A stretch of DNA of 64,000 nucleotides from Thermosynechococcus sp. CL-1 (lineage in GTDB: Bacteria; Cyanobacteriota; Cyanobacteriia; Thermosynechococcales; Thermosynechococcaceae): positions 248,001 through 312,000 of the forward strand of contig NZ_CP040671.1 of assembly GCF_008386235.1 (NCBI RefSeq), given 5' to 3'. The notes beneath the pieces are model-generated. The model made no database searches and was not told where the DNA came from. It saw only the letters and a program-made list of their open reading frames with translations. This document shows positions 1 through 64,000 of the stretch, piece after piece. Within the stretch, counting starts at the first letter, position 1. Each line of letters starts with the position of its first letter. The translations under genes and the position numbers were made by a program.

Positions 1-566
1 TGCAGCAGGCGGAGATGTATGCCGCGTTGGAAACTGCCAATGCCAATCTGCAGCAGATGGTGTACATTGACAGTCTGACGGATATTGGCAATCGCCGCTG
101 TTTTGATGAACTCTTTGCGAAGGAGTGGCGGCGCTGTCAACGGGAGCAACAACCGTTAAGTTTAGTGATGCTGGATATTGATTGCTTCAAAGCCTACAAC
201 GATCACTACGGCCATTTGCGGGGAGATCAAATTCTCAAGCGGGTAGCGGAAATTTTAGAAAGCCATCTGCAGCGGGCAGGAGATTTGGCCACGCGCTTTG
301 GTGGGGAAGAGTTTGCCCTGCTGCTGCCCAGTACCGACCAAGGGGGAGCCATCCATATTGTTGAGAAGATTCAGGCAGCGCTGGCGGAGGCTAATATCAC
401 CCATGCTAAAAGTACCGTTGGGCCAAAGCTAACGGCAAGTTTTGGCATTGCGACAACTATACCCACCCCTGACCATCCTCCAACAATGTTGTTGAGTCTC
501 GCGGATCAGTGCCTGTATGAAGCAAAAGCCCTAGGGCGCGATCGCTGGGTGGCCAAGGAGCTATAG
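1..566 (+). CDS. GGDEF-domain diguanylate cyclase (5' truncated)
   Basis: C-terminal part of a diguanylate cyclase, which makes cyclic di-GMP from two GTP. The reading frame is open to the left edge (QQAEMYAALE precedes the first ATG at 15), so the gene begins outside the window and any sensor domain is unseen. Visible are the domain-opening DSLTDIGNRR segment, the metal-binding DIDCFKAYNDHYGH region and the active-site motif RFGGEEF. The linker upstream of the GGDEF domain looks helical, as in the stalk joining a receiver, PAS or GAF domain. An intact GGEEF suggests activity. No clear RxxD inhibitory site was noted. It is convergent with the kinase gene, with the two 3' ends overlapping by a few bases. 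Confidence 0.93.
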   Translation, partial: QQAEMYAALETANANLQQMVYIDSLTDIGNRRCFDELFAKEWRRCQREQQPLSLVMLDIDCFKAYNDHYGHLRGDQILKRVAEILESHLQRAGDLATRFGGEEFALLLPSTDQGGAIHIVEKIQAALAEANITHAKSTVGPKLTASFGIATTIPTPDHPPTMLLSLADQCLYEAKALGRDRWVAKEL

Positions 567-1823
567 TGCAGTTAAGGGCAGGTAAATTCGCAGCCACGCT
601 CCCCCATAGTCAGGATGATTGGCAGCCTGCATGTAGCCGCCATGGCATTCAACAATTTGGCGGGCAATGGCCAATCCCAAACCGCTACCGCTACCGACGG
701 GGGGCATCCGCCCTTCAGAATCGGTGGGAATGACAAAGCGATGCCGCCGGGCTTGGGCCCGATAAAACCGCTCAAACACATAGGGCAAGTCCTTGGGGGG
801 AAAGCCACTGCCGCTATCAATGACTTCGAGACACAGATAGCCCCCCTCGCGATCGCTCAGCAGCCGCGTCAGCACTTGACCACCCACAGGGCCGTATTTA
901 ATGGCGTTGTCGTAAAGATTGACCAGGAGCCGAAACAGTTGCGATTCATTGCCGCAGTAGGAAAATTGCTCTGGGCCTGTGTACTCGTGGTGAATGTTTT
1001 TAGCCGCAGCGAGGGGGGCGAGGGATTGCCACGCAGTATCAATGAGTTGGACAAGGTCAAGGGGATGCCGCTCAAGGCTATCGGCGGGAGTGTGACTCAG
1101 GCGGTTTAACTCTAGGAGTTCTTGAACAAGGAGGCTGAGGCGAATAATTTCCTCAAGGAGGCGATCGACCCAATCCCGTAAGGACTCCGGTACCCGTTGT
1201 TGTAGGGTTTCAGTCACCAAGCGCAGGGAGGTCAAGGGGGTTTTCAGTTCATGGGCGACATCCGCTGCCCAGCGATCGCGCTCATCCCGCAGCCGCACCA
1301 CCTCTTCGCAGTCCTCAATAAATACACCCACATGCCCCTCGCCAAGGCAGAGTCCCCGTGCCCGCAGGGGTTTGCGCTTGGTTTGCCCCGTCGGTGTGAG
1401 GTAGGCATAGAGCCATTCTTGCTCCCGCATCGTTTCCTCTTGGCGCACCTCTTCGATGAGACAGTCCAATTCATAGGAGCGCACCAATTCCAAAAAAAGG
1501 CGGCCTTCGGCATGCCCTAAACCAAGGAGCAATCGCGCTGCCTCGTTACAGCAGACCACGCAATTGGTCTCATCCACCTCCAAATAGGCAATGGGGGCAT
1601 ATTCAAGGAGCGTTTGACAGCGCAACATTTTCTGACGGCAGCGTTCCTGTTCCTGAAGCTGGTGGCTGAGTAGGGTTCGCAAGCGTTGCCACGGTGAGGA
1701 TTTGAAGGGGCGAGCCGCGTACTGCTCAAGGAGCGTCTCCAAAGCGTGTCGCACTTGCTGCCACTGCCAGAACCAGACCATTAGCCCCAACAGCAGGCCA
1801 ACCCCAAAAAAGATCAACTCCAT
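561..1823 (-). CDS. sphS: Membrane-anchored sensor histidine kinase, SphS/PhoR-like
   Basis: A 420-residue sensor kinase. Residues 1-20 form one hydrophobic helix. A PAS-like segment follows at about 65-130 (EYAPIAYLEVDE). The dimerisation/phosphoacceptor helix carries HELKTPLTSLRL with the phosphorylated His at residue 191. The ATPase domain has an N box (NLYDNAIKYGP), a G1 box (DSGSGFPP), an F box (YVFERFYRA) and a G2 box (GSGLGLAIARQ). This order and size fit SphS, the cyanobacterial phosphate-starvation kinase of the PhoR type. No response regulator (SphR) lies beside it here, so the symbol is an inference from architecture. It is divergent from the ABC ATPase gene. Confidence 0.75.
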   Translation of the reverse strand: MELIFFGVGLLLGLMVWFWQWQQVRHALETLLEQYAARPFKSSPWQRLRTLLSHQLQEQERCRQKMLRCQTLLEYAPIAYLEVDETNCVVCCNEAARLLLGLGHAEGRLFLELVRSYELDCLIEEVRQEETMREQEWLYAYLTPTGQTKRKPLRARGLCLGEGHVGVFIEDCEEVVRLRDERDRWAADVAHELKTPLTSLRLVTETLQQRVPESLRDWVDRLLEEIIRLSLLVQELLELNRLSHTPADSLERHPLDLVQLIDTAWQSLAPLAAAKNIHHEYTGPEQFSYCGNESQLFRLLVNLYDNAIKYGPVGGQVLTRLLSDREGGYLCLEVIDSGSGFPPKDLPYVFERFYRAQARRHRFVIPTDSEGRMPPVGSGSGLGLAIARQIVECHGGYMQAANHPDYGGAWLRIYLPLTAL

Positions 1824-1880
1824 GCCTAAGTGCCAGAATCGCCTCTATTCTAGGATTATTCCGAGTTGGTTTGCCCTGTG

Positions 1881-3611
1881 ATGTCATCACCCCTTTTGCG
1901 TGTGGAAGCACTTACCGTTGACTTTCGCCAAACCGATCAAACCCTACGGGCAGTGGATGGCATTTCCTTTCGCTTGGAGCGGGGTCAGACCCTTGGCATT
2001 GTTGGCGAGTCGGGATCGGGAAAGTCAGTCACCTGCTTGGCTCTGTTGCAGTTGCTGTTGCCGCCGGGACAGATCAGCCACGGCGAAGCGTGGTTTCAGC
2101 CAGAGCCAGAGGGGGAGGCCATTGACTTGCTGCGCTGCACCCCCCGCCAAATGCAACAGATTCGGGGTCGCCAAATCAGTATGGTCTTCCAAGAGCCGAT
2201 GAGTTCTCTCAATCCGGTCTATTCCATTGGCTTTCAACTGGCAGAGGCTATTGATCCACAGCAACGACTGCCCCAAGGGCAATGTCAACAGCGGGCGATC
2301 GCTCTCCTTGAACAGGTGCATCTTCTCAAACCGGCAGACCCCCTTGAGGAGAAAAAGCGGTTTCTCCGTCGCTATCCGCACCAACTTTCCGGGGGACAAA
2401 TTCAGCGGGTCATGATTGCCATAGCCATGGCCGCTTCGCCAGCGCTTTTAATTGCCGATGAACCCACCACTGCCCTCGATGTCACTGTCCAAGCAGCGAT
2501 CCTACGGCTTTTGCGGGAGTTGCAGCAGCAGTACCCTCTCTCATTGATTTTTGTCACCCATGATCTGAATCTGATTGGGGAATTGGCGGATCAGGTCGTT
2601 GTCATGTACCAAGGGCAAATTGTTGAATCGGGGACAGTTCAGCAGGTCTTTCGTCACCCCCAACATCCCTATACCAAGGGGCTACTGGCCTGTCGTCCTC
2701 GCTTGGATCAGACCTTGGCCATTTTGCCAACAGTGGCGGATTTTCTAGCGACCACTCCCCCGCGATTAGAAGTGATTTCCGCAGCGCAGCAGCAGGAACG
2801 CTTGGCGCATTTGGCGAGCCAACCCCCCTTGGTGCGGGTTGAACATCTCTGGGTCAAGTATCCCGTGGCGGGCAAGCAGCGCTTTGTCACTGCCGTCAGG
2901 GATGTCTCGTTTACGATTCGCGCCGGGGAGACCCTTGGCTTAGTGGGGGAATCGGGCTGTGGCAAAACAACACTGGGACGGACCCTCTTGCGCCTCCTAG
3001 AACCCGCACAGGGAAAAATTATCTTTGGCGATCGCGACATCAGCCATTTATCGCCTCGCCAATTGCGTCCCCTGCGGCAACGGATGCAACTCATTTTCCA
3101 AGACCCCTATAGTTCCCTAGATCCCCGCATGACCATTGGCGAGTTGGTGGCAGAACCCCTGCGGATTCACCGCCGTCATCAGTCGCAACGGCAACACCAA
3201 GAGCGGGTGGCCTATCTCCTTGAACGGGTGGGCATTGACCCCCAAGCCCAGAATCGCTATCCCCATGAATTTTCCGGGGGGCAGCGGCAGCGAATTTGTA
3301 TTGCCCGTGCCTTGGCCTTGAATCCTGAGTTTGTCGTTTGTGATGAGTCAGTGTCGGCCTTGGATGTGTCGGTGCAGGCGCAAGTACTGAATTTGCTCAA
3401 AGAACTCCAGCGGGAGTTTCAACTGACCTACCTCTTTATTTCCCACGATCTCAGTGTGGTGAAATTCATGAGCGATCGCCTCATGGTTATGTACAATGGC
3501 GAAATTGTGGAAATGGGTGACGCGGAAACCGTTTACCAACAGCCACAGCACGACTATACTCGCACGCTAATTGCCGCGGTTCCCCGTGGTCTTTCCCTTG
3601 AGGCAGCCTAG
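1881..3611 (+). CDS. Double ATP-binding subunit of a peptide-type ABC importer (DppD-DppF/YejF-like)
   Basis: One polypeptide with two complete ABC ATPase domains. The N-terminal half has Walker [11 protein letters not shown], signature LSGGQ and Walker B LLIADEPT. The C-terminal half has Walker [11 protein letters not shown], signature FSGGQRQR and a Walker B reading [11 protein letters not shown]. Both halves have the oligopeptide-transport tail near [11 protein letters not shown]. Fused ATPases of this kind power uptake of oligopeptides, microcins or glutathione-like substrates. The permease and binding-protein genes are not in this window, as is common in cyanobacteria. The frame opens with TTG at 1866, but the ATG at 1881 ([13 protein letters not shown]) begins where family members begin and is preferred. 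The next gene starts immediately after the stop codon. Confidence 0.9.
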
Positions 3612-4472
3612 ATGTCCCCCGCCCTTGATCTTGAGAATACCCTTGCCACCCTGCGCCCGATTCTTTGGCAAGCCCTTGAGCAACTGCGCCAGTTTTACCG
3701 TCAGGTGACGGATCTAACGGTGCAGGACAAAGGCGGTGATCCCGTCACCCTTGCCGATGAAACGATTGATCGCTTTTTGTGCCACGCCCTCCAAGCTCAT
3801 TTTCCGCCGACGCAGTTTGGTTATTTAACCGAAGAGACCTACACCCTAGGGCAGCCCTTGCCCCAGCCCTACCAGTGGATCATTGACCCCCTCGATGGCA
3901 CCTACGACTTTTTGCAGCAAACGGGGGAGTATGCGATTCACGTTGCCCTTGTCCATGAACATCGCCCTTGTTTAGCCGCTGTCGTCTGGCCAGAGCAGGA
4001 GGTGATCTACACTGCCATTGCCGGCGCCGGTACCTATCGAGAGACGCGCCAAGGTGCGACGCGACTGCGGGTACAACCCCCTAGGGCGGGGCAGTCGTTG
4101 CGGGTGGTGATGAGTCGGAGCCACGGCGGAGAGCGCCTACAGGCCTTTTTAAGAACCCTAGGATGCGTACAGCTAATTCCCATGGGGAGTATGGGCTGTA
4201 AAACGGCGAGTATTTGCCAAGGGGATGCAGATCTGTACGTCAATCTCACAGGGCGCAGTGCCCCGAAGGACTGGGATTTAGCGGCACCGGATTTGATCAT
4301 GCAGGAGGCGGGGGGAGCCTTTACCTATGCCAATGGTGAGTTGCCCCGCTACAATCGCGCCGATGTGCAGCATTGGCCGCCCTTAGTGGTGTGTCATCCA
4401 GCTTTGAGTCGCACGGTGGGCGATCGCCTGCAAGCCTTTTTACAGGAAAATCAAGGCTATTCTGGAAAATAG
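3612..4472 (+). CDS. cysQ: Inositol-monophosphatase-family phosphatase, CysQ-like
   Basis: A Mg-dependent phosphatase of the IMPase/FBPase fold, 286 residues. The metal site is visible as a GDPVTLADE segment with a downstream Glu (EETY), then DPLDGTYDF, and the C-terminal WDLAAPDLIMQEAGG motif that closes the active site. The most likely job is dephosphorylating 3'-phosphoadenosine 5'-phosphate, the by-product of sulfate assimilation (CysQ). Plain inositol-1-phosphatase activity cannot be excluded from motifs alone. Its ATG follows the stop codon of the ABC ATPase with no gap, so the two are probably cotranscribed and translationally coupled. Confidence 0.8.
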   Translation: MSPALDLENTLATLRPILWQALEQLRQFYRQVTDLTVQDKGGDPVTLADETIDRFLCHALQAHFPPTQFGYLTEETYTLGQPLPQPYQWIIDPLDGTYDFLQQTGEYAIHVALVHEHRPCLAAVVWPEQEVIYTAIAGAGTYRETRQGATRLRVQPPRAGQSLRVVMSRSHGGERLQAFLRTLGCVQLIPMGSMGCKTASICQGDADLYVNLTGRSAPKDWDLAAPDLIMQEAGGAFTYANGELPRYNRADVQHWPPLVVCHPALSRTVGDRLQAFLQENQGYSGK

Positions 4473-4500
4473 GCAAGTTCAGTCGCACAGAGGATAGGCC

Positions 4501-5880
4501 ATGGTTTTTAATTGGTTTCGACGCAAGTTTGGTGGCAGTGGTGAGGAGCCATCGCCCCCTGCAGAAACCCCAACGGCAGCGCCATCCGCAGAATCCCCGC
4601 AATCTACAACTGAATCCACTGCTTCCCCCGGCATCCTCAACTGGGCAAAAACGGCACTCCAGTCGATTCAAGCGCGACAGCAATCGGAGAGTGCCGCGAC
4701 GATTGAAACCATTGAAACCGCTGAAGAAACTCAAGAAACACCGCCTGCCGATGATGCCCCCGTTCCCGTTTCTATCGAGTCTGAAAAGCCCCCTGTTGCT
4801 GAACCTGCCCCTGTCCAGCCCGTTGTGGAAGCTGAGCCCGTAGACTCCTCCCTTGTCCTTGATGAAGGCTTTTTGTGGTCGGCGGAGGTGCTTGCCGCCC
4901 AAGGCCGGCGCCCAGAGGAGGTGGATATTGAGGAAATTACTTGGTTGCAACGTCTGCGCCAAGGTCTGGGCAAAACCCGTCGTGGCCTAGTGCATCAACT
5001 GCGGGCGATCGTCGGCCAAGGCCCCTTAAGTCGGGATGCCGTCGAAGAAATTGAGATGCTGCTGTTGCAGTCGGATGTGGGGGTCAAGGCCACGGATCAG
5101 ATTATTGCGGCGCTGCAAACAAAAATTCGCCAAGAAACACTCCCTGCCGATCAGGCGATCGCCTACCTGAAGGAAATTCTGCGGGACATTCTCGATCGCC
5201 CCTTTGAAGCCGGCTACCGCCGCGACTTTGCTCCGAAAAAAAGCACGCTGAATATCTGGTTGATTGCCGGTGTCAACGGCGTTGGCAAAACCACCACCAT
5301 TGGTAAACTGGCCCACATTGCCACCCAGTCAGGCTATCGCTGTCTGATTGCAGCGGCAGATACCTTTCGGGCAGCCGCCACGGAGCAGGTGAAAATTTGG
5401 GGACAGCGCTCCGATGTCGAGGTGATTGCCAACCCCGGCAAAAATACCGATCCTGCTGCTGTGGTCTTTGATGCCATTGGCGCTGCCCAAGCCCGAGGCA
5501 CAGAATTGCTGCTAGTGGATACCGCTGGCCGCTTGCAAAACAAGGCCAACCTGATGGAGGAACTCAAGAAAATCCGTCGCATCATTGATAAAAAAGCGGG
5601 TGATGCTCAAATTGAATCGCTACTGGTTCTCGATGCCACCCTCGGCCAAAATGGCTTGCGCCAAGCACAGGTGTTTGCAGAAGCGGCGCAACTCACTGGG
5701 GTGATCTTAACCAAGCTGGACGGGACAGCCAAAGGGGGAGTGGCCTTGGCGGTAGTGCAGGAATTGGGACTACCGATTCGCTTCATTGGTGCGGGCGAGG
5801 GCATTAAGGATCTGCGCCCCTTTTCCAGTTTTGAATTTGTCGAGGCCTTGCTCTCCAGTGAGGTGGAGGTGGCAGCATGA
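4501..5880 (+). CDS. ftsY: Signal recognition particle receptor FtsY
   Basis: The SRP receptor GTPase, which docks ribosome-SRP complexes at the membrane. Residues 1 to about 150 form a poorly conserved acidic, Pro/Ala/Glu-rich A domain. The N and G domains follow, with P loop [15 protein letters not shown], the insertion-box motif [26 protein letters not shown] and [12 protein letters not shown] near the end. At 459 residues it is in the normal size range for a cyanobacterial FtsY. The start at 4501 ([12 protein letters not shown]) gives the basic/aromatic N terminus typical of membrane-associating FtsY. Its stop codon overlaps the ATG of the next gene (ATGA), indicating coupling. Confidence 0.97.
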
Positions 5881-7076
5881 AGCTGGCCGATCGCCTGCGG
5901 TATTTCCAAGGCAATGTCTTTGACGCCATGGATCGGGCGAAGGCAGCGGTGGCAGCCACTGGGCAGCCGATTGTGGATCTCTCCCTCGGCTCTGCGGATT
6001 TGCCCGTCGCCGATCACATTCTTGCGGCTATTGAAGCGTCGGTGCGCGATGCAAGTACCTATGGCTATCAACTCTTTGCCAGTACGGCGGCCTTTCGACA
6101 GGCAGTGGCCACTTGGTTTGAACGCCGCTTTGGCCTCAGGGTGGATCCCGAGCGGGAAGTGCTGACGCTGATTGGTTCACAGGAGGGGACAGCGCACTTG
6201 CCCCTTGCGGTGATGAATCCCCAAGAGTATGCGCTAGTGCTTGATCCGGGGTATCCCTCCCATGCGGGGGGGGTGTATCTTGCAGGGGGACAACTGTATC
6301 CCTTGCGCTTGCGGGCAGCAAATCACTTTTTGCCGGATTTAGCGGCCATTCCGCTGCCGGTGCGAGAGCAGGCAAAACTACTGATTCTCAGCTATCCCCA
6401 CAATCCCACCACGGCGGTTGCGCCCTTGGACTTTTTCAAGACAGCAGTTGAGTTTTGCGATCGCCACGGGATTTTACTGGTGCATGATTTTCCCTACATT
6501 GATCTCGTCTTTGATGCGGAGCGGGCACCCTCGATCTTTGAAGTGGATCGCGATCGCCAAGTGGGCATTGAATTCTATAGCCTGTCTAAGTCCTACAACA
6601 TGGGTGGGTTTCGCATTGGCTTTGCCATTGGCCGTGCCGACATCATTGCTGCCCTGCGCCAAATTAAATCGGTGATTGATTTCAACCAATACGCTGGCAT
6701 CCTGCGGGGTGCCATTGCCGCCCTCACGGGAGATCAAACCTGTGTCCAGCAAACGCGGCAGATCTTTCGCCAGCGCCGTGATACCTTTGTCCAAGCCCTC
6801 GGCGATCATGGCTGGCCAGTGCCCCTCCCGCCAGCAACGATGTATGTGTGGGCGCAACTGCCGGAACCTTGGCACGGGGATTCCCTTGGCTTTTGTCAAG
6901 CTCTTGTCAAGGCAACTGGGATTGCCGCAGCTCCCGGATCGGGTTTTGGGGAAGGGGGAGAGGGTTATGTGCGCTTTGCCCTCGTGCGCGATCGCCCCTG
7001 TTTAGAAGTGGCGGCTGCCCAAATTGCCGAATTTAGCCAAACGGTCGTTCAGGTGTCGGGCGCTAATCGCCCATGA
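5877..7076 (+). CDS. PLP-dependent class I/II aminotransferase (DapC/LL-DAP-type)
   Basis: A fold-type I aminotransferase of 399 residues. The PLP lysine lies in YSLSKSYNMGGFRIG, and the substrate and phosphate contacts are in SYPHNPTT and the C-terminal GSGFGEGGEGYVRFAL region, which contains the carboxylate-binding Arg. Proteins of this architecture in cyanobacteria are annotated as aspartate-type or succinyl-diaminopimelate aminotransferases. The true substrate cannot be read from sequence. It overlaps the ftsY stop by four bases. Its last bases overlap, tail to tail, a small membrane protein gene on the other strand. Confidence 0.9.
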   Translation: MKLADRLRYFQGNVFDAMDRAKAAVAATGQPIVDLSLGSADLPVADHILAAIEASVRDASTYGYQLFASTAAFRQAVATWFERRFGLRVDPEREVLTLIGSQEGTAHLPLAVMNPQEYALVLDPGYPSHAGGVYLAGGQLYPLRLRAANHFLPDLAAIPLPVREQAKLLILSYPHNPTTAVAPLDFFKTAVEFCDRHGILLVHDFPYIDLVFDAERAPSIFEVDRDRQVGIEFYSLSKSYNMGGFRIGFAIGRADIIAALRQIKSVIDFNQYAGILRGAIAALTGDQTCVQQTRQIFRQRRDTFVQALGDHGWPVPLPPATMYVWAQLPEPWHGDSLGFCQALVKATGIAAAPGSGFGEGGEGYVRFALVRDRPCLEVAAAQIAEFSQTVVQVSGANRP

Positions 7077-7224
7077 TCCATGCCAAGAGTAGGATCAGGC
7101 CGCCCCAAAGGACAATTGCAGGAATATGAATGGAGCGCAACACCTCTAGGGGAGTTAAAACTAGCACCTCCGTAAAGAGATGGGTGACCGTACAAAGAAG
7201 AATGAGCAAAATGATAAAGAACAT
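7063..7224 (-). CDS. 53-residue two-helix membrane miniprotein
   Basis: A short open frame from the ATG at 7224 to a TAG at 7063. It encodes 53 residues with two hydrophobic helices (about 2-15, FFIILLILLCTV, and 34-51, PAIVLWGGLILLLAWIM) separated by a polar turn with Glu and Arg, and an acidic C terminus (MGD). This hairpin design is what small cyanobacterial membrane proteins look like. It begins 11 bases after the SDR gene stop on the same strand, so it probably closes that operon. I do not recognise the family. The 3' end overlaps the aminotransferase gene by 14 bases. Confidence 0.6.
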   Translation of the reverse strand: MFFIILLILLCTVTHLFTEVLVLTPLEVLRSIHIPAIVLWGGLILLLAWIMGD

Positions 7225-7235
7225 GGCAACTCGCT

Positions 7236-7940
7236 CTAGACATTGCCATAGATAGGAATCACGGCACCACTGATGGCAGCCGCTCCCTCAGAAATGAGAT
7301 AGGCAATTAGATCACCGATCGCCCGAGGACTCACCCAATTGACCGCTTGCGCTTCGCCCATCGCTGCCCGATTGGCAGGGGTATCGATAATGCTGGGAAG
7401 GATGACATTGGCGGTAATGTTTTTGCCTTTGGTTTCGGCGGCGATCGCCCGCGTCAAGGCCACGACTGCGGCTTTAGCAGCACAATAGGCAGCCAGTTCA
7501 GCCGCTGGTTCAACTGCACCCCGTGAGCCAATGGTGACAATGCGCCCATATTGCTGGGCCTGCATACGTTTGAGGGCGTGCTTACAAACCAAGAAGGTGG
7601 TCTCGACATTGAGGCGAAAACTCTGCTGCCAATCGCTGAGGGCAAATTGTGCCGTTGCCCCCCTACTAAAGCCCCCCACGAGGTGAACCACGGCATCCAA
7701 TTGCGGCATGCGACTGACCAGCGCAGCCACCTCACTTTCATTGTTCAAGTCGGCGGGTACAAACCGCACATTGGCCAATTCAGCCGCAGCCAGTTGTTTC
7801 TCTAGGGCTTCACGAGCCGCTGCATCAATATAGGGAATTGTCAGCGTATAGCCTTGACTGAGAAGAACTGGCACTACCCCTTGACCGAGTCCGCCTGTGC
7901 CCCCTGTCACTAAAACCGCGCGATGGGCAAATCCCCTCAT
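7236..7940 (-). CDS. Short-chain dehydrogenase/reductase
   Basis: A classical SDR oxidoreductase of 234 residues with a Rossmann fold. The dinucleotide motif TGGTGGLGQG is at the N terminus, a DLNN motif contacts adenine, the catalytic Ser is in VTIGSRGA, and Tyr/Lys are in AYCAAKAAVV (YxxxK). The segment between the cofactor and catalytic motifs (VVHLVGGFSRG) replaces the usual NNAG, suggesting a divergent subfamily. The substrate is unknown. It overlaps the stop of the upstream VanY-like gene by four bases (7937-7940), so the two are translationally coupled. Confidence 0.9.
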   Translation of the reverse strand: MRGFAHRAVLVTGGTGGLGQGVVPVLLSQGYTLTIPYIDAAAREALEKQLAAAELANVRFVPADLNNESEVAALVSRMPQLDAVVHLVGGFSRGATAQFALSDWQQSFRLNVETTFLVCKHALKRMQAQQYGRIVTIGSRGAVEPAAELAAYCAAKAAVVALTRAIAAETKGKNITANVILPSIIDTPANRAAMGEAQAVNWVSPRAIGDLIAYLISEGAAAISGAVIPIYGNV

Positions 7941-8653
7941 GGTTCGTTCCTCGGTGTCAGTTGTCGTGCTCTATAGAAGGTTTGCAAACTGTGGCGATCG
8001 CCAACGAATCGCCAGTGCCAAGGCTCATAACTCACCCCCTGCGGGTTATGACGGGGAAAGGACAGTTCAAAACTAAAACGCGCTGCATTTTTTTCCAGCC
8101 AGCGAAAGGCGGGGGTGTCCTCAAAAGTCTCCTTGAGATGGGTGTCTGGCCGACTGCCATCGCCAATATCAATGGCATAGCCCGTATGGTGTTCGCTATA
8201 GCCGGGGGGCGCACTCACCAATGCCCGCTCACTTGCCCGTTGTGCCCGTTGCTCCTTGACCTCAAAAAAAAGATAGTCCTGATCCTGTTTGGAGCGAAAA
8301 CCCGATAGGGGCACCAATACCACTCCTTCCTGCTGCGCTGCTGCCACCATGGCACGAAACCGCTCTGCTGCGGCTCGCCGTAACTTAATTTGGCCATCGG
8401 CACTCACTGGTTCAAGCTCTGATAGGGGAGCCTCTTCATAGGGCAGATGTCCCAGCAGATTTTCCGTTGGCGTTACCGTTGGCTCCGTTTCCGTAGCCGT
8501 TGGTGATTCCGTGGCACGATTGAGGAACCACACAGCTCCCACGCCCATTAGCCCCACAAGGACAAGGGCGATCGCCCACCCCCCTCGCCGAGGTTCTACT
8601 TTGCCCTGAGTGATTGGTTGTAGCCGCTCCGCAACAGGAATATCTTGATCCAT
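7937..8653 (-). CDS. VanY/DacB-type D-Ala-D-Ala carboxypeptidase (M15B)
   Basis: A periplasmic zinc peptidase that trims peptidoglycan stem peptides. An N-terminal cytoplasmic stretch precedes one transmembrane anchor (about 28-45, AIALVLVGLMGVGAVWFL), then a Thr/Pro-rich linker and the M15 domain. The zinc and catalytic motifs are SGFRSKQDQ, SEHHTGYAIDIGDG (His and Asp zinc ligands) and EPWHWRFVG (catalytic region and third ligand). At 238 residues all core motifs are present. It lies downstream of a lytic transglycosylase on the same strand, so the cluster is devoted to wall remodelling. Confidence 0.92.
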   Translation of the reverse strand: MDQDIPVAERLQPITQGKVEPRRGGWAIALVLVGLMGVGAVWFLNRATESPTATETEPTVTPTENLLGHLPYEEAPLSELEPVSADGQIKLRRAAAERFRAMVAAAQQEGVVLVPLSGFRSKQDQDYLFFEVKEQRAQRASERALVSAPPGYSEHHTGYAIDIGDGSRPDTHLKETFEDTPAFRWLEKNAARFSFELSFPRHNPQGVSYEPWHWRFVGDRHSLQTFYRARQLTPRNEP

Positions 8654-8694
8654 GACGCAGTCCCGTGCCTTTTTATGAGAATAGACGATTTTTC

Positions 8695-10803
8695 CTAGGG
8701 CTGGGCATAGAGTTGCCAGTAGTTCCAGTAGTTCTCCAAGACACTCTTGACATAGCCATAGGTCTCAGGAAAGGGAATCGATTCCACAAAGCGATCGCTA
8801 TCGGTCATATCAAAACGCTGCAACCACTGATTGACATTTCCCGGCCCGGCATTGTAACTGGCCAAGGCTAAGAGCGTGTTTTGATTGTACTGATTGTGGG
8901 TGTAGTCAACGTACCATGTGCCCAAGCGGATATTGTCCTCTGGATCCACAAGGGAATAGCTCTCTAGGTTCAACTTTTCGGCAATCCAAGCAGCCGTCTC
9001 TGGCATCAACTGCATCAACCCCGTTGCCCCCACCACTGAGCGGATCTCCTTTTCAAAGCGAGATTCTTGGCGAATCAAGGCCATCACCAATAGAGGATTT
9101 AAGTTGCGAGCTAGGGACCACTTTTCTACTAATTCCCAGTAGGGTAGGGGGTAAAGGGCATACCAGAAGCGGACATCGCGGCGAATAGGCGCAAAGAACG
9201 TTGCCACCTCCGGTTCACTGGCGGCCCGCGTAAACAAGTTTTGCAGCATAAAGATGCCATCGAGGTATTCCCCAACGCCAAGGCGAATCAGGCCATCAGT
9301 GAGTTGTTCTGCCGCTGTCGGTGTCACCCGATTGTGGAATTCCCACTGCCAGCGCTGCCAAGCCTCTTGAGACTGCCGCAGCAGGTACAGTTCACGTAGG
9401 GTGGCACTCCCTGTGGCCAAGGGGAGGAGGGGCTTGCGATCGCTCGCTACCGAGGGTCGCTGTTGTCGCAGCGTTGTAAAGGTGCCCACGGGTTTCTTGA
9501 GCAGACTGGCGGCTCGCCAAGCATAGTAGGTGTGGGGATAGCGCTCGATGACCAGTTGCCAAGTTTGGCGTTGCCCTTGGGGTTGTCCTGCTTCCCCTTG
9601 CCATTTTCCTTGCCAAAAGGCGGCTCGCGGTGCCAGCTCACTCTCAGGGTTCAATTTGAGAATTTCGCTAACCCACTGTTGTGCCTGAGACCACTGCCGT
9701 TTTTGGGCAGCCCCTTGGGCCAGTTGCCAGCGCAGTTCCGCTGCGGCGCTGCTTTGGGGATAGGTCTTGAAGAGTTGTTGTTGGCTCTGTTGTGCCCCCT
9801 TGGTATTGCCTAGTTCCTGATAAGCTTGGTACTGTGCCAGAAGGGCATCGGCAGCGATCGCGGGTGCTTGATTTTGCCTCGCTAACTGAAGACACTTGGC
9901 CAGCAAAGGGAGACGCTCCGCCGGCACTTTGGCTAAACGGGCAAGGCGCAGTTGGGCAAGGGCTGCTTCTGAACTTTGGGGAAAGCGGTTGATCAGGGCT
10001 TGATAGGCGGCGATCGCCCCAGAGGTGTCCTCACTCAATTGACGTCCCCGGCCCACCCGATAGAGATTCAAGGGGGTTGGTGGTGCCTTGGCATAGGCTG
10101 CTGCTGCCCGAGCATACTGCATTTTCTCCCAATAGCCAAAGGCGATCGCTTCCCAATCGGCGGGCGTCAGTTGATCGGCGTAGCGCTGCCGCAAAATTTC
10201 AAGGTAGGTGCCGTATTCCTTAAGAAAGAGGCCGTGGCGTGCCACCAACTTCAGGTAGGGCACTTGATCGGGATTTTTCTCTAACTGTTGCGCCACATAG
10301 TTGACAACGGCAGGATGCTGTGGAAAGCGTTCGATCGCCTTTTGCGGTTGATTGAGGCTCAGGAGTGCCACTGCCGCTTCAGGTTCACTGCCATACTCCC
10401 GCAGCAACTGTTCCCACGTTTCCTTGGCCCTGCGGTTGTCCCCCTGTTGGCGATAGGCCTCCGCTCGCAGCAGGAGAATGGGTGCGGCCATGGGACGGTA
10501 AGTCTGCTCAAGATCTTGGAGCCACTGCAGGGCAGCTTGGGGTTGCTGTTGACTCAGGCTTTCTACGGCCAAAAGATAGCGGGCGCGATCGCGCTTGAGG
10601 GGATCCGCAGACTCTGCCCATTGCTTTAACTCTTGCGGACTTTGGGGCGGCGCTTCAACAGTCAGCGTGTAAAGGGGCGAAGGCGATCGCCAATGGTACC
10701 AACTGAACAGCCCACCGCCAACCATCAGTGCCGCCAACAACAGCGACACCAGCCAAGGCCGTATGCCTCGCCGCTGCTTTCGTTTTGGGAGTGATTTAAC
10801 CAT
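8695..10803 (-). CDS. slt: Slt70-like lytic murein transglycosylase with TPR superhelix
   Basis: Cleaves the MurNAc-GlcNAc bond of peptidoglycan with formation of 1,6-anhydro ends. After a basic N terminus (KRKQRRG) comes one membrane anchor (about 18-38), a long TPR-like alpha-helical region with repeated LLRAEAYRQQGD-type helices, and a C-terminal SLT domain. The catalytic Glu is in LIRQESRF. The other family motifs GLMQLMPETA and ALASYNAGPGNV follow. The frame could open at a GTG at 10845, but the ATG at 10803 (MVKSLPKRKQ) immediately precedes the basic and hydrophobic anchor and is preferred. It is about 702 residues. Transcription probably continues toward the VanY-like gene. Confidence 0.93.
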   Translation of the reverse strand: MVKSLPKRKQRRGIRPWLVSLLLAALMVGGGLFSWYHWRSPSPLYTLTVEAPPQSPQELKQWAESADPLKRDRARYLLAVESLSQQQPQAALQWLQDLEQTYRPMAAPILLLRAEAYRQQGDNRRAKETWEQLLREYGSEPEAAVALLSLNQPQKAIERFPQHPAVVNYVAQQLEKNPDQVPYLKLVARHGLFLKEYGTYLEILRQRYADQLTPADWEAIAFGYWEKMQYARAAAAYAKAPPTPLNLYRVGRGRQLSEDTSGAIAAYQALINRFPQSSEAALAQLRLARLAKVPAERLPLLAKCLQLARQNQAPAIAADALLAQYQAYQELGNTKGAQQSQQQLFKTYPQSSAAAELRWQLAQGAAQKRQWSQAQQWVSEILKLNPESELAPRAAFWQGKWQGEAGQPQGQRQTWQLVIERYPHTYYAWRAASLLKKPVGTFTTLRQQRPSVASDRKPLLPLATGSATLRELYLLRQSQEAWQRWQWEFHNRVTPTAAEQLTDGLIRLGVGEYLDGIFMLQNLFTRAASEPEVATFFAPIRRDVRFWYALYPLPYWELVEKWSLARNLNPLLVMALIRQESRFEKEIRSVVGATGLMQLMPETAAWIAEKLNLESYSLVDPEDNIRLGTWYVDYTHNQYNQNTLLALASYNAGPGNVNQWLQRFDMTDSDRFVESIPFPETYGYVKSVLENYWNYWQLYAQP

Positions 10804-11026
10804 AATTTGCAATTCCAGCCAGCAACCCCGCTCTCCAATCTCCACAGTAAACTAGGGAGTACAACCCCATTCTTATTAAGTATGTGGTGGTCTTGGATGC
10901 AGCAGTGGCAACTGGGTGCTACCGAGGGGCGATCGCGCTTCAGGAAATCGCATTAACGACCTCACCCCCACATCGCCCTCCGCTGTGGCAATCTATGAAA
11001 AGATGAACCAATAATTGTGAACACCA

Positions 11027-11350
11027 ATGCCCCCTATGCCACGAATGGTCTGGATTGTGATTAGCTGCAATTGCCTGATTGCGCTGATTGCATTATGGTC
11101 GGCGTGGCAGTTGGTCAAGCTGCGCCAGATTCTGCGGGGGGTGTCCCGTGCGCTCCTAGATGCGGAGCGGAGTACCCACGGGGTTTTAGGCGGTGCCCCT
11201 GAGGTGATTATCATTGGCCAGCGGGGGGTGGCCGGCTTGCGATCGCAATTGCCTAAATGGCGGCGGCAACAGCGCAATGTCCGTCTGTTTTTAACCTTGA
11301 TAAGCTGGATAGGGCGATATGGTGTCCGCCTGCAAAGGAGAAAGCGATGA
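11027..11350 (+). CDS. DUF948-like membrane-anchored small protein
   Basis: A 107-residue protein with one N-terminal transmembrane helix (about 8-26, VWIVISCNCLIALIALWSAW) followed by a charged amphipathic segment and a very basic tail (RLQRRKR). The layout, and a YtxH gene immediately downstream, resemble the DUF948/YtxH pairs found in Firmicutes and cyanobacteria. That family match is made by eye, and the function is unknown. Its stop overlaps the ATG of the next gene (ATGA at 11347), so the two are coupled. Confidence 0.75.
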   Translation: MPPMPRMVWIVISCNCLIALIALWSAWQLVKLRQILRGVSRALLDAERSTHGVLGGAPEVIIIGQRGVAGLRSQLPKWRRQQRNVRLFLTLISWIGRYGVRLQRRKR

Positions 11351-11706
11351 GTCAGCAACAGGGTGGCGGTGGTGCTTTTTGGGGGGGGCTGCTCCTAGGG
11401 AGCGCGATCGGGACAGTCGTGGGGCTGCTGATGGCTCCCCGCTCTGGCAAGGAAACCCGACAACTCCTGCGCAAATCCGCTGATGCCCTGCCCGAACTGC
11501 TCGAAGACATTACTGCGAGTTTTGAGCAACATCGCGATCGCCTCTCAGAAACCACCCAAGAACGCTGGCAAGCCACCTTAGAACGGCTCAAGGAAGCGAT
11601 CGCCGTCGGTATCGAAGTCACCCAGCAGCAGCGGCAAACCTTTCGGCGCGAAGCCAATGGCATGGCCTTGAGTGACCCTGATGAAGAGGATGCTGTCAAT
11701 CAATAG
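11347..11706 (+). CDS. YtxH-domain protein
   Basis: A 119-residue protein with a Gly-rich hydrophobic N-terminal helix (GGAFWGGLLLGSAIGTVVG) ending in LLMAPRSGKETR, the hallmark of the YtxH/gas-vesicle GvpP-like family, then a helical, coiled-coil-prone tail with repeated Arg/Glu. The open frame extends upstream to 11257, but the ATG at 11347 has a good ribosome binding site (AAAGGAG about 8 bases upstream) and overlaps the previous stop. Its role is not established. Such proteins are membrane-associated and often stress-linked. It lies directly before mreBCD. Confidence 0.85.
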   Translation: MSQQQGGGGAFWGGLLLGSAIGTVVGLLMAPRSGKETRQLLRKSADALPELLEDITASFEQHRDRLSETTQERWQATLERLKEAIAVGIEVTQQQRQTFRREANGMALSDPDEEDAVNQ

Positions 11707-11820
11707 CCTGCGGTGGGTCATGAGCCAAGAAATTATGAGCCAAGATAATGAGGAGTTATCCCTTTATCAAACAATCTCGACCGAGGGAGAACCCACCGAG
11801 ATTTTCCAAACAAAACGTAA

Positions 11821-11861
11821 TACAATCTTGCCATCACGTTTTTTGGTAACAGCACTGTTAC
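11821..11861 (+). promoter_or_regulatory. mreB leader: candidate -10 and 7-bp inverted repeat
   Basis: The 188 bases between the YtxH gene and mreB contain a TACAAT hexamer at 11821-11826 that could be a -10 element; no good -35 is seen. It is followed by a perfect inverted repeat GTAACAG-CA-CTGTTAC at 11846-11861. The repeat would sit in the 5' leader just downstream of the presumed start point, where either a repressor or a small RNA hairpin could act. The mreB start codon is GTG at 11895, preceded by the purine-rich AAAGAAGGGG. Confidence 0.4.
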
Positions 11862-11894
11862 AACCAACAGGATTCAAAGAAGGGGTACACCATC

Positions 11895-12935
11895 GTGGGA
11901 GTATTTAGTCGCCTATCACGAGACATCGGCATTGACTTGGGCACAGCCAACACCCTAGTTTACGTGTCTGGGCGGGGTGTGGTTTTAGAGGAACCCTCCG
12001 TTGTTGCTATTGACCAAAATACCAAACAACCCCTTGCCGTTGGTGTTGAAGCAAAGCGAATGCTGGGGCGGACACCGGGCAATGTGGTGGCCGTGCGTCC
12101 CCTGCGGGATGGTGTGATTGCTGATTTTGAACGTGCGGAACTGATGCTCAAGCACTTTATGCGCCAAGTGCACGGCGGTAAGAATTTGTTTGCCCCCCGT
12201 GTGGTGATTGGGATTCCTAGTGGCGTGACCGGTGTCGAACGCCGTGCCATTGAGGATGCTGCGCGGGGTGCTGGGGCACGGGAAGTGTATTTGATTGATG
12301 AACCCGTCGCCGCCGCCTTTGGTGCGGGTTTACCCGTGGAAGAACCGACGGGCAACATGATTGTGGACATTGGCGGTGGCACGACCGAAGTGGCGGTTCT
12401 CAGTTTGCAGGGCACCGTTTTGAGTGAATCCGTCCGCGTTGCTGGCGATGAAATTTCCGAGGCGATCGTCCAGTATTTGAAAAAAGTACACAACCTGATC
12501 ATTGGTGAACGCACGGCTGAGGAGATCAAGATTCGCATTGGCTCTGCCTACCCCAATGACAGCTATGACTCCGAATCCATGGAAGTGCGGGGGCTGCACC
12601 AACTCTCTGGCCTACCACGCACAGTCGTGGTCAAAGCAGAAGAGATTCGCGAAAGCATGGCTGAACCCCTCTCGGCGATTATTGAAGCCATTAAACGCAC
12701 CCTTGAGCGGACGCCTCCGGAACTGGCCGCAGACATTGTCGATCGCGGGATTATGCTGGCTGGCGGCGGTGCCCTGCTACGGGGTCTCGATACCCTGATT
12801 AGCCATGAAACGGGCATTGTTGTTCACGTGGCAGCGGATCCCCTGCGGTGTGTGGTCATGGGTACCGGTCGGGTACTGGAAAACTTCAAAGACCTCGCCC
12901 GTGTCTTTTCCACACAACCAGCAGTGATTGGTTAA
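11895..12935 (+). CDS. mreB: Rod-shape determining protein MreB
   Basis: The bacterial actin that organises lateral wall synthesis. At 346 residues it is full length. It has the actin-family phosphate-1 loop DIGIDLGTANTLVY, phosphate-2 MIVDIGGGTTEVAVL and the adenosine motif GIMLAGGGALLRG, and an N-terminal VFSRLSRD stretch that can act as a membrane-binding helix. The start is a GTG. It is the first gene of mreBCD, 12 bases before mreC. Filament function on the inner membrane is assumed from the family. Confidence 0.97.
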   Translation: MGVFSRLSRDIGIDLGTANTLVYVSGRGVVLEEPSVVAIDQNTKQPLAVGVEAKRMLGRTPGNVVAVRPLRDGVIADFERAELMLKHFMRQVHGGKNLFAPRVVIGIPSGVTGVERRAIEDAARGAGAREVYLIDEPVAAAFGAGLPVEEPTGNMIVDIGGGTTEVAVLSLQGTVLSESVRVAGDEISEAIVQYLKKVHNLIIGERTAEEIKIRIGSAYPNDSYDSESMEVRGLHQLSGLPRTVVVKAEEIRESMAEPLSAIIEAIKRTLERTPPELAADIVDRGIMLAGGGALLRGLDTLISHETGIVVHVAADPLRCVVMGTGRVLENFKDLARVFSTQPAVIG

Positions 12936-12947
12936 GGATGAGCAGCT

Positions 12948-13712
12948 ATGGCTTTTCTGCTGCGCTGGTGGGGACGATATGCCGGCGGCCTAGTCCTTGT
13001 TGCTTTGGTACTCACAAGTGCTTGGATTTTGCGCGAGACCAATGGGGCAGCGATTCGCGAGCTGTACCGCCTTCTTAGTTTGCCCTTTCAAGGCGCAGTG
13101 GAGGATCAGCAAGCTCTGATTCAAGCCCGCACATGGCAACTGGAGCAGCAACTGGCCGCCGTCCAAGCGGAAAACCGGCGGTTGCGGCAAATGCTGAATG
13201 CACCGATGCTGCCTAATTTGAATGGCCGCATTGTTCCGGTGATTGGTCGCAGTTCCGATCAGTGGTGGCGATCGCTCCTCTTGGGGGAAGGCAGTCGTCA
13301 GGGTCTCACCATTGGTTCAGTCGTGGTGGGCAACGGGGGCCTTGTGGGGCGCATTACAAGCATTACTCCCAATACCAGTCGGGTAATGTTGCTCACGGAT
13401 CCCGCCAGTCGAGTGGGGGTTGTGGTGGGTCGGACGCGGCAGATGGGGATTCTGCGGGGACAACTCAACCAGCAGGTGATTGTCGAGTTTTTAGAGAAAG
13501 ACCCGAAGGTGCAGCCCAGGGATGTCCTCTATACCTCAGCCCTGAGTAGTCTCTATCCGGCAGGCATTCCCATTGGTGAGGTGCAATCGGTGGAACTGAG
13601 CGATCCCACCCGCCCCCATGCCACTGTTATTCTGGGCGCACCGATTGATCGCCTTGAGTGGGTCACCGTCATTCCCTATGCTGAACCGACAGACACATTT
13701 ACACCGAACTAG
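12948..13712 (+). CDS. mreC: Rod-shape determining protein MreC
   Basis: A 254-residue periplasmic scaffold protein with an N-terminal membrane anchor (about 8-24, GGLVLVALVLTSAWIL), a coiled coil (about 45-80, ending QAENRRLRQML) and the paired beta-barrel domains typical of MreC (GRIVPVIGRSSDQWW, GNGGLVGRITSITPNTSRVMLLTD, VLYTSALSSLYPAGIPIG). It bridges MreB and the wall synthases. Its last 35 bases overlap the start of mreD in another frame. Confidence 0.95.
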   Translation: MAFLLRWWGRYAGGLVLVALVLTSAWILRETNGAAIRELYRLLSLPFQGAVEDQQALIQARTWQLEQQLAAVQAENRRLRQMLNAPMLPNLNGRIVPVIGRSSDQWWRSLLLGEGSRQGLTIGSVVVGNGGLVGRITSITPNTSRVMLLTDPASRVGVVVGRTRQMGILRGQLNQQVIVEFLEKDPKVQPRDVLYTSALSSLYPAGIPIGEVQSVELSDPTRPHATVILGAPIDRLEWVTVIPYAEPTDTFTPN

Positions 13713-14205
13713 CCTCAACGGGCTGATTACCATTGGCTCTGTGGGACTTTGTGCCCTGCTGAGCTTTATTCACTTACCCAACCTGCATCTATTGGTGCCA
13801 GACTGGTTTTTAATCTGGGTGGTGGTGTGGAGTGTCAAGCGATCGTGGGGGCAAGGGATACTGGCGGGTATTGCCCTCGGTTGGATTCAAGATGGCTTGG
13901 TCAGTGCTCATCCTAGCCACGCAGTCAGCTTAGCTTTGGTGGGGGGGTTGACCGCCCTGATGCAAAAGCAGCGCTTTGTTTCTGAGGATTTTATTTCGGT
14001 TGCCCTGATTACTTTTGCAATGGCCATCCTGCAACAAACGGTCATCGCAATCCAAATGAGCCTTGGCAGTGGCTTTCCCCTCGAGGAGATTTGGCAGCAC
14101 CATCGGCAAGTCGCGCTTAGTTCAGCCATTATGAGTAGTCTTTGGGCACCCTTGCTCTATGCCCCCTTGAATCGCTGGTGGACGTGGTTGCGACAGCAGG
14201 AGTAG
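13678..14205 (+). CDS. mreD: Rod-shape determining protein MreD
   Basis: A small polytopic membrane protein of about 175 residues with five or so hydrophobic helices (GLITIGSVGLCALLSFI, HLLVPDWFLIWVVVWSV, AVSLALVGGLTALM, VALITFAMAILQQTVIAI). It has low sequence conservation, but position after mreC, size and hydropathy identify it. The open frame extends back to 13618 inside mreC. The ATG at 13678 (MLNRQTHLHRTSLNG) is the best start, giving a 35-base overlap with mreC. It completes the elongasome operon. Confidence 0.88.
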   Translation: MLNRQTHLHRTSLNGLITIGSVGLCALLSFIHLPNLHLLVPDWFLIWVVVWSVKRSWGQGILAGIALGWIQDGLVSAHPSHAVSLALVGGLTALMQKQRFVSEDFISVALITFAMAILQQTVIAIQMSLGSGFPLEEIWQHHRQVALSSAIMSSLWAPLLYAPLNRWWTWLRQQE

Positions 14206-14211
14206 ATTGCC

Positions 14212-14241
14212 AAAAAATGCAGGAGCCTCTGTGCCCCTGCA
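14212..14241 (-). terminator. Rho-independent terminator for the DUF1400 gene
   Basis: Read on the minus strand, TGCAGG and CCTGCA form a 6-bp stem around a 12-base loop, followed directly by six T residues. It lies about 40 bases past the DUF1400 stop codon. On the plus strand there is no T run, so it should act mainly for the minus-strand gene. Confidence 0.7.
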
Positions 14242-14281
14242 CTGGAATCGTTAATTTTAACTCTTCGTCAATCGTCTAGCA

Positions 14282-14806
14282 CTATGGGCGCAGTTTCCCG
14301 AGCATGCTCATAATGCCATCTTGTTTCTTGAGCATTTGGTTGAGCTTGCGCAAATCAAGGTTGATGGTTTCAGCAGGATAGTTTTTCAAAAACGACATCA
14401 TGCTCAACCCTTCCGGAGAAGCAGCGGCAGTGAGCATGGCACCACGGAGAGCCACTTCACCGGCTTTATCGCGGCGAATCGTGACCTGAGAAAATTGTTT
14501 GAGTAAATCTTTGCCAATGGCGCTACCCAAAATTTTATCGGTTTGCACAACATTGAAGGGCAGCCGCATACCCAAGAATTCAAGGAGCTTGGCTTGGTCT
14601 TCTTTGGGAACGAACCGCATCAATGCTCGCAATTCTCCCGTGGCTTCTTGGGTGGACACAAATTCCTCTAGCTCCGACATTGGGAAGGAGCGCTGAAAAG
14701 GACCATAGGTGAGGGAGACAAAGTTAGCTGCTTTGGCAGGGGTGGTGAAAAGGGCACCCACGGGTAGTGCCAGAGCCAGTAACCAAGGCGAAAGACGCTT
14801 CAGCAT
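14282..14806 (-). CDS. Exported DUF1400 protein
   Basis: A 174-residue protein with a clear signal peptide (MLKRLSPWLLALALPVGALF, cleavage near PAKA-ANF) followed by the DUF1400 domain, a helical module usually found at the N terminus of cyanobacterial secreted alpha/beta hydrolases. It shows the expected opening (VSLTYGPFQRSFPMSELEEF) and no hydrolase GxSxG motif, so only the non-catalytic module is present. The function of this free-standing form is unknown. It is a single-gene unit with its own terminator. Confidence 0.82.
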   Translation of the reverse strand: MLKRLSPWLLALALPVGALFTTPAKAANFVSLTYGPFQRSFPMSELEEFVSTQEATGELRALMRFVPKEDQAKLLEFLGMRLPFNVVQTDKILGSAIGKDLLKQFSQVTIRRDKAGEVALRGAMLTAAASPEGLSMMSFLKNYPAETINLDLRKLNQMLKKQDGIMSMLGKLRP

Positions 14807-14935
14807 AGGGGATCGACTCCAAAATCACTTCAGTACAAACGTCGGATTGCACCGCTAGCAGTATAGCAGCGAAAATAGAGCTTGCTGGCTCTCCTTAACT
14901 TATCCCTAACGTTTAGTAGGCTTAGACGTAAATTG

Positions 14936-16285
14936 ATGAGCGTTTGGCAGCAGGGTGCCACCATTGAGCTAACAATTGACTCCTTGAGCCACACGGGGGA
15001 GGGGGTAGGACGCTGGCAGGATCGGGTGGTCTTTGTGGCGGATACAGTTCCGGGCGATCGCCTGCGGGTGCGACTGACCCATGTCAAGCGGCAATATGCC
15101 CACGGCAAGGTCTTTGAGGTGGTGCAGCCCTCAGAACAGCGGGTGCGGCCAAGCTGTATTGTCGCTGATAAGTGTGGCGGCTGTCAGTGGCAGTGTGTGG
15201 CCTATGGGGCGCAATTGGCGGCCAAAGAACAACTGGTGAAGGACGCGATCGCCCGCATTGCTCATCTAGAGCCGCAAACCTTTCTGCCCATTGTGGCTGC
15301 CCCTAACCCCTTTGGCTATCGCAATAAAGTGACGTACCCCCTCGGTCGCCGCCATGGTACCGTGGTTGCGGGCTATTACCAAAAAGGCTCCCATCACCTA
15401 GTGAACTTGAATCAATGTCCCGTGCAAGATCCGCGCCTCAATCCGCTCTTGGCTGCCCTGAAGCAAGCGTTACAACCTTGGCCGATATACAACGAGCAGA
15501 CCCATGAACCGGGGTTGCGCCACTTGGGCTTGCGCATTGGTCAGCGTACCGGGGAGCAGCTCATTACCCTCGTGCTCGCGGGGGCATTACCCGCTGGCTT
15601 GCAGGCAGAGACAGAAGGTTGGTTACAGCAGTTTCAAGGGGTGGTGGGGGTCTGTGTCAACTTCAATCATCAAGTGGGCAATCGCATCTTTGGTGACGAG
15701 ACCCAGGTATTGGCGGGGCGATCGTACCTTTGGGAAGAGATGGCAGGGGTGAGGTTTCAGATTGCCTCGACCACCTTTTTTCAAGTCAACACGGCGCAAG
15801 CGGAGCAACTGGTTAGCACCCTGCGAGAGTGGATTGCCCCAACGGGTCACGAACGACTGCTGGATCTCTACTGTGGAGTCGGGACACTGAGCCTACCCCT
15901 TGCCGGCGCTGTCGCTGAAGTGATTGGTGTGGAAGTGCATCCTGCCTCGGTACAACAGGCGATCGCCAACGCCCAGCACAATGGTATTCACAATGCTCAC
16001 TTTCTCTGCGCCAGAGCAGAAGAGTGGCTACCCCAGTCCGATCAGGCCGTGGATGTGCTAATTCTTGATCCACCGCGCAAAGGGTGCGATCGCCCCCTTC
16101 TTGAGGCGATTCTCCGCCACCGTCCGCCGCGCATTCTCTATGTCAGTTGTCACCCTGCCACCTTGGCACGGGATTTGGCTCACCTCTGCGCTACCGGTGC
16201 CTATCAACTAACCAAAATTCAGCCCCTCGATATGTTTCCGCAAACAGCCCATGTAGAAACGGTTGCTTTACTGACTACTTCCTAG
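14936..16285 (+). CDS. rlmD: 23S rRNA (uracil-5)-methyltransferase RlmD/RumA
   Basis: A SAM-dependent RNA methyltransferase of about 449 residues. The N-terminal TRAM domain (about 1-65) binds RNA. The iron-sulfur motif is Cys74, Cys80 and Cys83 (C-x5-CGGC). The methyltransferase domain has LDLYCGVGTLSLPLA for SAM, DPPRKGCDR, and the nucleophile/base motif YVSCHPATLARDL. The frame runs back to a TTG at 14882, but the ATG at 14936 (MSVWQQGATIEL) starts exactly at the TRAM domain. In bacteria with a single such protein it modifies U747 and/or U1939 of 23S rRNA; the exact site here is not determinable. Its end overlaps ccmN, tail to tail. Confidence 0.93.
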   Translation: MSVWQQGATIELTIDSLSHTGEGVGRWQDRVVFVADTVPGDRLRVRLTHVKRQYAHGKVFEVVQPSEQRVRPSCIVADKCGGCQWQCVAYGAQLAAKEQLVKDAIARIAHLEPQTFLPIVAAPNPFGYRNKVTYPLGRRHGTVVAGYYQKGSHHLVNLNQCPVQDPRLNPLLAALKQALQPWPIYNEQTHEPGLRHLGLRIGQRTGEQLITLVLAGALPAGLQAETEGWLQQFQGVVGVCVNFNHQVGNRIFGDETQVLAGRSYLWEEMAGVRFQIASTTFFQVNTAQAEQLVSTLREWIAPTGHERLLDLYCGVGTLSLPLAGAVAEVIGVEVHPASVQQAIANAQHNGIHNAHFLCARAEEWLPQSDQAVDVLILDPPRKGCDRPLLEAILRHRPPRILYVSCHPATLARDLAHLCATGAYQLTKIQPLDMFPQTAHVETVALLTTS

Positions 16286-16930
16286 GGCAGGATTTTCCCC
16301 AGTGGGTTGGATGGGCTCTACGCGAAATATTTTGGCAAACATCTTGCTAACGTAGGCTTGGCCATAGACTACGCTGGTCTTAGGTGTTGGCGAAGTGCTT
16401 GTCTCTGGTGGCGCGGCGGCTGGACTTTCCTGATGGCTAGAGGGAGAGGCTGTAGACTCCTGCTGCTCTGGCGGGGCATTCTCTGCAGTATCGGCAGTTG
16501 TTGATGGCTCTTGCCAAGGATCCTCAGAGGAAACGGCACTCTCTTGGGGGGGACTCGTTTCTGCGGGGGGCTGCCAACGGCGACTACTATCACCAAGAAG
16601 CGAACCAGCAGCCACCACAGCACCAGCCGGAATCGTTGTTTGCATCACGGTGGTACTGGCGCCAATACAGGCATGGGGTTCAACGGTCACTGCCCCAATC
16701 AGCAGCACGCCCGCGCCAATGTTGACCCCTTCGCCAATTTCAATGGTGCCGCCGTGGGCATGAATGACGCTGCCCATACCAATACAGACACCTGCGGCAA
16801 TGCGAATTGAAGCCCCTGCTTCTGCCCAAAGCAACACCCCGGGTGCCAAAACGGCTTGGGGATCCACCACCACATCACCAACAATGCGAACCGCGGGTGA
16901 AGGGGGCAGGGCTAAAGGCGGCAGGGGCAT
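16268..16930 (-). CDS. ccmN: Carboxysome assembly protein CcmN
   Basis: A 220-residue adaptor that connects the CcmM/Rubisco core to the shell. The N-terminal half is a left-handed beta-helix of hexapeptide repeats (GDVVVDPQAVLAPGVLLW, GEGVNIGAGVLLIG). A long Pro/Ser/Thr-rich disordered linker follows at about 118-185. Near the C terminus lies the amphipathic encapsulation peptide VYGQAYVSKMFAKIF, which binds CcmK. A tail follows it (RVEPIQPTGENPALGSSQ), so the peptide is not quite terminal. It is the last gene of the ccm operon, 21 bases after ccmM. Confidence 0.95.
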   Translation of the reverse strand: MPLPPLALPPSPAVRIVGDVVVDPQAVLAPGVLLWAEAGASIRIAAGVCIGMGSVIHAHGGTIEIGEGVNIGAGVLLIGAVTVEPHACIGASTTVMQTTIPAGAVVAAGSLLGDSSRRWQPPAETSPPQESAVSSEDPWQEPSTTADTAENAPPEQQESTASPSSHQESPAAAPPETSTSPTPKTSVVYGQAYVSKMFAKIFRVEPIQPTGENPALGSSQ

Positions 16931-16951
16931 TGGGGCACCTCACAGGGAGGG

Positions 16952-18928
<1,977 letters not shown>

Positions 18929-19228
18929 CTAATACTGGGTACGTTTGCTGTAGAGCAAATAATTATCCCGACTTACGGTGTCAATAATGGCGACAACGGC
19001 TGCGTCAATGGGTTTGTCGGTGCCATTGATAATACAGCGGGCGGCACTGCCTCGGCTTACCAATACCCACTCATCCTGTCCTGCACCAACCGTATCCGCA
19101 GCCACTTCGTAGTCGGGTAAAAATTCGCCGTCCTCACCCAAATATTGCAAGACGAGAAACTTGACTCCCGTTAAGGTGTCTTCTTTTTGAGTACTGGTAA
19201 CGGTGCCGCACACTCGCGCGATTTTCAC
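18929..19228 (-). CDS. ccmL: Carboxysome vertex protein CcmL
   Basis: A 99-residue member of the EutN/CcmL family that forms pentamers capping the icosahedral vertices of the shell. It begins with MKIARVCGTVTSTQK and contains the conserved core GVKFLVLQYL, DTVGAGQDEWVLVSRGSAAR and AAVVAIIDTV. The start codon is GTG and overlaps the TAG stop of ccmK1 by one base, which implies translational coupling and may help keep its level low relative to hexamer proteins. Confidence 0.97.
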   Translation of the reverse strand: MKIARVCGTVTSTQKEDTLTGVKFLVLQYLGEDGEFLPDYEVAADTVGAGQDEWVLVSRGSAARCIINGTDKPIDAAVVAIIDTVSRDNYLLYSKRTQY

Positions 19229-19569
19229 TATGGGCGACCCATCGGGCGGATACCGCTAACGCTTTCGCGGAATTGTTCCACCGCTTCGGTGTAGCGAATG
19301 GGTAGGACGTATTCGAGGTTTTCGTGGGGACGTGCAATGATGTGGGTGGAAAGCACTTGACCCCCATTCACACGCTTCACGTTTTCGACCCCCGCCGCCA
19401 CCGAAGCCTGCACTTCAGACACATCACCACGGACAATCACAGTCACCCGACCACTGCCGATTTTCTCGTAGCCCACGAGGGTAACGCGAGCGGCTTTCAC
19501 CATTGCGTCTGCGGCTTCCACCACTGCGGGGAAACCAAGGGTTTCAATCATACCGACGGCAATTGCCAT
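19228..19569 (-). CDS. ccmK1: Carboxysome shell hexamer protein CcmK1
   Basis: A single-BMC-domain protein of 113 residues that tiles the shell facets. It has the pore loop KIGSGR after [18 protein letters not shown] and [14 protein letters not shown]. It carries a C-terminal extension ([12 protein letters not shown]) absent from its neighbour CcmK2, the usual distinction between the two. The two proteins differ at only about six positions over the shared 101 residues. A ribosome site (TAGGAG) precedes the ATG. It lies 96 bases downstream of ccmK2. Confidence 0.96.
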
Positions 19570-19665
19570 TGTAATAACTCCTAAACGTCAAACAAGTAAA
19601 GAACTAAAAGAACCAGAGGATCGATAAGCGATGCAACTGAAAACTCCACCAAACTGCCCAACCCT

Positions 19666-19974
19666 TTAGTTTCGGAATTGCTCCACTGCCTCGGTATAGC
19701 GAATGGGCAATACGTACTCAAGGTTTTCGTGGGGACGAGCAATGATGTGCGTAGACAGAACCTCGCCGCCATTGACACGTTTGGCAGAATCAACCCCAGC
19801 AGCCACTGAGGCTTGTACTTCGGAGACATCACCCCGCACAATCACAGTGACCCGACCACTCCCAATTTTTTCGTAGCCCACAAGGGTGACCCGAGCGGCT
19901 TTTACCATTGCGTCTGCTGCTTCGACGACGGCGGGGAATCCGCGCGTTTCAATCATTCCCACAGCAATTGGCAT
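19666..19974 (-). CDS. ccmK2: Carboxysome shell hexamer protein CcmK2
   Basis: The major shell hexamer, 102 residues, one BMC domain with the same pore loop (KIGSGR) and core motifs as CcmK1 and a short terminus ending EAVEQFRN. It is the first gene of the ccm operon. AGGAGAG lies just upstream of the ATG, and a strong promoter is predicted about 140 bases upstream. Confidence 0.96.
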
Positions 19975-20383
19975 GAGTAAGCTCTCCTAATTAGAATAAG
20001 GGTAAGCAGTACAAAAGCTAGAGTTGCAATCAGAGCGATCGCTACAGAAAATAATGACGGGATAGTCGATTGTTATCGTGACGTTAATCACCGTCTTTTT
20101 ATCTCTAAAACAAGCATAGGGTGAGGGGTTTCTTTTGACAATATAATGATTGATAATCTTTTCTAGTTTCTCATATTATCAAATCTAATTCTAAGCCCTT
20201 GACACCCCTTTCAACCCAAGACACGTCAATACGAATCGCTTAATCCATAGAATTTTATCTAAAACCAGTTATCTTCTCATAGACCGATTACTCGATTAAG
20301 AGGGAGCCGCCTGCATTTGGGCAGACTGCATAGAGTATTTCAATGCTGCCCTGTATTTTGCTAGACTAAAATCTATTGTTTCA
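19975..20383. other. 409-bp AT-rich intergenic region between ago and ccmK2
   Basis: No convincing gene is present. The part near ccmK2 holds its ribosome site, a HIP1 octamer at 20035-20042 and the ccm promoter. The part near ago (about 20150-20383) is clearly AT-rich with several TATAAT-like strings (for example GATAAT and TAGAAT on the minus strand) but no clean promoter pair and no strong terminator after ago. Read-through from ago into the ccm operon, which is on the same strand, is therefore possible. Confidence 0.6.
20113..20141 (-). promoter_or_regulatory. Predicted promoter of the ccm operon
   Basis: On the minus strand a -35 TTGTCA (20136-20141) and a -10 TATGCT (20113-20118) are separated by exactly 17 bases. 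This puts the transcript start near 20106 and gives a leader of about 130 bases before ccmK2. A small inverted repeat CAAT-N6-ATTG overlaps the -35 on its upstream side. It could be a LysR-type operator (CcmR/CmpR control is known for ccm genes elsewhere), but this is weak. Confidence 0.6.
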
Positions 20384-22606
20384 TCAAACAGCAATTAACT
20401 TTTCTCGATCAATACTCTGTAAAACGCTGATCGAACCGATGCGCTGAAACTCTTTGCTACTTTTATCGGCGAGGTGCAGTACCCAAGGCAGTCGAGAAGA
20501 GCAAAATCCGCTAGCAGGATGCAATTGAGTCAAATGATAGGTCTGTAAAGCCAGTAGCTCTAAAGGGGTCTTGCCATGGGTGTGCACAACGCGCAACGGT
20601 CTAGCACTGCCTCCATATTTTTTCTTGCTTGCCTCCTCGCTACTTTGTAAAATAAACGATTTCGTTTCCTCGAAAAAGACAACAGTACCCACTGCAGCAT
20701 CCTGATAGGTTACTTTGCTATCAGTTGAACGAATCTCACGTCCCATTCTGCCTGAGCCGCTTTTACGGACACTGAGAATATCGACAGCAATATCTTTTTT
20801 ATTTAGTTCTTCGATTGTTTGCTCAAATTCCCCTTTTTGAATAAGGCCGTCGCGCATAATTAATATCTTTTTAGGGTAGCGGTTAAATTTAACTTGAAAC
20901 TTAAAAACTAAACTAGACACAACTTGCCAAATTACTTGGCCAGAGATAGTTTCTCCCCGTTGCACATCTGGTAACTCCCAACCCAAGCTTTGACCATTGG
21001 CCAAGACTGCAAAAGCAGAAGTACCATAGTACAGTCTTCCATTTGTACCTGTGTCAAAACCGATAACCAAGTCAGCAGCTTCAGAATGATCTAATGGTTT
21101 TAGGTAGACAGGCTGCCACTTGGCTTTACACAGCAGCCCTAGGCAAACATTGAGAGATTTATAATTATTTACATTAACTGGCACCATAAACTGAGTTGCT
21201 ATACCTGCTTTTAATGCTTGATTTCGCAATTTTTGTTTTTCTTCATTGGGCGACCAAGGCATCACTACTAAGACAGTTTTAATTCCTTTATTAGCCCATT
21301 GCTGCCAGAATGTTTGTTGATCCAGATCATCTTTCGGATATTCGCTTTTTGTAAAACAGGAGTCTATTTGTATCTGCGTGTCACTACTTTTTGCTATTTG
21401 CAGTAAGCATTCGCGTACTTTTTCTGGGTATTGAGGTTTATCATCAAAAAGATTAAGGCAACCAAATTTCGTTTCGCCAATTTTTGCACAGCCAAAGAAG
21501 CTAATTTTAGCTGTTTTGTCAATTTCTTTATTATCGCAAGCTAATAGTTTTGCGCGAGGCATGACAAACCCGTTAACTTTGATCAGCTCTGGTTGATGAC
21601 TAAGATTATAGATGTGTTTGAAAATGAGTTCGGCTGTTTTTTGGGATTCCGACAAACGCAGGTTAATGTTTTTCCTAATGCAGTCAAACACACCTTGAAT
21701 TTCACTTTTTTCTCTGCCTTGTTCAGCAATTTGTGCCAACATTTCCATTGTGAGAACTGGTGATAGTCTTTGAGATAGATGATATACTGTCTTAGGTTTA
21801 TAGTCACTAGTTTTTTCAACAGTTACAACGCGTGACTCATTGATATCTTGCTCAGATGCACCGTTTTGACGGTGGTAAGCCGCTAAACTGATTCCGAGTT
21901 CTTTTATTTCTACATCATTTGGATTTTCATTCGAAAAATTTTTAAGAATCCAAACTTGTTGATTTCCGTTTTTATCTTTGTAGGTATTCCTGACGTACTT
22001 GATCTGAATATCGGGATATTCATTGAGCCACCATTCAAGTGTAAATGGAGTATAAAAGCGATGATGAATATCAATTTCCAAGTATAATTTTCCATCTGGC
22101 TCAATTCTAACGTTGATTGCTCCACCTCTATGTACTTCCCAGCCATGGCCGCTTTTTTCCAGCCCTTTTTGGTCAAAAATCCACCAAATCAATCCGACTT
22201 CGTAATCTTTTTCAAATCTGGTTTTCTTAAATTTTTCTTTTAATTTGCACTCTAGGATTTTGCGTTCAAAGGATTCCAGTGCTTGCCTTTCGTGATCTTT
22301 TTGACAACTCAGCTCTCTACATCCTATTTCTTGTAACTGCCAATCCTGAGTTTGCCTCCTACTAGTATCAATACGCTCCCTTGTAATAATGAGGCTCCCT
22401 AGTCGAACAGCAGTTACGCCTAGTTTGTAGCAAACGCTGGAAAGGGCTTTTTGCTCGCTCCCTTGTTCTGGCACTTGAGTAAATTGGCATTGGTATTCAT
22501 AAAATCTGAGATCCTGTTGAGTCAGATTTTTCACAAAAAAACGATTGAGTATAACTTCAACTTCTGGAAATTGGGCGGACATCATTGATAGAGAATGTAT
22601 TGGCAT
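20384..22606 (-). CDS. ago: Long prokaryotic Argonaute (PAZ-MID-PIWI nuclease)
   Basis: A 740-residue Argonaute, a guide-directed nuclease used by prokaryotes against invading DNA. An N-terminal region is followed by a PAZ-like segment (about 195-285, including LGISLAAYHRQNGA and YHLSQRLSPVL), a MID domain (about 360-505, with Lys466, Gln472 and Lys494 as likely guide 5'-end contacts) and a PIWI domain (about 510-740). The catalytic tetrad looks complete: Asp518 (VIGFDTG), Glu552 (RGETISG), Asp586 (LIMRDG) and Asp714 (LHLADKS). The 34-residue spacing between the first three equals that of Thermus thermophilus Ago. No Shine-Dalgarno site precedes the first ATG; Met8 or Met9 are alternative starts. 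The gene is AT-rich, lacks HIP1 and has no nuclease or helicase partner beside it, so it was probably acquired horizontally. Confidence 0.93.
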   Translation of the reverse strand: MPIHSLSMMSAQFPEVEVILNRFFVKNLTQQDLRFYEYQCQFTQVPEQGSEQKALSSVCYKLGVTAVRLGSLIITRERIDTSRRQTQDWQLQEIGCRELSCQKDHERQALESFERKILECKLKEKFKKTRFEKDYEVGLIWWIFDQKGLEKSGHGWEVHRGGAINVRIEPDGKLYLEIDIHHRFYTPFTLEWWLNEYPDIQIKYVRNTYKDKNGNQQVWILKNFSNENPNDVEIKELGISLAAYHRQNGASEQDINESRVVTVEKTSDYKPKTVYHLSQRLSPVLTMEMLAQIAEQGREKSEIQGVFDCIRKNINLRLSESQKTAELIFKHIYNLSHQPELIKVNGFVMPRAKLLACDNKEIDKTAKISFFGCAKIGETKFGCLNLFDDKPQYPEKVRECLLQIAKSSDTQIQIDSCFTKSEYPKDDLDQQTFWQQWANKGIKTVLVVMPWSPNEEKQKLRNQALKAGIATQFMVPVNVNNYKSLNVCLGLLCKAKWQPVYLKPLDHSEAADLVIGFDTGTNGRLYYGTSAFAVLANGQSLGWELPDVQRGETISGQVIWQVVSSLVFKFQVKFNRYPKKILIMRDGLIQKGEFEQTIEELNKKDIAVDILSVRKSGSGRMGREIRSTDSKVTYQDAAVGTVVFFEETKSFILQSSEEASKKKYGGSARPLRVVHTHGKTPLELLALQTYHLTQLHPASGFCSSRLPWVLHLADKSSKEFQRIGSISVLQSIDREKLIAV

Positions 22607-22661
22607 CAGGCCATATTGCCATATTTAGGATAGGATTATTCGTTTATCGTAGCAAGTCTCG

Positions 22662-22687
22662 CTTGGCATTAGGAAGAATCAGCCAAG
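22662..22687. promoter_or_regulatory. Inverted repeat in the divergent ago/tonB-like intergenic region
   Basis: CTTGGC at 22662-22667 and GCCAAG at 22682-22687 form a 6-bp inverted repeat with a 14-base spacer, in the 121-base gap between two divergently transcribed genes. This is the size of a dimeric repressor site. No regulator gene is adjacent and no clean -35/-10 pair was seen, so operator function is only a possibility. Confidence 0.3.
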
Positions 22688-22727
22688 ATAGAATCGTCGT
22701 GGATATTTATGGGTGTGGAGTTCTTGT

Positions 22728-23858
22728 ATGCTGCGGCTACCAATTCAACCGATTTGGCAAAGGGTTTCCCAGTGGCCGGTGTGGGAGCCAACACGGCTGG
22801 CGATCGCCAGTTCAATTCTGCTGCACGCTGTGATTCTTTCCCTTGTGCGTGTGCCCGAACCCATACCGCCAGAGTTGGCCAGTGATCAACTGGTGCCCTT
22901 GGTCAGCCTTTCTCCCGAACTAGAAGCGGATTTACCCTCTATTGAACCGCTCTTGCCCACGGAACTGCCGCCCCTTGCCACGACCACACCACCGCCTCTA
23001 CCGTTTACAGGCATTGAGCCACCCCCCCTTTCCTTTGCCCCCTTGGCACCCCTGCCCCCCTTGCCGCCGCTGACGGAACTGCCGCCCCTACCCAATCCAG
23101 TACCGCTGCAACCTTTGCCGCCGCTATGGCAATTGCCCCCGCCCGCCCGCCCCTTACCTGTTATCCCGACAACCCCGAATGAGGATGTGGCCATTGCGCC
23201 GGAACTCGTCTCACCGACACCTACGCCTGAACCCACCCCTGAAGAACCCTTAGCAACCACAGAGGGGGAAGCAGCGGCAGCGTTATCGCGGTGGTTTAAT
23301 CAAACGCGGTTGACCCTCAATACGACGAATCTACAAGTGAATTTAGCCCAGCGGATCACGGACTTTTATCCCCAAGAGGCCTGTGGCGATCGCCTGCAGG
23401 GGGAAACAACCGTTGCGGTGGTGGTCACTCCCCAAGGGCAATTGCTGCCTGCCAATGCCGCCCCAGAAACTGGCTTGCTCACTCGCAATCCCCAAATTAT
23501 TCGCAGCAGTGGCTCGGCACTCTTGGATCAAGCGGCTCTAGAACGGGTACGTCAGCAATCCTTTGAGGCCACAGGGCAGTACCAAGCCCTAGCGCTCACC
23601 TTTGCTTTTGAGTATCGGCCCGAAGTATGCCGAGGTCAGCAACCTGCTGCCACCCCAAGACCACAGCCTGCCACGCCAGCACCGGCAACACCACTACCAA
23701 CACCAAAACCAGAGGCTAGACCATCCCCTGCGAGTGAAGCCTCACCAGCACCCACACCCACTGAAGAAGCGCCACTGCCCGTATCCCCAGAACCTAGCGA
23801 GACAAACTCGTCGTCTGAAGCGCCGGCTGCGAGTCCGCCAGCAACATCTCCCGAATAA
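22728..23858 (+). CDS. TonB-like proline-rich envelope protein
   Basis: A protein of 376 residues with a TonB-type plan. A short cytoplasmic start and one membrane helix (about 24-40, LAIASSILLHAVILSLV) precede a very Pro-rich periplasmic spacer (about 45-180, many PLPPLPP repeats). A globular domain follows (about 190-300, ETTVAVVVTPQGQLL and ALLDQAALERVRQQSF), similar to the TonB C-terminal fold, and then a second Pro/Ala/Thr-rich tail. TonB proteins carry ion-gradient energy to outer-membrane receptors; ExbB/ExbD are not in the window. A GTG at 22713 is an alternative start. The last 65 bases overlap the 3' end of the ubiB-like gene on the other strand. Confidence 0.78.
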   Translation: MLRLPIQPIWQRVSQWPVWEPTRLAIASSILLHAVILSLVRVPEPIPPELASDQLVPLVSLSPELEADLPSIEPLLPTELPPLATTTPPPLPFTGIEPPPLSFAPLAPLPPLPPLTELPPLPNPVPLQPLPPLWQLPPPARPLPVIPTTPNEDVAIAPELVSPTPTPEPTPEEPLATTEGEAAAALSRWFNQTRLTLNTTNLQVNLAQRITDFYPQEACGDRLQGETTVAVVVTPQGQLLPANAAPETGLLTRNPQIIRSSGSALLDQAALERVRQQSFEATGQYQALALTFAFEYRPEVCRGQQPAATPRPQPATPAPATPLPTPKPEARPSPASEASPAPTPTEEAPLPVSPEPSETNSSSEAPAASPPATSPE

Positions 23859-25728
23859 AGCGGGCGATCGCCCGTTGCAGGAGGCCATTGACAATACGCT
23901 GACCCATTTGCTGCACCTCTGGCCGCACAATGATCCGCAAGATTGCCGGAATCACCTTGCCCCAGTCAAAGCCGGGGGTATCCTGCAAAATGCTGAAAAT
24001 GCGGCGCAAATGCTCTAGGGCATTGGCTTCACTGACGATGCTGGAACTTGGCGTTGCCGGTACGGGACGGGTGACGAGGGGTAAGAGTTGCACAAGGTTC
24101 CATTGCCCCATTGTTGTCCGTGCCCAAGTATCAAGGCTCTTGACAATTTCATCCGCTAGGCGATCGCGATACTCCGCTCCCCGCTCCGAAAAGAGAAAAT
24201 CTAAAGCCTGCTCCAGCACCACATTAAAGTCATAGTCACGGCTCTCGCGGGCATTGCGCAGCAGATTTTCTAGGCGCGTCCAGCGAAATTGACCATCCTT
24301 GAGGAGCAGGTTCGTGAGACTCGTGCGCAGCTCTGGGGCAGGATCCGTGAGCAGTCGTTTGGCAATGTAAGGATAGGCGGCACTGAGTACCTTAAAGTTG
24401 GGGTCAACGCCCATGGCAATCCCTTCCATGGTCAGGAGCGATCGCACAATCAAGGCATAATAGGCGGGCACCTGAAAAGGATACTCATACATCACCTCTG
24501 ACAGGCGATCGAAAATGCGTTGGATATTTAGTTCCGAGACACTTGCCCCCAAGGCATCCTCAAAGACCAAGGCCAGCGCCGGAATAATTGGTTCCAGATC
24601 TGTATCGGGGGTTAGGAACCCTAAATGAACATAGTCGTAGGCAAGGCTTTCGTACTCACGGTTAACAATGTGGACAATGGCATTCAGCAAGCCATAGCGT
24701 TGCTCTGGGGCAATCTCACTCATCATGCCAAAGTCGAGATAGGCCAATTTGCCGCTGGGCATGGCCAGCAGATTTCCCGGATGGGGATCAGCATGGAAAA
24801 ACCCATGTTCGAGCAACTGCCGCAGGGAGCACTGCACCCCCACATACACCATGTAGCGCGGATCAATCCCCAAGGCCTGAATTTGCTGCGGTTGGTTGAG
24901 TTTCACCCCCGTCACCCACTCCATGGTGAGCACCCGCCGCCGCGTATAATTCCAGTAAATCTTGGGAATATAGACATCGGTTAAGTGGCCATAGAGACGG
25001 GCAAAGCGTTCGGCATTCCGTCCCTCTTGGGTATAATCCATTTCCTCAAAGAGGCGACCAGCAAATTCATCGAGAATGGCCACTAAATCACTGCGAATCT
25101 CCTTGATCAGGCGTTTTGCCCAATAGGCCACCCCCCGCAGAATATAAATGTCTAGGGTAATACTTTCCGCCAAGCCGGGGCGCTGCACTTTAATGGCCAC
25201 CTCTTCGCCACTGTGGAGTTTGCCGCGGTACACCTGTCCAAGGGAAGCGGCAGCAATCGGATGATCACTGATTTCGGCAAAAAGCTCACTGGGGGGGGCG
25301 CCCAATTCCTCCTCAATAAAGTGAAAGGCCACTTCATTGGGAAAGGGGGGCAACTGATCTTGGAGTTTGGTCAATTCCTCCAGATAGACGGCGGGCAGCA
25401 GATCCGGACGGGTGGAGAGGGCTTGTCCCACTTTGATATAGGCAGGGCCAAGGCGGGTGAGGGTTTCCCGCAGGGCGATCGCTCGCTGGTGTTGATTTTG
25501 TTTACTTTGGCCTGTGACCCTGTCCCACCAACGGTTAAAGAGCAACCAAAACACTGGCCAGAGAATCCGCAACCAGCGACTCAAGACGAGTAAAGGCCGC
25601 TGCCGATAGTAGGCATCAATGGCCACGGGATCGTAGGGTTGAAAGGTCTCCGGATCATTGGGAAGGGTTTCAGCCGCGATCGCAATCTCTTGGGGCGCGG
25701 AATCACTGGGGACAATTGCCGTATTCAT
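23794..25728 (-). CDS. UbiB/ABC1 (AarF/COQ8) atypical kinase
   Basis: A 644-residue ABC1-family protein. It has the family-specific KxGQ-type motif (IKVGQALSTRPDLLP), an Ala-rich loop near AAASLGQVYRG, the VAIKVQRPG lysine, the catalytic-loop equivalent FHADPHPGNLLAM and a DFG-like LDFGMMSE. ABC1 proteins support quinone biosynthesis or plastoquinone/tocopherol homeostasis through ATPase/kinase activity at membranes. In cyanobacteria there are several paralogues and I cannot say which role this one has. The C terminus has a hydrophobic, helix-forming region. It is tail-to-tail with the TonB-like gene, overlapping 65 bases. Confidence 0.92.
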   Translation of the reverse strand: MNTAIVPSDSAPQEIAIAAETLPNDPETFQPYDPVAIDAYYRQRPLLVLSRWLRILWPVFWLLFNRWWDRVTGQSKQNQHQRAIALRETLTRLGPAYIKVGQALSTRPDLLPAVYLEELTKLQDQLPPFPNEVAFHFIEEELGAPPSELFAEISDHPIAAASLGQVYRGKLHSGEEVAIKVQRPGLAESITLDIYILRGVAYWAKRLIKEIRSDLVAILDEFAGRLFEEMDYTQEGRNAERFARLYGHLTDVYIPKIYWNYTRRRVLTMEWVTGVKLNQPQQIQALGIDPRYMVYVGVQCSLRQLLEHGFFHADPHPGNLLAMPSGKLAYLDFGMMSEIAPEQRYGLLNAIVHIVNREYESLAYDYVHLGFLTPDTDLEPIIPALALVFEDALGASVSELNIQRIFDRLSEVMYEYPFQVPAYYALIVRSLLTMEGIAMGVDPNFKVLSAAYPYIAKRLLTDPAPELRTSLTNLLLKDGQFRWTRLENLLRNARESRDYDFNVVLEQALDFLFSERGAEYRDRLADEIVKSLDTWARTTMGQWNLVQLLPLVTRPVPATPSSSIVSEANALEHLRRIFSILQDTPGFDWGKVIPAILRIIVRPEVQQMGQRIVNGLLQRAIARFIREMLLADSQPALQTTSLSR

Positions 25729-25790
25729 GGGCAGTCGCGCAAACTCTTAAAGTATTTTAACAATCAGTTCATCCTCAAGGAGGGCGGAAA

Positions 25791-26684
25791 ATGCGCCTAG
25801 TCATTTTGGGGGCAACGGGGCAGGTGGGCTGGCAATTGGTGCAGCAGGCACCCCCCGGCGTTGAAGTCATTCCCATTGCTCGCCAAGGCACTGCCGTAAC
25901 GCTGGACTTGGAAGATTTAGAGGCCATTCCCAACCTGGTAAAAACCCTTTGCCCCGATGTGGTCATCAATGCGGCGGCCTACACTGCTGTAGATCAGGCG
26001 GAACAGGAACCGGAACGGGCACAGCGGATGAATGGCACTGCCGTGGGTCTTTTGGCAGAAACGATGGCCGCCTTGGGTGGGCTGTTGATTCACTACTCGA
26101 CGGATTATGTGTTTGCTGGTACTCAATCGCGACCCTATCGCGAAACCGATGCCCCTGCCCCCCTCAATGCCTATGGCTATAGTAAGTGGCTAGGAGAGCA
26201 GGCGATCGCCACCCATCACCCCGCCCATCTAATCTTGCGCACCAGTTGGGTGTATGACCTGCGGGGCAAGAACTTTTTGCGCACCATGGTTCGCCTTGCC
26301 CAAACCCGTCCTCTCGTTCGGGTCGTTGCCGATCAAATCGGCACGCCCACGGCTGCCCCCTTCATTGCCCAAGTCACCTATCAACTGTTGGAACGCTGGC
26401 AGGCGGATCCCTCCCTGAGCGGTCTCTATCACCTGACGCCCCGCGGCAGTACCAGTTGGTATGGCTTTGCGGTAAAAATTTTTGATCACCTGCGTGCCAA
26501 AGGCTATGCAACTGCCACCCTAGAGGCGATTCCCAGCAGTGAGTATCCGACACCGGCCAAGCGACCCGCCTTTTCTACCCTGAACTGCGAGAAGTTGGAG
26601 GCGGTTTTGGGGACTTCCCTCCCCTCATGGGAAGCGGTTCTTCAGCCCCTTTTAGACCAACTAGATCCGCAATCCGTGCTTTAG
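25791..26684 (+). CDS. rfbD: dTDP-4-dehydrorhamnose reductase
   Basis: Last enzyme of dTDP-L-rhamnose synthesis: NAD(P)H-dependent reduction of the 4-keto sugar for surface polysaccharides. It is 297 residues and an extended SDR, with [10 protein letters not shown] at the N terminus, [12 protein letters not shown], the conserved STDYVFAG, and Tyr/Lys in [16 protein letters not shown] and TPTAAPF are further family motifs. The other rfb genes are not in the window. Its TAG stop overlaps the mfd stop codon on the opposite strand. Confidence 0.95.
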
Positions 26685-29600
26685 GGGGGTGTCGCAACGG
26701 TTGTTTTCATTTGGCTGAACCAGTCAATGAGTTGCTCCAGTTGTTTCTCCACCGGTTGCGTCCCTAGACCCCGCACGGTAATTTTGCCCTGACTGTAGAC
26801 AAACCGACTTTGGAGATGCGTGGGCAGTTGCTCTAGGAGCAGTTTCCATGCGGGTTCAGCCATCGGAGTTTCCAAGATCACATGTTGCTTGCCTTCCGGA
26901 CGAATGCGGCTAATGCCACACTGGCGCGCCAGTTGTTTGAGTTCCACAACCCGCAGCAGTTGCTGAACTGATTTGGGCAATGCCCCATAGCGATCGCTCC
27001 ACTCTGCTGCCAATTGCCTCAAGTCTTCTTTTGTCGTTGCAGCGGACACCGCGCGGTAGGCGGCCATCTTTTGCTCCAAATCGGGCATATAGTCAGCGGG
27101 AATAAAGGCAGTGACATTGAGATCCACTTGGGTATCGTCAACGGCGGGAATCTCTTGGCCACGAATTTCAGCGATCGCCTCCTCGAGCAGTTCCACGTAC
27201 AAATCAAAGCCAACACTGTCCAGTTGACCGTGCTGCTCCGCCCCTAGGAGATTGCCGACACCGCGAATTTCCATGTCTCGCATTGCCAGTTGGTAGCCCG
27301 ATCCCAGTTGGGTAAACTCCTGAATAGCCCGCAGCCGTTGGCGTGCCGCCTCAGTCAGCACCTCTTGACGGGGATAAAACAACCACGCATGGGCTTGAAT
27401 GCCCGCTCGGCCAACCCGACCCCGCAGTTGATAAAGCTGTGCCAAGCCAAACCGCTGCGCATCCTCCACCAAAATCGTATTCACACGGGGAATATCTAAG
27501 CCGGACTCAATGATGGTCGTACACACCAGAATATTGGCTTCACCATTGCTAAAGGCAAGCATCGTGGATTCCAGTTCTCCTTCTGCCATCTGGCCGTGAG
27601 CAATGAGAATACGGGCACTGGGCACCATCCCTTGCAGCTTTGCCGCCACCTCCTCAATTCCCGCAACCCGCGGCACAACATAGAAAACTTGACCCCCCCG
27701 ATCCAATTCTTGGCGAATCGCACTGCGCACCGTTTCTGGGTCATAGGGAGCAAGGTGGGTTTGAATCGGGCGCCGCGAGGGGGGTGGTGTGGTGATTAGA
27801 CTCATTTCTCGAACCCCCGACAGAGCCATATAGAGGGTGCGGGGAATTGGCGTTGCACTGAGGGTGAGCACATCCACTTGGATTTTGAGGGCTTTGATTT
27901 TCTCCTTTTGGTTGACGCCAAAGCGTTGTTCCTCATCCACCACCAGTAGCCCTAAGTCCCGAAATTTAACGCTCTTGCTCAGGAGCTGGTGCGTCCCAAC
28001 GACAACATCCATTTCGCCCGTTTTCAGCTTTTGCAGGATCTCTTGCCGCTCACTCTCGGTGCGGAAACGGTTGAGCAGCCCCACTTGAATCGGATAGGGA
28101 GCAAAGCGTTCCTTGAGGGTGTGGTAATGCTGCTGCGTTAGGATTGTCGTCGGGGCAAGAACGGCCACCTGTTTGCCTGCCATCACGGCTTTGAAAATAG
28201 CGCGAATGGCCACTTCGGTTTTCCCAAAGCCCACATCACCGCAGACCAGCCGATCCATGGGGCGATCGCTCTCCATATCGGCCTTGACCTCTTGGATGGC
28301 CTTGAGTTGATCCGGGGTGGGCTGATAGGGAAACGAGTCCTCCATTTCCTGCTGCCACGGTGTATCTGGAGGGAAGGCAAAGCCCCGTTGTTGGGCGCGT
28401 TGGGCATAGAGTTGCAGCAGATCCACCGCCACTTTCTTAATGGCCTTGCGCACCCGTGCTTTGGTACGTTCCCAAGTGTTGCCCGTTAACTTATTCAGTT
28501 GGGGAACGCCATCGCTTTGCTTACGGTAGCGGGAGAGGCTGTTGAGTTGATCGGCGGCAACGCGGAGAATGCCATCGGCATATTGCAGGGCGAGATACTC
28601 GCGGGTTTCGTTGTTAATCGTTAGCGTTTCTAGGCGCAGGAACTGACCAATGCCGTGTTGGCGATGGACGACGTAGTCCCCCGGCTGGAGCTTGTTGAGA
28701 TCCACCTGTTTGGCAGCAGCGCGGCGGCGTTTGCGCACATAGCCAAGGTTGACCAAGTTGTGCTGACCAAAGAACTCGCGATCGCTCACCAGCACCGTGC
28801 GGAACGTAGGCAAAATAAAGCCACTAATTTCCGCTAGACCACTGGCCTTCAAGGCAATGGGCAGTCGCTGCTGTTGCAGCTTATCAATGGCCGGAAAGTC
28901 CTTGGGATTGGGCACAAACTGGGCGGGGCAATCATGCTCCTGCAACAGGGCTACAGAGCGACTCGGCTGCGCAGAGACTAACCACACGGTGTACCCCTTG
29001 TCCCGTTCCTCCCGCAGGGTTGCCGCCAAGCGACCAAATTGGTGGGGAATGGCTGGAATCGCCCGTGCTGATAAATTGAGACCGAGTCCCTCACTGGCCA
29101 GTTCGTAGAGGTGCACCCGTTGAAACCGCTCGAGGGCTTGGACACTGGCTGACCACGGACGATGGATGGGGGGGGGTGGCGTTTCAAGGCTTTGCCAGTA
29201 GGCTTGACTGTGCTCATACCAGCGATCGCCATGGGCAGCACAGAGGGGCGGCTCATCCACGGCAATGAGGGTTTGGGCAGGCAAATAATCCAAGAGCGAA
29301 GCCGGTTGCGGAAAAGCCACCCCCAGATAGCGCCGCAATCCCTCTTGATCCTCTGAAATGAGATGGGCGTGATCCGCTGCCCGCAGGGCTTGGGCAATCA
29401 GGGGAGTAAAACTAATGGGCGTCAGGGTTACCTGCGCAAGGGCATCAAGGCGATCGCCCTCGGTGTGTAGGGAGCGTTGACTGGCCGGATCAAACTCGCG
29501 AATGGACTCAATCTCATCGCCAAACCACTGCAAGCGCACCGGTAGCTCCGCCGAGACGGGGAAAATATCCACAATGTCGCCGCGCCGACTCCACTGGCCT

Positions 29601-30109
29601 TCCGTTTCCACGAGAGAAACCCGCTCATAACCAAGGGCTGCCAAGGCGGTGGCCACTTCCCCTAGGGAGTGCTCTTGACCCACCTCTAAAGTTAGACAGG
29701 CGGCACGAAACTGCTCTGGTGGGGGTAAATGGGGTTGCAGTGCCCGTTCCGTGGTGACAATTGCAATATTGGGGCGATCGCTCTCGACTAGAACTTGCAG
29801 CTGCCCCCAGACCATCTCCGCTTCCAAGTCAAAGGGGTCATAGGGAGAGGCCTCCGATGTCGGGTAAAAGAGCACCGCCTCCCAACCCATCAGTTCCAAT
29901 TGCGCCGCCCAGCGTCCCCCCTCCTCTAGAGTGGAAGTAATCACACACAGCGATTGCTGACTCTGCTGCGCCAATGTGGTGGCCACAAAGCCCTTGACAA
30001 GGCGGGGCATCCCCGTGAGGACCAGTTCCCGTTGGTGTTGTAATTTGCTGAGCAGTTCAGCTGTCAGCGGCAGCTTACCCCAACTGCGGGGAATGGCCAT
30101 TAAGGACAT
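26681..30109 (-). CDS. mfd: Transcription-repair coupling factor Mfd
   Basis: A 1142-residue DNA translocase that removes RNA polymerase stalled at lesions and recruits UvrA. The N-terminal UvrB-like module (about 1-350) includes [13 protein letters not shown] and GDIVDIFPV. The RNA polymerase-interacting CarD-like domain has [12 protein letters not shown]. The RecG-like motor has Walker [38 protein letters not shown] and the motif VI region [12 protein letters not shown]-terminal TRCF domain completes the protein. The ATG at 30109 or Met4 may be the start. It is a monocistronic-looking gene. Confidence 0.97.
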
Positions 30110-30421
30110 AGACGAGTGTCAGTGCAGGTGATCAAGACTTGAGAATTGAATTGCGACCCCTTGGGGCAGCGCTAACGCATTATAATTCTTACGCTCTCCT
30201 ATCATTGTAAAAAGCAGGACAAGGATTCAGAAAACTCTAGCTAAAGCGCTTTTCGACAATTAGGGGGTAAAGAAGGGGGGATGCTCCTGTTTGGTAGCCA
30301 CTTTGGCTGTTTTCAGTGTGTGCCATCCCTGTAAAAAGAGCTACATCACTGCTGAAGAGAGGGTGGAACCCCGTGGGCACTTCCTTCATAATTGTGAAAG
30401 AGTAGGAATTGCAGAGATTGA
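30110..30421. other. 312-bp intergenic region between mfd and tatC
   Basis: Divergent spacer containing promoters for mfd and tatC that I cannot define precisely. A TATAAT string occurs near 30180 on both strands as part of ATTATAATTC. A 50-codon minus-strand frame (30237-30389) exists but lacks a ribosome site and any recognisable sequence. No tRNA or known small RNA was seen. Confidence 0.4.
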
Positions 30422-31240
30422 ATGACGCGATCGCCCGATATTGATAGTCCGGCTCCAGAATCCTCAGCGATTGTTGACAGCACCCTTGAGGCAAGCGACC
30501 CCATTGACCCTGAGGATGAACTGCCCAATGAAGTGGAAATGTCCCTCTGGGATCACCTTGAGGAGTTGCGACAGCGGCTCTTTGTTGTCCTCGGCACTGT
30601 TGCTGTCACCATTGTTCTCTGCTTTACCCAAGTCCGCTGGATCATTCAGTTCCTTGAAAAACCAGCCCATGGTGCGAAATTCCTGCAACTCAGTCCGGGG
30701 GAGTACTTTTTTGTCTCCTGTAAAGCGGCGGCCTACAGTGGCATCCTCCTAGCGACGCCGATGATTCTCTACCAAGCCATCCGTTTTATCCTGCCGGGAT
30801 TGACACGACGTGAGCAACGCTTGCTGGCACCGGTGGTTTTTGGTTCATCCATTCTCTTTATTGCCGGTTTGGCCTTTGCCTATACCCTCTTGGCACCCGC
30901 AGCCCTTGGCTTTTTCATTAACTATGGGGCAGATGTGGTTGAGCAACTGTGGTCGATCGATCGCTATGTAGATTTTATTTTGCTATTGCTCCTTGCCACC
31001 GGCCTCGCCTTCCAAGTCCCGATTCTCCAGTTGGTCCTCATTGCCCTCGGGATTGTTTCCATCCCGCAAATGCTCAGCCAATGGCGCTACGTGGTGATTA
31101 TTGCCGTAGCCGTGGCAGCGGTTTTGACCCCCTCCATTGATCCAATTACTCAAGGACTGTTGGCGGGTGCTCTGCTTGCCCTCTACTTTACGGGGATTGG
31201 CTTGGCCAAGCTGATGGGGGTGGGGCGTTCTGAGGCTTAA
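30422..31240 (+). CDS. tatC: Sec-independent translocase TatC
   Basis: A 272-residue membrane protein that recognises twin-arginine signals. After an acidic N-terminal extension of about 40 residues comes the conserved MSLWDHLEELRQRLF, the signal-binding site, then six transmembrane helices (first about 57-75). SPGEYFFVSCK, FILPGLTRREQRLL and the GADVVEQLWSIDRY loop are family features. tatA is not adjacent. Its substrates in this organism include the Rieske protein encoded at 33957, which has a twin-arginine motif. Confidence 0.96.
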   Translation: MTRSPDIDSPAPESSAIVDSTLEASDPIDPEDELPNEVEMSLWDHLEELRQRLFVVLGTVAVTIVLCFTQVRWIIQFLEKPAHGAKFLQLSPGEYFFVSCKAAAYSGILLATPMILYQAIRFILPGLTRREQRLLAPVVFGSSILFIAGLAFAYTLLAPAALGFFINYGADVVEQLWSIDRYVDFILLLLLATGLAFQVPILQLVLIALGIVSIPQMLSQWRYVVIIAVAVAAVLTPSIDPITQGLLAGALLALYFTGIGLAKLMGVGRSEA

Positions 31241-31435
31241 ACTTGCAATACCCCCAAAAAAGACTCAATCAGAAAAGATGATTTTGGCGATAAAAATCAA
31301 TTATGGCGATCGCCCCTCGAACTTATCAAGGCTCTCAATAGAGATGATATGCTGATGTTGCCAAATTAGTGCATCCCTTCGCGATCGCAAAAATGGCATT
31401 ACTTTAACAAATTTTTGTGTTTAGGAGCGGTCTTC

Positions 31436-31771
31436 ATGCCCATTGCCCTTGGGATGGTAGAAGTACTGGGTCATCCCCCTGCCTTAGCCGTTGCCGATGT
31501 GATGGTGAAAGCGGCGCGTGTTACCCTTGTGGGCTATGAAGTGGTCAGTGGTGCTCGCCTGACGATTATTGTGCGCGGCGACGTTTCTGAAGTGCAAATT
31601 GCGGTTGCAGCGGGTGTGGAAGCCGCCAAGAAAATTCCAGCTCAAAGTCCTAAGGAAAAAACGCTCTATCTGTCGTCAACGGTGATCCCGCGCCCCCACG
31701 GGAATTTAGAGGCCGTTTTCCCGAAAATGCGGTTCCAATATGGCGATGGCTGGGAGCGTTTTCTCGTTTAG
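31436..31771 (+). CDS. Satellite carboxysome shell protein, CcmK paralogue
   Basis: A single-BMC-domain protein of 111 residues, clearly CcmK-like ([49 protein letters not shown]). It differs from CcmK1/2 in its pore loop (VVSGAR instead of KIGSGR), in an insert with KIPAQSPKEKTLY, and in the C terminus (MRFQYGDGWERFLV). It lies about 12 kb from the ccm operon, as satellite ccmK3/ccmK4-type genes do in beta-cyanobacteria, where they adjust shell permeability. Which subtype it is cannot be decided by eye. The frame opens upstream at 31415, but the ATG at 31436 follows a good TTTAGGAG site. Confidence 0.88.
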   Translation: MPIALGMVEVLGHPPALAVADVMVKAARVTLVGYEVVSGARLTIIVRGDVSEVQIAVAAGVEAAKKIPAQSPKEKTLYLSSTVIPRPHGNLEAVFPKMRFQYGDGWERFLV

Positions 31772-31915
31772 CAGCCCTAGGAAAAGTTCTCTAAAGCTTC
31801 TCTAATGCGCAAAGCTCCACCGCCCAGATAATTGGCTCAGAAGGGAGAACCCCCCCAATCAACTATCTCAACAGTGAAGCCGCAAAATCGCTAGGAAACA
31901 GTTTTAGAGGGATAC

Positions 31916-32119
31916 CTAGGCTAGACCGGTGTTGACCCCCGGCTTACCCGTAAACAGTTCCACTTTCACAATTTTGCCACCCATTTTTTGGATGCGTTGT
32001 TGCTCGCGGAACCAGTTTTCGTAGGGCACCAGTTTTGTGAAATAGGTGTTTTGCAGTTCGCGCTGGGTGCGAATACGGGTTTGACTCGGCACACAGGCAG
32101 TAATTTTGAACATGCGCAT
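31916..32119 (-). CDS. apcC: Phycobilisome core linker ApcC (LC 7.8)
   Basis: The 67-residue small linker that caps allophycocyanin trimers in the phycobilisome core. It opens with MRMFKITACVPSQTRIR and contains NTYFTKLVPYENW and KMGGKIVKVELFTG, the CpcD/ApcC-type fold. The open frame could begin further upstream, but the ATG at 32119 gives the standard N terminus and has GGAG upstream. It is the third gene of apcABC, separated from apcB by a spacer with a long inverted repeat. Confidence 0.97.
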   Translation of the reverse strand: MRMFKITACVPSQTRIRTQRELQNTYFTKLVPYENWFREQQRIQKMGGKIVKVELFTGKPGVNTGLA

Positions 32120-32155
32120 GGGATGGGACTCCAAATCTATGTGGGGTGATTACAC

Positions 32156-32237
32156 GTCTGGGAGCTAAAGGCCAGACTCAGACTGTTTAAGCACAATTGC
32201 CATGACAGGCTGACACTCTAACCCCTAACTCCCAGAC
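32156..32237 (-). promoter_or_regulatory. Inverted repeat between apcB and apcC
   Basis: GTCTGGGAG at 32156-32164 and CTCCCAGAC at 32229-32237 are perfect 9-base complements with 64 bases between them. In apc mRNA they could fold into a large stem-loop directly after apcB. No T run follows, so it is not a simple terminator. Such structures can cause partial termination, or protect the upstream apcAB message so that ApcC is made at a lower level. Confidence 0.6.
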
Positions 32238-32261
32238 AGATGTGCGACTGGAGAGCTGTAC

Positions 32262-32747
32262 TTAGCTTAAGCCAGAGCAGATGTAGTCAAAGTAGATGCC
32301 CATTTCTTTGCCGGCATCGGCACCCACCAAGCTGGCGGTGACTTCTTTCATGGCTTGGATGGCTTGCACAGTGGCAGCGATGGGCACACCCAAGGAGTTG
32401 TAGGTTTCTTTCAACCCATTGAGCACCCGCTCATCGAGGATGGAAGGATCCCCAGCCAGCATGGCATAGGTGGCATAGCGCAGGTAGTAGTCGAGGTCAC
32501 GGATACAGGCCGCATAGCGACGGGTGGTGTACATGTTGCCACCGGGACGGGTGATGTCAGAGTAGAGCAGAGATTTGGCCACTGCTTCCTTGACGATATT
32601 GGCGGCATTGGCGCTGATCACGGTCGCAGCACGCACCCGTAGTTCGCCCGTTGCGAAGTAAGCTTTCAGCTTCTCCATGGCGGCGGTGTCGAGGTATTTG
32701 CCTTGCACGTCAGAGGCGTTGATGACAGCGGTAATCGCGTCTTGCAT
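32262..32747 (-). CDS. apcB: Allophycocyanin beta subunit
   Basis: A 161-residue phycobiliprotein of the phycobilisome core. Globin-like fold with the single phycocyanobilin attachment Cys in [16 protein letters not shown] and the surrounding chromophore-pocket residues ([12 protein letters not shown], the start of [10 protein letters not shown]). The conserved Asn that becomes N-methylasparagine lies in TRPGGNMY. Together with ApcA it forms (alpha-beta)3 trimers absorbing near 650 nm. It lies 59 bases downstream of apcA. Confidence 0.98.
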
Positions 32748-32806
32748 AGTTCTTTTTCCTCAAAAACTGATTTGGATGATGGATCAATGAAGGATGCTGA
32801 GGCGAC

Positions 32807-33292
32807 CTACTGCATGGCGCCAATCACGAAGTCAAAGTAAGAACCGGCTTCAGCGGCATCTTCTGCAGACAGCAGCGAGGAAGCAACGTTCTTCATGGCG
32901 CGGATCCCTTCGGCCACGGCAGGAATGGGGGTGCCGAGGGAGTTGTACATTTCACGCACACCCACCAAACCAATTTCTTCGATGGGGGTGACATCACCCG
33001 CAACAATACCGTAGGTCACAAGCCGCAGGTAGTAGTCGAGGTCACGCAGGCAGGTGGCGGTCATTTCTTCACCGTAGGCATTGCCACCGGGGGAGACCAC
33101 ATCAGGCCGTTTTTGGAAGAGTTGATCGCCCGCTTGCTTGACAATCCGCTCGCGGTTTTCGGTCAGGGTTTGGGCAATGCGCAGACGACGCTCGCCGGTG
33201 CTGACAAAGCTTTTAATGCGATCCAGTTCACCGGGGCTGAGGTAACGGGCCTCGGCATCTGCATTCACGATCGATTTCGTGACGACGCTCAT
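32807..33292 (-). CDS. apcA: Allophycocyanin alpha subunit
   Basis: A 161-residue phycobiliprotein starting [20 protein letters not shown], with the chromophore Cys in [15 protein letters not shown] and pocket residues [14 protein letters not shown]. It is the first gene of apcA-apcB-apcC and has a strong ribosome site (TTGGAGGAA) before the ATG. apcE, often upstream of apcA, is absent here; the next gene upstream encodes a DUF3067 protein. Confidence 0.98.
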
Positions 33293-33480
33293 TGAGTTCC
33301 TCCAAAGTTGGAATTGTAAAACAAGGGTCTTGATAATGTGGCATCTGCCATTGGAATGTTACGACTCACCGCACTCCTGTAGGAGAGATAGGTACGGCGA
33401 TGGACCCGACGGGCTGACGTAACCTTCCGCAAACATTCTCAGGCATAGGGGGGACATCTCCCACATCATCGCAATCCTTT

Positions 33481-33497
33481 TTAACATTCTTAACATT
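33481..33497. repeat. Tandem 8-bp direct repeat in the region upstream of apcA
   Basis: TTAACATT occurs twice in tandem (33481-33488 and 33490-33497) with one base between. The site is about 190 bases upstream of the apcA ATG and just past the stop of the DUF3067 gene on the same strand. It resembles the binding sites of OmpR-type regulators such as RpaB (HLR1, two 8-bp direct repeats), though the HLR1 consensus (TTACA core, 2-base gap) is not matched exactly. Confidence 0.35.
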
Positions 33498-33521
33498 TTT
33501 TCAAAAATCTGCTAAGGGCAG

Positions 33522-33842
33522 CTATTCCAGCCATTCGATAATGCGGGTGCCAAGGTTGAGGGGAATATTCACGGCTTTGCCGAGGCGGGGTTTCTCACGG
33601 GTGGTCTCAATAAAGGTGCAAACTTGCTGGGCACAGCCCCAGTCATTGAGGTGCTGGGCGATCGCCCCAAGGTGGGCGGCATAATCTTCAGGCGTATCGG
33701 GATAGGAGGCCTGCTCGAGGTAGCGCCACATCACCTGCAAAAAGATGCGATCGCCCACGCGGCGAAACTGAAGGTCAAAGGAGCGCCCCCATTTGCGCAG
33801 GAGCAAGGCATGGAGTTCATCACCAGTGAGGGGCGTCAGCAT
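33522..33842 (-). CDS. DUF3067 conserved cyanobacterial protein
   Basis: A 106-residue soluble protein conserved in oxygenic phototrophs as DUF3067 (seen here as LTGDELHALLLRKWGRSFDLQFRR and IFLQVMWRYLEQ). No catalytic motif is evident and the function is unknown. A TTG at 33848 could extend it by two residues; the ATG at 33842 is preferred. It lies upstream of apcA on the same strand, 229 bases away. Confidence 0.78.
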   Translation of the reverse strand: MLTPLTGDELHALLLRKWGRSFDLQFRRVGDRIFLQVMWRYLEQASYPDTPEDYAAHLGAIAQHLNDWGCAQQVCTFIETTREKPRLGKAVNIPLNLGTRIIEWLE

Positions 33843-33956
33843 TGGCAAGAATTTCAGCCCTTGCGGCTAGGACGGCTCGGACAGTGTGATAATAGTTAAC
33901 AAACGTAATTATTTTACGGCTGTTCGTTTCGATTCCTTAGTAAATAAGCGTAAACC

Positions 33957-34499
33957 ATGGCTCAAGTTTCTGGAATGTCTGATGTGCCCGATATGGGGCG
34001 GCGACAGTTTATGAACCTGCTGACGTTTGGTACCATTACCGGTACAGCGTTGGGCGCTCTGTACCCTGTCGTCAAGTATTTCATTCCGCCCTCCAGTGGC
34101 GGCACGGGTGGTGGTGTAGTTGCCAAGGATGCATTGGGCAACGATATTAAGGTTTCCGACTACCTGACGAAGCACCTGCCGGGCGATCGCTCCCTTGCCC
34201 AAGGGATTAAAGGGGATCCCACCTACGTGATTGTTACTGAGGATCACCAAATTGCCAATTACGGCTTGAATGCCGTCTGCACTCACCTTGGCTGCGTGGT
34301 GCCTTGGAATGTCAGTGAAAACAAGTTCATTTGCCCCTGCCACGGCTCTCAATACGACAGCACGGGTAAAGTGGTGCGTGGCCCTGCTCCCCTCTCCTTG
34401 GCACTGGTGAATGCCACGGTTACCGAAGATGACAAACTGGTGTTTACCCCTTGGACGGAAACCGATTTCCGCACGGGCAAAGAACCTTGGTGGACGTAA
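33957..34499 (+). CDS. petC: Cytochrome b6f Rieske iron-sulfur protein
   Basis: A 180-residue subunit carrying the 2Fe-2S cluster that oxidises plastoquinol. An uncleaved twin-arginine anchor ([17 protein letters not shown], one membrane helix at about 19-42) is followed by a Gly-rich hinge ([10 protein letters not shown]) and the soluble domain with cluster ligands in CTHLGC and CPCHGS. It is followed 19 bases later by petA, the standard cyanobacterial petCA operon. Confidence 0.98.
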
Positions 34500-34518
34500 A
34501 AAGAAATTAGGGAGTGGT

Positions 34519-35454
34519 ATGAAACGCTTTTTCAAATCGTTGACGCTGGCGATCGCCCTTGCCGCCAGTGTGCTTCTTTGGTCACCGCAAGCACAGGCCT
34601 ATCCATTTTATGCCCAGCAGGGCTATGACAGTCCTCGCGAAGCGACTGGGCGAATTGTCTGTGCCAACTGTCACCTCGCCGCCAAACCCACCCAAGTGGA
34701 AGTGCCCCAAGCCGTCACCCCCGATTCCGTCTTTGAAGCCGTGGTGAAAATTCCCTACGACACCCGTGTGCAACAGGTGCTGGGGGATGGCTCTAAGGGC
34801 GGTCTGAATGTCGGTGCAGTTCTCATGCTGCCCGAGGGTTTCAAAATTGCTCCTCCCGATCGCATTCCCGAGGAGTTACAAGCCAAAACCAGCGGCATTT
34901 ACTACCAGCCCTACAGTGAGGACAAGCAAAACATTATTCTGGTGGGGCCCTTACCGGGTGAGCAGTATCAGGAAATTGTTTTCCCCGTCCTCGCCCCCAA
35001 CCCTGCCACGGATAAATCGATCCACTTCGGTAAATACTCCGTTCACGCCGGGGGCAACCGCGGTCGCGGCCAAGTCTATCCCAATGGTGAAAAGAGCAAC
35101 AATAACGTCTTTACTGCACCGATCGCGGGCACGATTACCAGTATTACCGCTAACCCCGATGGCAGTACTGCGGTGGTGATCACCCCCGAGAGTGGTGAAG
35201 CAGTGACAGAGACCATTCCCGCTGGCCCTGACCTCATTGTCAGTGAAGGCCAAACGGTGGCAGCGGGTGAAGCCCTCACCAACAATCCCAATGTGGGTGG
35301 TTTTGGGCAAAAGGATACGGAAATTGTCCTGCAGGATCCCAACCGCATTAAGTGGCTGTTGGTCTTCTTTGCCGCCATTACCCTCTCGCAAATTCTGCTG
35401 GTTCTGAAGAAGAAACAAGTGGAGAAAGTGCAAGCCGCCGAGATGAGTCTCTAA
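34519..35454 (+). CDS. petA: Cytochrome f
   Basis: The c-type cytochrome of the b6f complex, about 311 residues. A signal peptide ([20 protein letters not shown], cleavage after AQA) precedes the mature N terminus YPFYAQQGY, whose Tyr amino group is the unusual haem axial ligand. The haem motif is CANCH. A C-terminal membrane helix ([18 protein letters not shown]) and a basic KKKQVEK tail follow. The open frame extends upstream into petC, but the ATG at 34519 has GGGAG just before it and begins the signal peptide. Confidence 0.98.
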
Positions 35455-35476
35455 AGGAGTCCTATCACCCACGGTA

Positions 35477-36886
35477 GTGCAATCCCTCCATGACACGATT
35501 GTGGCGATCGCCACGGCTATTGTGCCCCAGCAAGGGAGTATTGGCATTGTCCGTCTCTCAGGCGCCAAAGCAGTCGCGATCGCCCAGTCTTTATTTGAAG
35601 CCCCCGGCAAGCAGCCTTGGGAATCCCATCGCATTCTCTATGGCTATGTCCGCGACCCCCAAACCAGAGAACGGGTCGATGAAGCCCTCCTGCTGTTAAT
35701 GCTGGCGCCCCGCTCCTACACCCGCGAAGATGTGGTGGAATTCCACTGTCATGGTGGCCTCATCCCTGTCCAGCGCGTGCTGCAACTGTGTGTCGCCGCA
35801 GGGGCACGCCTCGCCGAGCCGGGGGAATTTACGCTGCGCGCCTTCCTCAACGGTCGCCTTGATCTCACCCAAGCCGAGAGTGTGGCCGAACTGGTGGCTG
35901 CCCAATCCACAACCGCCGCTCAAATTGCTTTGGCGGGTCTGACAGGAAAATTCGCCCGCCCCCTCAAGCAGATTCGTCAGACCTGTTTATCCCTCTTGGC
36001 GGAAATTGAAGCGCGACTCGATTTTACGGACGAGCTACCCCCCCTTGACCCCGCAGCCATTGCTGAGGACATTCGTCAGTTGCAACACCAAGTAGCAGCG
36101 TTTTTGGCCACGGCAGAACGGGGAGCACTGATCCGCACTGGGCTAAAAGTGGCCATTGTGGGTCGCCCCAATGTCGGTAAGTCGAGTCTGCTCAATGCTT
36201 GGAGCCGTAGCGATCGCGCCATTGTTACAGATTTACCCGGCACCACCCGCGATATTGTCGAGTCCCAATTGGTTGTCGGTGGCATTCCAATCCAAGTCCT
36301 TGATACGGCCGGCATTCGCGAGACCGATAACTTGGTGGAACAAATTGGCGTCCAGCGATCGCGCCAAGCCGCAGCCAGTGCTGATCTCATCCTCCTTGTC
36401 ATTGATGCCAGTCAAGGGTGGACAGCCGCCGATCAGGAGATTTACGACCAACTCGAGCTGCAGCAGCGGCGGCAGCAAGCGCCTCAGTCCGTCTTGGTGG
36501 TTTTGAATAAAGCTGATCTCCTCAGCGAAACCGTAGAGGTTCAGGATATTCCATTGCCCATTGCCCCCATTCCCACTGTGCTGCTCTCGGCCCTCAGTCA
36601 AAGGGGAATTGAGTCTCTCGAGGACGCCATTTTAGACCTTGTTCAAGGCCAAGGGGTTACCGCCGCCAACCTAGACTTTGCCATCAACCAACGTCAAGCC
36701 GCGCTCTTGGAGCAGGTTCACCAATCCCTGAATCATGTGCTTGCGGCCATTGATGCCCAACTCCCCCTTGATTTTTGGACAATTGACCTGCATGCTGCCG
36801 CTCGTGCCCTTGGTACCCTAACCGGGGAAGAGGTGACTGAGTCTGTGCTAGAACAAATCTTTAGCCGTTTTTGCATTGGAAAATAG
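35477..36886 (+). CDS. mnmE: tRNA modification GTPase MnmE
   Basis: Works with MnmG to place a carboxymethylaminomethyl group on wobble uridine of tRNAs. It is 469 residues. The N-terminal tetrahydrofolate-binding domain includes [10 protein letters not shown] and [22 protein letters not shown] helical domain is interrupted by a G domain with GRPNVGKSS, the PGTTRD switch, DTAGIRE and NKAD. It ends with the invariant FCIGK, whose Cys is catalytic. The start is GTG at 35477. The next gene begins three bases after its stop. Confidence 0.97.
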
Positions 36887-36889
36887 CCC

Positions 36890-38626
36890 ATGCTTTGGAA
36901 TACCAGCTACCGGCCGTTACTTGCTTATATCCTTCCCTATCGGCGACGGTTGCTGGTCGCTTTTTTGTGTACCCTCGGCTACGTCTCGACCATGCCGGCG
37001 ATCGCCTACCTGATTGGCCAAGCGGCGAAGCTCATCGGGGCAGGGGATTTGATAGGCCTGATTCAATGGTGTGCAGCCTCCTCGCTGCTGTTTGTCGGTC
37101 GTAGTTTTTGCCAATTTGGCCAAGATGTCCTAATGTCCGATATTTCCCTACGGATTGTCTATGACATTCGGGTGCGGCTGTACCGTCATCTGCATCGTTT
37201 GGGGGTGGACTATTTTGAAAAGGCAGCGACCGGCGATCTCACCTACCGCCTCACTGAGGATGTGGATCGCATTGGCGTCATGGTCAATAGCAGTTTTCAT
37301 CGCCTCATCCCCTCAACTTTAACCACAGTTGCGGTCATTGGTTATATGTTCTACCTCAACTGGCAACTGACATTGGGGACGATGATCATTGCGCCGCTGA
37401 TGACGTTTCTCATCGCTTGGTTTGGCAATCGGTTGTTGCGACAGTCGCGCCTGAGTCAAGCCCGCATTGCCGATTTAGCCTCCCACCTCACGGAGATTTT
37501 TTCGGGGATTCGTCTGATTAAGGCGTTTGCGGCTGAGGACTATGCCGTAGAGCAGTTTGAACAGCAGGCTGATATGAACCGTCGTGCTCGCTACCGTGCC
37601 GAACGCATTAAGTCAATGCAATACCCGGTGGTGGGGTTTCTTGAGGCCCTGAGCATTATGCTGCTCTTTATCTTGGGGGCGTGGCAAATCAATGCCGGTC
37701 ATCTCACAGGGCCGCAGTTCCTCAGCTTTGTTGCCGCAGTAGCGCTACTGATGGAACCCATTAATATGATTTCTGCTGATTACAATGAACTCAAAATGGC
37801 ACAGGCGTCGGTGGAGCGTAGCTTTGGCCTGTTGGCTCTCGAACCCACGATCAAGGAAATGAGCCATGCGCAGCCCCTACCCCCCATTTCTGGCAAAGTG
37901 CAATACCTAGATGTGTGCTTTGGCTATGATCCAGAGCGTCCCGTGCTCAAGGACTTTAATCTCTTGGCGGAGCCGGGCGAGGTGATTGCTCTTGTAGGAC
38001 ATTCAGGAGCAGGTAAATCCACCATTGTTAACCTCTTGCCCCGGTTTTATGACCCCCAAGCGGGAAAAGTGTTGATTGACGGCATTGATATTAAAACGGT
38101 GACGCTGAAAAGCCTGCGGCGGCAAATCGGTATTGTTCCCCAAGAAACAATTCTTTTTTCAGGGACGATCGCCCACAACATTGCTTTTGGTTATGCTGAA
38201 CCCGATTGGGAGCGACTGATTGAGGCAGCCAAAATCGCCAATGCCCATGACTTTATTACTCAGTGTCCCGATGGCTATCAGACATGGGTCGGGGAAAGGG
38301 GGATTAATCTCTCTGGGGGTCAACGCCAACGACTGGCGATCGCCCGTGCAGTTTATGCCGATCCACGGATCTTAATTTTGGATGAGGCCACCTCTGCTTT
38401 GGACTCTGAATCGGAAGCCTTGGTGCAAAGTGCTTTGGAGAAAGCAATGAAGGGGCGCACCGTCTTTATTATTGCCCACCGTTTAGCCACGGTTCGTCGC
38501 GCCGATCGCATTCTTGTCTTGGAGCAAGGTCAGATCATTGAAAGTGGCAGCCACGAAGAACTGCTTGCCCGGCCTTCCCGCTATGCCCAGTTCTATACTC
38601 AGCAGTACTTCCAAGAGACAGAGTAA
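36890..38626 (+). CDS. ABC exporter, MsbA/MdlB type (fused TM and ATPase)
   Basis: A 578-residue half-transporter that homodimerises. Six transmembrane helices occupy about 1-310, with the coupling-region motif RLTEDVDRIGVMVNS. The ATPase domain has Walker A GHSGAGKSTIV, signature LSGGQRQR, Walker B ILILDEATSALD and the H loop IAHRLATVRR. Exporters of this type flip lipids, peptides or drugs outward; the substrate cannot be predicted. It follows mnmE by three bases and may be cotranscribed with it. Confidence 0.94.
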   Translation: MLWNTSYRPLLAYILPYRRRLLVAFLCTLGYVSTMPAIAYLIGQAAKLIGAGDLIGLIQWCAASSLLFVGRSFCQFGQDVLMSDISLRIVYDIRVRLYRHLHRLGVDYFEKAATGDLTYRLTEDVDRIGVMVNSSFHRLIPSTLTTVAVIGYMFYLNWQLTLGTMIIAPLMTFLIAWFGNRLLRQSRLSQARIADLASHLTEIFSGIRLIKAFAAEDYAVEQFEQQADMNRRARYRAERIKSMQYPVVGFLEALSIMLLFILGAWQINAGHLTGPQFLSFVAAVALLMEPINMISADYNELKMAQASVERSFGLLALEPTIKEMSHAQPLPPISGKVQYLDVCFGYDPERPVLKDFNLLAEPGEVIALVGHSGAGKSTIVNLLPRFYDPQAGKVLIDGIDIKTVTLKSLRRQIGIVPQETILFSGTIAHNIAFGYAEPDWERLIEAAKIANAHDFITQCPDGYQTWVGERGINLSGGQRQRLAIARAVYADPRILILDEATSALDSESEALVQSALEKAMKGRTVFIIAHRLATVRRADRILVLEQGQIIESGSHEELLARPSRYAQFYTQQYFQETE

Positions 38627-38745
38627 CCCCTTCTCTAGATGGGGGAGTCCTTTGGCTCTAGCTGTAACTTGAATGGCTATGGGCTGTTTCCTCAACAGCA
38701 GGATGTGAAAATAGACGTTGAATTCTTAAATTAGCGAGGACAGCC

Positions 38746-39510
38746 ATGGGTAGCATTATTTCTGTGCATTCTTTTCGTGGTGGCACAGGCAAGTCAAATA
38801 CAACGGCAAACCTGGGCTGTACCTTGGCAACCTTGGGCTATCGGGTGGCGATCGTGGACACGGATATTCAATCCCCCGGTATCCATGTGCTCTTTGGCCT
38901 TGAGTCGGAAGATACGGAACATGCCCTGAATGACTACCTGTGGGGACGCTGTGAAATTACTGATGTGGCGCGGGATGTCAGCCATCTGATTACGGCTCAC
39001 GGCCAGCAAGCCAAAGGAGCAATCTATCTCATTCCCTCTAGCCTCAAAACCAGTGAAATTACCCGTGTGCTGCGGGAAGGCTACGATGTTGGCTTGCTCA
39101 ATGATGGTTTTCAGCAGTTGCTCCAAGGGCTGAATCTCGACTTTTTGCTCATTGATACCCACCCAGGGCTGAACGAGGAAACGCTGCTCTCGATTACAGT
39201 CTCCGATGCCTTGGTGCTGATTCTGCGCCCCGATCGCCAAGACTTTCAAGGAACAGCGGTCACGGTTGATGTGGCGCGGCAGCTGGATGTGCCAAAAATG
39301 GTGATGGTGGTGAACAAAGTCCCCAGCGCCTTTAATAAGGACTCCCTCAAGCAGCAGGTGGAAACGACCTATGGTGTGCCAGTTGCAGGTATCCTACCTG
39401 TTTGTGAAGAAATGTTTCAACTGGGGAGCAGCGATATTTTCTGTTTACGCTACCCTGAGCATCCCTACAGTCTCGTTGTCAGGAGTGTTGTGCAGCATCT
39501 GTTGGATTAG
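38746..39510 (+). CDS. ParA/MinD-family ATPase
   Basis: A 254-residue deviant-Walker ATPase that would dimerise on ATP and position some cargo. The P loop reads SFRGGTGKSNTTANLG, so the signature lysine of KGGxGK is replaced by Arg11 while the catalytic Lys16 is kept. IVDTDIQSPGIHVLFG (A' motif) and LLIDTHPGLNEET (Walker B) follow. No amphipathic MinD-type C-terminal helix is obvious. No parB-, minE- or mcdB-like gene sits beside it; the next gene is a winged-helix protein. A role in carboxysome, chromosome or envelope positioning is possible but unproven. Confidence 0.88.
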   Translation: MGSIISVHSFRGGTGKSNTTANLGCTLATLGYRVAIVDTDIQSPGIHVLFGLESEDTEHALNDYLWGRCEITDVARDVSHLITAHGQQAKGAIYLIPSSLKTSEITRVLREGYDVGLLNDGFQQLLQGLNLDFLLIDTHPGLNEETLLSITVSDALVLILRPDRQDFQGTAVTVDVARQLDVPKMVMVVNKVPSAFNKDSLKQQVETTYGVPVAGILPVCEEMFQLGSSDIFCLRYPEHPYSLVVRSVVQHLLD

Positions 39511-39593
39511 GGTAGCCTAGGAGTAAGGAGACTGACTGATTTTGATCCTTCTCGAGTGCCACTGCCAGTCACTGCCATTGAGGAACATTGCCA

Positions 39594-39911
39594 ATGATAG
39601 ACAGTCAAAACGCTAGCAGTGGTTGCGGTGGGGGTCTCAATCCAGCAGATTTACTGGTTTTGCCCGATCGCCAGCGATCGCTATTGACACTGATGATGCG
39701 CCAGCCAACGCCCTTCAGCGTGCCAGAATTGGCTGAGCAGTTGCAGTGGTCTGCGGAAGAGGTCAGTGCCACCCTCGCAGAGGTTCGCCAACTCGGCTAT
39801 GTGACAGTTGAAAACGACACCTACCAAGTCAAACTCGGACGGCGAACCCCGCGCGTGCAACCCAAGCGTCAATCTCCCCGAATTGCGGCGGTTTGGGACA
39901 AGCTGGGTTAA
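39594..39911 (+). CDS. Small winged-helix DNA-binding protein
   Basis: A 105-residue protein. After a flexible Gly/Ser-rich start comes a winged helix-turn-helix domain (about 20-80: QRSLLTLMMRQPTPFSVPEL, then QWSAEEVSATLAEVRQLGYV and a beta wing), and a basic tail (LGRRTPRVQPKRQSPR) that could contact DNA. The frame may open at a TTG at 39588, but ATG 39594 is preferred. It lies 83 bases downstream of the ParA-like gene on the same strand, so the two could form a unit. I do not recognise a named family. Confidence 0.7.
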   Translation: MIDSQNASSGCGGGLNPADLLVLPDRQRSLLTLMMRQPTPFSVPELAEQLQWSAEEVSATLAEVRQLGYVTVENDTYQVKLGRRTPRVQPKRQSPRIAAVWDKLG

Positions 39912-40007
39912 GTCTGATCTACTTCCTCAGTTAAACCTCTAATTATATGAGGCAACTCGTGTGGTACGCTTAATTACGCTAAGTTTCGCAGAGGAAAGTC
40001 AGGACGA

Positions 40008-40739
40008 GTGCGCCCAAAAGTTCTTGCTGGCAACTGGAAAATGCACAAAACCCAACAGGAGGCGGTGGCCTTCCTACAGGAGTTCTTAGGGAAATTGGTG
40101 GACACCCCCAGCGATCGCGAGGTGGTGCTCTGTGTTCCCTACACCTGTTTAAGTGTATTGTCCAAGAGTCTGCACGGAACGCGGGTGAAGCTGGGTGCCC
40201 AAAATGTCCACTGGGCGGATCAAGGGGCGTTTACAGGGGAAATTTCGCCACCGATGCTGGTGGAGTTGGGCGTGCGCTACGTGATTGTTGGCCACAGTGA
40301 GCGGCGGCAGTATTTTGGGGAAACGGATACTACGGTCAACCAACGGCTCAAGGCTGCCCAACACTATGGCCTGACCCCCATTCTCTGTGTCGGTGAAACG
40401 AAAGCCCAACGGGATGCTGGCGAAACGGAAAACCACATCTTTCAGCAGTTGGCGCTGGACTTGGTGGATGTCGATCAGAGCAATTTGGTGATTGCCTACG
40501 AACCCATTTGGGCGATCGGTACGGGCGATACCTGTGAAGAAGCGGAAGCCAACCGTGTCATTGGCCTGATTCGTAGCAAGTTACAAAATCCCGATGTTCC
40601 CATTCAGTACGGTGGCTCGGTGAATGCCAACAACATTGATGCGATCATGGCGCAGCCAGAAATTGATGGGGTGCTAGTGGGTGGCGCTAGTTTGCAGCCG
40701 GAGAGTTTTGGGCGTATTGTTAATTACAAGCCCCTTTGA
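40008..40739 (+). CDS. tpiA: Triosephosphate isomerase
   Basis: Interconverts dihydroxyacetone phosphate and glyceraldehyde 3-phosphate in glycolysis and the Calvin cycle. At 243 residues it has the normal TIM barrel, with catalytic Asn/Lys in LAGNWKMHK, His in IVGHSERR, Glu in [12 protein letters not shown] and the phosphate-binding YGGSV and VGGASL loops. The start codon is GTG at 40008, preceded by AGGA. It is a single-gene unit. Confidence 0.98.
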
Positions 40740-41010
40740 ACATGACTTTGAGTTCGGCGTCAGTGCCCTAGATCACATCTGATCCAAGAGATCGCGCACT
40801 GCCCTCGGCGCAGAAAAACTTAAAGATATCAACATACAGCCCTTTCCCAAGCATGGCATGCACTACCGCTCCAGAGCGCAATGCTGTGTATGCAGCTAAG
40901 AAAAGGATCGGAGCGAGTGATTTATTACAACTGTTATCGTTTGCTGGGCGATTTCTTCATTTTCTTTTAGGATCGAAGTAAGGCTGAGCGATGCCGAAAG
41001 GAGGCCGACG

Positions 41011-41607
41011 ATGCGCCAACAACTCTTCAGTGCTTTGACAGTTTTAGCTGCTTTTGTTAGTCTCAGCAGTGCTGCTGTGGCACAGCCGATGGCGATCGCT
41101 ACCCTCACCCCCCCTGAACTTCAGGAACTGCAACGCCTTGTGCCCCGCAGTGCCGAGGACTACTACAACGTGGGATTAATGCACCAAGGTACGGGTGATC
41201 TGGCCGCTGCCATTCATGCCTTTAGCCAAGCAATCAGACTCAACCCCAGTGCTGACTACTACTTTGCTCGCGGCCTAGCCTACTATGACCAAGGGGATAT
41301 GCAGCGGGCGATCGCGGACTTTAGCACTGCGCTGCGCAACGATCCACAGTTTATTGCCGCCTACTACAACCGGGGCATGGCCTATCTTGCCCTGCAAAAC
41401 TACACAGCGGCGATTGCAGACTTTGATGCTGCCCTAGCGCGGGATCCTCAATTTGTTGCTGCCTACTATAGTCGGGGCATGGCTCACTTCGATAGTGGCA
41501 ATGTGGAATTGGCGCAACGGGACTATGAGCGTGCTCGCGCTCTCAACCCAGCGATGACAGCCCAGTACTACGATCGCGCCCCCCGTCCCCTCACTGGCGG
41601 TCCCTAG
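41011..41607 (+). CDS. Exported TPR-repeat protein
   Basis: A 198-residue protein with a signal peptide (MRQQLFSALTVLAAFVSLSS, cleavage near AVAQ) followed by about four tetratricopeptide repeats (for example YYNRGMAYLALQNYTAAIAD and YYSRGMAHFDSGNVELAQRD), each on the 34-residue plan. TPR stacks are protein-docking scaffolds, so it probably acts in the periplasm or thylakoid lumen as an assembly factor; no partner is identifiable. AAAGGAGG is a strong ribosome site just before the ATG. Confidence 0.87.
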   Translation: MRQQLFSALTVLAAFVSLSSAAVAQPMAIATLTPPELQELQRLVPRSAEDYYNVGLMHQGTGDLAAAIHAFSQAIRLNPSADYYFARGLAYYDQGDMQRAIADFSTALRNDPQFIAAYYNRGMAYLALQNYTAAIADFDAALARDPQFVAAYYSRGMAHFDSGNVELAQRDYERARALNPAMTAQYYDRAPRPLTGGP

Positions 41608-41676
41608 TACCTGAAGCCACCGATTGCGGCGATAATAGGGGGATAATGTGCATGATAAGGATGAGCGATCGCGCCT

Positions 41677-41931
41677 ATGCCCAGAACCCCTTCTGAATTT
41701 GCGGTGCATTTATTTCTGGATGGCGGTCACCGTGAGGAGGTGCGCTTCCCCACCATTCAAGACTTCCAGAAGTGGTACAGCAACGAGTTAGTGGCCAAAG
41801 CAGATTCCAACGACTTTATTTCCGTTCCCATTAAAAACATTCAAGGGGAATACATGGTGGTGCGCCCCTCGAAAGTCTTTGCAATTCGGGTAGAACCCGT
41901 GTTTGCCTCTAGTGTGGATCGCTTTGCCTAA
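41677..41931 (+). CDS. Conserved cyanobacterial hypothetical protein
   Basis: An 84-residue soluble protein with an alternating hydrophobic, likely beta-rich pattern (FAVHLFLDGGHREEVRFPTI, DFISVPIKNIQGEYMVVRP). No signal peptide or motif is evident. It lies five bases upstream of the mltA start and is probably cotranscribed with it. Function unknown. Confidence 0.75.
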   Translation: MPRTPSEFAVHLFLDGGHREEVRFPTIQDFQKWYSNELVAKADSNDFISVPIKNIQGEYMVVRPSKVFAIRVEPVFASSVDRFA

Positions 41932-41936
41932 CGTCT

Positions 41937-43109
41937 ATGGCGGGTTTATTCGCAGGATGGGTTCAGGGGGTCGTGATCCTCGCAACGAGCGCGATCGCCA
42001 CAGCACCAACGGTTGCTCCCTTAGCGCGCCAAAGCCAACTGCCCCCAACGGTTGCCCTAGATACGGCCCTCTGGCAATCCCCTAGGGAACGAGCACGACT
42101 GCTGCAAGCGATTGATCATAGTTTGCGTTACCTGCGCACCGATAAAGCGCGCCGCGACTACGCTGCCTACACTGCTCCCGGTCAACCCGGCGCCGCCCTT
42201 GGCCCCAATCTCCATCAGCGAGTGATCCGCTCCCTCGAACGCTTTCGCCATCTGGTACAAACCCGTCGCTCTGCGGCAGAACTGCAAGCATCTGTCAAGC
42301 GAGAATTTGTCTTTTATCAATCCATTGGCACCGATGGCCAAGGGCGAGTGGATTTCACGGGCTATTATGCACCGACGTATCGTGCCAGCTTAGTGCCCAC
42401 CGCAGAATACCGCTATCCCCTATTTCGTCGCCCCCCCAATTTTGAGCAGTGGCGAGAGCCGCACCCAACCCGCTTGGAACTGGAAGGGGCGGATGGTCAG
42501 CAGTGGCGCAATGGGCCTTTGCGGGGTCTGGAACTGGTCTATTTGCGCGATCGCCTAGAGGCCTTTCTGGTTCACGTCCAAGGGTCGGCTGAGCTGCAAC
42601 TGCCCGATGGTCGCCGCTTTACGGTGGGCTATGCCGGTAAGACCAATCACCCCTACACGAGTATTGGCCAAGAACTCATTCGCGATGGCAAAATTCTCCG
42701 TGAGGAACTGACGCTACCGCGCCTGATGGCTTACTTTGAGGCCAACCCCGCTGAGTTAGATCGCTACTTGCCCCGCAATGCCAGCTTTGTCTTTTTTGAA
42801 CACACCCAAGGGCGTCCCCCCACGGGCAGTCTTTCAACCCCGGTGATTCCAGAGCGTTCGATCGCCACCGATAAGTCCCTGATGCCTCCGGGTGCCTTGG
42901 CGCTGATCAACACGAAAATTCCCCTCAAAGCCCAAGGCCAATGGCAGCAAACCCCCGTCAGCCGTTTTGTTTTGGATCAGGATACGGGGAGTGCCATTCG
43001 CGGGCCGGGTCGTGTCGATATTTTCATGGGCACGGGGGAGGTGGCCAAAGCGCGGGCGGGTCTGATCAATACACCGGGGCAGTTGTACTATTTGCTCCTG
43101 CGGGAATAG
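41937..43109 (+). CDS. mltA: Membrane-bound lytic murein transglycosylase A (MltA)
   Basis: A 390-residue peptidoglycan-cleaving enzyme. A hydrophobic N terminus (about 4-22, LFAGWVQGVVILATSAIAT) acts as a signal or anchor; no lipobox Cys is seen, unlike E. coli MltA. The MltA domain includes FTGYYAPTYRAS and VHVQGSAELQLPDG. The C-terminal 3D domain has the conserved Asp residues in DQDTGSAIRGPGRVDIFMG. It adds to the Slt-like and VanY-like genes as a third wall-lytic enzyme in the window. Confidence 0.94.
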   Translation: MAGLFAGWVQGVVILATSAIATAPTVAPLARQSQLPPTVALDTALWQSPRERARLLQAIDHSLRYLRTDKARRDYAAYTAPGQPGAALGPNLHQRVIRSLERFRHLVQTRRSAAELQASVKREFVFYQSIGTDGQGRVDFTGYYAPTYRASLVPTAEYRYPLFRRPPNFEQWREPHPTRLELEGADGQQWRNGPLRGLELVYLRDRLEAFLVHVQGSAELQLPDGRRFTVGYAGKTNHPYTSIGQELIRDGKILREELTLPRLMAYFEANPAELDRYLPRNASFVFFEHTQGRPPTGSLSTPVIPERSIATDKSLMPPGALALINTKIPLKAQGQWQQTPVSRFVLDQDTGSAIRGPGRVDIFMGTGEVAKARAGLINTPGQLYYLLLRE

Positions 43110-44159
43110 CTAGGGGTGCAGCGCTACTTTAATCACTTGGCGCGCCTTCATTGCTTGGAGGACGTTTTCAATCTCCGTGAGGGGGGCTTGGCCACTAATC
43201 AGTTTCTCGAAGGGCAGTGTACCACTGGCAATCCATTTCAGGGCTTGGCGGACAAAGGTGGGTGTGTTGTGAAAGACCCCCTTGAGGGTGAGTTCTTCGT
43301 AGTGCAGGCGTTCGGTATCAACGCGGATCGAAGTTTCGCGGGGGCAGCCACCAAAGAGGTTAATGGTGGCACCGGGGCGACCACAGGCGATCGCTGTTTC
43401 CCAGACTTCAGGAACCCCAGTGGCTTCAATGACAATATCGGCACCCCGTCCTTGGGTCCAGTCTTTAACCACAGCAGGAATATCGCTGCACTGGTGATGA
43501 TTGATGGTCTGCTCTGCCCCGAATGTGCGGGCGATCGCCAGCCGCTGATCGGAACCGCCAAAGGCGAAGACCCGTGCCCCCTCTTGTGCCAGCACACCGA
43601 CAAACATCAGGCCAATGGCACCATCCCCCAGCACCACAATTTGCGGTGGACTCGGCCAAGTCGCAACCATTGCGGGGTCAAAGCCAGAGCGAGCCACACC
43701 GTGGAGGACACAGGCGAGGGGTTCGGTCAGCGCTGCCAAGGCAAAGGAGAGGGACTCCGGAATAGGCAGCAGATTCTGGCGGACAATGCTGGCGGGAATT
43801 TTTAGGTACTCGGCAAACGTGCCATTGTTAAACTCCAGATGGGGGCACAGGGAAAAGGCTTGGCGTTGGCAGTAAAAACACTGGCCACAGGGGGCAGAAT
43901 TATTCGCTACCACGCGATCGCCCACCCGCCATCCCGTCACACCCGCCCCAAGGGCAACAATTTCCCCGGCCGCTTCATGGCCAAAGAGAATCGGTGGGGT
44001 TAGCATCCGTGCATGACCGCCGCGCCGCCATACCTTCAAATCGGTACCACAGGTAGTGGCGGCCTGAACACGAATCACCACTTCCCCCGGCCCCGGTATC
44101 GGATCGGCGACGCTTTCAATGCGGACATCTTCTTTGCCGTAGAGCACTGCTGCTTTCAT
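43110..44159 (-). CDS. Zinc-dependent alcohol/sorbitol dehydrogenase (MDR family)
   Basis: An NAD(P)-dependent medium-chain dehydrogenase of about 349 residues. The catalytic zinc site has Cys in TTCGTDLKVW and GHEAAGEIVALG. The structural zinc lobe has four Cys in CGQCFYCQRQAFSLC. The Rossmann motif is GDGAIGLMFVG. Members include sorbitol, threonine and alcohol dehydrogenases; the substrate is not predictable. The frame extends to 44228, but the ATG at 44159 (MKAAVLYGKEDVRIE) is the standard start. It is 13 bases downstream of mraY on the same strand. Confidence 0.92.
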   Translation of the reverse strand: MKAAVLYGKEDVRIESVADPIPGPGEVVIRVQAATTCGTDLKVWRRGGHARMLTPPILFGHEAAGEIVALGAGVTGWRVGDRVVANNSAPCGQCFYCQRQAFSLCPHLEFNNGTFAEYLKIPASIVRQNLLPIPESLSFALAALTEPLACVLHGVARSGFDPAMVATWPSPPQIVVLGDGAIGLMFVGVLAQEGARVFAFGGSDQRLAIARTFGAEQTINHHQCSDIPAVVKDWTQGRGADIVIEATGVPEVWETAIACGRPGATINLFGGCPRETSIRVDTERLHYEELTLKGVFHNTPTFVRQALKWIASGTLPFEKLISGQAPLTEIENVLQAMKARQVIKVALHP

Positions 44160-44172
44160 TGCACTTCCCCCA

Positions 44173-45291
44173 TCAAGCCAACCATTGCAGGAGGCCACAG
44201 AGCAGTCCCAAAAGGGCAACCAACCCATAAAACGTACTCACCACCCGCAGTTCTGACCAGCCACCCAACTCAAAGTGATGGTGTAGAGGGGCCATGCGCA
44301 GCAGCCGCTTGCCCACGCCATCGGGACCTTTGGTTGCCTTGTAGTAGAGCACTTGGGCAATGACTGAGAGAGACTCCACAAAGAAAAGACCACTGACAAT
44401 CAACAGTTCCCAGAGGTGATGACTGGCCAAGCCAATGCCCGCTAGGAGTGCCCCAAGGGCTAGGGAACCCGTATCCCCCATAAACACCCGTGCCGGATGG
44501 TGATTGTGCCAAAGGAAGCCGAGACAGGCACCACTCATGACCACTGCCAGAATTTGCAAATCGGGATGGGCGGTCAGAATAATGCCTAAAGCGAGAAGGG
44601 CGATCGCTGCCGTGCCACCAGCAAGACCATCGAGACCATCGGTGAGATTGAGGGCATTCCCTTCCGCCATCGGCACAAAAATCGCCAAGGGGATAAAGGC
44701 AATCCCTAAAGGCCAAACCCAGCCCCAAGGCGCGGTCACCACCGTTGCCGTTGGATCACTGCCCACCAGCCAAGCACAAAAAAGAGCTGCCCCAATCCCC
44801 TCAAGAAGGAGTCGCAGCCGCGCCGATAACCCTTTGTTGGATTTACGCCGCAGAACTTGCCAGTCATCCCACCAGCCAATGGCGGTATAGCAGAGGACAA
44901 GGAGGGCGATCGCCCCCACCGTTGCGGATACTTTCCCCTGCGCAACTCCAGTCCACAGGAGGGCTAGACCTAACCCTGTCGGCACAAAAAAAATTCCCCC
45001 CATTGTCGGTGTGCCCGATTTTTGCAGGTGAGATTGCGGGCCATCTTCGCGAATAATCTGCCCCGTTTTCAACCGCCGCAACAGGGGCACCACGGCCCTC
45101 CCTAGAACTGCAACGATGGCAAAGCTCACCAACCAAGGCAGTGTCAAGGTTTGCAACGGCTGTTGCCAGTGGTTTGCCCCTGTATCGTAGGCAATGCTAG
45201 CCATGAGCAGGCCAATAGCGAGAAGGCCAAAAAGTCGCTGTCCTGTCAGCCAACGGGGTTCAATGGCAGCCGTGGTTTTGGTGGAGGGCAT
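44173..45291 (-). CDS. mraY: Phospho-N-acetylmuramoyl-pentapeptide transferase MraY
   Basis: Makes lipid I by transferring phospho-MurNAc-pentapeptide to undecaprenyl phosphate, the first membrane step of peptidoglycan synthesis. It is a 372-residue protein with about ten transmembrane helices and the active-site motifs DGPQSHLQKSGTPTMGG, WWDDWQVLRRKSNKGLS, NLTDGLDGLAGG and the HHHFELGGWSE loop. The N terminus is slightly extended over the E. coli enzyme. Confidence 0.97.
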   Translation of the reverse strand: MPSTKTTAAIEPRWLTGQRLFGLLAIGLLMASIAYDTGANHWQQPLQTLTLPWLVSFAIVAVLGRAVVPLLRRLKTGQIIREDGPQSHLQKSGTPTMGGIFFVPTGLGLALLWTGVAQGKVSATVGAIALLVLCYTAIGWWDDWQVLRRKSNKGLSARLRLLLEGIGAALFCAWLVGSDPTATVVTAPWGWVWPLGIAFIPLAIFVPMAEGNALNLTDGLDGLAGGTAAIALLALGIILTAHPDLQILAVVMSGACLGFLWHNHHPARVFMGDTGSLALGALLAGIGLASHHLWELLIVSGLFFVESLSVIAQVLYYKATKGPDGVGKRLLRMAPLHHHFELGGWSELRVVSTFYGLVALLGLLCGLLQWLA

Positions 45292-45337
45292 GGGGATAGC
45301 TCTAGCACATCACTCCGATAATAGGGGGATCTGTGCC

Positions 45338-45583
45338 CTACTCCTCAAGCCCTAGGTCATCTTCTTCGTCGTAATCGCCCAAGGAGTCACCAACAAATTC
45401 CTCAATTTCACCCATATCATCGAGGGTGCTATCCACGATCGGGTCTGTCTCATTGGCATCACGGGCAATTAATCGACCCGTTTGCTGTAACCATTCCAAA
45501 ATGGAGCGATCGGAACGACCCGCAGCGGTTAAGTTCTTTTGGGAAATGGGTTCTTCGTACAAAGAGGGGTTGTATAGGGTCAT
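45338..45583 (-). CDS. DUF3134-like small acidic protein
   Basis: An 81-residue, strongly acidic protein of a small cyanobacterial family (core SILEWLQQTGRLIARD) with a C-terminal Asp/Glu cluster (DYDEEDDLGLEE). A TTG at 45616 would extend it by 11 residues; the ATG at 45583 (MTLYNPSLYEEP) fits the family better. No catalytic motif or membrane segment. Function unknown. Confidence 0.72.
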   Translation of the reverse strand: MTLYNPSLYEEPISQKNLTAAGRSDRSILEWLQQTGRLIARDANETDPIVDSTLDDMGEIEEFVGDSLGDYDEEDDLGLEE

Positions 45584-45761
45584 AGGGCTAAGGTGAACGG
45601 TGTTGTAGTAGTCCAATCCTCTACTTTAACGTTTGCCCCTAGGAATGTAAATCTGCGTTTTGTGGCGATCGCCCAAAGTGGCACATTCTCTGGAACCTGC
45701 CTAGACTGGAGAAGTCCCTAAAGAATGGGCATGAAACTTTGATACACGAGGGATAGAAACA

Positions 45762-46085
45762 ATGTCTTTACTCAAAAAATCATCCATCTCTTTGACGGTT
45801 TTAAGTGCGGTGTCCCTCGGCGGGGGGGCGATCGCTGCTCCCTACCCCCCAGAAGTGGTTTCCCGATTTACCAGTGAATGTACCACTGCCCTGCAACAAC
45901 AGGTGCCACAGATGGCGCAATACGGCAATGCCTACTGTACCTGTGTGATCAATGAACTGCAATCCTCGCTCACCTTGGCAGAATTTCAGGCGATCGGTGA
46001 AGATGTACAGACCAATGTCACTCCCGAAGTGCGCCAGATGCTCACCAACACGGCACAAACCTGCCTGCAACGAGTCACCCAATAA
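45762..46085 (+). CDS. Small secreted cysteine-containing protein
   Basis: A 107-residue protein with a signal peptide (MSLLKKSSISLTVLSAVSLG, cleavage near AIAA) and a mature helical domain of about 80 residues. It contains four Cys (SECTTAL, YCTCVIN and TCLQR), suggesting two disulfides outside the cytoplasm. I do not recognise the family. It is preceded by its own 145-base intergenic region and is probably monocistronic. Confidence 0.78.
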   Translation: MSLLKKSSISLTVLSAVSLGGGAIAAPYPPEVVSRFTSECTTALQQQVPQMAQYGNAYCTCVINELQSSLTLAEFQAIGEDVQTNVTPEVRQMLTNTAQTCLQRVTQ

Positions 46086-46090
46086 GCAAA

Positions 46091-46108
46091 GGGGGAGAGA
46101 AATCCCCC
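46091..46108 (-). terminator. Hairpin terminator after metK
   Basis: On the minus strand GGGGGA and TCCCCC form a 6-bp GC-rich stem with a 6-base loop, followed by TTTGCTTATT. It begins about 12 bases past the metK stop codon. The T run is interrupted, so efficiency is uncertain. It could also slow convergent transcription from the other side. Confidence 0.5.
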
Positions 46109-46119
46109 CCAATATGATC

Positions 46120-47370
46120 CTAGACTGCGCTTAGAAATTGAGCGGCAGCGGCTTGCAGATCGGCGACTTTATCGAGTTTTTCCCAAGGTAGGTCGAGGTC
46201 ATGACGCCCAAAGTGACCATAGGCAGCCACATCTTGGTAGAAGCGACCACCGCGATCTTGGGGCAAGTGGCGCAGGCCAAAGGTTTGGATAATGGCAGCG
46301 GGGCGCAGATCAAAGTGGGTTGTAATTAACTCCAGCAGTTGCTCTGGGGCAAGTTGACCCGTGCCAAAGGTATCCACAAAGAGGCTCATGGGGCGAGCAA
46401 CGCCAATGGCATAGCTAATCTGTAACTCGCATTTGTCGGCTAGGCCTGCGGCCACAATGTTTTTGGCAATGTAACGAGCCATGTAGGCAGCACTGCGATC
46501 GACCTTGGTGGGGTCTTTCCCGGAAAAGGCACCGCCCCCGTGACGGGCATAGCCACCGTAGGTATCAACGACGAGTTTACGTCCTGTGAGTCCCGAATCC
46601 CCCTGAGGACCACCAATGACAAATTTGCCCGTGGGGTTGACGAGAAAGCGGGTCTTGTCATCGGGTTTAATTGCCAGATCCGCAAAGACAGGGTTGACGA
46701 CGGCTTCCCATAGATCGGCTTTAATCTTTTCTTGAACGGCCGCTTCGTCGCTGATGTCACCAATGGTGGCCGTGTGTTGGGTGGAAATCAGGATGGTATC
46801 AATGCCCACCGGCTGGCCATCTTCATAGATGACGGTGACTTGGGTTTTGCCATCGGGACGCAGATAAGGAAGTTGACCCGTTTTGCGGACAGCGGCCAAG
46901 CGACGCGCCATGCGGTGAGCCAAGCTAATGGGCAGGGGCATATACTCAGGGGTTTCATTGCAGGCATAGCCAAACATAATGCCCTGATCACCGGCGCCAA
47001 CGCGATCTAATTCGGCATCACTGAGGCGTTCCCGTGCTTCTTGAGCCGTGTCCACCCCTCGGGCAATATCGGGGGATTGCTCATCAAGGGCAACGATAAC
47101 GGCACAGCTATTGGCGGCAAAGCCATTTTCAGCATCGGTGTAGCCAATTTCATGGATTTTCTGCCGCGCTAGGTTGACGTAGTTGACCTGTGCCTTGGTG
47201 GTAATTTCCCCCGTAATCAGGACTAAACCGGTATTAACCACCACCTCAGCAGCAACGCGACTCTGGGGGTCTTGGGTGAGGAGGGCATCGAGAATGGCAT
47301 CGGCAATTTGGTCGCAAATCTTATCGGGGTGGCCTTCGGTGACGGACTCCGAACTAAATAAGTAACGCAA
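46120..47370 (-). CDS. metK: S-adenosylmethionine synthetase
   Basis: Condenses ATP and methionine to SAM. It is full length at 416 residues, with [16 protein letters not shown] at the N terminus, the ATP-binding [11 protein letters not shown] and the phosphate loop [19 protein letters not shown]. The start codon is TTG at 47370, supported by the family N terminus ([12 protein letters not shown]) and a TAGGAG site eight bases upstream. No SAM riboswitch fold was recognised in the leader. Confidence 0.98.
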
Positions 47371-47474
47371 GATAGCACTCCTATGGCATGGGTTGTTGAA
47401 AGAACTGCAAGAAATTGGTTTATGGTAACACGGACTTTTGACTAAAAAACAAGGATTGGTTTCTAAATCCTAGG

Positions 47475-47480
47475 ATTATA
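47475..47480 (-). promoter_or_regulatory. Candidate -10 element of metK
   Basis: A consensus TATAAT on the minus strand lies about 105 bases upstream of the metK start, in the 184-base divergent spacer. No matching -35 was found at the right distance. The predicted leader is about 100 bases. Confidence 0.45.
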
Positions 47481-47554
47481 CCTGAGCAGTAGGACACACG
47501 AGTGATTGTGATGATTGGCTAGACTAGGGGCAGATTTTAGGCGTTTCAAGTTGT

Positions 47555-48454
47555 ATGTCTGCTTTACGCTATGCCTACTATCCTGGTTGTGTGGCTCAAG
47601 GCGCCTGTCGGGAATTAGACCTCTCAACGCGGGCGATCGCCCCCCTGTTGAATATCGACCTGGTGGAACTGCAGGAAGCCAGTTGTTGTGGCTCAGGCAC
47701 GTTTAAGGAAAATTCGTGGCTGCTAGAAGATACCGTCAATGCCCGCAACATTGCCCTTGCCGAACAGTTGGCTTTGCCCCTGTTGACCCATTGCAGCACC
47801 TGTCAGGGGGTGATTGGCCATGTGGATGAACGCTTGAAAACTTTTCAGCGCGATCGCCCGGCGTACGTGGCAGAAATTAACCAAGTGTTGACGCAACAGG
47901 GCTGCGCTCCTTACCAAGGCACCACAGAAGTGAAGCATTTACTCTGGGCGATTGTCGGCGATGTGGGCATTGACGAGTTGCGCGATCGCGTCCGTCGTCC
48001 CCTCAAGGGACTCCGCTGTGCGGCCTTTTATGGCTGCTATCTCCTGCGCGCCCAAGAGAGGCTGCCCTTTGATCACCCGATTCGTCCCACCTCAATGGAA
48101 CAGGTCTTTGAGGCAGTTGGGGCTACCCCCATCGAGTATGAGGGACGCACTCAGTGCTGTGGTTGGCCCATTTCCAGCTATGCGACGGCGGCCAGTTTTG
48201 CCATGGCAGCACAACGACTCCAGAGCGCGATCGCCCATGGCGCGGATTGCATTGTCACCCCCTGTCCCCTCTGTCATTTGAATCTGGATGCTCGCCAACC
48301 AGAAATTGCCCAGCAGGTGGGAGTTGCCTTCAATTTGCCGATTCTCCATTTGCCGCAACTGGTGGGCCTAGCCCTTGGCCTGCGTCCTGAGGAACTGGGT
48401 TTGAGAAAACATGTGGTTTCAACGCAACCGGTGTTGGCAAAACTAGGGCTTTAG
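47555..48454 (+). CDS. HdrB-like protein with two CCG domains
   Basis: A 299-residue protein related to subunit B of heterodisulfide reductase and to the SdhE-type subunit of some succinate dehydrogenases. It contains two cysteine-rich CCG modules: the first opens with [10 protein letters not shown] and has SCCGSGTF and HCSTCQ; the second has [18 protein letters not shown] and [11 protein letters not shown]. These modules bind unusual 4Fe-4S clusters in thiol/disulfide or quinone-linked electron transfer. No hdrA, hdrC or sdh gene is adjacent, so partners must be encoded elsewhere. The last four bases overlap the cyclo-ligase gene on the other strand. Confidence 0.87.
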
Positions 48455-49008
48455 CTGATTTCCAAGAGGCCTGATTCAGTGCAGATAGCTTGCAGTGGCT
48501 GATCCCACGGATCACGGGGCAATTCTGCTAGAAGGGCTGACTCAAAGACAATTCCCCAGCGACACACGTGCTGCCAATCGGGGTGGGCAAAGAGGCGATC
48601 AAAAAAACCGGCGCCATAGCCGAGACGGTACCCTTGGCGATCGCAGGCAACAGCAGGCACTAGGCAGAGATCAACACACGCTGGATCAATCGGGGGCGCT
48701 TCGGGGGGCGGTTGCCAAATGCCATAGCGTCCTTGCTGGAGAGTGTCTTGGTTGCCATTAAAACAATGCCACCGCAAATCCTGACCCACGACACGGGGCA
48801 AGCCCCACTGTTTCGGGAGTGACCAGAGGAAGCGCAAGTCGGGTTCGCGGCGATGGGGCACATAGGTCAACACTGTGGTTGCCTGTTGAAACTGGGGATG
48901 ATCAAGCAAGTGCTGACAAATGCGCTGACTGCGATCTTGCCACTCGCGATCGCTCAAGTGCTGCCGCCATTCAAGATAGCGTTGTCGCAGTTTGACTTTA
49001 TCGCTCAT
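48451..49008 (-). CDS. 5-formyltetrahydrofolate cyclo-ligase
   Basis: Converts 5-formyl-THF to 5,10-methenyl-THF using ATP. About 185 residues, with the N-terminal basic helix ([15 protein letters not shown]), [13 protein letters not shown], and the conserved C-terminal nucleotide loop [12 protein letters not shown]. The frame starts at 49032, but ATG 49008 (MSDKVKLRQ) matches the family. It is divergent from ureA, with about 67 bases between them. Confidence 0.92.
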
Positions 49009-49075
49009 TGATTTTCTGGGCACCAAAGCCACAAGTTAAGATAGAGGCCAAAGTGAGTGTTTAGCCTGAGGAACG

Positions 49076-49378
49076 ATGCAACTGTCCCCCCAAGAAAAAG
49101 ACAAGCGCCTGATTTTTACCGCCGCTCTTGTGGCCGAACGTCGTAAAGCACGGGGTCTCAAGCTCAATTATCCCGAAGCAGTGGCCTATATTTCTGCTGC
49201 CATTTTGGAAGGGGCGCGGGAGGGGCGCACAGTTGCTGATTTGATGAACTATGGCACAACACTGCTCAGCCGTGACGATGTCATGGAGGGGGTGCCAGAA
49301 ATGCTCACAGAAGTACAAGTCGAAGCAACATTTCCCGATAGCACGAAGCTGGTGACAGGGCATACCCCCATTCGCTGA
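49076..49378 (+). CDS. ureA: Urease gamma subunit
   Basis: The 100-residue gamma subunit of nickel urease ([52 protein letters not shown]). It is complete. Neither ureB nor ureC follows; the next gene is thrC. The urease genes must therefore be dispersed in this genome, as reported for some cyanobacteria, with subunit assembly in trans. Confidence 0.97.
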
Positions 49379-49489
49379 CGTCTGAAAACGCTTCAAGTTA
49401 GCGCCAACCAATGACTAGCAACGCATTCCCAAGGGGTGCGGAAAGAATTTTGCAGTCATTCAAATCCCGATAAAAATAGTCGGATATGT

Positions 49490-49518
49490 TTGACAGGGCG
49501 ATCGCCCCCTGCTAGGAT
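49490..49518 (+). promoter_or_regulatory. thrC promoter with HIP1 in the spacer
   Basis: A consensus -35 TTGACA (49490-49495) and a -10 TAGGAT (49513-49518) are exactly 17 bases apart, placing the start near 49525, about 27 bases before the thrC ATG. A HIP1 octamer (49498-49505) lies inside the spacer. Confidence 0.75.
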
Positions 49519-49551
49519 GGTCAACAACTTGTCTGAGGCAGTCTGACACCC

Positions 49552-50850
49552 ATGACCGCAACCCTTAGCTCCACCACCGCCACCGCCTACTTTACCCACC
49601 TCAAATGCAAAGAGTGTGGCGCAGAGTACGAACCCCAAGCCATTCATGTCTGCGAATACTGTTTTGGCCCCCTAGAGGTGAAGTACGATCTGAGCCAATT
49701 GGCGGCAGCCGTAACGCGCAGCACGATTGAGGCGGGGCCAAAGTCCATTTGGCGTTACCGTCCCTTTTTGCCTGTGACATCGGCCAACCCCATTGATGTG
49801 GGCACAGGGATGACTCCCCTCGTCAAAGCCCAGCGGCTGGCTCGGCGGCTCGGACTCAAGCATCTGTACATCAAAAACGATGCTGTGAATATGCCCACCC
49901 TGAGCTTCAAGGATCGGGTAGTATCGGTGGCGTTGACGCGGGCGCGGGAATTGGGTTTTACGACAGTCTCCTGTGCCAGTACCGGCAATTTGGCGAATTC
50001 AACGGCAGCGATCGCAGCTCATGCGGGGCTAGATTGCTGTGTGTTTATTCCAGCGGATTTGGAAGCGGGTAAGGTCTTGGGGACGCTCATCTATGGGCCA
50101 ACGGTGATGGCCGTTGAGGGCAACTACGACCAAGTGAATCGCCTGTGTTCGGAAGTGGCGAATACCCACGGGTGGGGGTTTGTCAATATCAATTTGCGCC
50201 CCTACTATTCGGAAGGGTCAAAGACGCTCGGTTATGAGGTGATTGAACAGTTGGGCTGGCAGCTTCCTGACCACATTGTGGCTCCCTTGGCTTCTGGCTC
50301 TTTGTTCACGAAAATTTACAAGGGCTTCCGCGAATTTGTGGAAGTGGGTCTGGTGGCGGATAAACCCGTGCGCTGTAGTGGTGCCCAAGCGATGGGCTGC
50401 TCCCCCATTGCTCAAGCCTATGCCGAGGGGCGGGATTTTGTGGCACCCGTGAAGCCCAACACCATTGCTAAGTCCATTGCCATTGGTAACCCCGCCGATG
50501 GGGTCTATGCCCTAGAGATTGCCCGCAAAACCAATGGGGCGATCGCTGCGGCCACCGATGAAGAAATTGTGGCAGGCATTAAGCTGCTGGCGGAAACGGA
50601 AGGTATTTTCACGGAAACCGCTGGCGGTACCACAATTGCCGTTCTCAAAAAATTGGTGGAATCGGGCAAAATTGACCCTGAGGAGGTGACGGTGGTCTAT
50701 ATCACGGGCAATGGCCTGAAAACCCAAGAGGCGGTGCAAAACGAGATTGGCCAACCCCTGACGATCGAACCCAAGTTGGCTAGCTTTGAGCGCGCCTTGG
50801 AGCGATCGCGCACCCTCGAACGGTTGGATTGGCAACCGGTATTGGTCTAG
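49552..50850 (+). CDS. thrC: Threonine synthase
   Basis: PLP enzyme forming threonine from O-phosphohomoserine. At 432 residues it has the long N-terminal form with a zinc-ribbon-like start (CKECGAEYEPQAIHVCEYCF), the PLP lysine in TLSFKDRVV, CASTGNLANS and the C-terminal ETAGGTTIAVL, typical of type-2 (plant/cyanobacterial-like) threonine synthases. It is followed 50 bases later by a sulfur-carrier gene on the same strand. Confidence 0.96.
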   Translation: MTATLSSTTATAYFTHLKCKECGAEYEPQAIHVCEYCFGPLEVKYDLSQLAAAVTRSTIEAGPKSIWRYRPFLPVTSANPIDVGTGMTPLVKAQRLARRLGLKHLYIKNDAVNMPTLSFKDRVVSVALTRARELGFTTVSCASTGNLANSTAAIAAHAGLDCCVFIPADLEAGKVLGTLIYGPTVMAVEGNYDQVNRLCSEVANTHGWGFVNINLRPYYSEGSKTLGYEVIEQLGWQLPDHIVAPLASGSLFTKIYKGFREFVEVGLVADKPVRCSGAQAMGCSPIAQAYAEGRDFVAPVKPNTIAKSIAIGNPADGVYALEIARKTNGAIAAATDEEIVAGIKLLAETEGIFTETAGGTTIAVLKKLVESGKIDPEEVTVVYITGNGLKTQEAVQNEIGQPLTIEPKLASFERALERSRTLERLDWQPVLV

Positions 50851-50900
50851 TCGGTTTTCCCGACGCTGTGTTGAAATTTATGGATGGTTTGTAGAGGTCT

Positions 50901-51176
50901 ATGGCTGTTACTGTTTTGATTCCCACTCCCTTGCAAAAGCTCACCCGCGATCAAGCAACGGTGGAGTGCCAAGCCCAATCGATCGCCGAGCTTCTGGAAA
51001 AGCTAGAGCAGGACTGCCCCGGCATTAAAGGGCGCCTCTGTGATGAAAGTGGCCAACTGCGGCGATTCGTCAATTTCTACGTCAACAATGAGGATATTCG
51101 CTTCCTCAATGGCATTGAAACGCCCCTCAAGGATGGCGACGAAGTCAGCATCATTCCCGCGATCGCTGGCGGCTAA
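50901..51176 (+). CDS. ThiS/MoaD-family sulfur carrier (CysO-like)
   Basis: A 91-residue ubiquitin-like protein ending in the diagnostic Gly-Gly (IIPAIAGG), which is adenylated and thiocarboxylated to carry sulfur. [13 protein letters not shown] begins the beta-grasp fold. The internal segment and length (about 90 residues) resemble CysO, which serves cysteine synthesis in actinobacteria, more than short ThiS. Adjacency to the PLP enzyme threonine synthase parallels CysO-CysM neighbourhoods, but the partner here is inferred only from position. Confidence 0.88.
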
Positions 51177-51418
51177 GCAAGAGGAATTTGCTCCTGTTGA
51201 GATGATTGAACGCTGATTTTAGCTCTGGGGGAAGGAAGCGATCTGAGTTCCTCTTCGGTGTAAATTTGCGCCGTCAGGGGCTGATTTTTAAGCCATGCTG
51301 CAAGCCGCTGATAGAGGACGCGATCGCCGCCAAGGTATCCACCGCTTCTTGGGAAGAGATTTGTTAGGATCAGGGCACTGTTTGCCGCTGCTGTCCGATG
51401 TTTCAGTCTTGGTTGCAA
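51173..51418 (-). CDS. Possible small protein
   Basis: An 81-codon frame that would start with TTG at 51418. The middle reads like protein ([20 protein letters not shown], then [15 protein letters not shown]) with codon use like the neighbours, but no ATG, ribosome site or known family is visible, and its 5' part overlaps the transglutaminase-like gene on the opposite strand. The real start may lie inside the frame. Alternatively it is a remnant. Confidence 0.35.
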
Positions 51419-53638
51419 CCCATTGCCAATTCTCCAATGTTGGCTCCCGCCAAAGATGTTGAGGATTCCCTGCTGCTGCGCCTAGGGGTCTTGGGCATGG
51501 TGATTGTTGGCTTGGTGGCAACCGATGTGGCGGCGGATACTGCCAATAGTCTCTGGGCGGTTCCCCTCTCCATTGCGGGCTTTAGTTGGAGTTGGTGGGC
51601 ACGGCGACAAAAAAATGTGGTGGCAAAGCTGGCGATCGCCATTGGGATGTTGACGGCATTGGCGATTTTTTTGGGGCGATTGGCCACCCTCAACCAAGAT
51701 TCACGGATTCTGCTGACGGAACTCTTGATTCAACTGCAAGTGCTCCATAGCTTTGACTTGCCCCGCCGCAAAGATTTGGGCTACTCGATGGTGATTGCCC
51801 TGATTTTAATTAGTGTGGCGGCCACCCTCAGTCAAACCATGACCTTTGGGCTGTTTCTTGTGATCTTTCTGGCGATCGCCCTACCTGTACTCGTCCTTGA
51901 CTACCGCTCGCGCCTTGGCTTACTCTCCACCACCCTGAAAGCCTTGGCCTTGCCTTGGCGGCAATGGGTCGGCCTCTTTGCCCTGATTCTTGGCTTGGGG
52001 ATGGTGGTCTTTGTGCTGCTGCCGCGCTTCCCTGGCTATCAGATTCGCACCTTGCCTGTCAGTGCTGAAATTCAAGTGGCAGGGGAGTTTGACCAAACCC
52101 GGGTGATCAATCCGGGCTATGTCAGTGGCCGTGGTGGTGGCGGTGTCGGCGAGGAACTGGCCAATCAAACCTTTGACCCGAACTTTTACTATGGCTTTGG
52201 CTCCGAGATTGATCAGACCTTTGGCGGGAGCATGACGCCTAGGGAGTTAATGCGGGTGCGATCGCAAGCCCCCGGCTTTTGGCGCGTCCTTGCCTTTGAC
52301 AAATATACGGGGCGGGGTTGGCGCATTAGTCGCAACGATGAGGCAGAAGTGCTGCGGCGTTCCCCTTGGAGTTTTCGCTATCTGCTGCCACAACAACTCT
52401 CCCAAATGCCGACGCGGGAGGTGATTCAGACCTATACCATTGTCTCTGAGTTTAGTAACCTGATTCCCCATCTCTACGAACCCCGCGAACTCTATTTTCC
52501 CACCCGTGAAATTGCCCGTGACCCCGATGGTGGCCTGCGTGCGCCAGTGCCCTTGCCCGAAGGGCTGACCTATTCTGTGATTTCCCAAGTGCCCGTGCGC
52601 GATCGCTCTCTGTTGCGCAGAGCGCCAAAATTAAATCACACCGTAGGCTATCAGTCCTACCTTGAAGTGCCCCCTGAGCTGAAACCACGCCTGCAAGCAC
52701 TGGCCAAAGACCTCCTTGCCAAGGCCGATCGCTCGATTCCCGAACCCTACGAGCAAGCTCTCTACCTCACCCAAGCCCTGAAGCAATCCTATGCCCTGAA
52801 AACCGACATTCCCGAACTAGGCAAAGATCAAGACTTGGTCGCAGCCTTTCTGTTTGAGTGGCGCGGCGGCTATCCCGATCACTTTTCCACGGCGTTGACA
52901 CTGCTACTGCGCAGTATTGGCATTCCCACGCGCTTGGTCACCGGTTTAGGAACGGGGGAATTTAACCCCTTCACGGGCTTGTATGTGGTTCGCAATACCG
53001 ATGCCTATGCCCTGACGGAAGCCTACTTTCCCAATTTGGGCTGGTTTCTCTTTGATCCAATTCCGGGGCACGATCTCTATCCAGCCACCCTAGAGGTAGA
53101 TCAGACCTTTAGCGTTCTCCAGCAGTTTTGGCAGTGGGTCACGGGATGGTTGCCGACCCCAGTGACGGGATTTTTTGGCATTGTCTTTGCTACCCTCGAA
53201 ACTGCTTTGCAAAAATTCTTTGATCTGTTTAGCCAAGGGCTGGGGGGGATTGTCCAAGGGATTTTGATGCTCTTTGGTGGCGTCATTGTGGTCTGGGGCT
53301 TGTGGTACGCTCTCCAGACGTGGCGATATCGTCAACGCCTGCAAAAACTGCCGCCGATCGCCCGCCTCTATGTACAAATGCTCGATGGTCTCGCCCAGCA
53401 GGGATTACCGAAGCGACCCAATCAAACGCCGTGGGAATACGCGCGATCGCTGCAAACCGCTGGCCGTCTTGATGCCGTCAGTCAGCGAGCCATTGAAACC
53501 CTGACGCAGGCCTATGGGGCTTGGCGCTATGGTGGTGATCAGCCCCCCTTGCCACCCCTGAAACGCGCCCTGAATCAACTGCGACAACAACGCTGGCGAT
53601 CGCTGCAACGCACGGTAGCGGATCTGCGCCGTCGTTAA
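51398..53638 (+). CDS. Multi-pass transglutaminase-like protein (DUF3488 type), catalytic residues degenerate
   Basis: A 746-residue TgpA-like membrane protein. The N-terminal half has about six helices (residues 25-220), followed by a periplasmic domain with a transglutaminase core (about 470-560), another hydrophobic helix (about 605-640) and a C-terminal DUF4129-like cytoplasmic tail (ARLYVQMLDGLAQQGLPKRP). The fold markers are conserved (GIPTRLVTG, YFPNLGWFLFDPIPG), but the nucleophile Cys of the GYCEHFAS motif is Pro493 and the catalytic His is Tyr537; only Asp553 remains. It is therefore unlikely to be an active transglutaminase and may act as a binding or scaffold protein. The stop overlaps the CNNM gene on the other strand. 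Confidence 0.9.
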   Translation: MFQSWLQPIANSPMLAPAKDVEDSLLLRLGVLGMVIVGLVATDVAADTANSLWAVPLSIAGFSWSWWARRQKNVVAKLAIAIGMLTALAIFLGRLATLNQDSRILLTELLIQLQVLHSFDLPRRKDLGYSMVIALILISVAATLSQTMTFGLFLVIFLAIALPVLVLDYRSRLGLLSTTLKALALPWRQWVGLFALILGLGMVVFVLLPRFPGYQIRTLPVSAEIQVAGEFDQTRVINPGYVSGRGGGGVGEELANQTFDPNFYYGFGSEIDQTFGGSMTPRELMRVRSQAPGFWRVLAFDKYTGRGWRISRNDEAEVLRRSPWSFRYLLPQQLSQMPTREVIQTYTIVSEFSNLIPHLYEPRELYFPTREIARDPDGGLRAPVPLPEGLTYSVISQVPVRDRSLLRRAPKLNHTVGYQSYLEVPPELKPRLQALAKDLLAKADRSIPEPYEQALYLTQALKQSYALKTDIPELGKDQDLVAAFLFEWRGGYPDHFSTALTLLLRSIGIPTRLVTGLGTGEFNPFTGLYVVRNTDAYALTEAYFPNLGWFLFDPIPGHDLYPATLEVDQTFSVLQQFWQWVTGWLPTPVTGFFGIVFATLETALQKFFDLFSQGLGGIVQGILMLFGGVIVVWGLWYALQTWRYRQRLQKLPPIARLYVQMLDGLAQQGLPKRPNQTPWEYARSLQTAGRLDAVSQRAIETLTQAYGAWRYGGDQPPLPPLKRALNQLRQQRWRSLQRTVADLRRR

Positions 53639-54975
53639 TCCTTGTCCTTGGGGTTGCTGTCATCGGCGAGGGCATCATCGCTCACTAGTTCGGTCACCAC
53701 CACCTTATCCACGCGGTTGCCATCCATATCCACCACTTCAAAGCGCAGGCCATCGGTTTCAATGTAATCTCCCGACTGGGGAATACGCCCAAATAGCGTA
53801 ATGATTAGCCCGCCAAGGGTGTGGTAGTTGGCCGTGTCCTCCTCAGGTAAACTTTCCCGCCGCAGCAATTCCTTGAGTTCATAGGTGGAGAGCAACCCAT
53901 CCAACAGCCAAGAGCCATCCTCCCGCTGAATAATTTGCGGTTCTTCCCCCTCGTCGTGGCGCAGTGTGCCAATAATCGCCTCCGTGAGATCATTGAGCGT
54001 CACCAGCCCTTCGATGCCCCCGTATTCATCAGTAATCAGGGCAATGTGTTGACTCGATTGGCGAAAGAGTTCAAGGACATCAAGTGCCGGTAGGCCTTCG
54101 GGAACAAAGAGCGCTGGTTGCAAAAGCTGGCGCAGGTCAATCTCTTGCTGGGTGAGACGAGCGGCCAAAAAGTCCTTGGCTGAAATAATTCCCAAGCAGT
54201 GATCAATGGTTTCTTCAGCCACGGGAAACCGCGAATGGGAACTGGCTAGGATTTCCGCCTCCATTTCTTCAAGGGAAGATTCAATATCCAGCCACACAAT
54301 ATCGGTGCGGGGGGTCATGATCGACTGAATCGGGCGATCGCCCAAGTTGAAAATCCGCGCCACCATGTCCTGCTCCGCCACCTCAAAGAGACCCGCCTGT
54401 GCCCCCTGCTCAATCAGGACTTTGATTTCATCCTCTGTAACCGTTTGGTCGGCAATGGTGGCAATGCCCAATACTTGCAGAATGGTATCTGTGGAGACGC
54501 TGAGTAAATGCACAATCGGAGCCGCTAATTTCGTCAGCCATGTCATGGGTTTGGCAATGTTGCAGGCGATCGCCTCGGGGTACGTCATGGCAATGCGCTT
54601 GGGCACCAGTTCGCCAATCACCAAGGAAAGGTATGTAATCCCCGTCACCACAAGGGCAATACTCAAAGGCTGGCTGTATTGACCCAACCATGGCACGGGA
54701 CTGAGGACAGCCTGTAACCGCTGGGCAAGGGTGACACCGCCCACGGCACCACTGAGAATCCCAATCAGGGTAATCCCAATTTGTACAGCCGAGAGAAAAT
54801 TATTCGGGGAGTTGGCGAGTTTTAGGGCTGCCTTCGCCTTGCGTTGACCCCGTTTTGCCAGTTGCTCAAGGCGGACTTTGCGTGCAGAGACCACTGCGAT
54901 TTCAGCACCAGCAAAAATGCCATTGGCGATAATGAGCAGCAGCACAAGTAAAATTTCTAAGGCAGCGGCAGACAT
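53635..54975 (-). CDS. CNNM/CorC-type transporter (DUF21, CBS pair, CorC_HlyC)
   Basis: A 446-residue membrane protein of the family once called hemolysins and now linked to Mg/Co efflux. The DUF21 domain with about four helices (ALEILLVLLLIIANGIFAGA at the start, also IGITLIGILSGAVGGVTLA) is followed by two CBS modules (about 210-340, IMTPRTDIVWLD and SSQHIALITDEYGGIEGLVT) and a C-terminal CorC_HlyC domain (about 360-430). All parts are present. Probably monocistronic. Confidence 0.93.
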   Translation of the reverse strand: MSAAALEILLVLLLIIANGIFAGAEIAVVSARKVRLEQLAKRGQRKAKAALKLANSPNNFLSAVQIGITLIGILSGAVGGVTLAQRLQAVLSPVPWLGQYSQPLSIALVVTGITYLSLVIGELVPKRIAMTYPEAIACNIAKPMTWLTKLAAPIVHLLSVSTDTILQVLGIATIADQTVTEDEIKVLIEQGAQAGLFEVAEQDMVARIFNLGDRPIQSIMTPRTDIVWLDIESSLEEMEAEILASSHSRFPVAEETIDHCLGIISAKDFLAARLTQQEIDLRQLLQPALFVPEGLPALDVLELFRQSSQHIALITDEYGGIEGLVTLNDLTEAIIGTLRHDEGEEPQIIQREDGSWLLDGLLSTYELKELLRRESLPEEDTANYHTLGGLIITLFGRIPQSGDYIETDGLRFEVVDMDGNRVDKVVVTELVSDDALADDSNPKDKD

Positions 54976-55281
54976 TGCAGCTATTCTTCTAGGGGGAACC
55001 CCAGATATACAGTCTGAGTCGGCATTGTGGGTCGTCAGGCTTATTCAAGAGACTGCTCCTTTACTGCCGATGTTGTTTCTATCATGCTGAATAAATCGCC
55101 CCTCTGCCAGTGATATCGACCTGTTGAGGGGATGTGATTGGGTCATTAAGCAGTTTTGGCTGTTTCGAGGGGGTTCCATCCTTAGGGAAAAGGGTTGTAT
55201 AGCAGTCAGGATACTGGAATCTGGGAGACTCTACAAGGGGGCGGAATCTTAGAATAGACGTGATGTTTCCCTCGCCAACCA
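54976..55281. other. 306-bp intergenic region
   Basis: Divergent spacer between the CNNM gene and the channel-like gene. A TAGAAT string near 55250 could be the -10 of the downstream gene, which begins at 55282. A 66-codon minus-strand frame here has no recognisable sequence. No RNA gene was seen. Confidence 0.4.
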
Positions 55282-56334
55282 ATGCACGAGCGACTTCAAC
55301 GCTTCCTTACCCTAGGGGCGATCGCGATTCTGGTGCTGTTAATTGTGGCTTTCCTCTGGAGTGAAGAGGCACTCCAGTCGCCGAGCCGCACTTGGGAGAC
55401 CCTCAGTAATGCAGTGATTACCTTGGTGGGGGAGTATCCCGATCGCCCGCGCACCCTGCTGGGGCAAGTCCTGCAGCTGCTGCTACTGCTCTTTGGCACC
55501 TTTGCCTTTGGTGCCCTGATTGGCAAGTTTTCCGCCTACTTTGTCACCCAAGCTCTTAGCCAAACCCTACCCATGAAACCCTTTAGCAACCACATTATTA
55601 TCTGCAACTGGAATGCCAAGGCGCCCCTTGTGCTCCGCCAATTGATTGCCGCCAACGTCTACCATCCCCGCGACATTGTGCTTTTATGTGCTGAACCGAT
55701 TGCACTGGATCCTGAATTCCAAGGGCGCCCGGATGTCTTTGTAGTACAAGGGGATCCTACCCACCATGGCACCCTAGAGCGCCTCAATGCCCCCCAAGCC
55801 AAAGCCATTATTCTGCTTGCGGATGCCGACATGGAAGCTCCCGATGAAAAAAATGCCCTCATTGCCCTTGCGGTAAAGCACCTAGAGAAAACCCCTGGCC
55901 AAGAGCAGGATATTCATGTGGTGGCCGAATTGGTGAATAGCGATCGCCAGCGCCACCTCAAGGAAGCGGGGGTGGATGAAGTGATTTTGAGTCAGGACTA
56001 TAGTTCTGGGATTCTGGCCCAAAGTGCCCTCTTTCGTCAAATGTCCGAGGTCTATCGCCAACTCCTGACCTATTCTGATCACACCAATGAGTTCTACTTT
56101 ATTGAGCCGGGGTACTATCCCACGACCCTCTGTGGCCTCTCCTTTGCTGCCCTCAGTGCTTGGATGAGTGAGTACAGTAGCCGCCATCCAGAGAACCCGC
56201 TGCTCCTGATCGGGATTCGCCGCCAAAATCAACAGGTGTTGCTCAACCCTCGTCCCACAGACTTTCAGAGCCTTGACCCCAGTGACACCCTGATTGTCAT
56301 GGCCTATCGCCCCATCTATGATTTGCGGGGATAA
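55282..56334 (+). CDS. Ion-channel-like protein with TrkA-N domain and non-canonical pore
   Basis: A 350-residue protein with the plan of a two-helix potassium channel carrying an RCK/TrkA-N regulatory domain. Helix 1 is at about 8-25, the pore segment at about 37-55, helix 2 at about 58-82, then PFSNHIIICNWNAKAPLVLRQL opening the Rossmann fold and a C-terminal TrkA-C-like region. The selectivity filter is not TVGYG but TLVGEYPDR (Thr47 to Arg55), with Glu51 and Asp54. Ion selectivity therefore cannot be assumed to be for K. In the Rossmann fold the usual GxGxxG is replaced by NWNAK, as in CASTOR-like channels. Confidence 0.8.
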   Translation: MHERLQRFLTLGAIAILVLLIVAFLWSEEALQSPSRTWETLSNAVITLVGEYPDRPRTLLGQVLQLLLLLFGTFAFGALIGKFSAYFVTQALSQTLPMKPFSNHIIICNWNAKAPLVLRQLIAANVYHPRDIVLLCAEPIALDPEFQGRPDVFVVQGDPTHHGTLERLNAPQAKAIILLADADMEAPDEKNALIALAVKHLEKTPGQEQDIHVVAELVNSDRQRHLKEAGVDEVILSQDYSSGILAQSALFRQMSEVYRQLLTYSDHTNEFYFIEPGYYPTTLCGLSFAALSAWMSEYSSRHPENPLLLIGIRRQNQQVLLNPRPTDFQSLDPSDTLIVMAYRPIYDLRG

Positions 56335-57494
56335 ATCCGTCCTTTCCAAGCACCACCCCGACCTTGCCAGTGGCGCCGCGCCGAATCCAGTGTCATCAGC
56401 GTATAGAGGAAGGCAATCAGCGGCAGTGTCAGCGCCCAAGCGCCATTGAGGCCATAGAAACGCACCGTTGGCCCGTAGGCGATCGCCATGCTCCCCCAAG
56501 TGAGTCCCGCCATGACGGCTAAGGGCAGCGACTGACTGATCAGACCGATAGCAAGGGCAAGGGGCGCCCACAAATACACCAGTGTCATGCCAATCAAGGT
56601 TCCCACCAGCAAGAGCGGTGAATAGGACAACTGCGTATAGGCGGTGCGAGCCACCATCTGCCAAATACTGCCGAGCGTATTGTAGGCACGCAGACTCACG
56701 GTGGTCGGTGTCAGCCCCAACCAAATGCGGTAGCCGGCTTGTTTGACAGCGGCAGCTAAGGAACAATCATCAATCAGGGCATGGCGAATACAGGCAATGC
56801 CACCAATCTTGTCCAGCGCCACAGGATCAATCAGAATACAGCCCCCCGCTGCAGCCGCCGTTGATCGCTGTGGATCGTTGACCCAAGGGAAGGGATAGAG
56901 CTTAGCAAAGAAAAAGACAAAGGCGGGAATCAGCAATTTTTCCCAAATACTTTGGCAGCGCAGTTTCACCATCAGCGAGACAAGGGCACAATTTTGCTGA
57001 CGGGCGTGGGCGACCAATTGGCGCAAATTTTGGCGATCGTGGGCAATATCGGCATCTGTAAGCAGCAAGTAATCGGGATCAAACGCACGGGCGGCCTCAA
57101 CGCCTTGGGACAGTGCCCAGAGCTTACCTGACCAGCCGGGGGGGAGCGGTGTGCCTTCAATCACCGTTAGGCGATCGCCCTTGCCCAGTGCCAAAGCCGC
57201 TTGGCGAGCAATGTCCCCTGTGCCATCGTCACTTTGATCGTCCACCAAGATCAGATGTAGGGTTCCCTCGTAGTCCTGTTCGAGGAGCGATCGCACACTG
57301 GTGCCAATCACCGCCGCCTCATTGCGAGCTGGAATGACAACCACCACCCTTGGCCAAGCCCTGAGGTCTCCCCCCTGTAGCCGCTGATCCGTGCGCCAAA
57401 ACTGTCCCCAAAACAGCAGCAAAACCAGCCAGATCACAAGGGAAAGGGCCGTTACACTCAACAGGATGAGGGTTAACACAGGGGATATGGTCAT
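56316..57494 (-). CDS. hpnB: Family 2 glycosyltransferase, HpnB-like
   Basis: A membrane glycosyltransferase of 392 residues. One N-terminal helix (VLTLILLSVTALSLVIWLVL) is followed by a GT2 domain with VVVIPARNEAAVIGTSVRSL, VDDQSDDGTGD, LLTDADIAHD and the acceptor motif ALIDDCSLAAAVKQ, and then several C-terminal helices. It matches the hopene-associated glycosyltransferase HpnB type; no hopanoid gene is in the window, so the acceptor is uncertain. A GTG three bases earlier is an alternative start. The ATG overlaps the rsgA stop (TGATG). The 3' end overlaps the channel-like gene. Confidence 0.85.
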   Translation of the reverse strand: MTISPVLTLILLSVTALSLVIWLVLLLFWGQFWRTDQRLQGGDLRAWPRVVVVIPARNEAAVIGTSVRSLLEQDYEGTLHLILVDDQSDDGTGDIARQAALALGKGDRLTVIEGTPLPPGWSGKLWALSQGVEAARAFDPDYLLLTDADIAHDRQNLRQLVAHARQQNCALVSLMVKLRCQSIWEKLLIPAFVFFFAKLYPFPWVNDPQRSTAAAAGGCILIDPVALDKIGGIACIRHALIDDCSLAAAVKQAGYRIWLGLTPTTVSLRAYNTLGSIWQMVARTAYTQLSYSPLLLVGTLIGMTLVYLWAPLALAIGLISQSLPLAVMAGLTWGSMAIAYGPTVRFYGLNGAWALTLPLIAFLYTLMTLDSARRHWQGRGGAWKGRIYPRKS

Positions 57495-58540
57495 CACAGT
57501 TCACTATCGAGGACTTCTTCAGCCATAGGATTGAGGTGCTGATGTTGCTGCCGTCGCGATCGACGGCGATATTTTTTCGGATCCAAGAGGGGTTCAAGGC
57601 GCTGCTGCCCTTGGCGGTCACTCTTGGCCTTCACTGGGGGTACCTTCCCTAAGGATGGCTCTGAACTGGCCATTGTTTCTAGCTCATGCAAATACTCAAT
57701 GTAGAGGGGGTAGCGCTCCCAATCACCGCGTACACAGCAGCCCGGTTCCTGATCGTGGCGACAGTTATCAAAGAGACACCGATCCTTGCTCAGCCGTTGG
57801 CGAATCTCCGGAAAAGCCGCCGCCAATTGCTGGGGGTCTTGGGGCAGTTCGGGTTGATTAAAGCCCGGTGTATCGGCAATCCAGCCCCCCGCTGGCAGGG
57901 GAAAGAGTTCCACATGGCGAGTGGTGTGCCGCCCCCGGTGCCAGTGATCCGAGACCGCACCGACGCGAATATCTTCCCGAGGTGTCAGATGGCGGATCAA
58001 GCTACTTTTGCCTACCCCCGACGGGCCACAGACAACTGTAATCTTATCGGCGAGGTGGGGATGCAGATGTTGCCAGTCGCTTCCTTGGGTGAGACTGAGG
58101 ACATGGCAGTGATAGCCCCATTGATGCAGGCGATCGCGCCACTGCTGTTGCTCTTGCGCAGAAACTAAATCCGCTTTGGTGAAAAGCACCTGAATCTCGA
58201 CATTCAATCCCTCGGCGGTCAAGAGAAAGCGGCTAATTTGATGGACATCAGCAGGAGGGTCAGCCAAGGCAAAAAGGAGCAACACTTGATCGACATTGGC
58301 GATCGCTGGGCGTGACAATTGATTGCGGCGGGGCAAAATCTCAGCGATCGCTCCGCGGTGTCCTTGCCAGTCGGGATGGCTCACCACCACCCAATCCCCC
58401 ACACACACCTGTTGCCCCATCTTCTTGAGGCGGGCGCGGCGTACACACAGTAACTCCTCAATGCCATTGGCGGCTTCCTGCAGGCGGACACGGTAGTAAT
58501 TGGCCTGAACAGCCCGCACCAAGCCCACCAGATCACTCAT
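57494..58540 (-). CDS. rsgA: Ribosome small-subunit-dependent GTPase RsgA
   Basis: A circularly permuted GTPase that checks 30S maturation. 348 residues: an OB-fold at about 10-75 (CVGDWVVVSHPDWQG), then the permuted G domain with G4 TKADLV preceding G1 GPSGVGKSSLIR and G3 DTPGFNQPELP, and a zinc-binding knuckle (CLFDNCRHDQEPGC). A basic tail (DPKKYRRRSRRQQHQH) favours RNA binding. Its ATG overlaps the stop of tusA by four bases. Confidence 0.97.
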   Translation of the reverse strand: MSDLVGLVRAVQANYYRVRLQEAANGIEELLCVRRARLKKMGQQVCVGDWVVVSHPDWQGHRGAIAEILPRRNQLSRPAIANVDQVLLLFALADPPADVHQISRFLLTAEGLNVEIQVLFTKADLVSAQEQQQWRDRLHQWGYHCHVLSLTQGSDWQHLHPHLADKITVVCGPSGVGKSSLIRHLTPREDIRVGAVSDHWHRGRHTTRHVELFPLPAGGWIADTPGFNQPELPQDPQQLAAAFPEIRQRLSKDRCLFDNCRHDQEPGCCVRGDWERYPLYIEYLHELETMASSEPSLGKVPPVKAKSDRQGQQRLEPLLDPKKYRRRSRRQQHQHLNPMAEEVLDSEL

Positions 58541-58758
58541 GCCGGACGCTGCACCTGAAGGGCAAAATAGTCCTGCCGTGGCTCAATCCCAAGGACATCG
58601 TAGCCCGCCATGCGCAAACTATCGGGCACCTGCTCAATGGGTTCTCCTGCATCCAACCAGACCTCAAGGGGCTGCTGGGGGGGCAACTGTTGCAGTCGCA
58701 GTTTTGTGCGCACAAAGTTCAAAGGACAGGGCGTTCCCCGTAGATCCAATGTTTCCAT
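58537..58758 (-). CDS. TusA/SirA-family sulfur-transfer protein
   Basis: A 73-residue protein opening LDLRGTPCPLNFVRTKL, the TusA-family Cys-Pro motif whose Cys carries persulfide sulfur. The usual CPxP is CPLN here. Such proteins deliver sulfur for tRNA thiolation or cofactors. The ATG at 58758 (METLDLRG) is preferred over a longer frame. It lies between the hydrolase and rsgA in a tight minus-strand operon. Confidence 0.9.
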   Translation of the reverse strand: METLDLRGTPCPLNFVRTKLRLQQLPPQQPLEVWLDAGEPIEQVPDSLRMAGYDVLGIEPRQDYFALQVQRPA

Positions 58759-58782
58759 GGCAGGGCAAGTAACCAACTGCAA

Positions 58783-59634
58783 CTATCTTCCCAAAAAGGC
58801 GACCACCTTGGCGAATACCTGCTCTCGCTCGACATCAAGGGGGAGCAAGTGATCCGACTCCTTGAACCAGTGCAATTCCTTTTTGGGGCTGCCTAGGTGT
58901 TCATAAATCCTCTGCCCCCCTTGGCGGTCAACGACCGTGTCAGCAAGGCTTTGCAGAATCAGTGTTGGCGTTGTGATCAGCGGCAGTTCCCGCTCCACTT
59001 GGGCAATCAGGTCGAGGGCACTGCGCACCGCTTGCAGGTTGAAACTTTTGAAAAAGCAGGCGGCTTCTGCTGCTTGGCGTAGGGGGCGATCGCGGATTGG
59101 TAGGCTGCGCCGAGGCACCCAAGGAATCCACTGACCAATGGATAGCACCAAAGTTTCCGGAGCCAAGGGCAAAAACCAAGGCCGATAGATACGCAAAAAG
59201 GGAGCAAGGAGCACTAGGGCATCAACGGCATAGTGACGGGCAAGATGCAGGGCTAGCGTCCCCCCTGTGGAAAAGCCGATCACCGCAACCGTTGAGTAGC
59301 TCTCTCGCAAGGCCTGAAAGGCACTGACGACAGCCTCATACCACTGCGGCCATGTCGAGGCGGGCATTTGGGGAGTGGGGCGATCGTGCCCCGGATAGAG
59401 GATGCCCTGAACCGTCCAGCCTGCTTTGTAGAGAACCTCTCCCAAAAGTTGCAGTTCATAAACCCCACCCCCCAAGCCATGGAGTAACAAGCAGGCGCGA
59501 TCGCCCGCAGCATGGCCGTAGAAAAAGGGACGATTGACGAGATGAATCAATGCAGTTGCATGCCACACGTTACCAACATAGAAAAAATCTACCCCGATCG
59601 CTAGAGCAACCGAGGTAGAGGACGCGACGTTCAT
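58783..59634 (-). CDS. Alpha/beta hydrolase, carboxylesterase-like
   Basis: A 283-residue hydrolase with the catalytic triad visible: Ser in GFSTGGTLAL, Asp in LADTVVD and His in KESDHLLPLD. The oxyanion region is LLLHGLGGGVYEL. The closest type is the monoacylglycerol lipase/Est30-like carboxylesterases; the substrate is unknown. An N-terminal stretch of about 30 residues looks membrane-seeking (LAIGVDFFYVGNVWHATALI). It is first in the minus-strand run leading to tusA, rsgA and hpnB. Confidence 0.88.
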   Translation of the reverse strand: MNVASSTSVALAIGVDFFYVGNVWHATALIHLVNRPFFYGHAAGDRACLLLHGLGGGVYELQLLGEVLYKAGWTVQGILYPGHDRPTPQMPASTWPQWYEAVVSAFQALRESYSTVAVIGFSTGGTLALHLARHYAVDALVLLAPFLRIYRPWFLPLAPETLVLSIGQWIPWVPRRSLPIRDRPLRQAAEAACFFKSFNLQAVRSALDLIAQVERELPLITTPTLILQSLADTVVDRQGGQRIYEHLGSPKKELHWFKESDHLLPLDVEREQVFAKVVAFLGR

Positions 59635-59671
59635 CTAGGCGGCAGTTTGCCTAAAGAGCCTAAAGATGAGC

Positions 59672-61927
59672 CTAAAAGCGTTCATGGAAGGTGCGGTTAA
59701 TCACATCCAACTGTTGTTCGCGGGTGAGTTTGATAAAGTTCACCGCATAGCCCGACACCCGGATGGTGAGTTGGGGGTACAGTTCAGGGTGATCCATGGC
59801 ATCCAACAACATTTCGCGGTTAAGCACGTTGACGTTGATGTGGAAGCCTTGGTCGTGGATGTAGCCATCCAGCAGATTCACCAAGTTGCTGATTTGATCC
59901 TCCCGTGTCTTGCCAAGGGCACTGGGCACGATGGAGAACGTGTTGGAGATGCCATCTTGGGCATGGACATAGGGCAACTTGGCCACGGATGCCAGTGAGG
60001 CAATCGCCCCTTTCGTATCGCGACCGTGCATGGGGTTAGCGCCCGGTGCAAAGGGTTCACCGGCTTTGCGGCCATCGGGAGTATTGCCGGTTTTCTTGCC
60101 ATAGACGACGTTGGAGGTAATCGTCAGGATTGACTGCGTAGGCACGGCATTGCGGTAGGTTTTGTGTTTGCGGATTTCATTCATGAAGGTTTCCACGACC
60201 CACACCGCGAGACTATCCACGCGATCGTCGTTGTTGCCGTACTTCGGAAAATCACCCTTAATCTCGTAGTCCACCGCTAAGCCCTCGGCATTGCGGATCA
60301 CTTTCACCTCGGCGTACTTAATGGCCGAGAGGGCATCCGCCACCACCGATAGACCCGCCACACCACAGGCCATGGTGCGAAAGACATCGCGATCGTGGAG
60401 CGCCATCTCCAGCCGCTCGTAGCAGTACTTATCGTGCATGTAGTGGATGACGTTGAGGGTATTGACATACACCTTCGCCAACCAAGCCATCATCTGCTCA
60501 AAACGGGGTAGGACTTCTTCCCACTTCAGGGTGTCGCCCGTAATCGGCGCAAACATCGGTGCCACTTGCTGGCCAGAGACTTCATCCCGACCGCCATTGA
60601 TTGCGTAGAGCAGGGCTTTGGCTAAATTCACCCGTGCCCCAAAGAATTGCATTTGTTTGCCGACCCGCATCGCCGAGACACAGCAGGCGATCGCGTAGTC
60701 ATCGCCCCAGTAGGGACGCATCAAGTCATCGTTTTCGTATTGGATCGAACTGGTGTCAATGGAAACTTGAGCGCAGAAGCGTTTGAAGGCCTCTGGCAAG
60801 TTTTCCGACCACAGCACCGTCAAGTTGGGTTCGGGGGCAGGCCCAAGGGTATAGAGCGTATTCAGAATACGGAAGCTGGTTTTCGTCACCAATGGGCGAC
60901 CATCAAGACCCATGCCACCAATGGATTCCGTGACCCATGTGGGATCGCCAGAGAAGAGTTCATTGTATTCCGGCGTCCGCAGGAAGCGCACCATCCGCAG
61001 TTTCATCACAAAGTGGTCAATCCATTCTTGGATTTCAGCTTCTGTGGCTGTGCCGTGGCGCAAATCCCGTTCAAAGTAAATGTCGAGGAAGGTGGAGACC
61101 CGCCCAAGGGACATGGCGGCGCCGTTTTGTTCTTTGACAGCCGCAAGGTAGCCAAAATAAAGCCACTGAATCGCCTCTTTGCCATTGGCCGCTGGCCGCG
61201 AAATATCAAAGCCATAGCTGGCGGCCATTTCCTTGAGTTCATTGAGGGCTTTGATTTGCTCTGAGAGTTCTTCCCGTAGGCGGATGGTTTCTTCGTCCAT
61301 GACATCCAGTTCTAGGGAAGCCTGCTGTGCCTGTTTGTCGGCAATCAAGCGATCTACCCCATAGAGAGCCACGCGGCGATAGTCACCAATAATCCGACCG
61401 CGGCCATAGGCATCCGGCAGTCCCGTAATGATCCCCGATTTACGACAGCGGCGCATTTCGGGTGTGTAGGCATCAAAGACGCCATCGTTATGGGTTTTGC
61501 GATATTTGGTGAAGATTTCCTTCGTGCGCGGATCCAATTCGTAGCCGTAGGCCTTGAGGGAGGTTTCAACAACGCGAATGCCACCAAAGGGCATAATCGC
61601 CCGTTTCAGGGGCTGATCGGTTTGCAGGCCAACGATTTGCTCTAACTCGCGATCAATGTAGCCCGGTGCGTGGGCTGTAATCGAAGAGGGGATACTGGTA
61701 TCGGCATCAAGGACGCCTTTTTCGCGCTCTAGTGCCATCAGATCGCGCACTTTTGCCCATAGTTGTTGGGTGCGATCGCTAGCGCCTGTGAGGAAGGAGG
61801 CATCCCCAGCGTAGGGGGTATAGTTGCGTTGAATAAAGTCGCGCACATCAATGCGATCGACCCAATCACCACCCGTAAATTCTCGCCATGCCGCTTCGGG
61901 CAATTCTGTGTAGCGTGTACAGTTCAT
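59672..61927 (-). CDS. pflB: Pyruvate formate-lyase
   Basis: Glycyl-radical enzyme converting pyruvate and CoA to acetyl-CoA and formate in fermentation. About 751 residues, with the catalytic pair Cys415-Cys416 ([13 protein letters not shown]) and the radical Gly726 in RVSGYAVNF near the C terminus. [18 protein letters not shown] and [13 protein letters not shown] are further PFL motifs. The ATG at 61927 is preferred over an upstream TTG. The enzyme needs a PflA activase and anoxia; no activase gene is in the window. Confidence 0.97.
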
Positions 61928-62138
61928 AATCAATGTTCCTCATCAAGTGTGCAGCAATTTCTCGCGATCGCCCTTCACCAATAGCGATCGCCCCTTCAAA
62001 CCAGCAAGAACCTGCTAACTGCAAATGCTAGAAAATACGCAAGAGATTAAGCGATTGCGATCAAACGAGAAATGCAAATGAACTTTTTGTAGGCCAAGCC
62101 TCATCACTCTTTTTCGGCCTGCTCACACCTACACTTTC

Positions 62139-62144
62139 ATTATA
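62139..62144 (-). promoter_or_regulatory. Candidate -10 element upstream of pflB
   Basis: A TATAAT on the minus strand lies about 212 bases upstream of pflB, in the 270-base spacer that separates it from dusB. A second ATTATA follows nearby, so the area is AT-rich. A TTGCAA further upstream is 25 bases away, too far for a normal -35. The predicted leader is long (about 200 bases). Confidence 0.35.
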
Positions 62145-62200
62145 CTCCCTATAATCTAGGGGCTGATTTTTGCAAAAAGTAAAGCATTCTGTTCATTGCT

Positions 62201-63238
62201 TTAGGCCGCGATCGCCCTCATTTCTTGGGCATTTTGCAACCGCTCAATTGCTACATCCAGCAGGGCTAAACCAGCCTCTAGGGTTTCAATGCGACACAAT
62301 TCACTGCGCAGTTCTGCGGCATCAGCAAAGCCCTTGGCGTACCACGTCAAATGTTTACGCGCTTGGCGAATCCCCCGTTCCCCCTTGTATTCCCAGAGGG
62401 CAATGAGATGATCCCGCGCACAGTGCAGACGTTCAACCACCGTTGGCGCAGGCCGCAATTCCCCGGTTTTCAAAAAGTGATCAATTTCCCCCACCAAGAA
62501 GGGATAACCCATCGTTCCCCGCGAGCACATCACACCATCTGCGCCGGTTTGCTCCAAGCAGCGCACTGCCGCTTCTACCGAGAAAATATCGCCATTGGCA
62601 ATCACGGGAATACTGACGCGCTCCTTCACCCGCGCAATCCACTCCCAGCGGGCTGGGCCATTAAAGCCTTGGGCACGGGTTCGCCCATGAACCGTAATCA
62701 TTGCCGCGCCAGCATCTTCCATCGCCTTGGCAAAGTCAAGGATATTAATCTCCTGATCGCTCCAACCAATGCGGGTTTTGACCGTAACCGGCACAGGCAC
62801 CGCCTTGGAGACCGTCCGCACAATTGTTGTTGCCGTTTGCACATCCCGCAGCAGCGAAGAACCACCGCCATTCTTCGTAATTTTATTCACGGGGCAGCCC
62901 ATATTGATATCTACCGTATCCGCCCCTTCAGCCACTGCCTTTATCGCTGCTTCTGCTAGAAAATCAGGGCGACAGTCAAAAAGCTGAATACTAATGGGGT
63001 GCTCATTGGCATCCACTTCCATGATCCGGGGCAATGTTTTCAGATAGTGCAACCCCGAAGCACTGACCATCTCCGTGTATATCATTGAGTCGGGGGCATA
63101 ACGGCGCACCAATCGCCGAAACACCAAATCAGTTACCCCGGCCAACGGGGACTGCAAGACCCGACTATTGACCGTAACAGAGCCAATCTGCAATGGCGTT
63201 GCCAAACGGGCTTTTAGCTCTGGAGACAGGGTTGACAT
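62201..63238 (-). CDS. dusB: tRNA-dihydrouridine synthase (DusB type)
   Basis: FMN enzyme reducing uridine in tRNA D-loops, about 345 residues. The TIM barrel begins with LQSPLAGVTDLVFRRL. The catalytic Cys is in NMGCPVNKITKNGGG. The barrel also has VTVKTRIGW, TVHGRTRAQGF (FMN/tRNA contacts) and VIANGDIFS, with a C-terminal helical tRNA-binding domain. The subtype (B versus another Dus) is by overall similarity only. A GTG at 63247 would add three residues. Confidence 0.92.
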   Translation of the reverse strand: MSTLSPELKARLATPLQIGSVTVNSRVLQSPLAGVTDLVFRRLVRRYAPDSMIYTEMVSASGLHYLKTLPRIMEVDANEHPISIQLFDCRPDFLAEAAIKAVAEGADTVDINMGCPVNKITKNGGGSSLLRDVQTATTIVRTVSKAVPVPVTVKTRIGWSDQEINILDFAKAMEDAGAAMITVHGRTRAQGFNGPARWEWIARVKERVSIPVIANGDIFSVEAAVRCLEQTGADGVMCSRGTMGYPFLVGEIDHFLKTGELRPAPTVVERLHCARDHLIALWEYKGERGIRQARKHLTWYAKGFADAAELRSELCRIETLEAGLALLDVAIERLQNAQEMRAIAA

Positions 63239-63253
63239 AGCTCCCACGAAAGC

Positions 63254-64000
63254 TCAATGCTGCTGCTGCAGTGTTTGCTCTTGATAGGCTGAATAGACTG
63301 CCCGCACATTATACCAGTTCAAAAAGATGCGAGCCACTTCCAAGGCATCTTGAGGGCGACCGATGTTAATCAGCCATTGCAACAGGGGCGCCAGTGTTTT
63401 TTCATTGAGAATGCCGCCGAGGGATAGGATGGCCCAAAGGAAATAGTGAAAGGGCGTCATTTGAATCATGAGCTTCACTTCCCAAATGGGATGCTTTTTA
63501 TAGAACAAGACCCCCATTCGTCCCCTTTCAATCTCTTTCTGAATCAGGGTGGGCACTTGACTGAGGGAAAAGGGGGGATGCCAGTGGTAGCCAACGGCTT
63601 CGGGGCACTTCAGTAATCGCAAACCCAATTTCTTGAGGCGCACCCCTAGTTCTAAATCTTCCCAGCCGTAGAGCTGAAACTGGGTATCAAAGAGGCCTGC
63701 TTTTTCCAACCAATGGCGGGCGATCGCCACATTCCCCGTTGCAAAATAGGCGGCTGAAAAATCAATGATTTTGTAGGGTTCTGAGGTGGGGTCTTCAAAG
63801 TTACAGGTATTAATCACACGGCCATAGGAAAAAGCAGGAACCTGAGTAATATCCTCAATGCCAAGACGTTCTTTTTCTTGGGTTAAGCACTTCCCATGGG
63901 CTTCTAAAAACGTTTCCGTCACTACCAAATCACTATCGATAAAAATAATCCAGTCCCCCTGAGCCACCTGAAGCCCCAAGTTACGGGCAGCCGCAGGGCC
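63254..64000 (-). CDS. Family 2 glycosyltransferase (5' end beyond window)
   Basis: The gene is cut by the right edge: the frame is open to 64000, where GPAAARNLGLQVAQGD, the typical start of the nucleotide-sugar domain core, can be read. The DxD-type motif is in FIDSDLVV, the acceptor-binding segment is YGWEDLELGVRLKKLGLRLL, and the C terminus contains a short hydrophobic stretch (FHYFLWAILSLGGIL). It probably adds a sugar to a surface glycan. It lies 15 bases upstream of dusB on the same strand. Confidence 0.9.
   Translation of the reverse strand, partial: GPAAARNLGLQVAQGDWIIFIDSDLVVTETFLEAHGKCLTQEKERLGIEDITQVPAFSYGRVINTCNFEDPTSEPYKIIDFSAAYFATGNVAIARHWLEKAGLFDTQFQLYGWEDLELGVRLKKLGLRLLKCPEAVGYHWHPPFSLSQVPTLIQKEIERGRMGVLFYKKHPIWEVKLMIQMTPFHYFLWAILSLGGILNEKTLAPLLQWLINIGRPQDALEVARIFLNWYNVRAVYSAYQEQTLQQQH

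Follow-up and report, generated by a model that had tools for sequence, protein, structure and literature searches.

A Long-A Argonaute Gene Beside the Carboxysome Genes of Thermosynechococcus and Its Putatively Cassette-Borne Relatives

Some long Argonautes use RNA guides or cut RNA, and sequence alone does not reveal the guide type. The closest characterised relatives of the protein described here, TtAgo of Thermus thermophilus and SeAgo of Synechococcus elongatus, act on DNA with DNA guides. Two studies describe SeAgo as active in DNA-guided DNA cleavage (PMC10653904, PMC10269773), and one of them adds that it prefers single-stranded DNA and lowers transformation and plasmid maintenance (PMC10653904). 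In E. coli, SeAgo becomes loaded with small DNAs and rescues the cells from gyrase inhibition, but its deletion in S. elongatus leaves growth and ciprofloxacin tolerance unchanged (PMC10269773). Thus, its benefit to the native host is only partly understood. Thermosynechococcus was reported in 2023 among the cyanobacteria with predicted active long-A Argonautes (PMC10653904), so that the gene studied here, which the original prediction had put forward as a notable find, belongs to an already reported group.

We analysed a stretch of 64,000 nucleotides (the window) from a Thermosynechococcus genome that consists of one 2,647,823-bp contig. Enzymes of this type have been described from Thermus and a related cyanobacterium; more surprising are the retention of an Argonaute throughout the genus, the differing Argonautes and sites, and relatives that appear to be cassette-borne.

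A single-chain Argonaute with an aligned catalytic tetrad

The Argonaute gene lies on the minus strand at 20384..22606 and comprises 740 codons plus stop with an ATG start (Met8 or Met9 may be a plausible alternative). This span matches the originally predicted reading frame exactly; the strand, which the original prediction did not give, is minus, and the plus strand across 20384–22606 has stops throughout. The gene has a GC content of 39%, against about 55% for the window. It matches the PADLOC pAgo profile (E 1e-298), and a phmmer search of solved structures returned TtAgo as the best match, nearly end to end (E 2e-70, residues 15–738). The PAZ domain covers residues 192–283 (21758..22033, minus strand; Pfam PAZ_3, E 4.9e-30). 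MID, at about residues 371–510 (21077..21496, minus), was placed by alignment with TtAgo and relatives, its Pfam Ago_Mid match being weak and below the cut-off (E 0.0056), and PIWI, at about residues 511–740 (20384..21076, minus), by the TtAgo alignment and the predicted fold. N, PAZ, MID and PIWI are all found in one chain, as indicated by PAZ_3 and by the full-length match to TtAgo in both sequence and fold. The protein is a long-A prokaryotic Argonaute of the TtAgo/SeAgo clade, and the prediction of a long Argonaute in a thermophilic cyanobacterium was correct.

An AlphaFold2 model built from 16 sequences reached a mean pLDDT of 80 and a pTM of 0.78. TtAgo complexes were its top Foldseek matches (E 2e-54, TM 0.74–0.77 by query length), and VIA-align also ranked TtAgo first (Z 36.5, 652 residues aligned, 30% identity), above CpAgo, KmAgo and human Argonaute proteins. 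Profile search and structure prediction, two of the checks proposed beforehand, both return the Argonaute family with TtAgo as the best match. The mesophilic long Argonautes with solved structures, CpAgo, CbAgo and KmAgo, share PIWI homology and the overall fold but are more distant, at 15–18% identity in fold alignments. Confidence in the model falls below pLDDT 50 in loops 520–527 and 549–552, the latter including E552, so the model does not establish a closed active site containing this residue.

The four acidic residues are D518 (codon 21053..21055), E552 (20951..20953), D586 (20849..20851) and D714 (20465..20467, all minus strand). In both the phmmer pairwise and the multiple alignment they fall column for column on TtAgo D478, E512 (the glutamate finger), D546 and D660, and the spacing of the first three, 34 and 34 residues, equals that of TtAgo, as predicted for both motifs and spacing. 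The tetrad that marks the clade is DEDX in PIWI, where X is D, H or K, and the window Argonaute has DEDD. D518, E552 and D586 are invariant across the 16 aligned sequences; position 714 carries D except in one sub-clade, which has H. All six orthologues at the carboxysome site have an intact tetrad.

In the putative MID pocket, the conserved K457, R461, Q472 and K494 align with TtAgo R418, K422, Q433 and K457, which we take to be the contacts of the guide 5′-phosphate. K466, Q472 and K494 had been proposed as contacts, and all three residues are present in the protein. Q472 and K494 do match pocket positions; K466 does not, as it pairs with TtAgo R427 and its position varies among relatives (K/Q/R/E/G). 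A 5′-phosphorylated guide can reasonably be inferred for the window Argonaute.

How close is this protein to the characterised enzymes? TtAgo agrees with it in fold, in domain order and in the tetrad with its 34/34 spacing, but is only about 29% identical and has R418/K422 in MID where the window protein has K457/R461. SeAgo is much nearer. Over 728 aligned positions, the window Argonaute shares 56.9% identity with the SeAgo-type protein of G408, a genome that is presumably S. elongatus PCC 6301; the G408 protein is 29.7% identical to TtAgo, and the published figure for SeAgo is 29%. In a tree with TtAgo as the only outgroup and no inactive Argonaute included, the window protein, the SeAgo-type protein and further DEDD Argonautes of cyanobacteria form one supported group (97/98). 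The two proteins thus belong to one clade, share about 57% identity over their whole length, and have DEDD as well as K, R, Q and K at the MID positions. They differ in setting: SeAgo comes from a mesophilic host, whereas the window copy resides in a thermophile, at a carboxysome locus, in a genus with an Argonaute in every sampled genome. A closer protein still, the orthologue in G089 (which we take to be T. vestitus BP-1), occupies the same chromosomal site in a different species, is 75% identical and has DEDD; we found no study of it in the open literature searched.

Is the enzyme active? The intact tetrad, the SeAgo relative at 57% identity and the lack of a likely partner among the neighbouring genes predict, as did the original prediction, an active nuclease rather than an inactive, helper-dependent form. 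A protein that only binds nucleic acids, being catalytically inactive or dependent on a helper, would agree with the finding that just 20 of 160 cyanobacterial long-A Argonautes combine the full tetrad with PAZ (PMC10653904). We regard it as very improbable given that the tetrad is intact in six orthologues, that the relative at 57% is active and that no neighbouring gene looks like a partner. Candidate partners were considered and rejected: the neighbouring genes are housekeeping, and what PADLOC matches in them is generic, namely helicase, kinase and methyltransferase domains. Use of RNA guides instead of DNA, or cutting of RNA targets, is known for some long Argonautes, but it is improbable here because SeAgo and TtAgo, the nearest characterised relatives, act with DNA guides on DNA.

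We therefore favour, with considerable confidence, a standalone DNA-guided DNA nuclease of the SeAgo/TtAgo kind that would act mainly against incoming DNA. Short 5′-phosphorylated DNA guides would be loaded in the MID pocket, with their 3′ ends held by PAZ, and complementary DNA, chiefly single-stranded, would be cut, at the temperature at which the host grows, by the DEDD site with two divalent metal ions. Transforming DNA, plasmids and phage would be the targets, and the enzyme might also help with chromosome replication. Its single low-GC gene would have entered this site in an ancestor shared by some of the genus. Our data show the fold, the domains, the key residues, the purifying selection, the synteny and the gene's loss or replacement in relatives; whether the protein cuts, with which guides and on which targets, how it withstands heat and what it does for the host are projected from relatives. 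Thermosynechococcus dominates mats at about 50–65 °C, according to what one source says of them (PMC7005997). With such a host genus and its kinship to SeAgo, the window protein is a candidate for heat-tolerant DNA-guided cutting, and its heat stability is a reasonable inference.

Retention, loss and replacement in Thermosynechococcus

On one side of the Argonaute gene lie the carboxysome shell genes (two BMC, CcmL-type and CcmM-type; 16952..19974, minus; Pfam BMC, EutN_CcmL and four RuBisCO_small), which occur in all genomes of the genus. A divergent gene for a proline-rich TonB_C-domain protein lies on the other (22713..23858, plus; Pfam TonB_C). No tRNA or known structured RNA that could have served as an insertion point was found within the window, and scans for promoters and terminators did not clearly exceed the shuffled controls. 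Between the window Argonaute and its five orthologues, dN/dS is 0.18–0.30 (by domain, 0.17 for MID and 0.19 for PIWI), with 0.04–0.16 for the five flanking genes compared. Thus, the Argonaute protein at the carboxysome site is under purifying selection. All seven genomes of the genus that were tested, the window genome included, encode the ComEC competence channel. Cas1 is present in the window genome and was not found in three of these seven, which argues against a tie between the Argonaute and CRISPR.

Among 390 genomes drawn from the class, all 11 sampled Thermosynechococcus genomes carry an Argonaute, against 19 of 379 other cyanobacteria (Fisher p 8e-14, a value that ignores shared ancestry within the one genus). 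These are not the same gene: the Argonautes of the genus fall into three classes at several sites, and on the Argonaute tree the genus label requires at least four changes. Class 1, that of the window, occurs in six genomes, flanked by the carboxysome genes and the TonB_C gene (DEDD, GC about 40%). Class 2, also DEDD with a GC of about 40%, occupies other sites in G385, which has two identical copies, and in G386. Class 3 is DEDH, has a GC of 47–55% and adjoins recO in G386 and G391 and leuB in G389 and G392. The class 2 copy of G386 is 97% identical to the Argonaute of G085, a member of another family, and has thus been recently transferred. The two G385 copies, 2,234 bp each and 100% identical, lie 13.8 kb apart (L025:2346-4579 and 16110-18343), one with a full attC site and the other with a partial one only; G385 is a draft metagenome-assembled genome, as are G389 and G392, and its duplicate may be an artefact of assembly. 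A contig end truncates the G392 Argonaute. As a separate observation, the DEDH clade is confined to Thermosynechococcus in our sample (L017, L014, L015, L016), with a GC content nearer the genome's own.

The carboxysome site retains traces of a lost gene in several genomes. In G385, which of the genus genomes is nearest to that of the window (94.8% marker-gene identity, against 78–92% for the others), the Argonaute is reduced to an 83-bp stub (L051:564-646) that is followed by the TonB_C side. The stub preserves the last 79 bases of the window gene (20384..20462, minus), and the match resumes at about 22635. G389 has two short Argonaute pieces at the site (E 2e-5 and 8e-5, L053:7644-7744) and G392 a weak match of 28 bases (E 0.012, L052:8669-8696). 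No remnant was found at this site in G386 and G391, which form the deepest branch, nor were remnants of a DEDH-type Argonaute found at leuB or recO of other genomes. Thus, the class 1 Argonaute was probably acquired after G386 and G391 had split off and then lost repeatedly, in every case from a genome that holds another Argonaute; G385, G389 and G392 all carry one of a different class.

Why is the genus never without an Argonaute? One explanation is that its main role is housekeeping, in which small DNAs from the replication terminus help to finish or separate chromosomes. Such a role has been proposed for TtAgo, and E. coli under gyrase inhibition is rescued by SeAgo (PMC10269773); the retention in 11 of 11 genomes, with another Argonaute in those that lost the carboxysome-site copy, points the same way. 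S. elongatus, however, shows no such effect when SeAgo is deleted (PMC10269773), and non-orthologous copies and divergence faster than that of flanking genes also fit a defence gene. We thus hold a primarily housekeeping role to be possible yet doubtful and keep to a nuclease directed mainly at incoming DNA. A small-genome thermophile genus that always has an Argonaute, and not always the same one, offers a clean system for studying the role of active prokaryotic Argonautes.

Argonaute genes as putative integron cassettes

Cyanobacteria are known to carry integrons and attC sites (PMC2426708, PMC8352920, PMC8618304). We found that class 2 Argonautes and their relatives in G085, UBA999 and the Gloeomargaritales genome VI4D9 adjoin 86-nt repeats whose bottom strand can fold like an attC site, leaving two bases extrahelical. 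Compared with shuffled sequences, the fold is far better at the UBA999 site (z −4.7), and less clearly so or not at all at other sites. Across the stem, 93% of cells are paired, against 31–43% when it is slid, and compensatory changes are present. Within arrays, the end of R′ is the reverse complement of the start of R″ at the next site, perfectly so in 9 of 11 adjacent pairs (permutation p 0.0004) and in 11 of 13 (p 7e-5) after UBA999 and Chlorogloea CCALA 695 were added by eye; these p-values are descriptive, the arrays having been picked after the repeats had been seen. Five Argonautes, those of G386, G085, UBA999, VI4D9 and Chlorogloea CCALA 695, show the features of attC cassettes, with attC directly downstream of the gene and R′/R″ complementary to the site before it or to the start of the cassette (L023:7399-11412, L029:8724-11180, L066:7195-7280, L076:1753-6673 and L065:7218-7303). 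Judged by these features, at least five cyanobacteria carry an Argonaute as a putative integron gene cassette. We found no description of such a cassette in the open literature searched, the subscription literature being mostly outside this search. If true, cassettes would provide Argonaute genes with an additional route of spread.

An intact integron integrase is present in the UBA999 metagenome-assembled genome (TIGR02249, 467.9 bits, cut-off 265; L130, G538:C5:50204-51145), on a different contig from its Argonaute. Partial or broken integrase genes were found in G391 (C1:1355057-1355858), VI4D9, G085 and G177; for two of these genomes, VI4D9 and G177, attC matches occur no more than a few kilobases from the integrase fragment. 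In G386, no integron integrase was found. The VI4D9 Argonaute is broken by about 1.24 kb of other sequence (L076:3751-4994).

The window Argonaute itself was considered as a cassette and rejected, as searches by pattern and by model found no attC in the window or the genome (G000); an AGATAAC heptamer lies downstream of the gene, and the rest of an attC is missing. We lean slightly towards a scenario in which catalytically intact Argonautes circulate as cassettes among cyanobacteria of hot springs and elsewhere and the genus is pressed to keep one, so that lineages losing the resident copy hold a replacement of another class; the window gene would then be a settled member of this pool that has no attC.

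Two further observations concern single genomes or lineages. A lone attC-like site in G390 (L021:14627-14713, 67.5 bits) lies inside an insertion of roughly 750 bp, near a hexapeptide-protein gene beside the CcmM-type gene and about 3.5 kb from the Argonaute. Among filamentous cyanobacteria, predicted-active Argonautes have been reported in only two metagenome-derived sequences (PMC10653904); we observed full-length DEDD Argonautes in the filamentous Leptolyngbya FACHB-60, Tildeniella and Nostoc FACHB-130 (L061, L062 and L064).

Follow-up and report, generated by a model that had tools for sequence, protein, structure and literature searches.

The window that we analysed is the whole 64,000-nucleotide stretch of Thermosynechococcus sp. 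CL-1 DNA (NZ_CP040671.1, positions 248,001 to 312,000). On its + strand it contains a gene with an ATG start (55282..56334) that encodes a 350-amino acid protein with a 2TM/P-loop region followed by an RCK domain. Upstream and divergent from it lies a 446-aa frame (53635-54975, –) whose translation reads as a CBS/CorC-type membrane protein, and downstream a convergent frame (56316-57497, –), a glycosyltransferase as judged from its translation, overlaps the channel gene by 19 bases. When a conserved operon was sought across 21 loci, only lineage-specific neighbours recurred besides the channel and its antisense or overlapping frames, and no functional partner of the channel emerged because of this. 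A frame for a PsaC-like ferredoxin, identified from its sequence, lies near the channel in eight of the 21 loci.

We built an AF2 monomer model of the protein from a 31-row alignment (mean pLDDT 86.7). In this model a first transmembrane helix (TM1, residues 2-27, 55285..55362) is followed by a pore helix (residues 34-49, 55381..55428) that is colinear with the pores of KcsA and LmK, a loop at residues 50-58, a second transmembrane helix (TM2, residues 59-93, 55456..55560), and an RCK fold. Pfam and VIA place the N-lobe of the RCK domain at about residues 102-253 (55585..56040) and the C-lobe, which weakly resembles Castor_Poll_mid, at about residues 254-345 (56041..56316). Two Pfam families, Slo-like_RCK (38.7 bits vs 24) and TrkA_N (37.6 bits vs 23.8), score above their cut-offs, and NCBIfam gave only matches far under cut-off. 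The best full-length Foldseek match is MthK (E 2.4e-16). Pfam and AF2 gave no sign of six transmembrane helices with a cyclic-nucleotide-binding domain, nor of a tandem second RCK domain, the 350 residues holding one. Thus, the preliminary description of this DNA was right to call the protein a two-helix RCK-type channel. Within the RCK domain, the sequence D-P-T-H-H (residues 158-162, 55753-55767) is invariant in nine orthologues and is a possible metal site.

The same description had also claimed that the canonical TVGYG is replaced and that acidic residues stand in its place, and this is what we found. The protein reads T47-L-V-G-E-Y-P-D-R55 (55420-55446, +), with Glu51 encoded at 55432-55434 and Asp54 at 55441-55443, and this segment continues into the outer mouth (T47-LVGEYPDRPR-T58, 55420..55455). 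Where a K+ filter has TxGYG or TxGFG, the window protein has LVGEY. A canonical pore motif in another part of the protein is ruled out, as GYG and GFG are absent throughout the 350 residues. For conservation we used 41 distinct orthologues with 50% or more identity to the window protein and an alignment reaching the pore. This set includes sequences of odd length (L109, L093, and L060) and the copies L060/L110, which are interrupted or lie at a contig edge and do not match in their C-terminal part. The signature GEYPD is clade-wide. L48, G50, E51, Y52, P53, and P56 are each found in 41/41 orthologues, position 54 is Asp in 40 and Glu in one (L088), and position 55 is Lys, Arg, or Gln (34, 6, and 1, respectively). 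None of the 41 retains the Tyr or second Gly of GYG, or the Thr that precedes the filter Val.

We registered the loop on the outer-mouth pattern P-x-T-x-x-G-[RKQ], and in this frame it is colinear with VGYGDxxPxT, with 8 residues from the filter Gly to the Thr of TxxG both in the window protein and in TVGYGD proteins. The filter was ungapped in 6/6 pairwise alignments against cyanobacterial TVGYGD 2TM-RCK proteins, any gap falling in the pore helix, and phmmer gave the same register against KcsA and LmK. By contrast, when the whole-family profile is aligned to BK and MthK, single gaps flank EYPD and EYPD pairs with GYGD. We prefer the ungapped register because VG, P56, T58, and G61 stay in place in it. 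It puts Leu48 at the Thr position and Glu51 at the GYG Tyr position, so that Glu51 appears to stand at the filter Tyr as the Glu does in the TIGE of animal CNG channels.

These alignments also bear on the idea that the protein is still a K+ channel, in which the altered loop still offers the backbone carbonyls needed to prefer K+. Such an outcome is improbable. The whole-family profile finds its best matches in the K+ channels BK and MthK, and K+ channels share a colinear pore helix and outer mouth with the protein, but the three replacements named above occur in every orthologue. Moreover, the NaK filter TVGDGN, which is nearer to canonical than GEYPD, is described as already non-selective in the portion of PMC9822992 that we draw on. 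The K+ filter has indeed been lost, in register and throughout the clade, so the protein most likely conducts other cations. The preliminary description had suggested this; the filter change behind that suggestion holds and the selectivity is a prediction from it.

Orthologues scoring above 500 bits are present in 33 of the 388 genomes of the class. A scan of contigs yielded 28 loci, of which 20 with a cyanobacterial label and one with the label Lentisphaerae fall at 53-71% identity. The remainder (30-37%) come from Thiomargarita, Victivallales, Aegiribacteria, Sumerlaeota, Planctomycetota, KSB1, and a deltaproteobacterium. The Lentisphaerae-labelled contig carries a GEYPD orthologue (L052, 56%), to be explained by horizontal transfer or by misbinning of a cyanobacterial contig. 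No relative of the channel was found in viral contigs, and a term search of open-licence PMC papers listed none that names the GEYPD filter. Five of the distant relatives have filters that read as acidic but not fixed (GEYDD in Thiomargarita, GEFNE in Victivallales, SGLDSG in Aegiribacteria, SGFEDV in Sumerlaeota, and TGPGDS in Planctomycetota), and GEYPD is fixed in the near clade only. In a tree of 51 rows the GEYPD proteins form one clade (support 100/99) nested among the distant relatives. Two other acidic pores were seen. A 236-aa frame (L134, genome G410) with TM helices and the start of an RCK domain has the pore sequence LGELGNVETN and a long tree branch. A six-helix RCK paralogue outside the window (L022, G000 C1:1265455-1266345), kept in 11/11 genus genomes, represents a second non-TVGYG, acidic filter class, with the filter S-A-E-P-I-G-A-Y-P here and S-G-E-P-I-G-G-E-P in other cyanobacteria.

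The gating domain resembles that of plant channels. In VIA its closest solved structure is CASTOR (6o6j; Z 20.3, rmsd 2.8 Å, 229 aligned), followed by DMI1 (7vm8; Z 19.7, rmsd 3.0, 229 aligned), GsuK (Z 17.9, rmsd 10.0), and BK (Z 17.3, rmsd 3.2, 228 aligned). Single-chain MthK gave Z 15-16 with rmsd 13-17, values that are not comparable with those of CASTOR and BK because MthK is domain swapped and the CASTOR and BK chains hold both RCK domains. This raises the question of whether the protein is a Ca2+-selective channel that does in bacteria what CASTOR/DMI1 does in plants, for which the Z scores above that of BK would speak. Castor_Poll_mid matches 26/31 family members with E ≤ 0.01 and one of them (L061) clears the cut-off with 27.7 bits, but the window protein itself scores 15.6 bits against a cut-off of 26.7. 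Similarly, in the 51-row tree the GEYPD family and its relatives join the CASTOR-like bacterial proteins, but on long branches and with support of 87/76, which falls short of the 95/80 that we take as firm. An acidic filter residue, D265, is essential in CASTOR according to the part of PMC6697748 consulted; however, in CASTOR this residue comes before the filter Gly (ADSGNHA), whereas the Glu here follows it. With one RCK domain per chain here against two in CASTOR, and with the Z score of MthK handicapped by domain swapping, we consider such a counterpart unlikely, though a better candidate than a retained K+ channel.

Instead of GxGxxG, the RCK domain has C108-N-W-N-A-K-A-P, the CNWN taking the place of the motif. 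The absence noted in the preliminary description is therefore real. As a mark of novelty it was rejected, since MthK, in our alignment, and the strands of CASTOR-like proteins lack GxGxxG as well, and the suggestion of gating by something other than NAD is the weaker half of that description's reading. Translations of the TVGFxE paralogues do contain GxGxxG, a motif tied to nucleotide binding in the text seen of PMC3510474. Lack of the motif fits an ordinary member of the Ca2+- or ion-sensing RCK class. In the family profile alignment, D188 and E216 match two of the three Ca2+ ligands of MthK and the third position is Val218. We take the MthK site to consist of D184, E210, and E212. Given these two matches and the missing GxGxxG, the ligand is most probably an ion, for example Ca2+, rather than a nucleotide.

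Between TM2 and the RCK domain, codon 98 (55573..55575, +) reads ATG in the window and is a start codon in 41/41 orthologues. It is ATG in 19, GTG in 18, and TTG in 4 of these, rows that are related by descent and so do not represent 41 independent events, and it is never another Val or Leu codon. As a comparison, GTG makes up 466/1101 Val codons and TTG 257/1760 Leu codons in the same genes. Among 349 columns this is the sole one with start codons in 41/41, the next-best columns (340 and 254) being conserved Met, and it is the sole all-GTG column among the 44 that have at least eight Val. With these columns left out of the tree, parsimony gave 10 changes at codon 98, all between start codons. 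This conserved start codon is newly found. A Shine-Dalgarno (SD)-like 4-mer lies upstream of it in 29/41 orthologues vs 1308/14083 control positions (9%), although columns 30-33 outscore codon 98 on the SD test alone. The 4-mer is absent from the window copy and its three intact congeners, which counts against an internal start there.

In a wider comparison, from which seven rows of other classes were left out as having no motif match, a start codon with SD precedes the RCK domain in 20/28 GEYPD rows. In 5/5 distant relatives a start codon stands there with a purine-rich SD, and the combination is seen in 2/14 double-RCK CASTOR-like proteins, the background being 3-11%. In five of these 14 the motif search matched the second RCK. 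In MthK, internal initiation at Met107 yields four RCK domains that complete a ring of eight, as described in the part of PMC9440719 available to us. By this analogy, translation from codon 98 would give a soluble RCK subunit spanning residues 98-350. Codon-level conservation suggests, on genome sequences alone, that an MthK-like arrangement of tethered and soluble RCK domains is under selection in the GEYPD clade and its distant relatives. In the KSB1 genome a 448-aa channel frame is directly followed by a separate RCK-only frame of 297 aa (L067:4715-6912), which would be another way of supplying the soluble half.

The gene is intact in only 4/11 genomes of the genus (G000, G001, G002, and G007). 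Channel remnants with stops and frame breaks remain in G004 and G008, and three genomes have internal deletions that all differ (in window positions, about 55380-56058 in G006, 55358-56306 in G005, and 55377-56290 in G009). G003 has a displaced channel fragment, and in G010, where the gene order beside the glycosyltransferase differs, no channel remnant was found. On a tree of the glycosyltransferase, most of whose forks are open, the pattern of channel loss needs 4 changes. The gene is thus dispensable in the 7/11 congeners in which it is broken or absent. These losses, and the three different deletions in particular, would be expected of a decaying gene or a non-conducting sensor in which the pore motif is irrelevant. 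However, the four intact copies have dN/dS of 0.068-0.151 in 6/6 pairwise comparisons, which places them under purifying selection, and the filter is invariant in 41/41 orthologues. Both speak for a functional pore wherever the gene has been retained, and we regard decay or a silent pore as very unlikely. The low dN/dS and filter invariance, together with the occurrence of orthologues across the class, also indicate that the gene is real beyond chance.

The reading that we favour, and think fairly probable, is a tetrameric RCK-gated channel of MthK architecture with a 4+4 RCK ring that is poorly K+-selective and binds divalent cations. In this model, four full-length chains would form the pore. 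Translation would also begin at codon 98, and four of the resulting soluble RCK subunits would join the four tethered domains to complete a gating ring of eight, as happens in MthK. Binding of a ligand, likeliest an ion such as Ca2+, would then move the ring and pull TM2 open. In the pore, (L/V/M)-G-E-Y-P-D would occupy the place of TVGYGD, and with Glu51 for Tyr and Leu48 for Thr the K+ cage would be lost. A ring of four Glu51 side chains, with Asp54 just outside, could bind divalent cations. Such a pore would be expected to discriminate poorly among monovalents and to be permeated or blocked by Ca2+, as CNG channels are. A more far-reaching version, possible but doubtful, is that the clade conducts Ca2+ or Mg2+ and has converged on the CNG filter, combining an MthK body, a dual-product gene, and a CASTOR/DMI1-related ring. 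If true, there would be a Ca2+-entry channel in cyanobacteria with a gating ring related to plant symbiosis channels. Under the favoured reading, the clade supplies candidate cyanobacterial divalent-cation channels, and its invariant acidic filter could serve as a small natural model for how a Glu in the filter converts a K+ pore to divalent binding.

Compared with known systems, the family is a clade-wide acidic-filter variant of the MthK-type RCK channel with a conserved internal start codon. It shares with MthK the domain order, the length class, the lack of GxGxxG, and a start codon after TM2 and ahead of the RCK domain; it differs in having LVGEYPDR in place of TVGYGD and is about 18-21% identical in structural alignments. 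With CASTOR, POLLUX, DMI1, and the bacterial CASTOR-like proteins it shares a non-K+ filter containing an acidic residue, the closest solved RCK fold, and the C-lobe similarity described above. All of these have two RCK domains per chain and filters of the ADSGNHA or MDPGTIGGD type, whereas here there is one RCK domain and GEYPD.

In the ungapped register, animal CNG channels have, as here, a Glu at the filter Tyr position and a Pro two residues on, and the NaK2CNG chimeras also have a 2TM pore. By contrast, S1-S4 and the cyclic-nucleotide domain are missing here and Leu replaces the Thr before the filter Val. When a 53-residue query and a pore profile were run against solved chains, CNG beta subunits were among the best matches, aligned through the filter into TM2, but at non-significant E values (0.075-0.6 in one search and 0.25-0.45 in the other), making this a lead and not evidence of homology. 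The CNGB filter is TIGG, not TIGE. In CNGA channels the Glu side chain of TIGE lies in the lumen and there is no selectivity among group I monovalents, according to the sections consulted of PMC10761061. In the metazoan CNG clade, TIGE is the only clade-level departure from TVGY/FG among the Kv-like and CNBD channels covered by the text consulted of PMC7576140.

In cyanobacteria, SynCaK (Synechocystis sll0993) is described in the accessible part of PMC13099474 as a Ca2+-dependent K+ channel. NirBac and NaKTs share with the present family a K+-channel scaffold in which the filter has been replaced, and both were measured as non-selective (PMC4607889, PMC5052707, as excerpted). They have a Kir domain or a plain 2TM pore without RCK, and their filters are unrelated to GEYPD. 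In these excerpts, non-canonical filters in prokaryotic K+-channel scaffolds are described as few or single cases, whereas GEYPD characterizes a whole clade.
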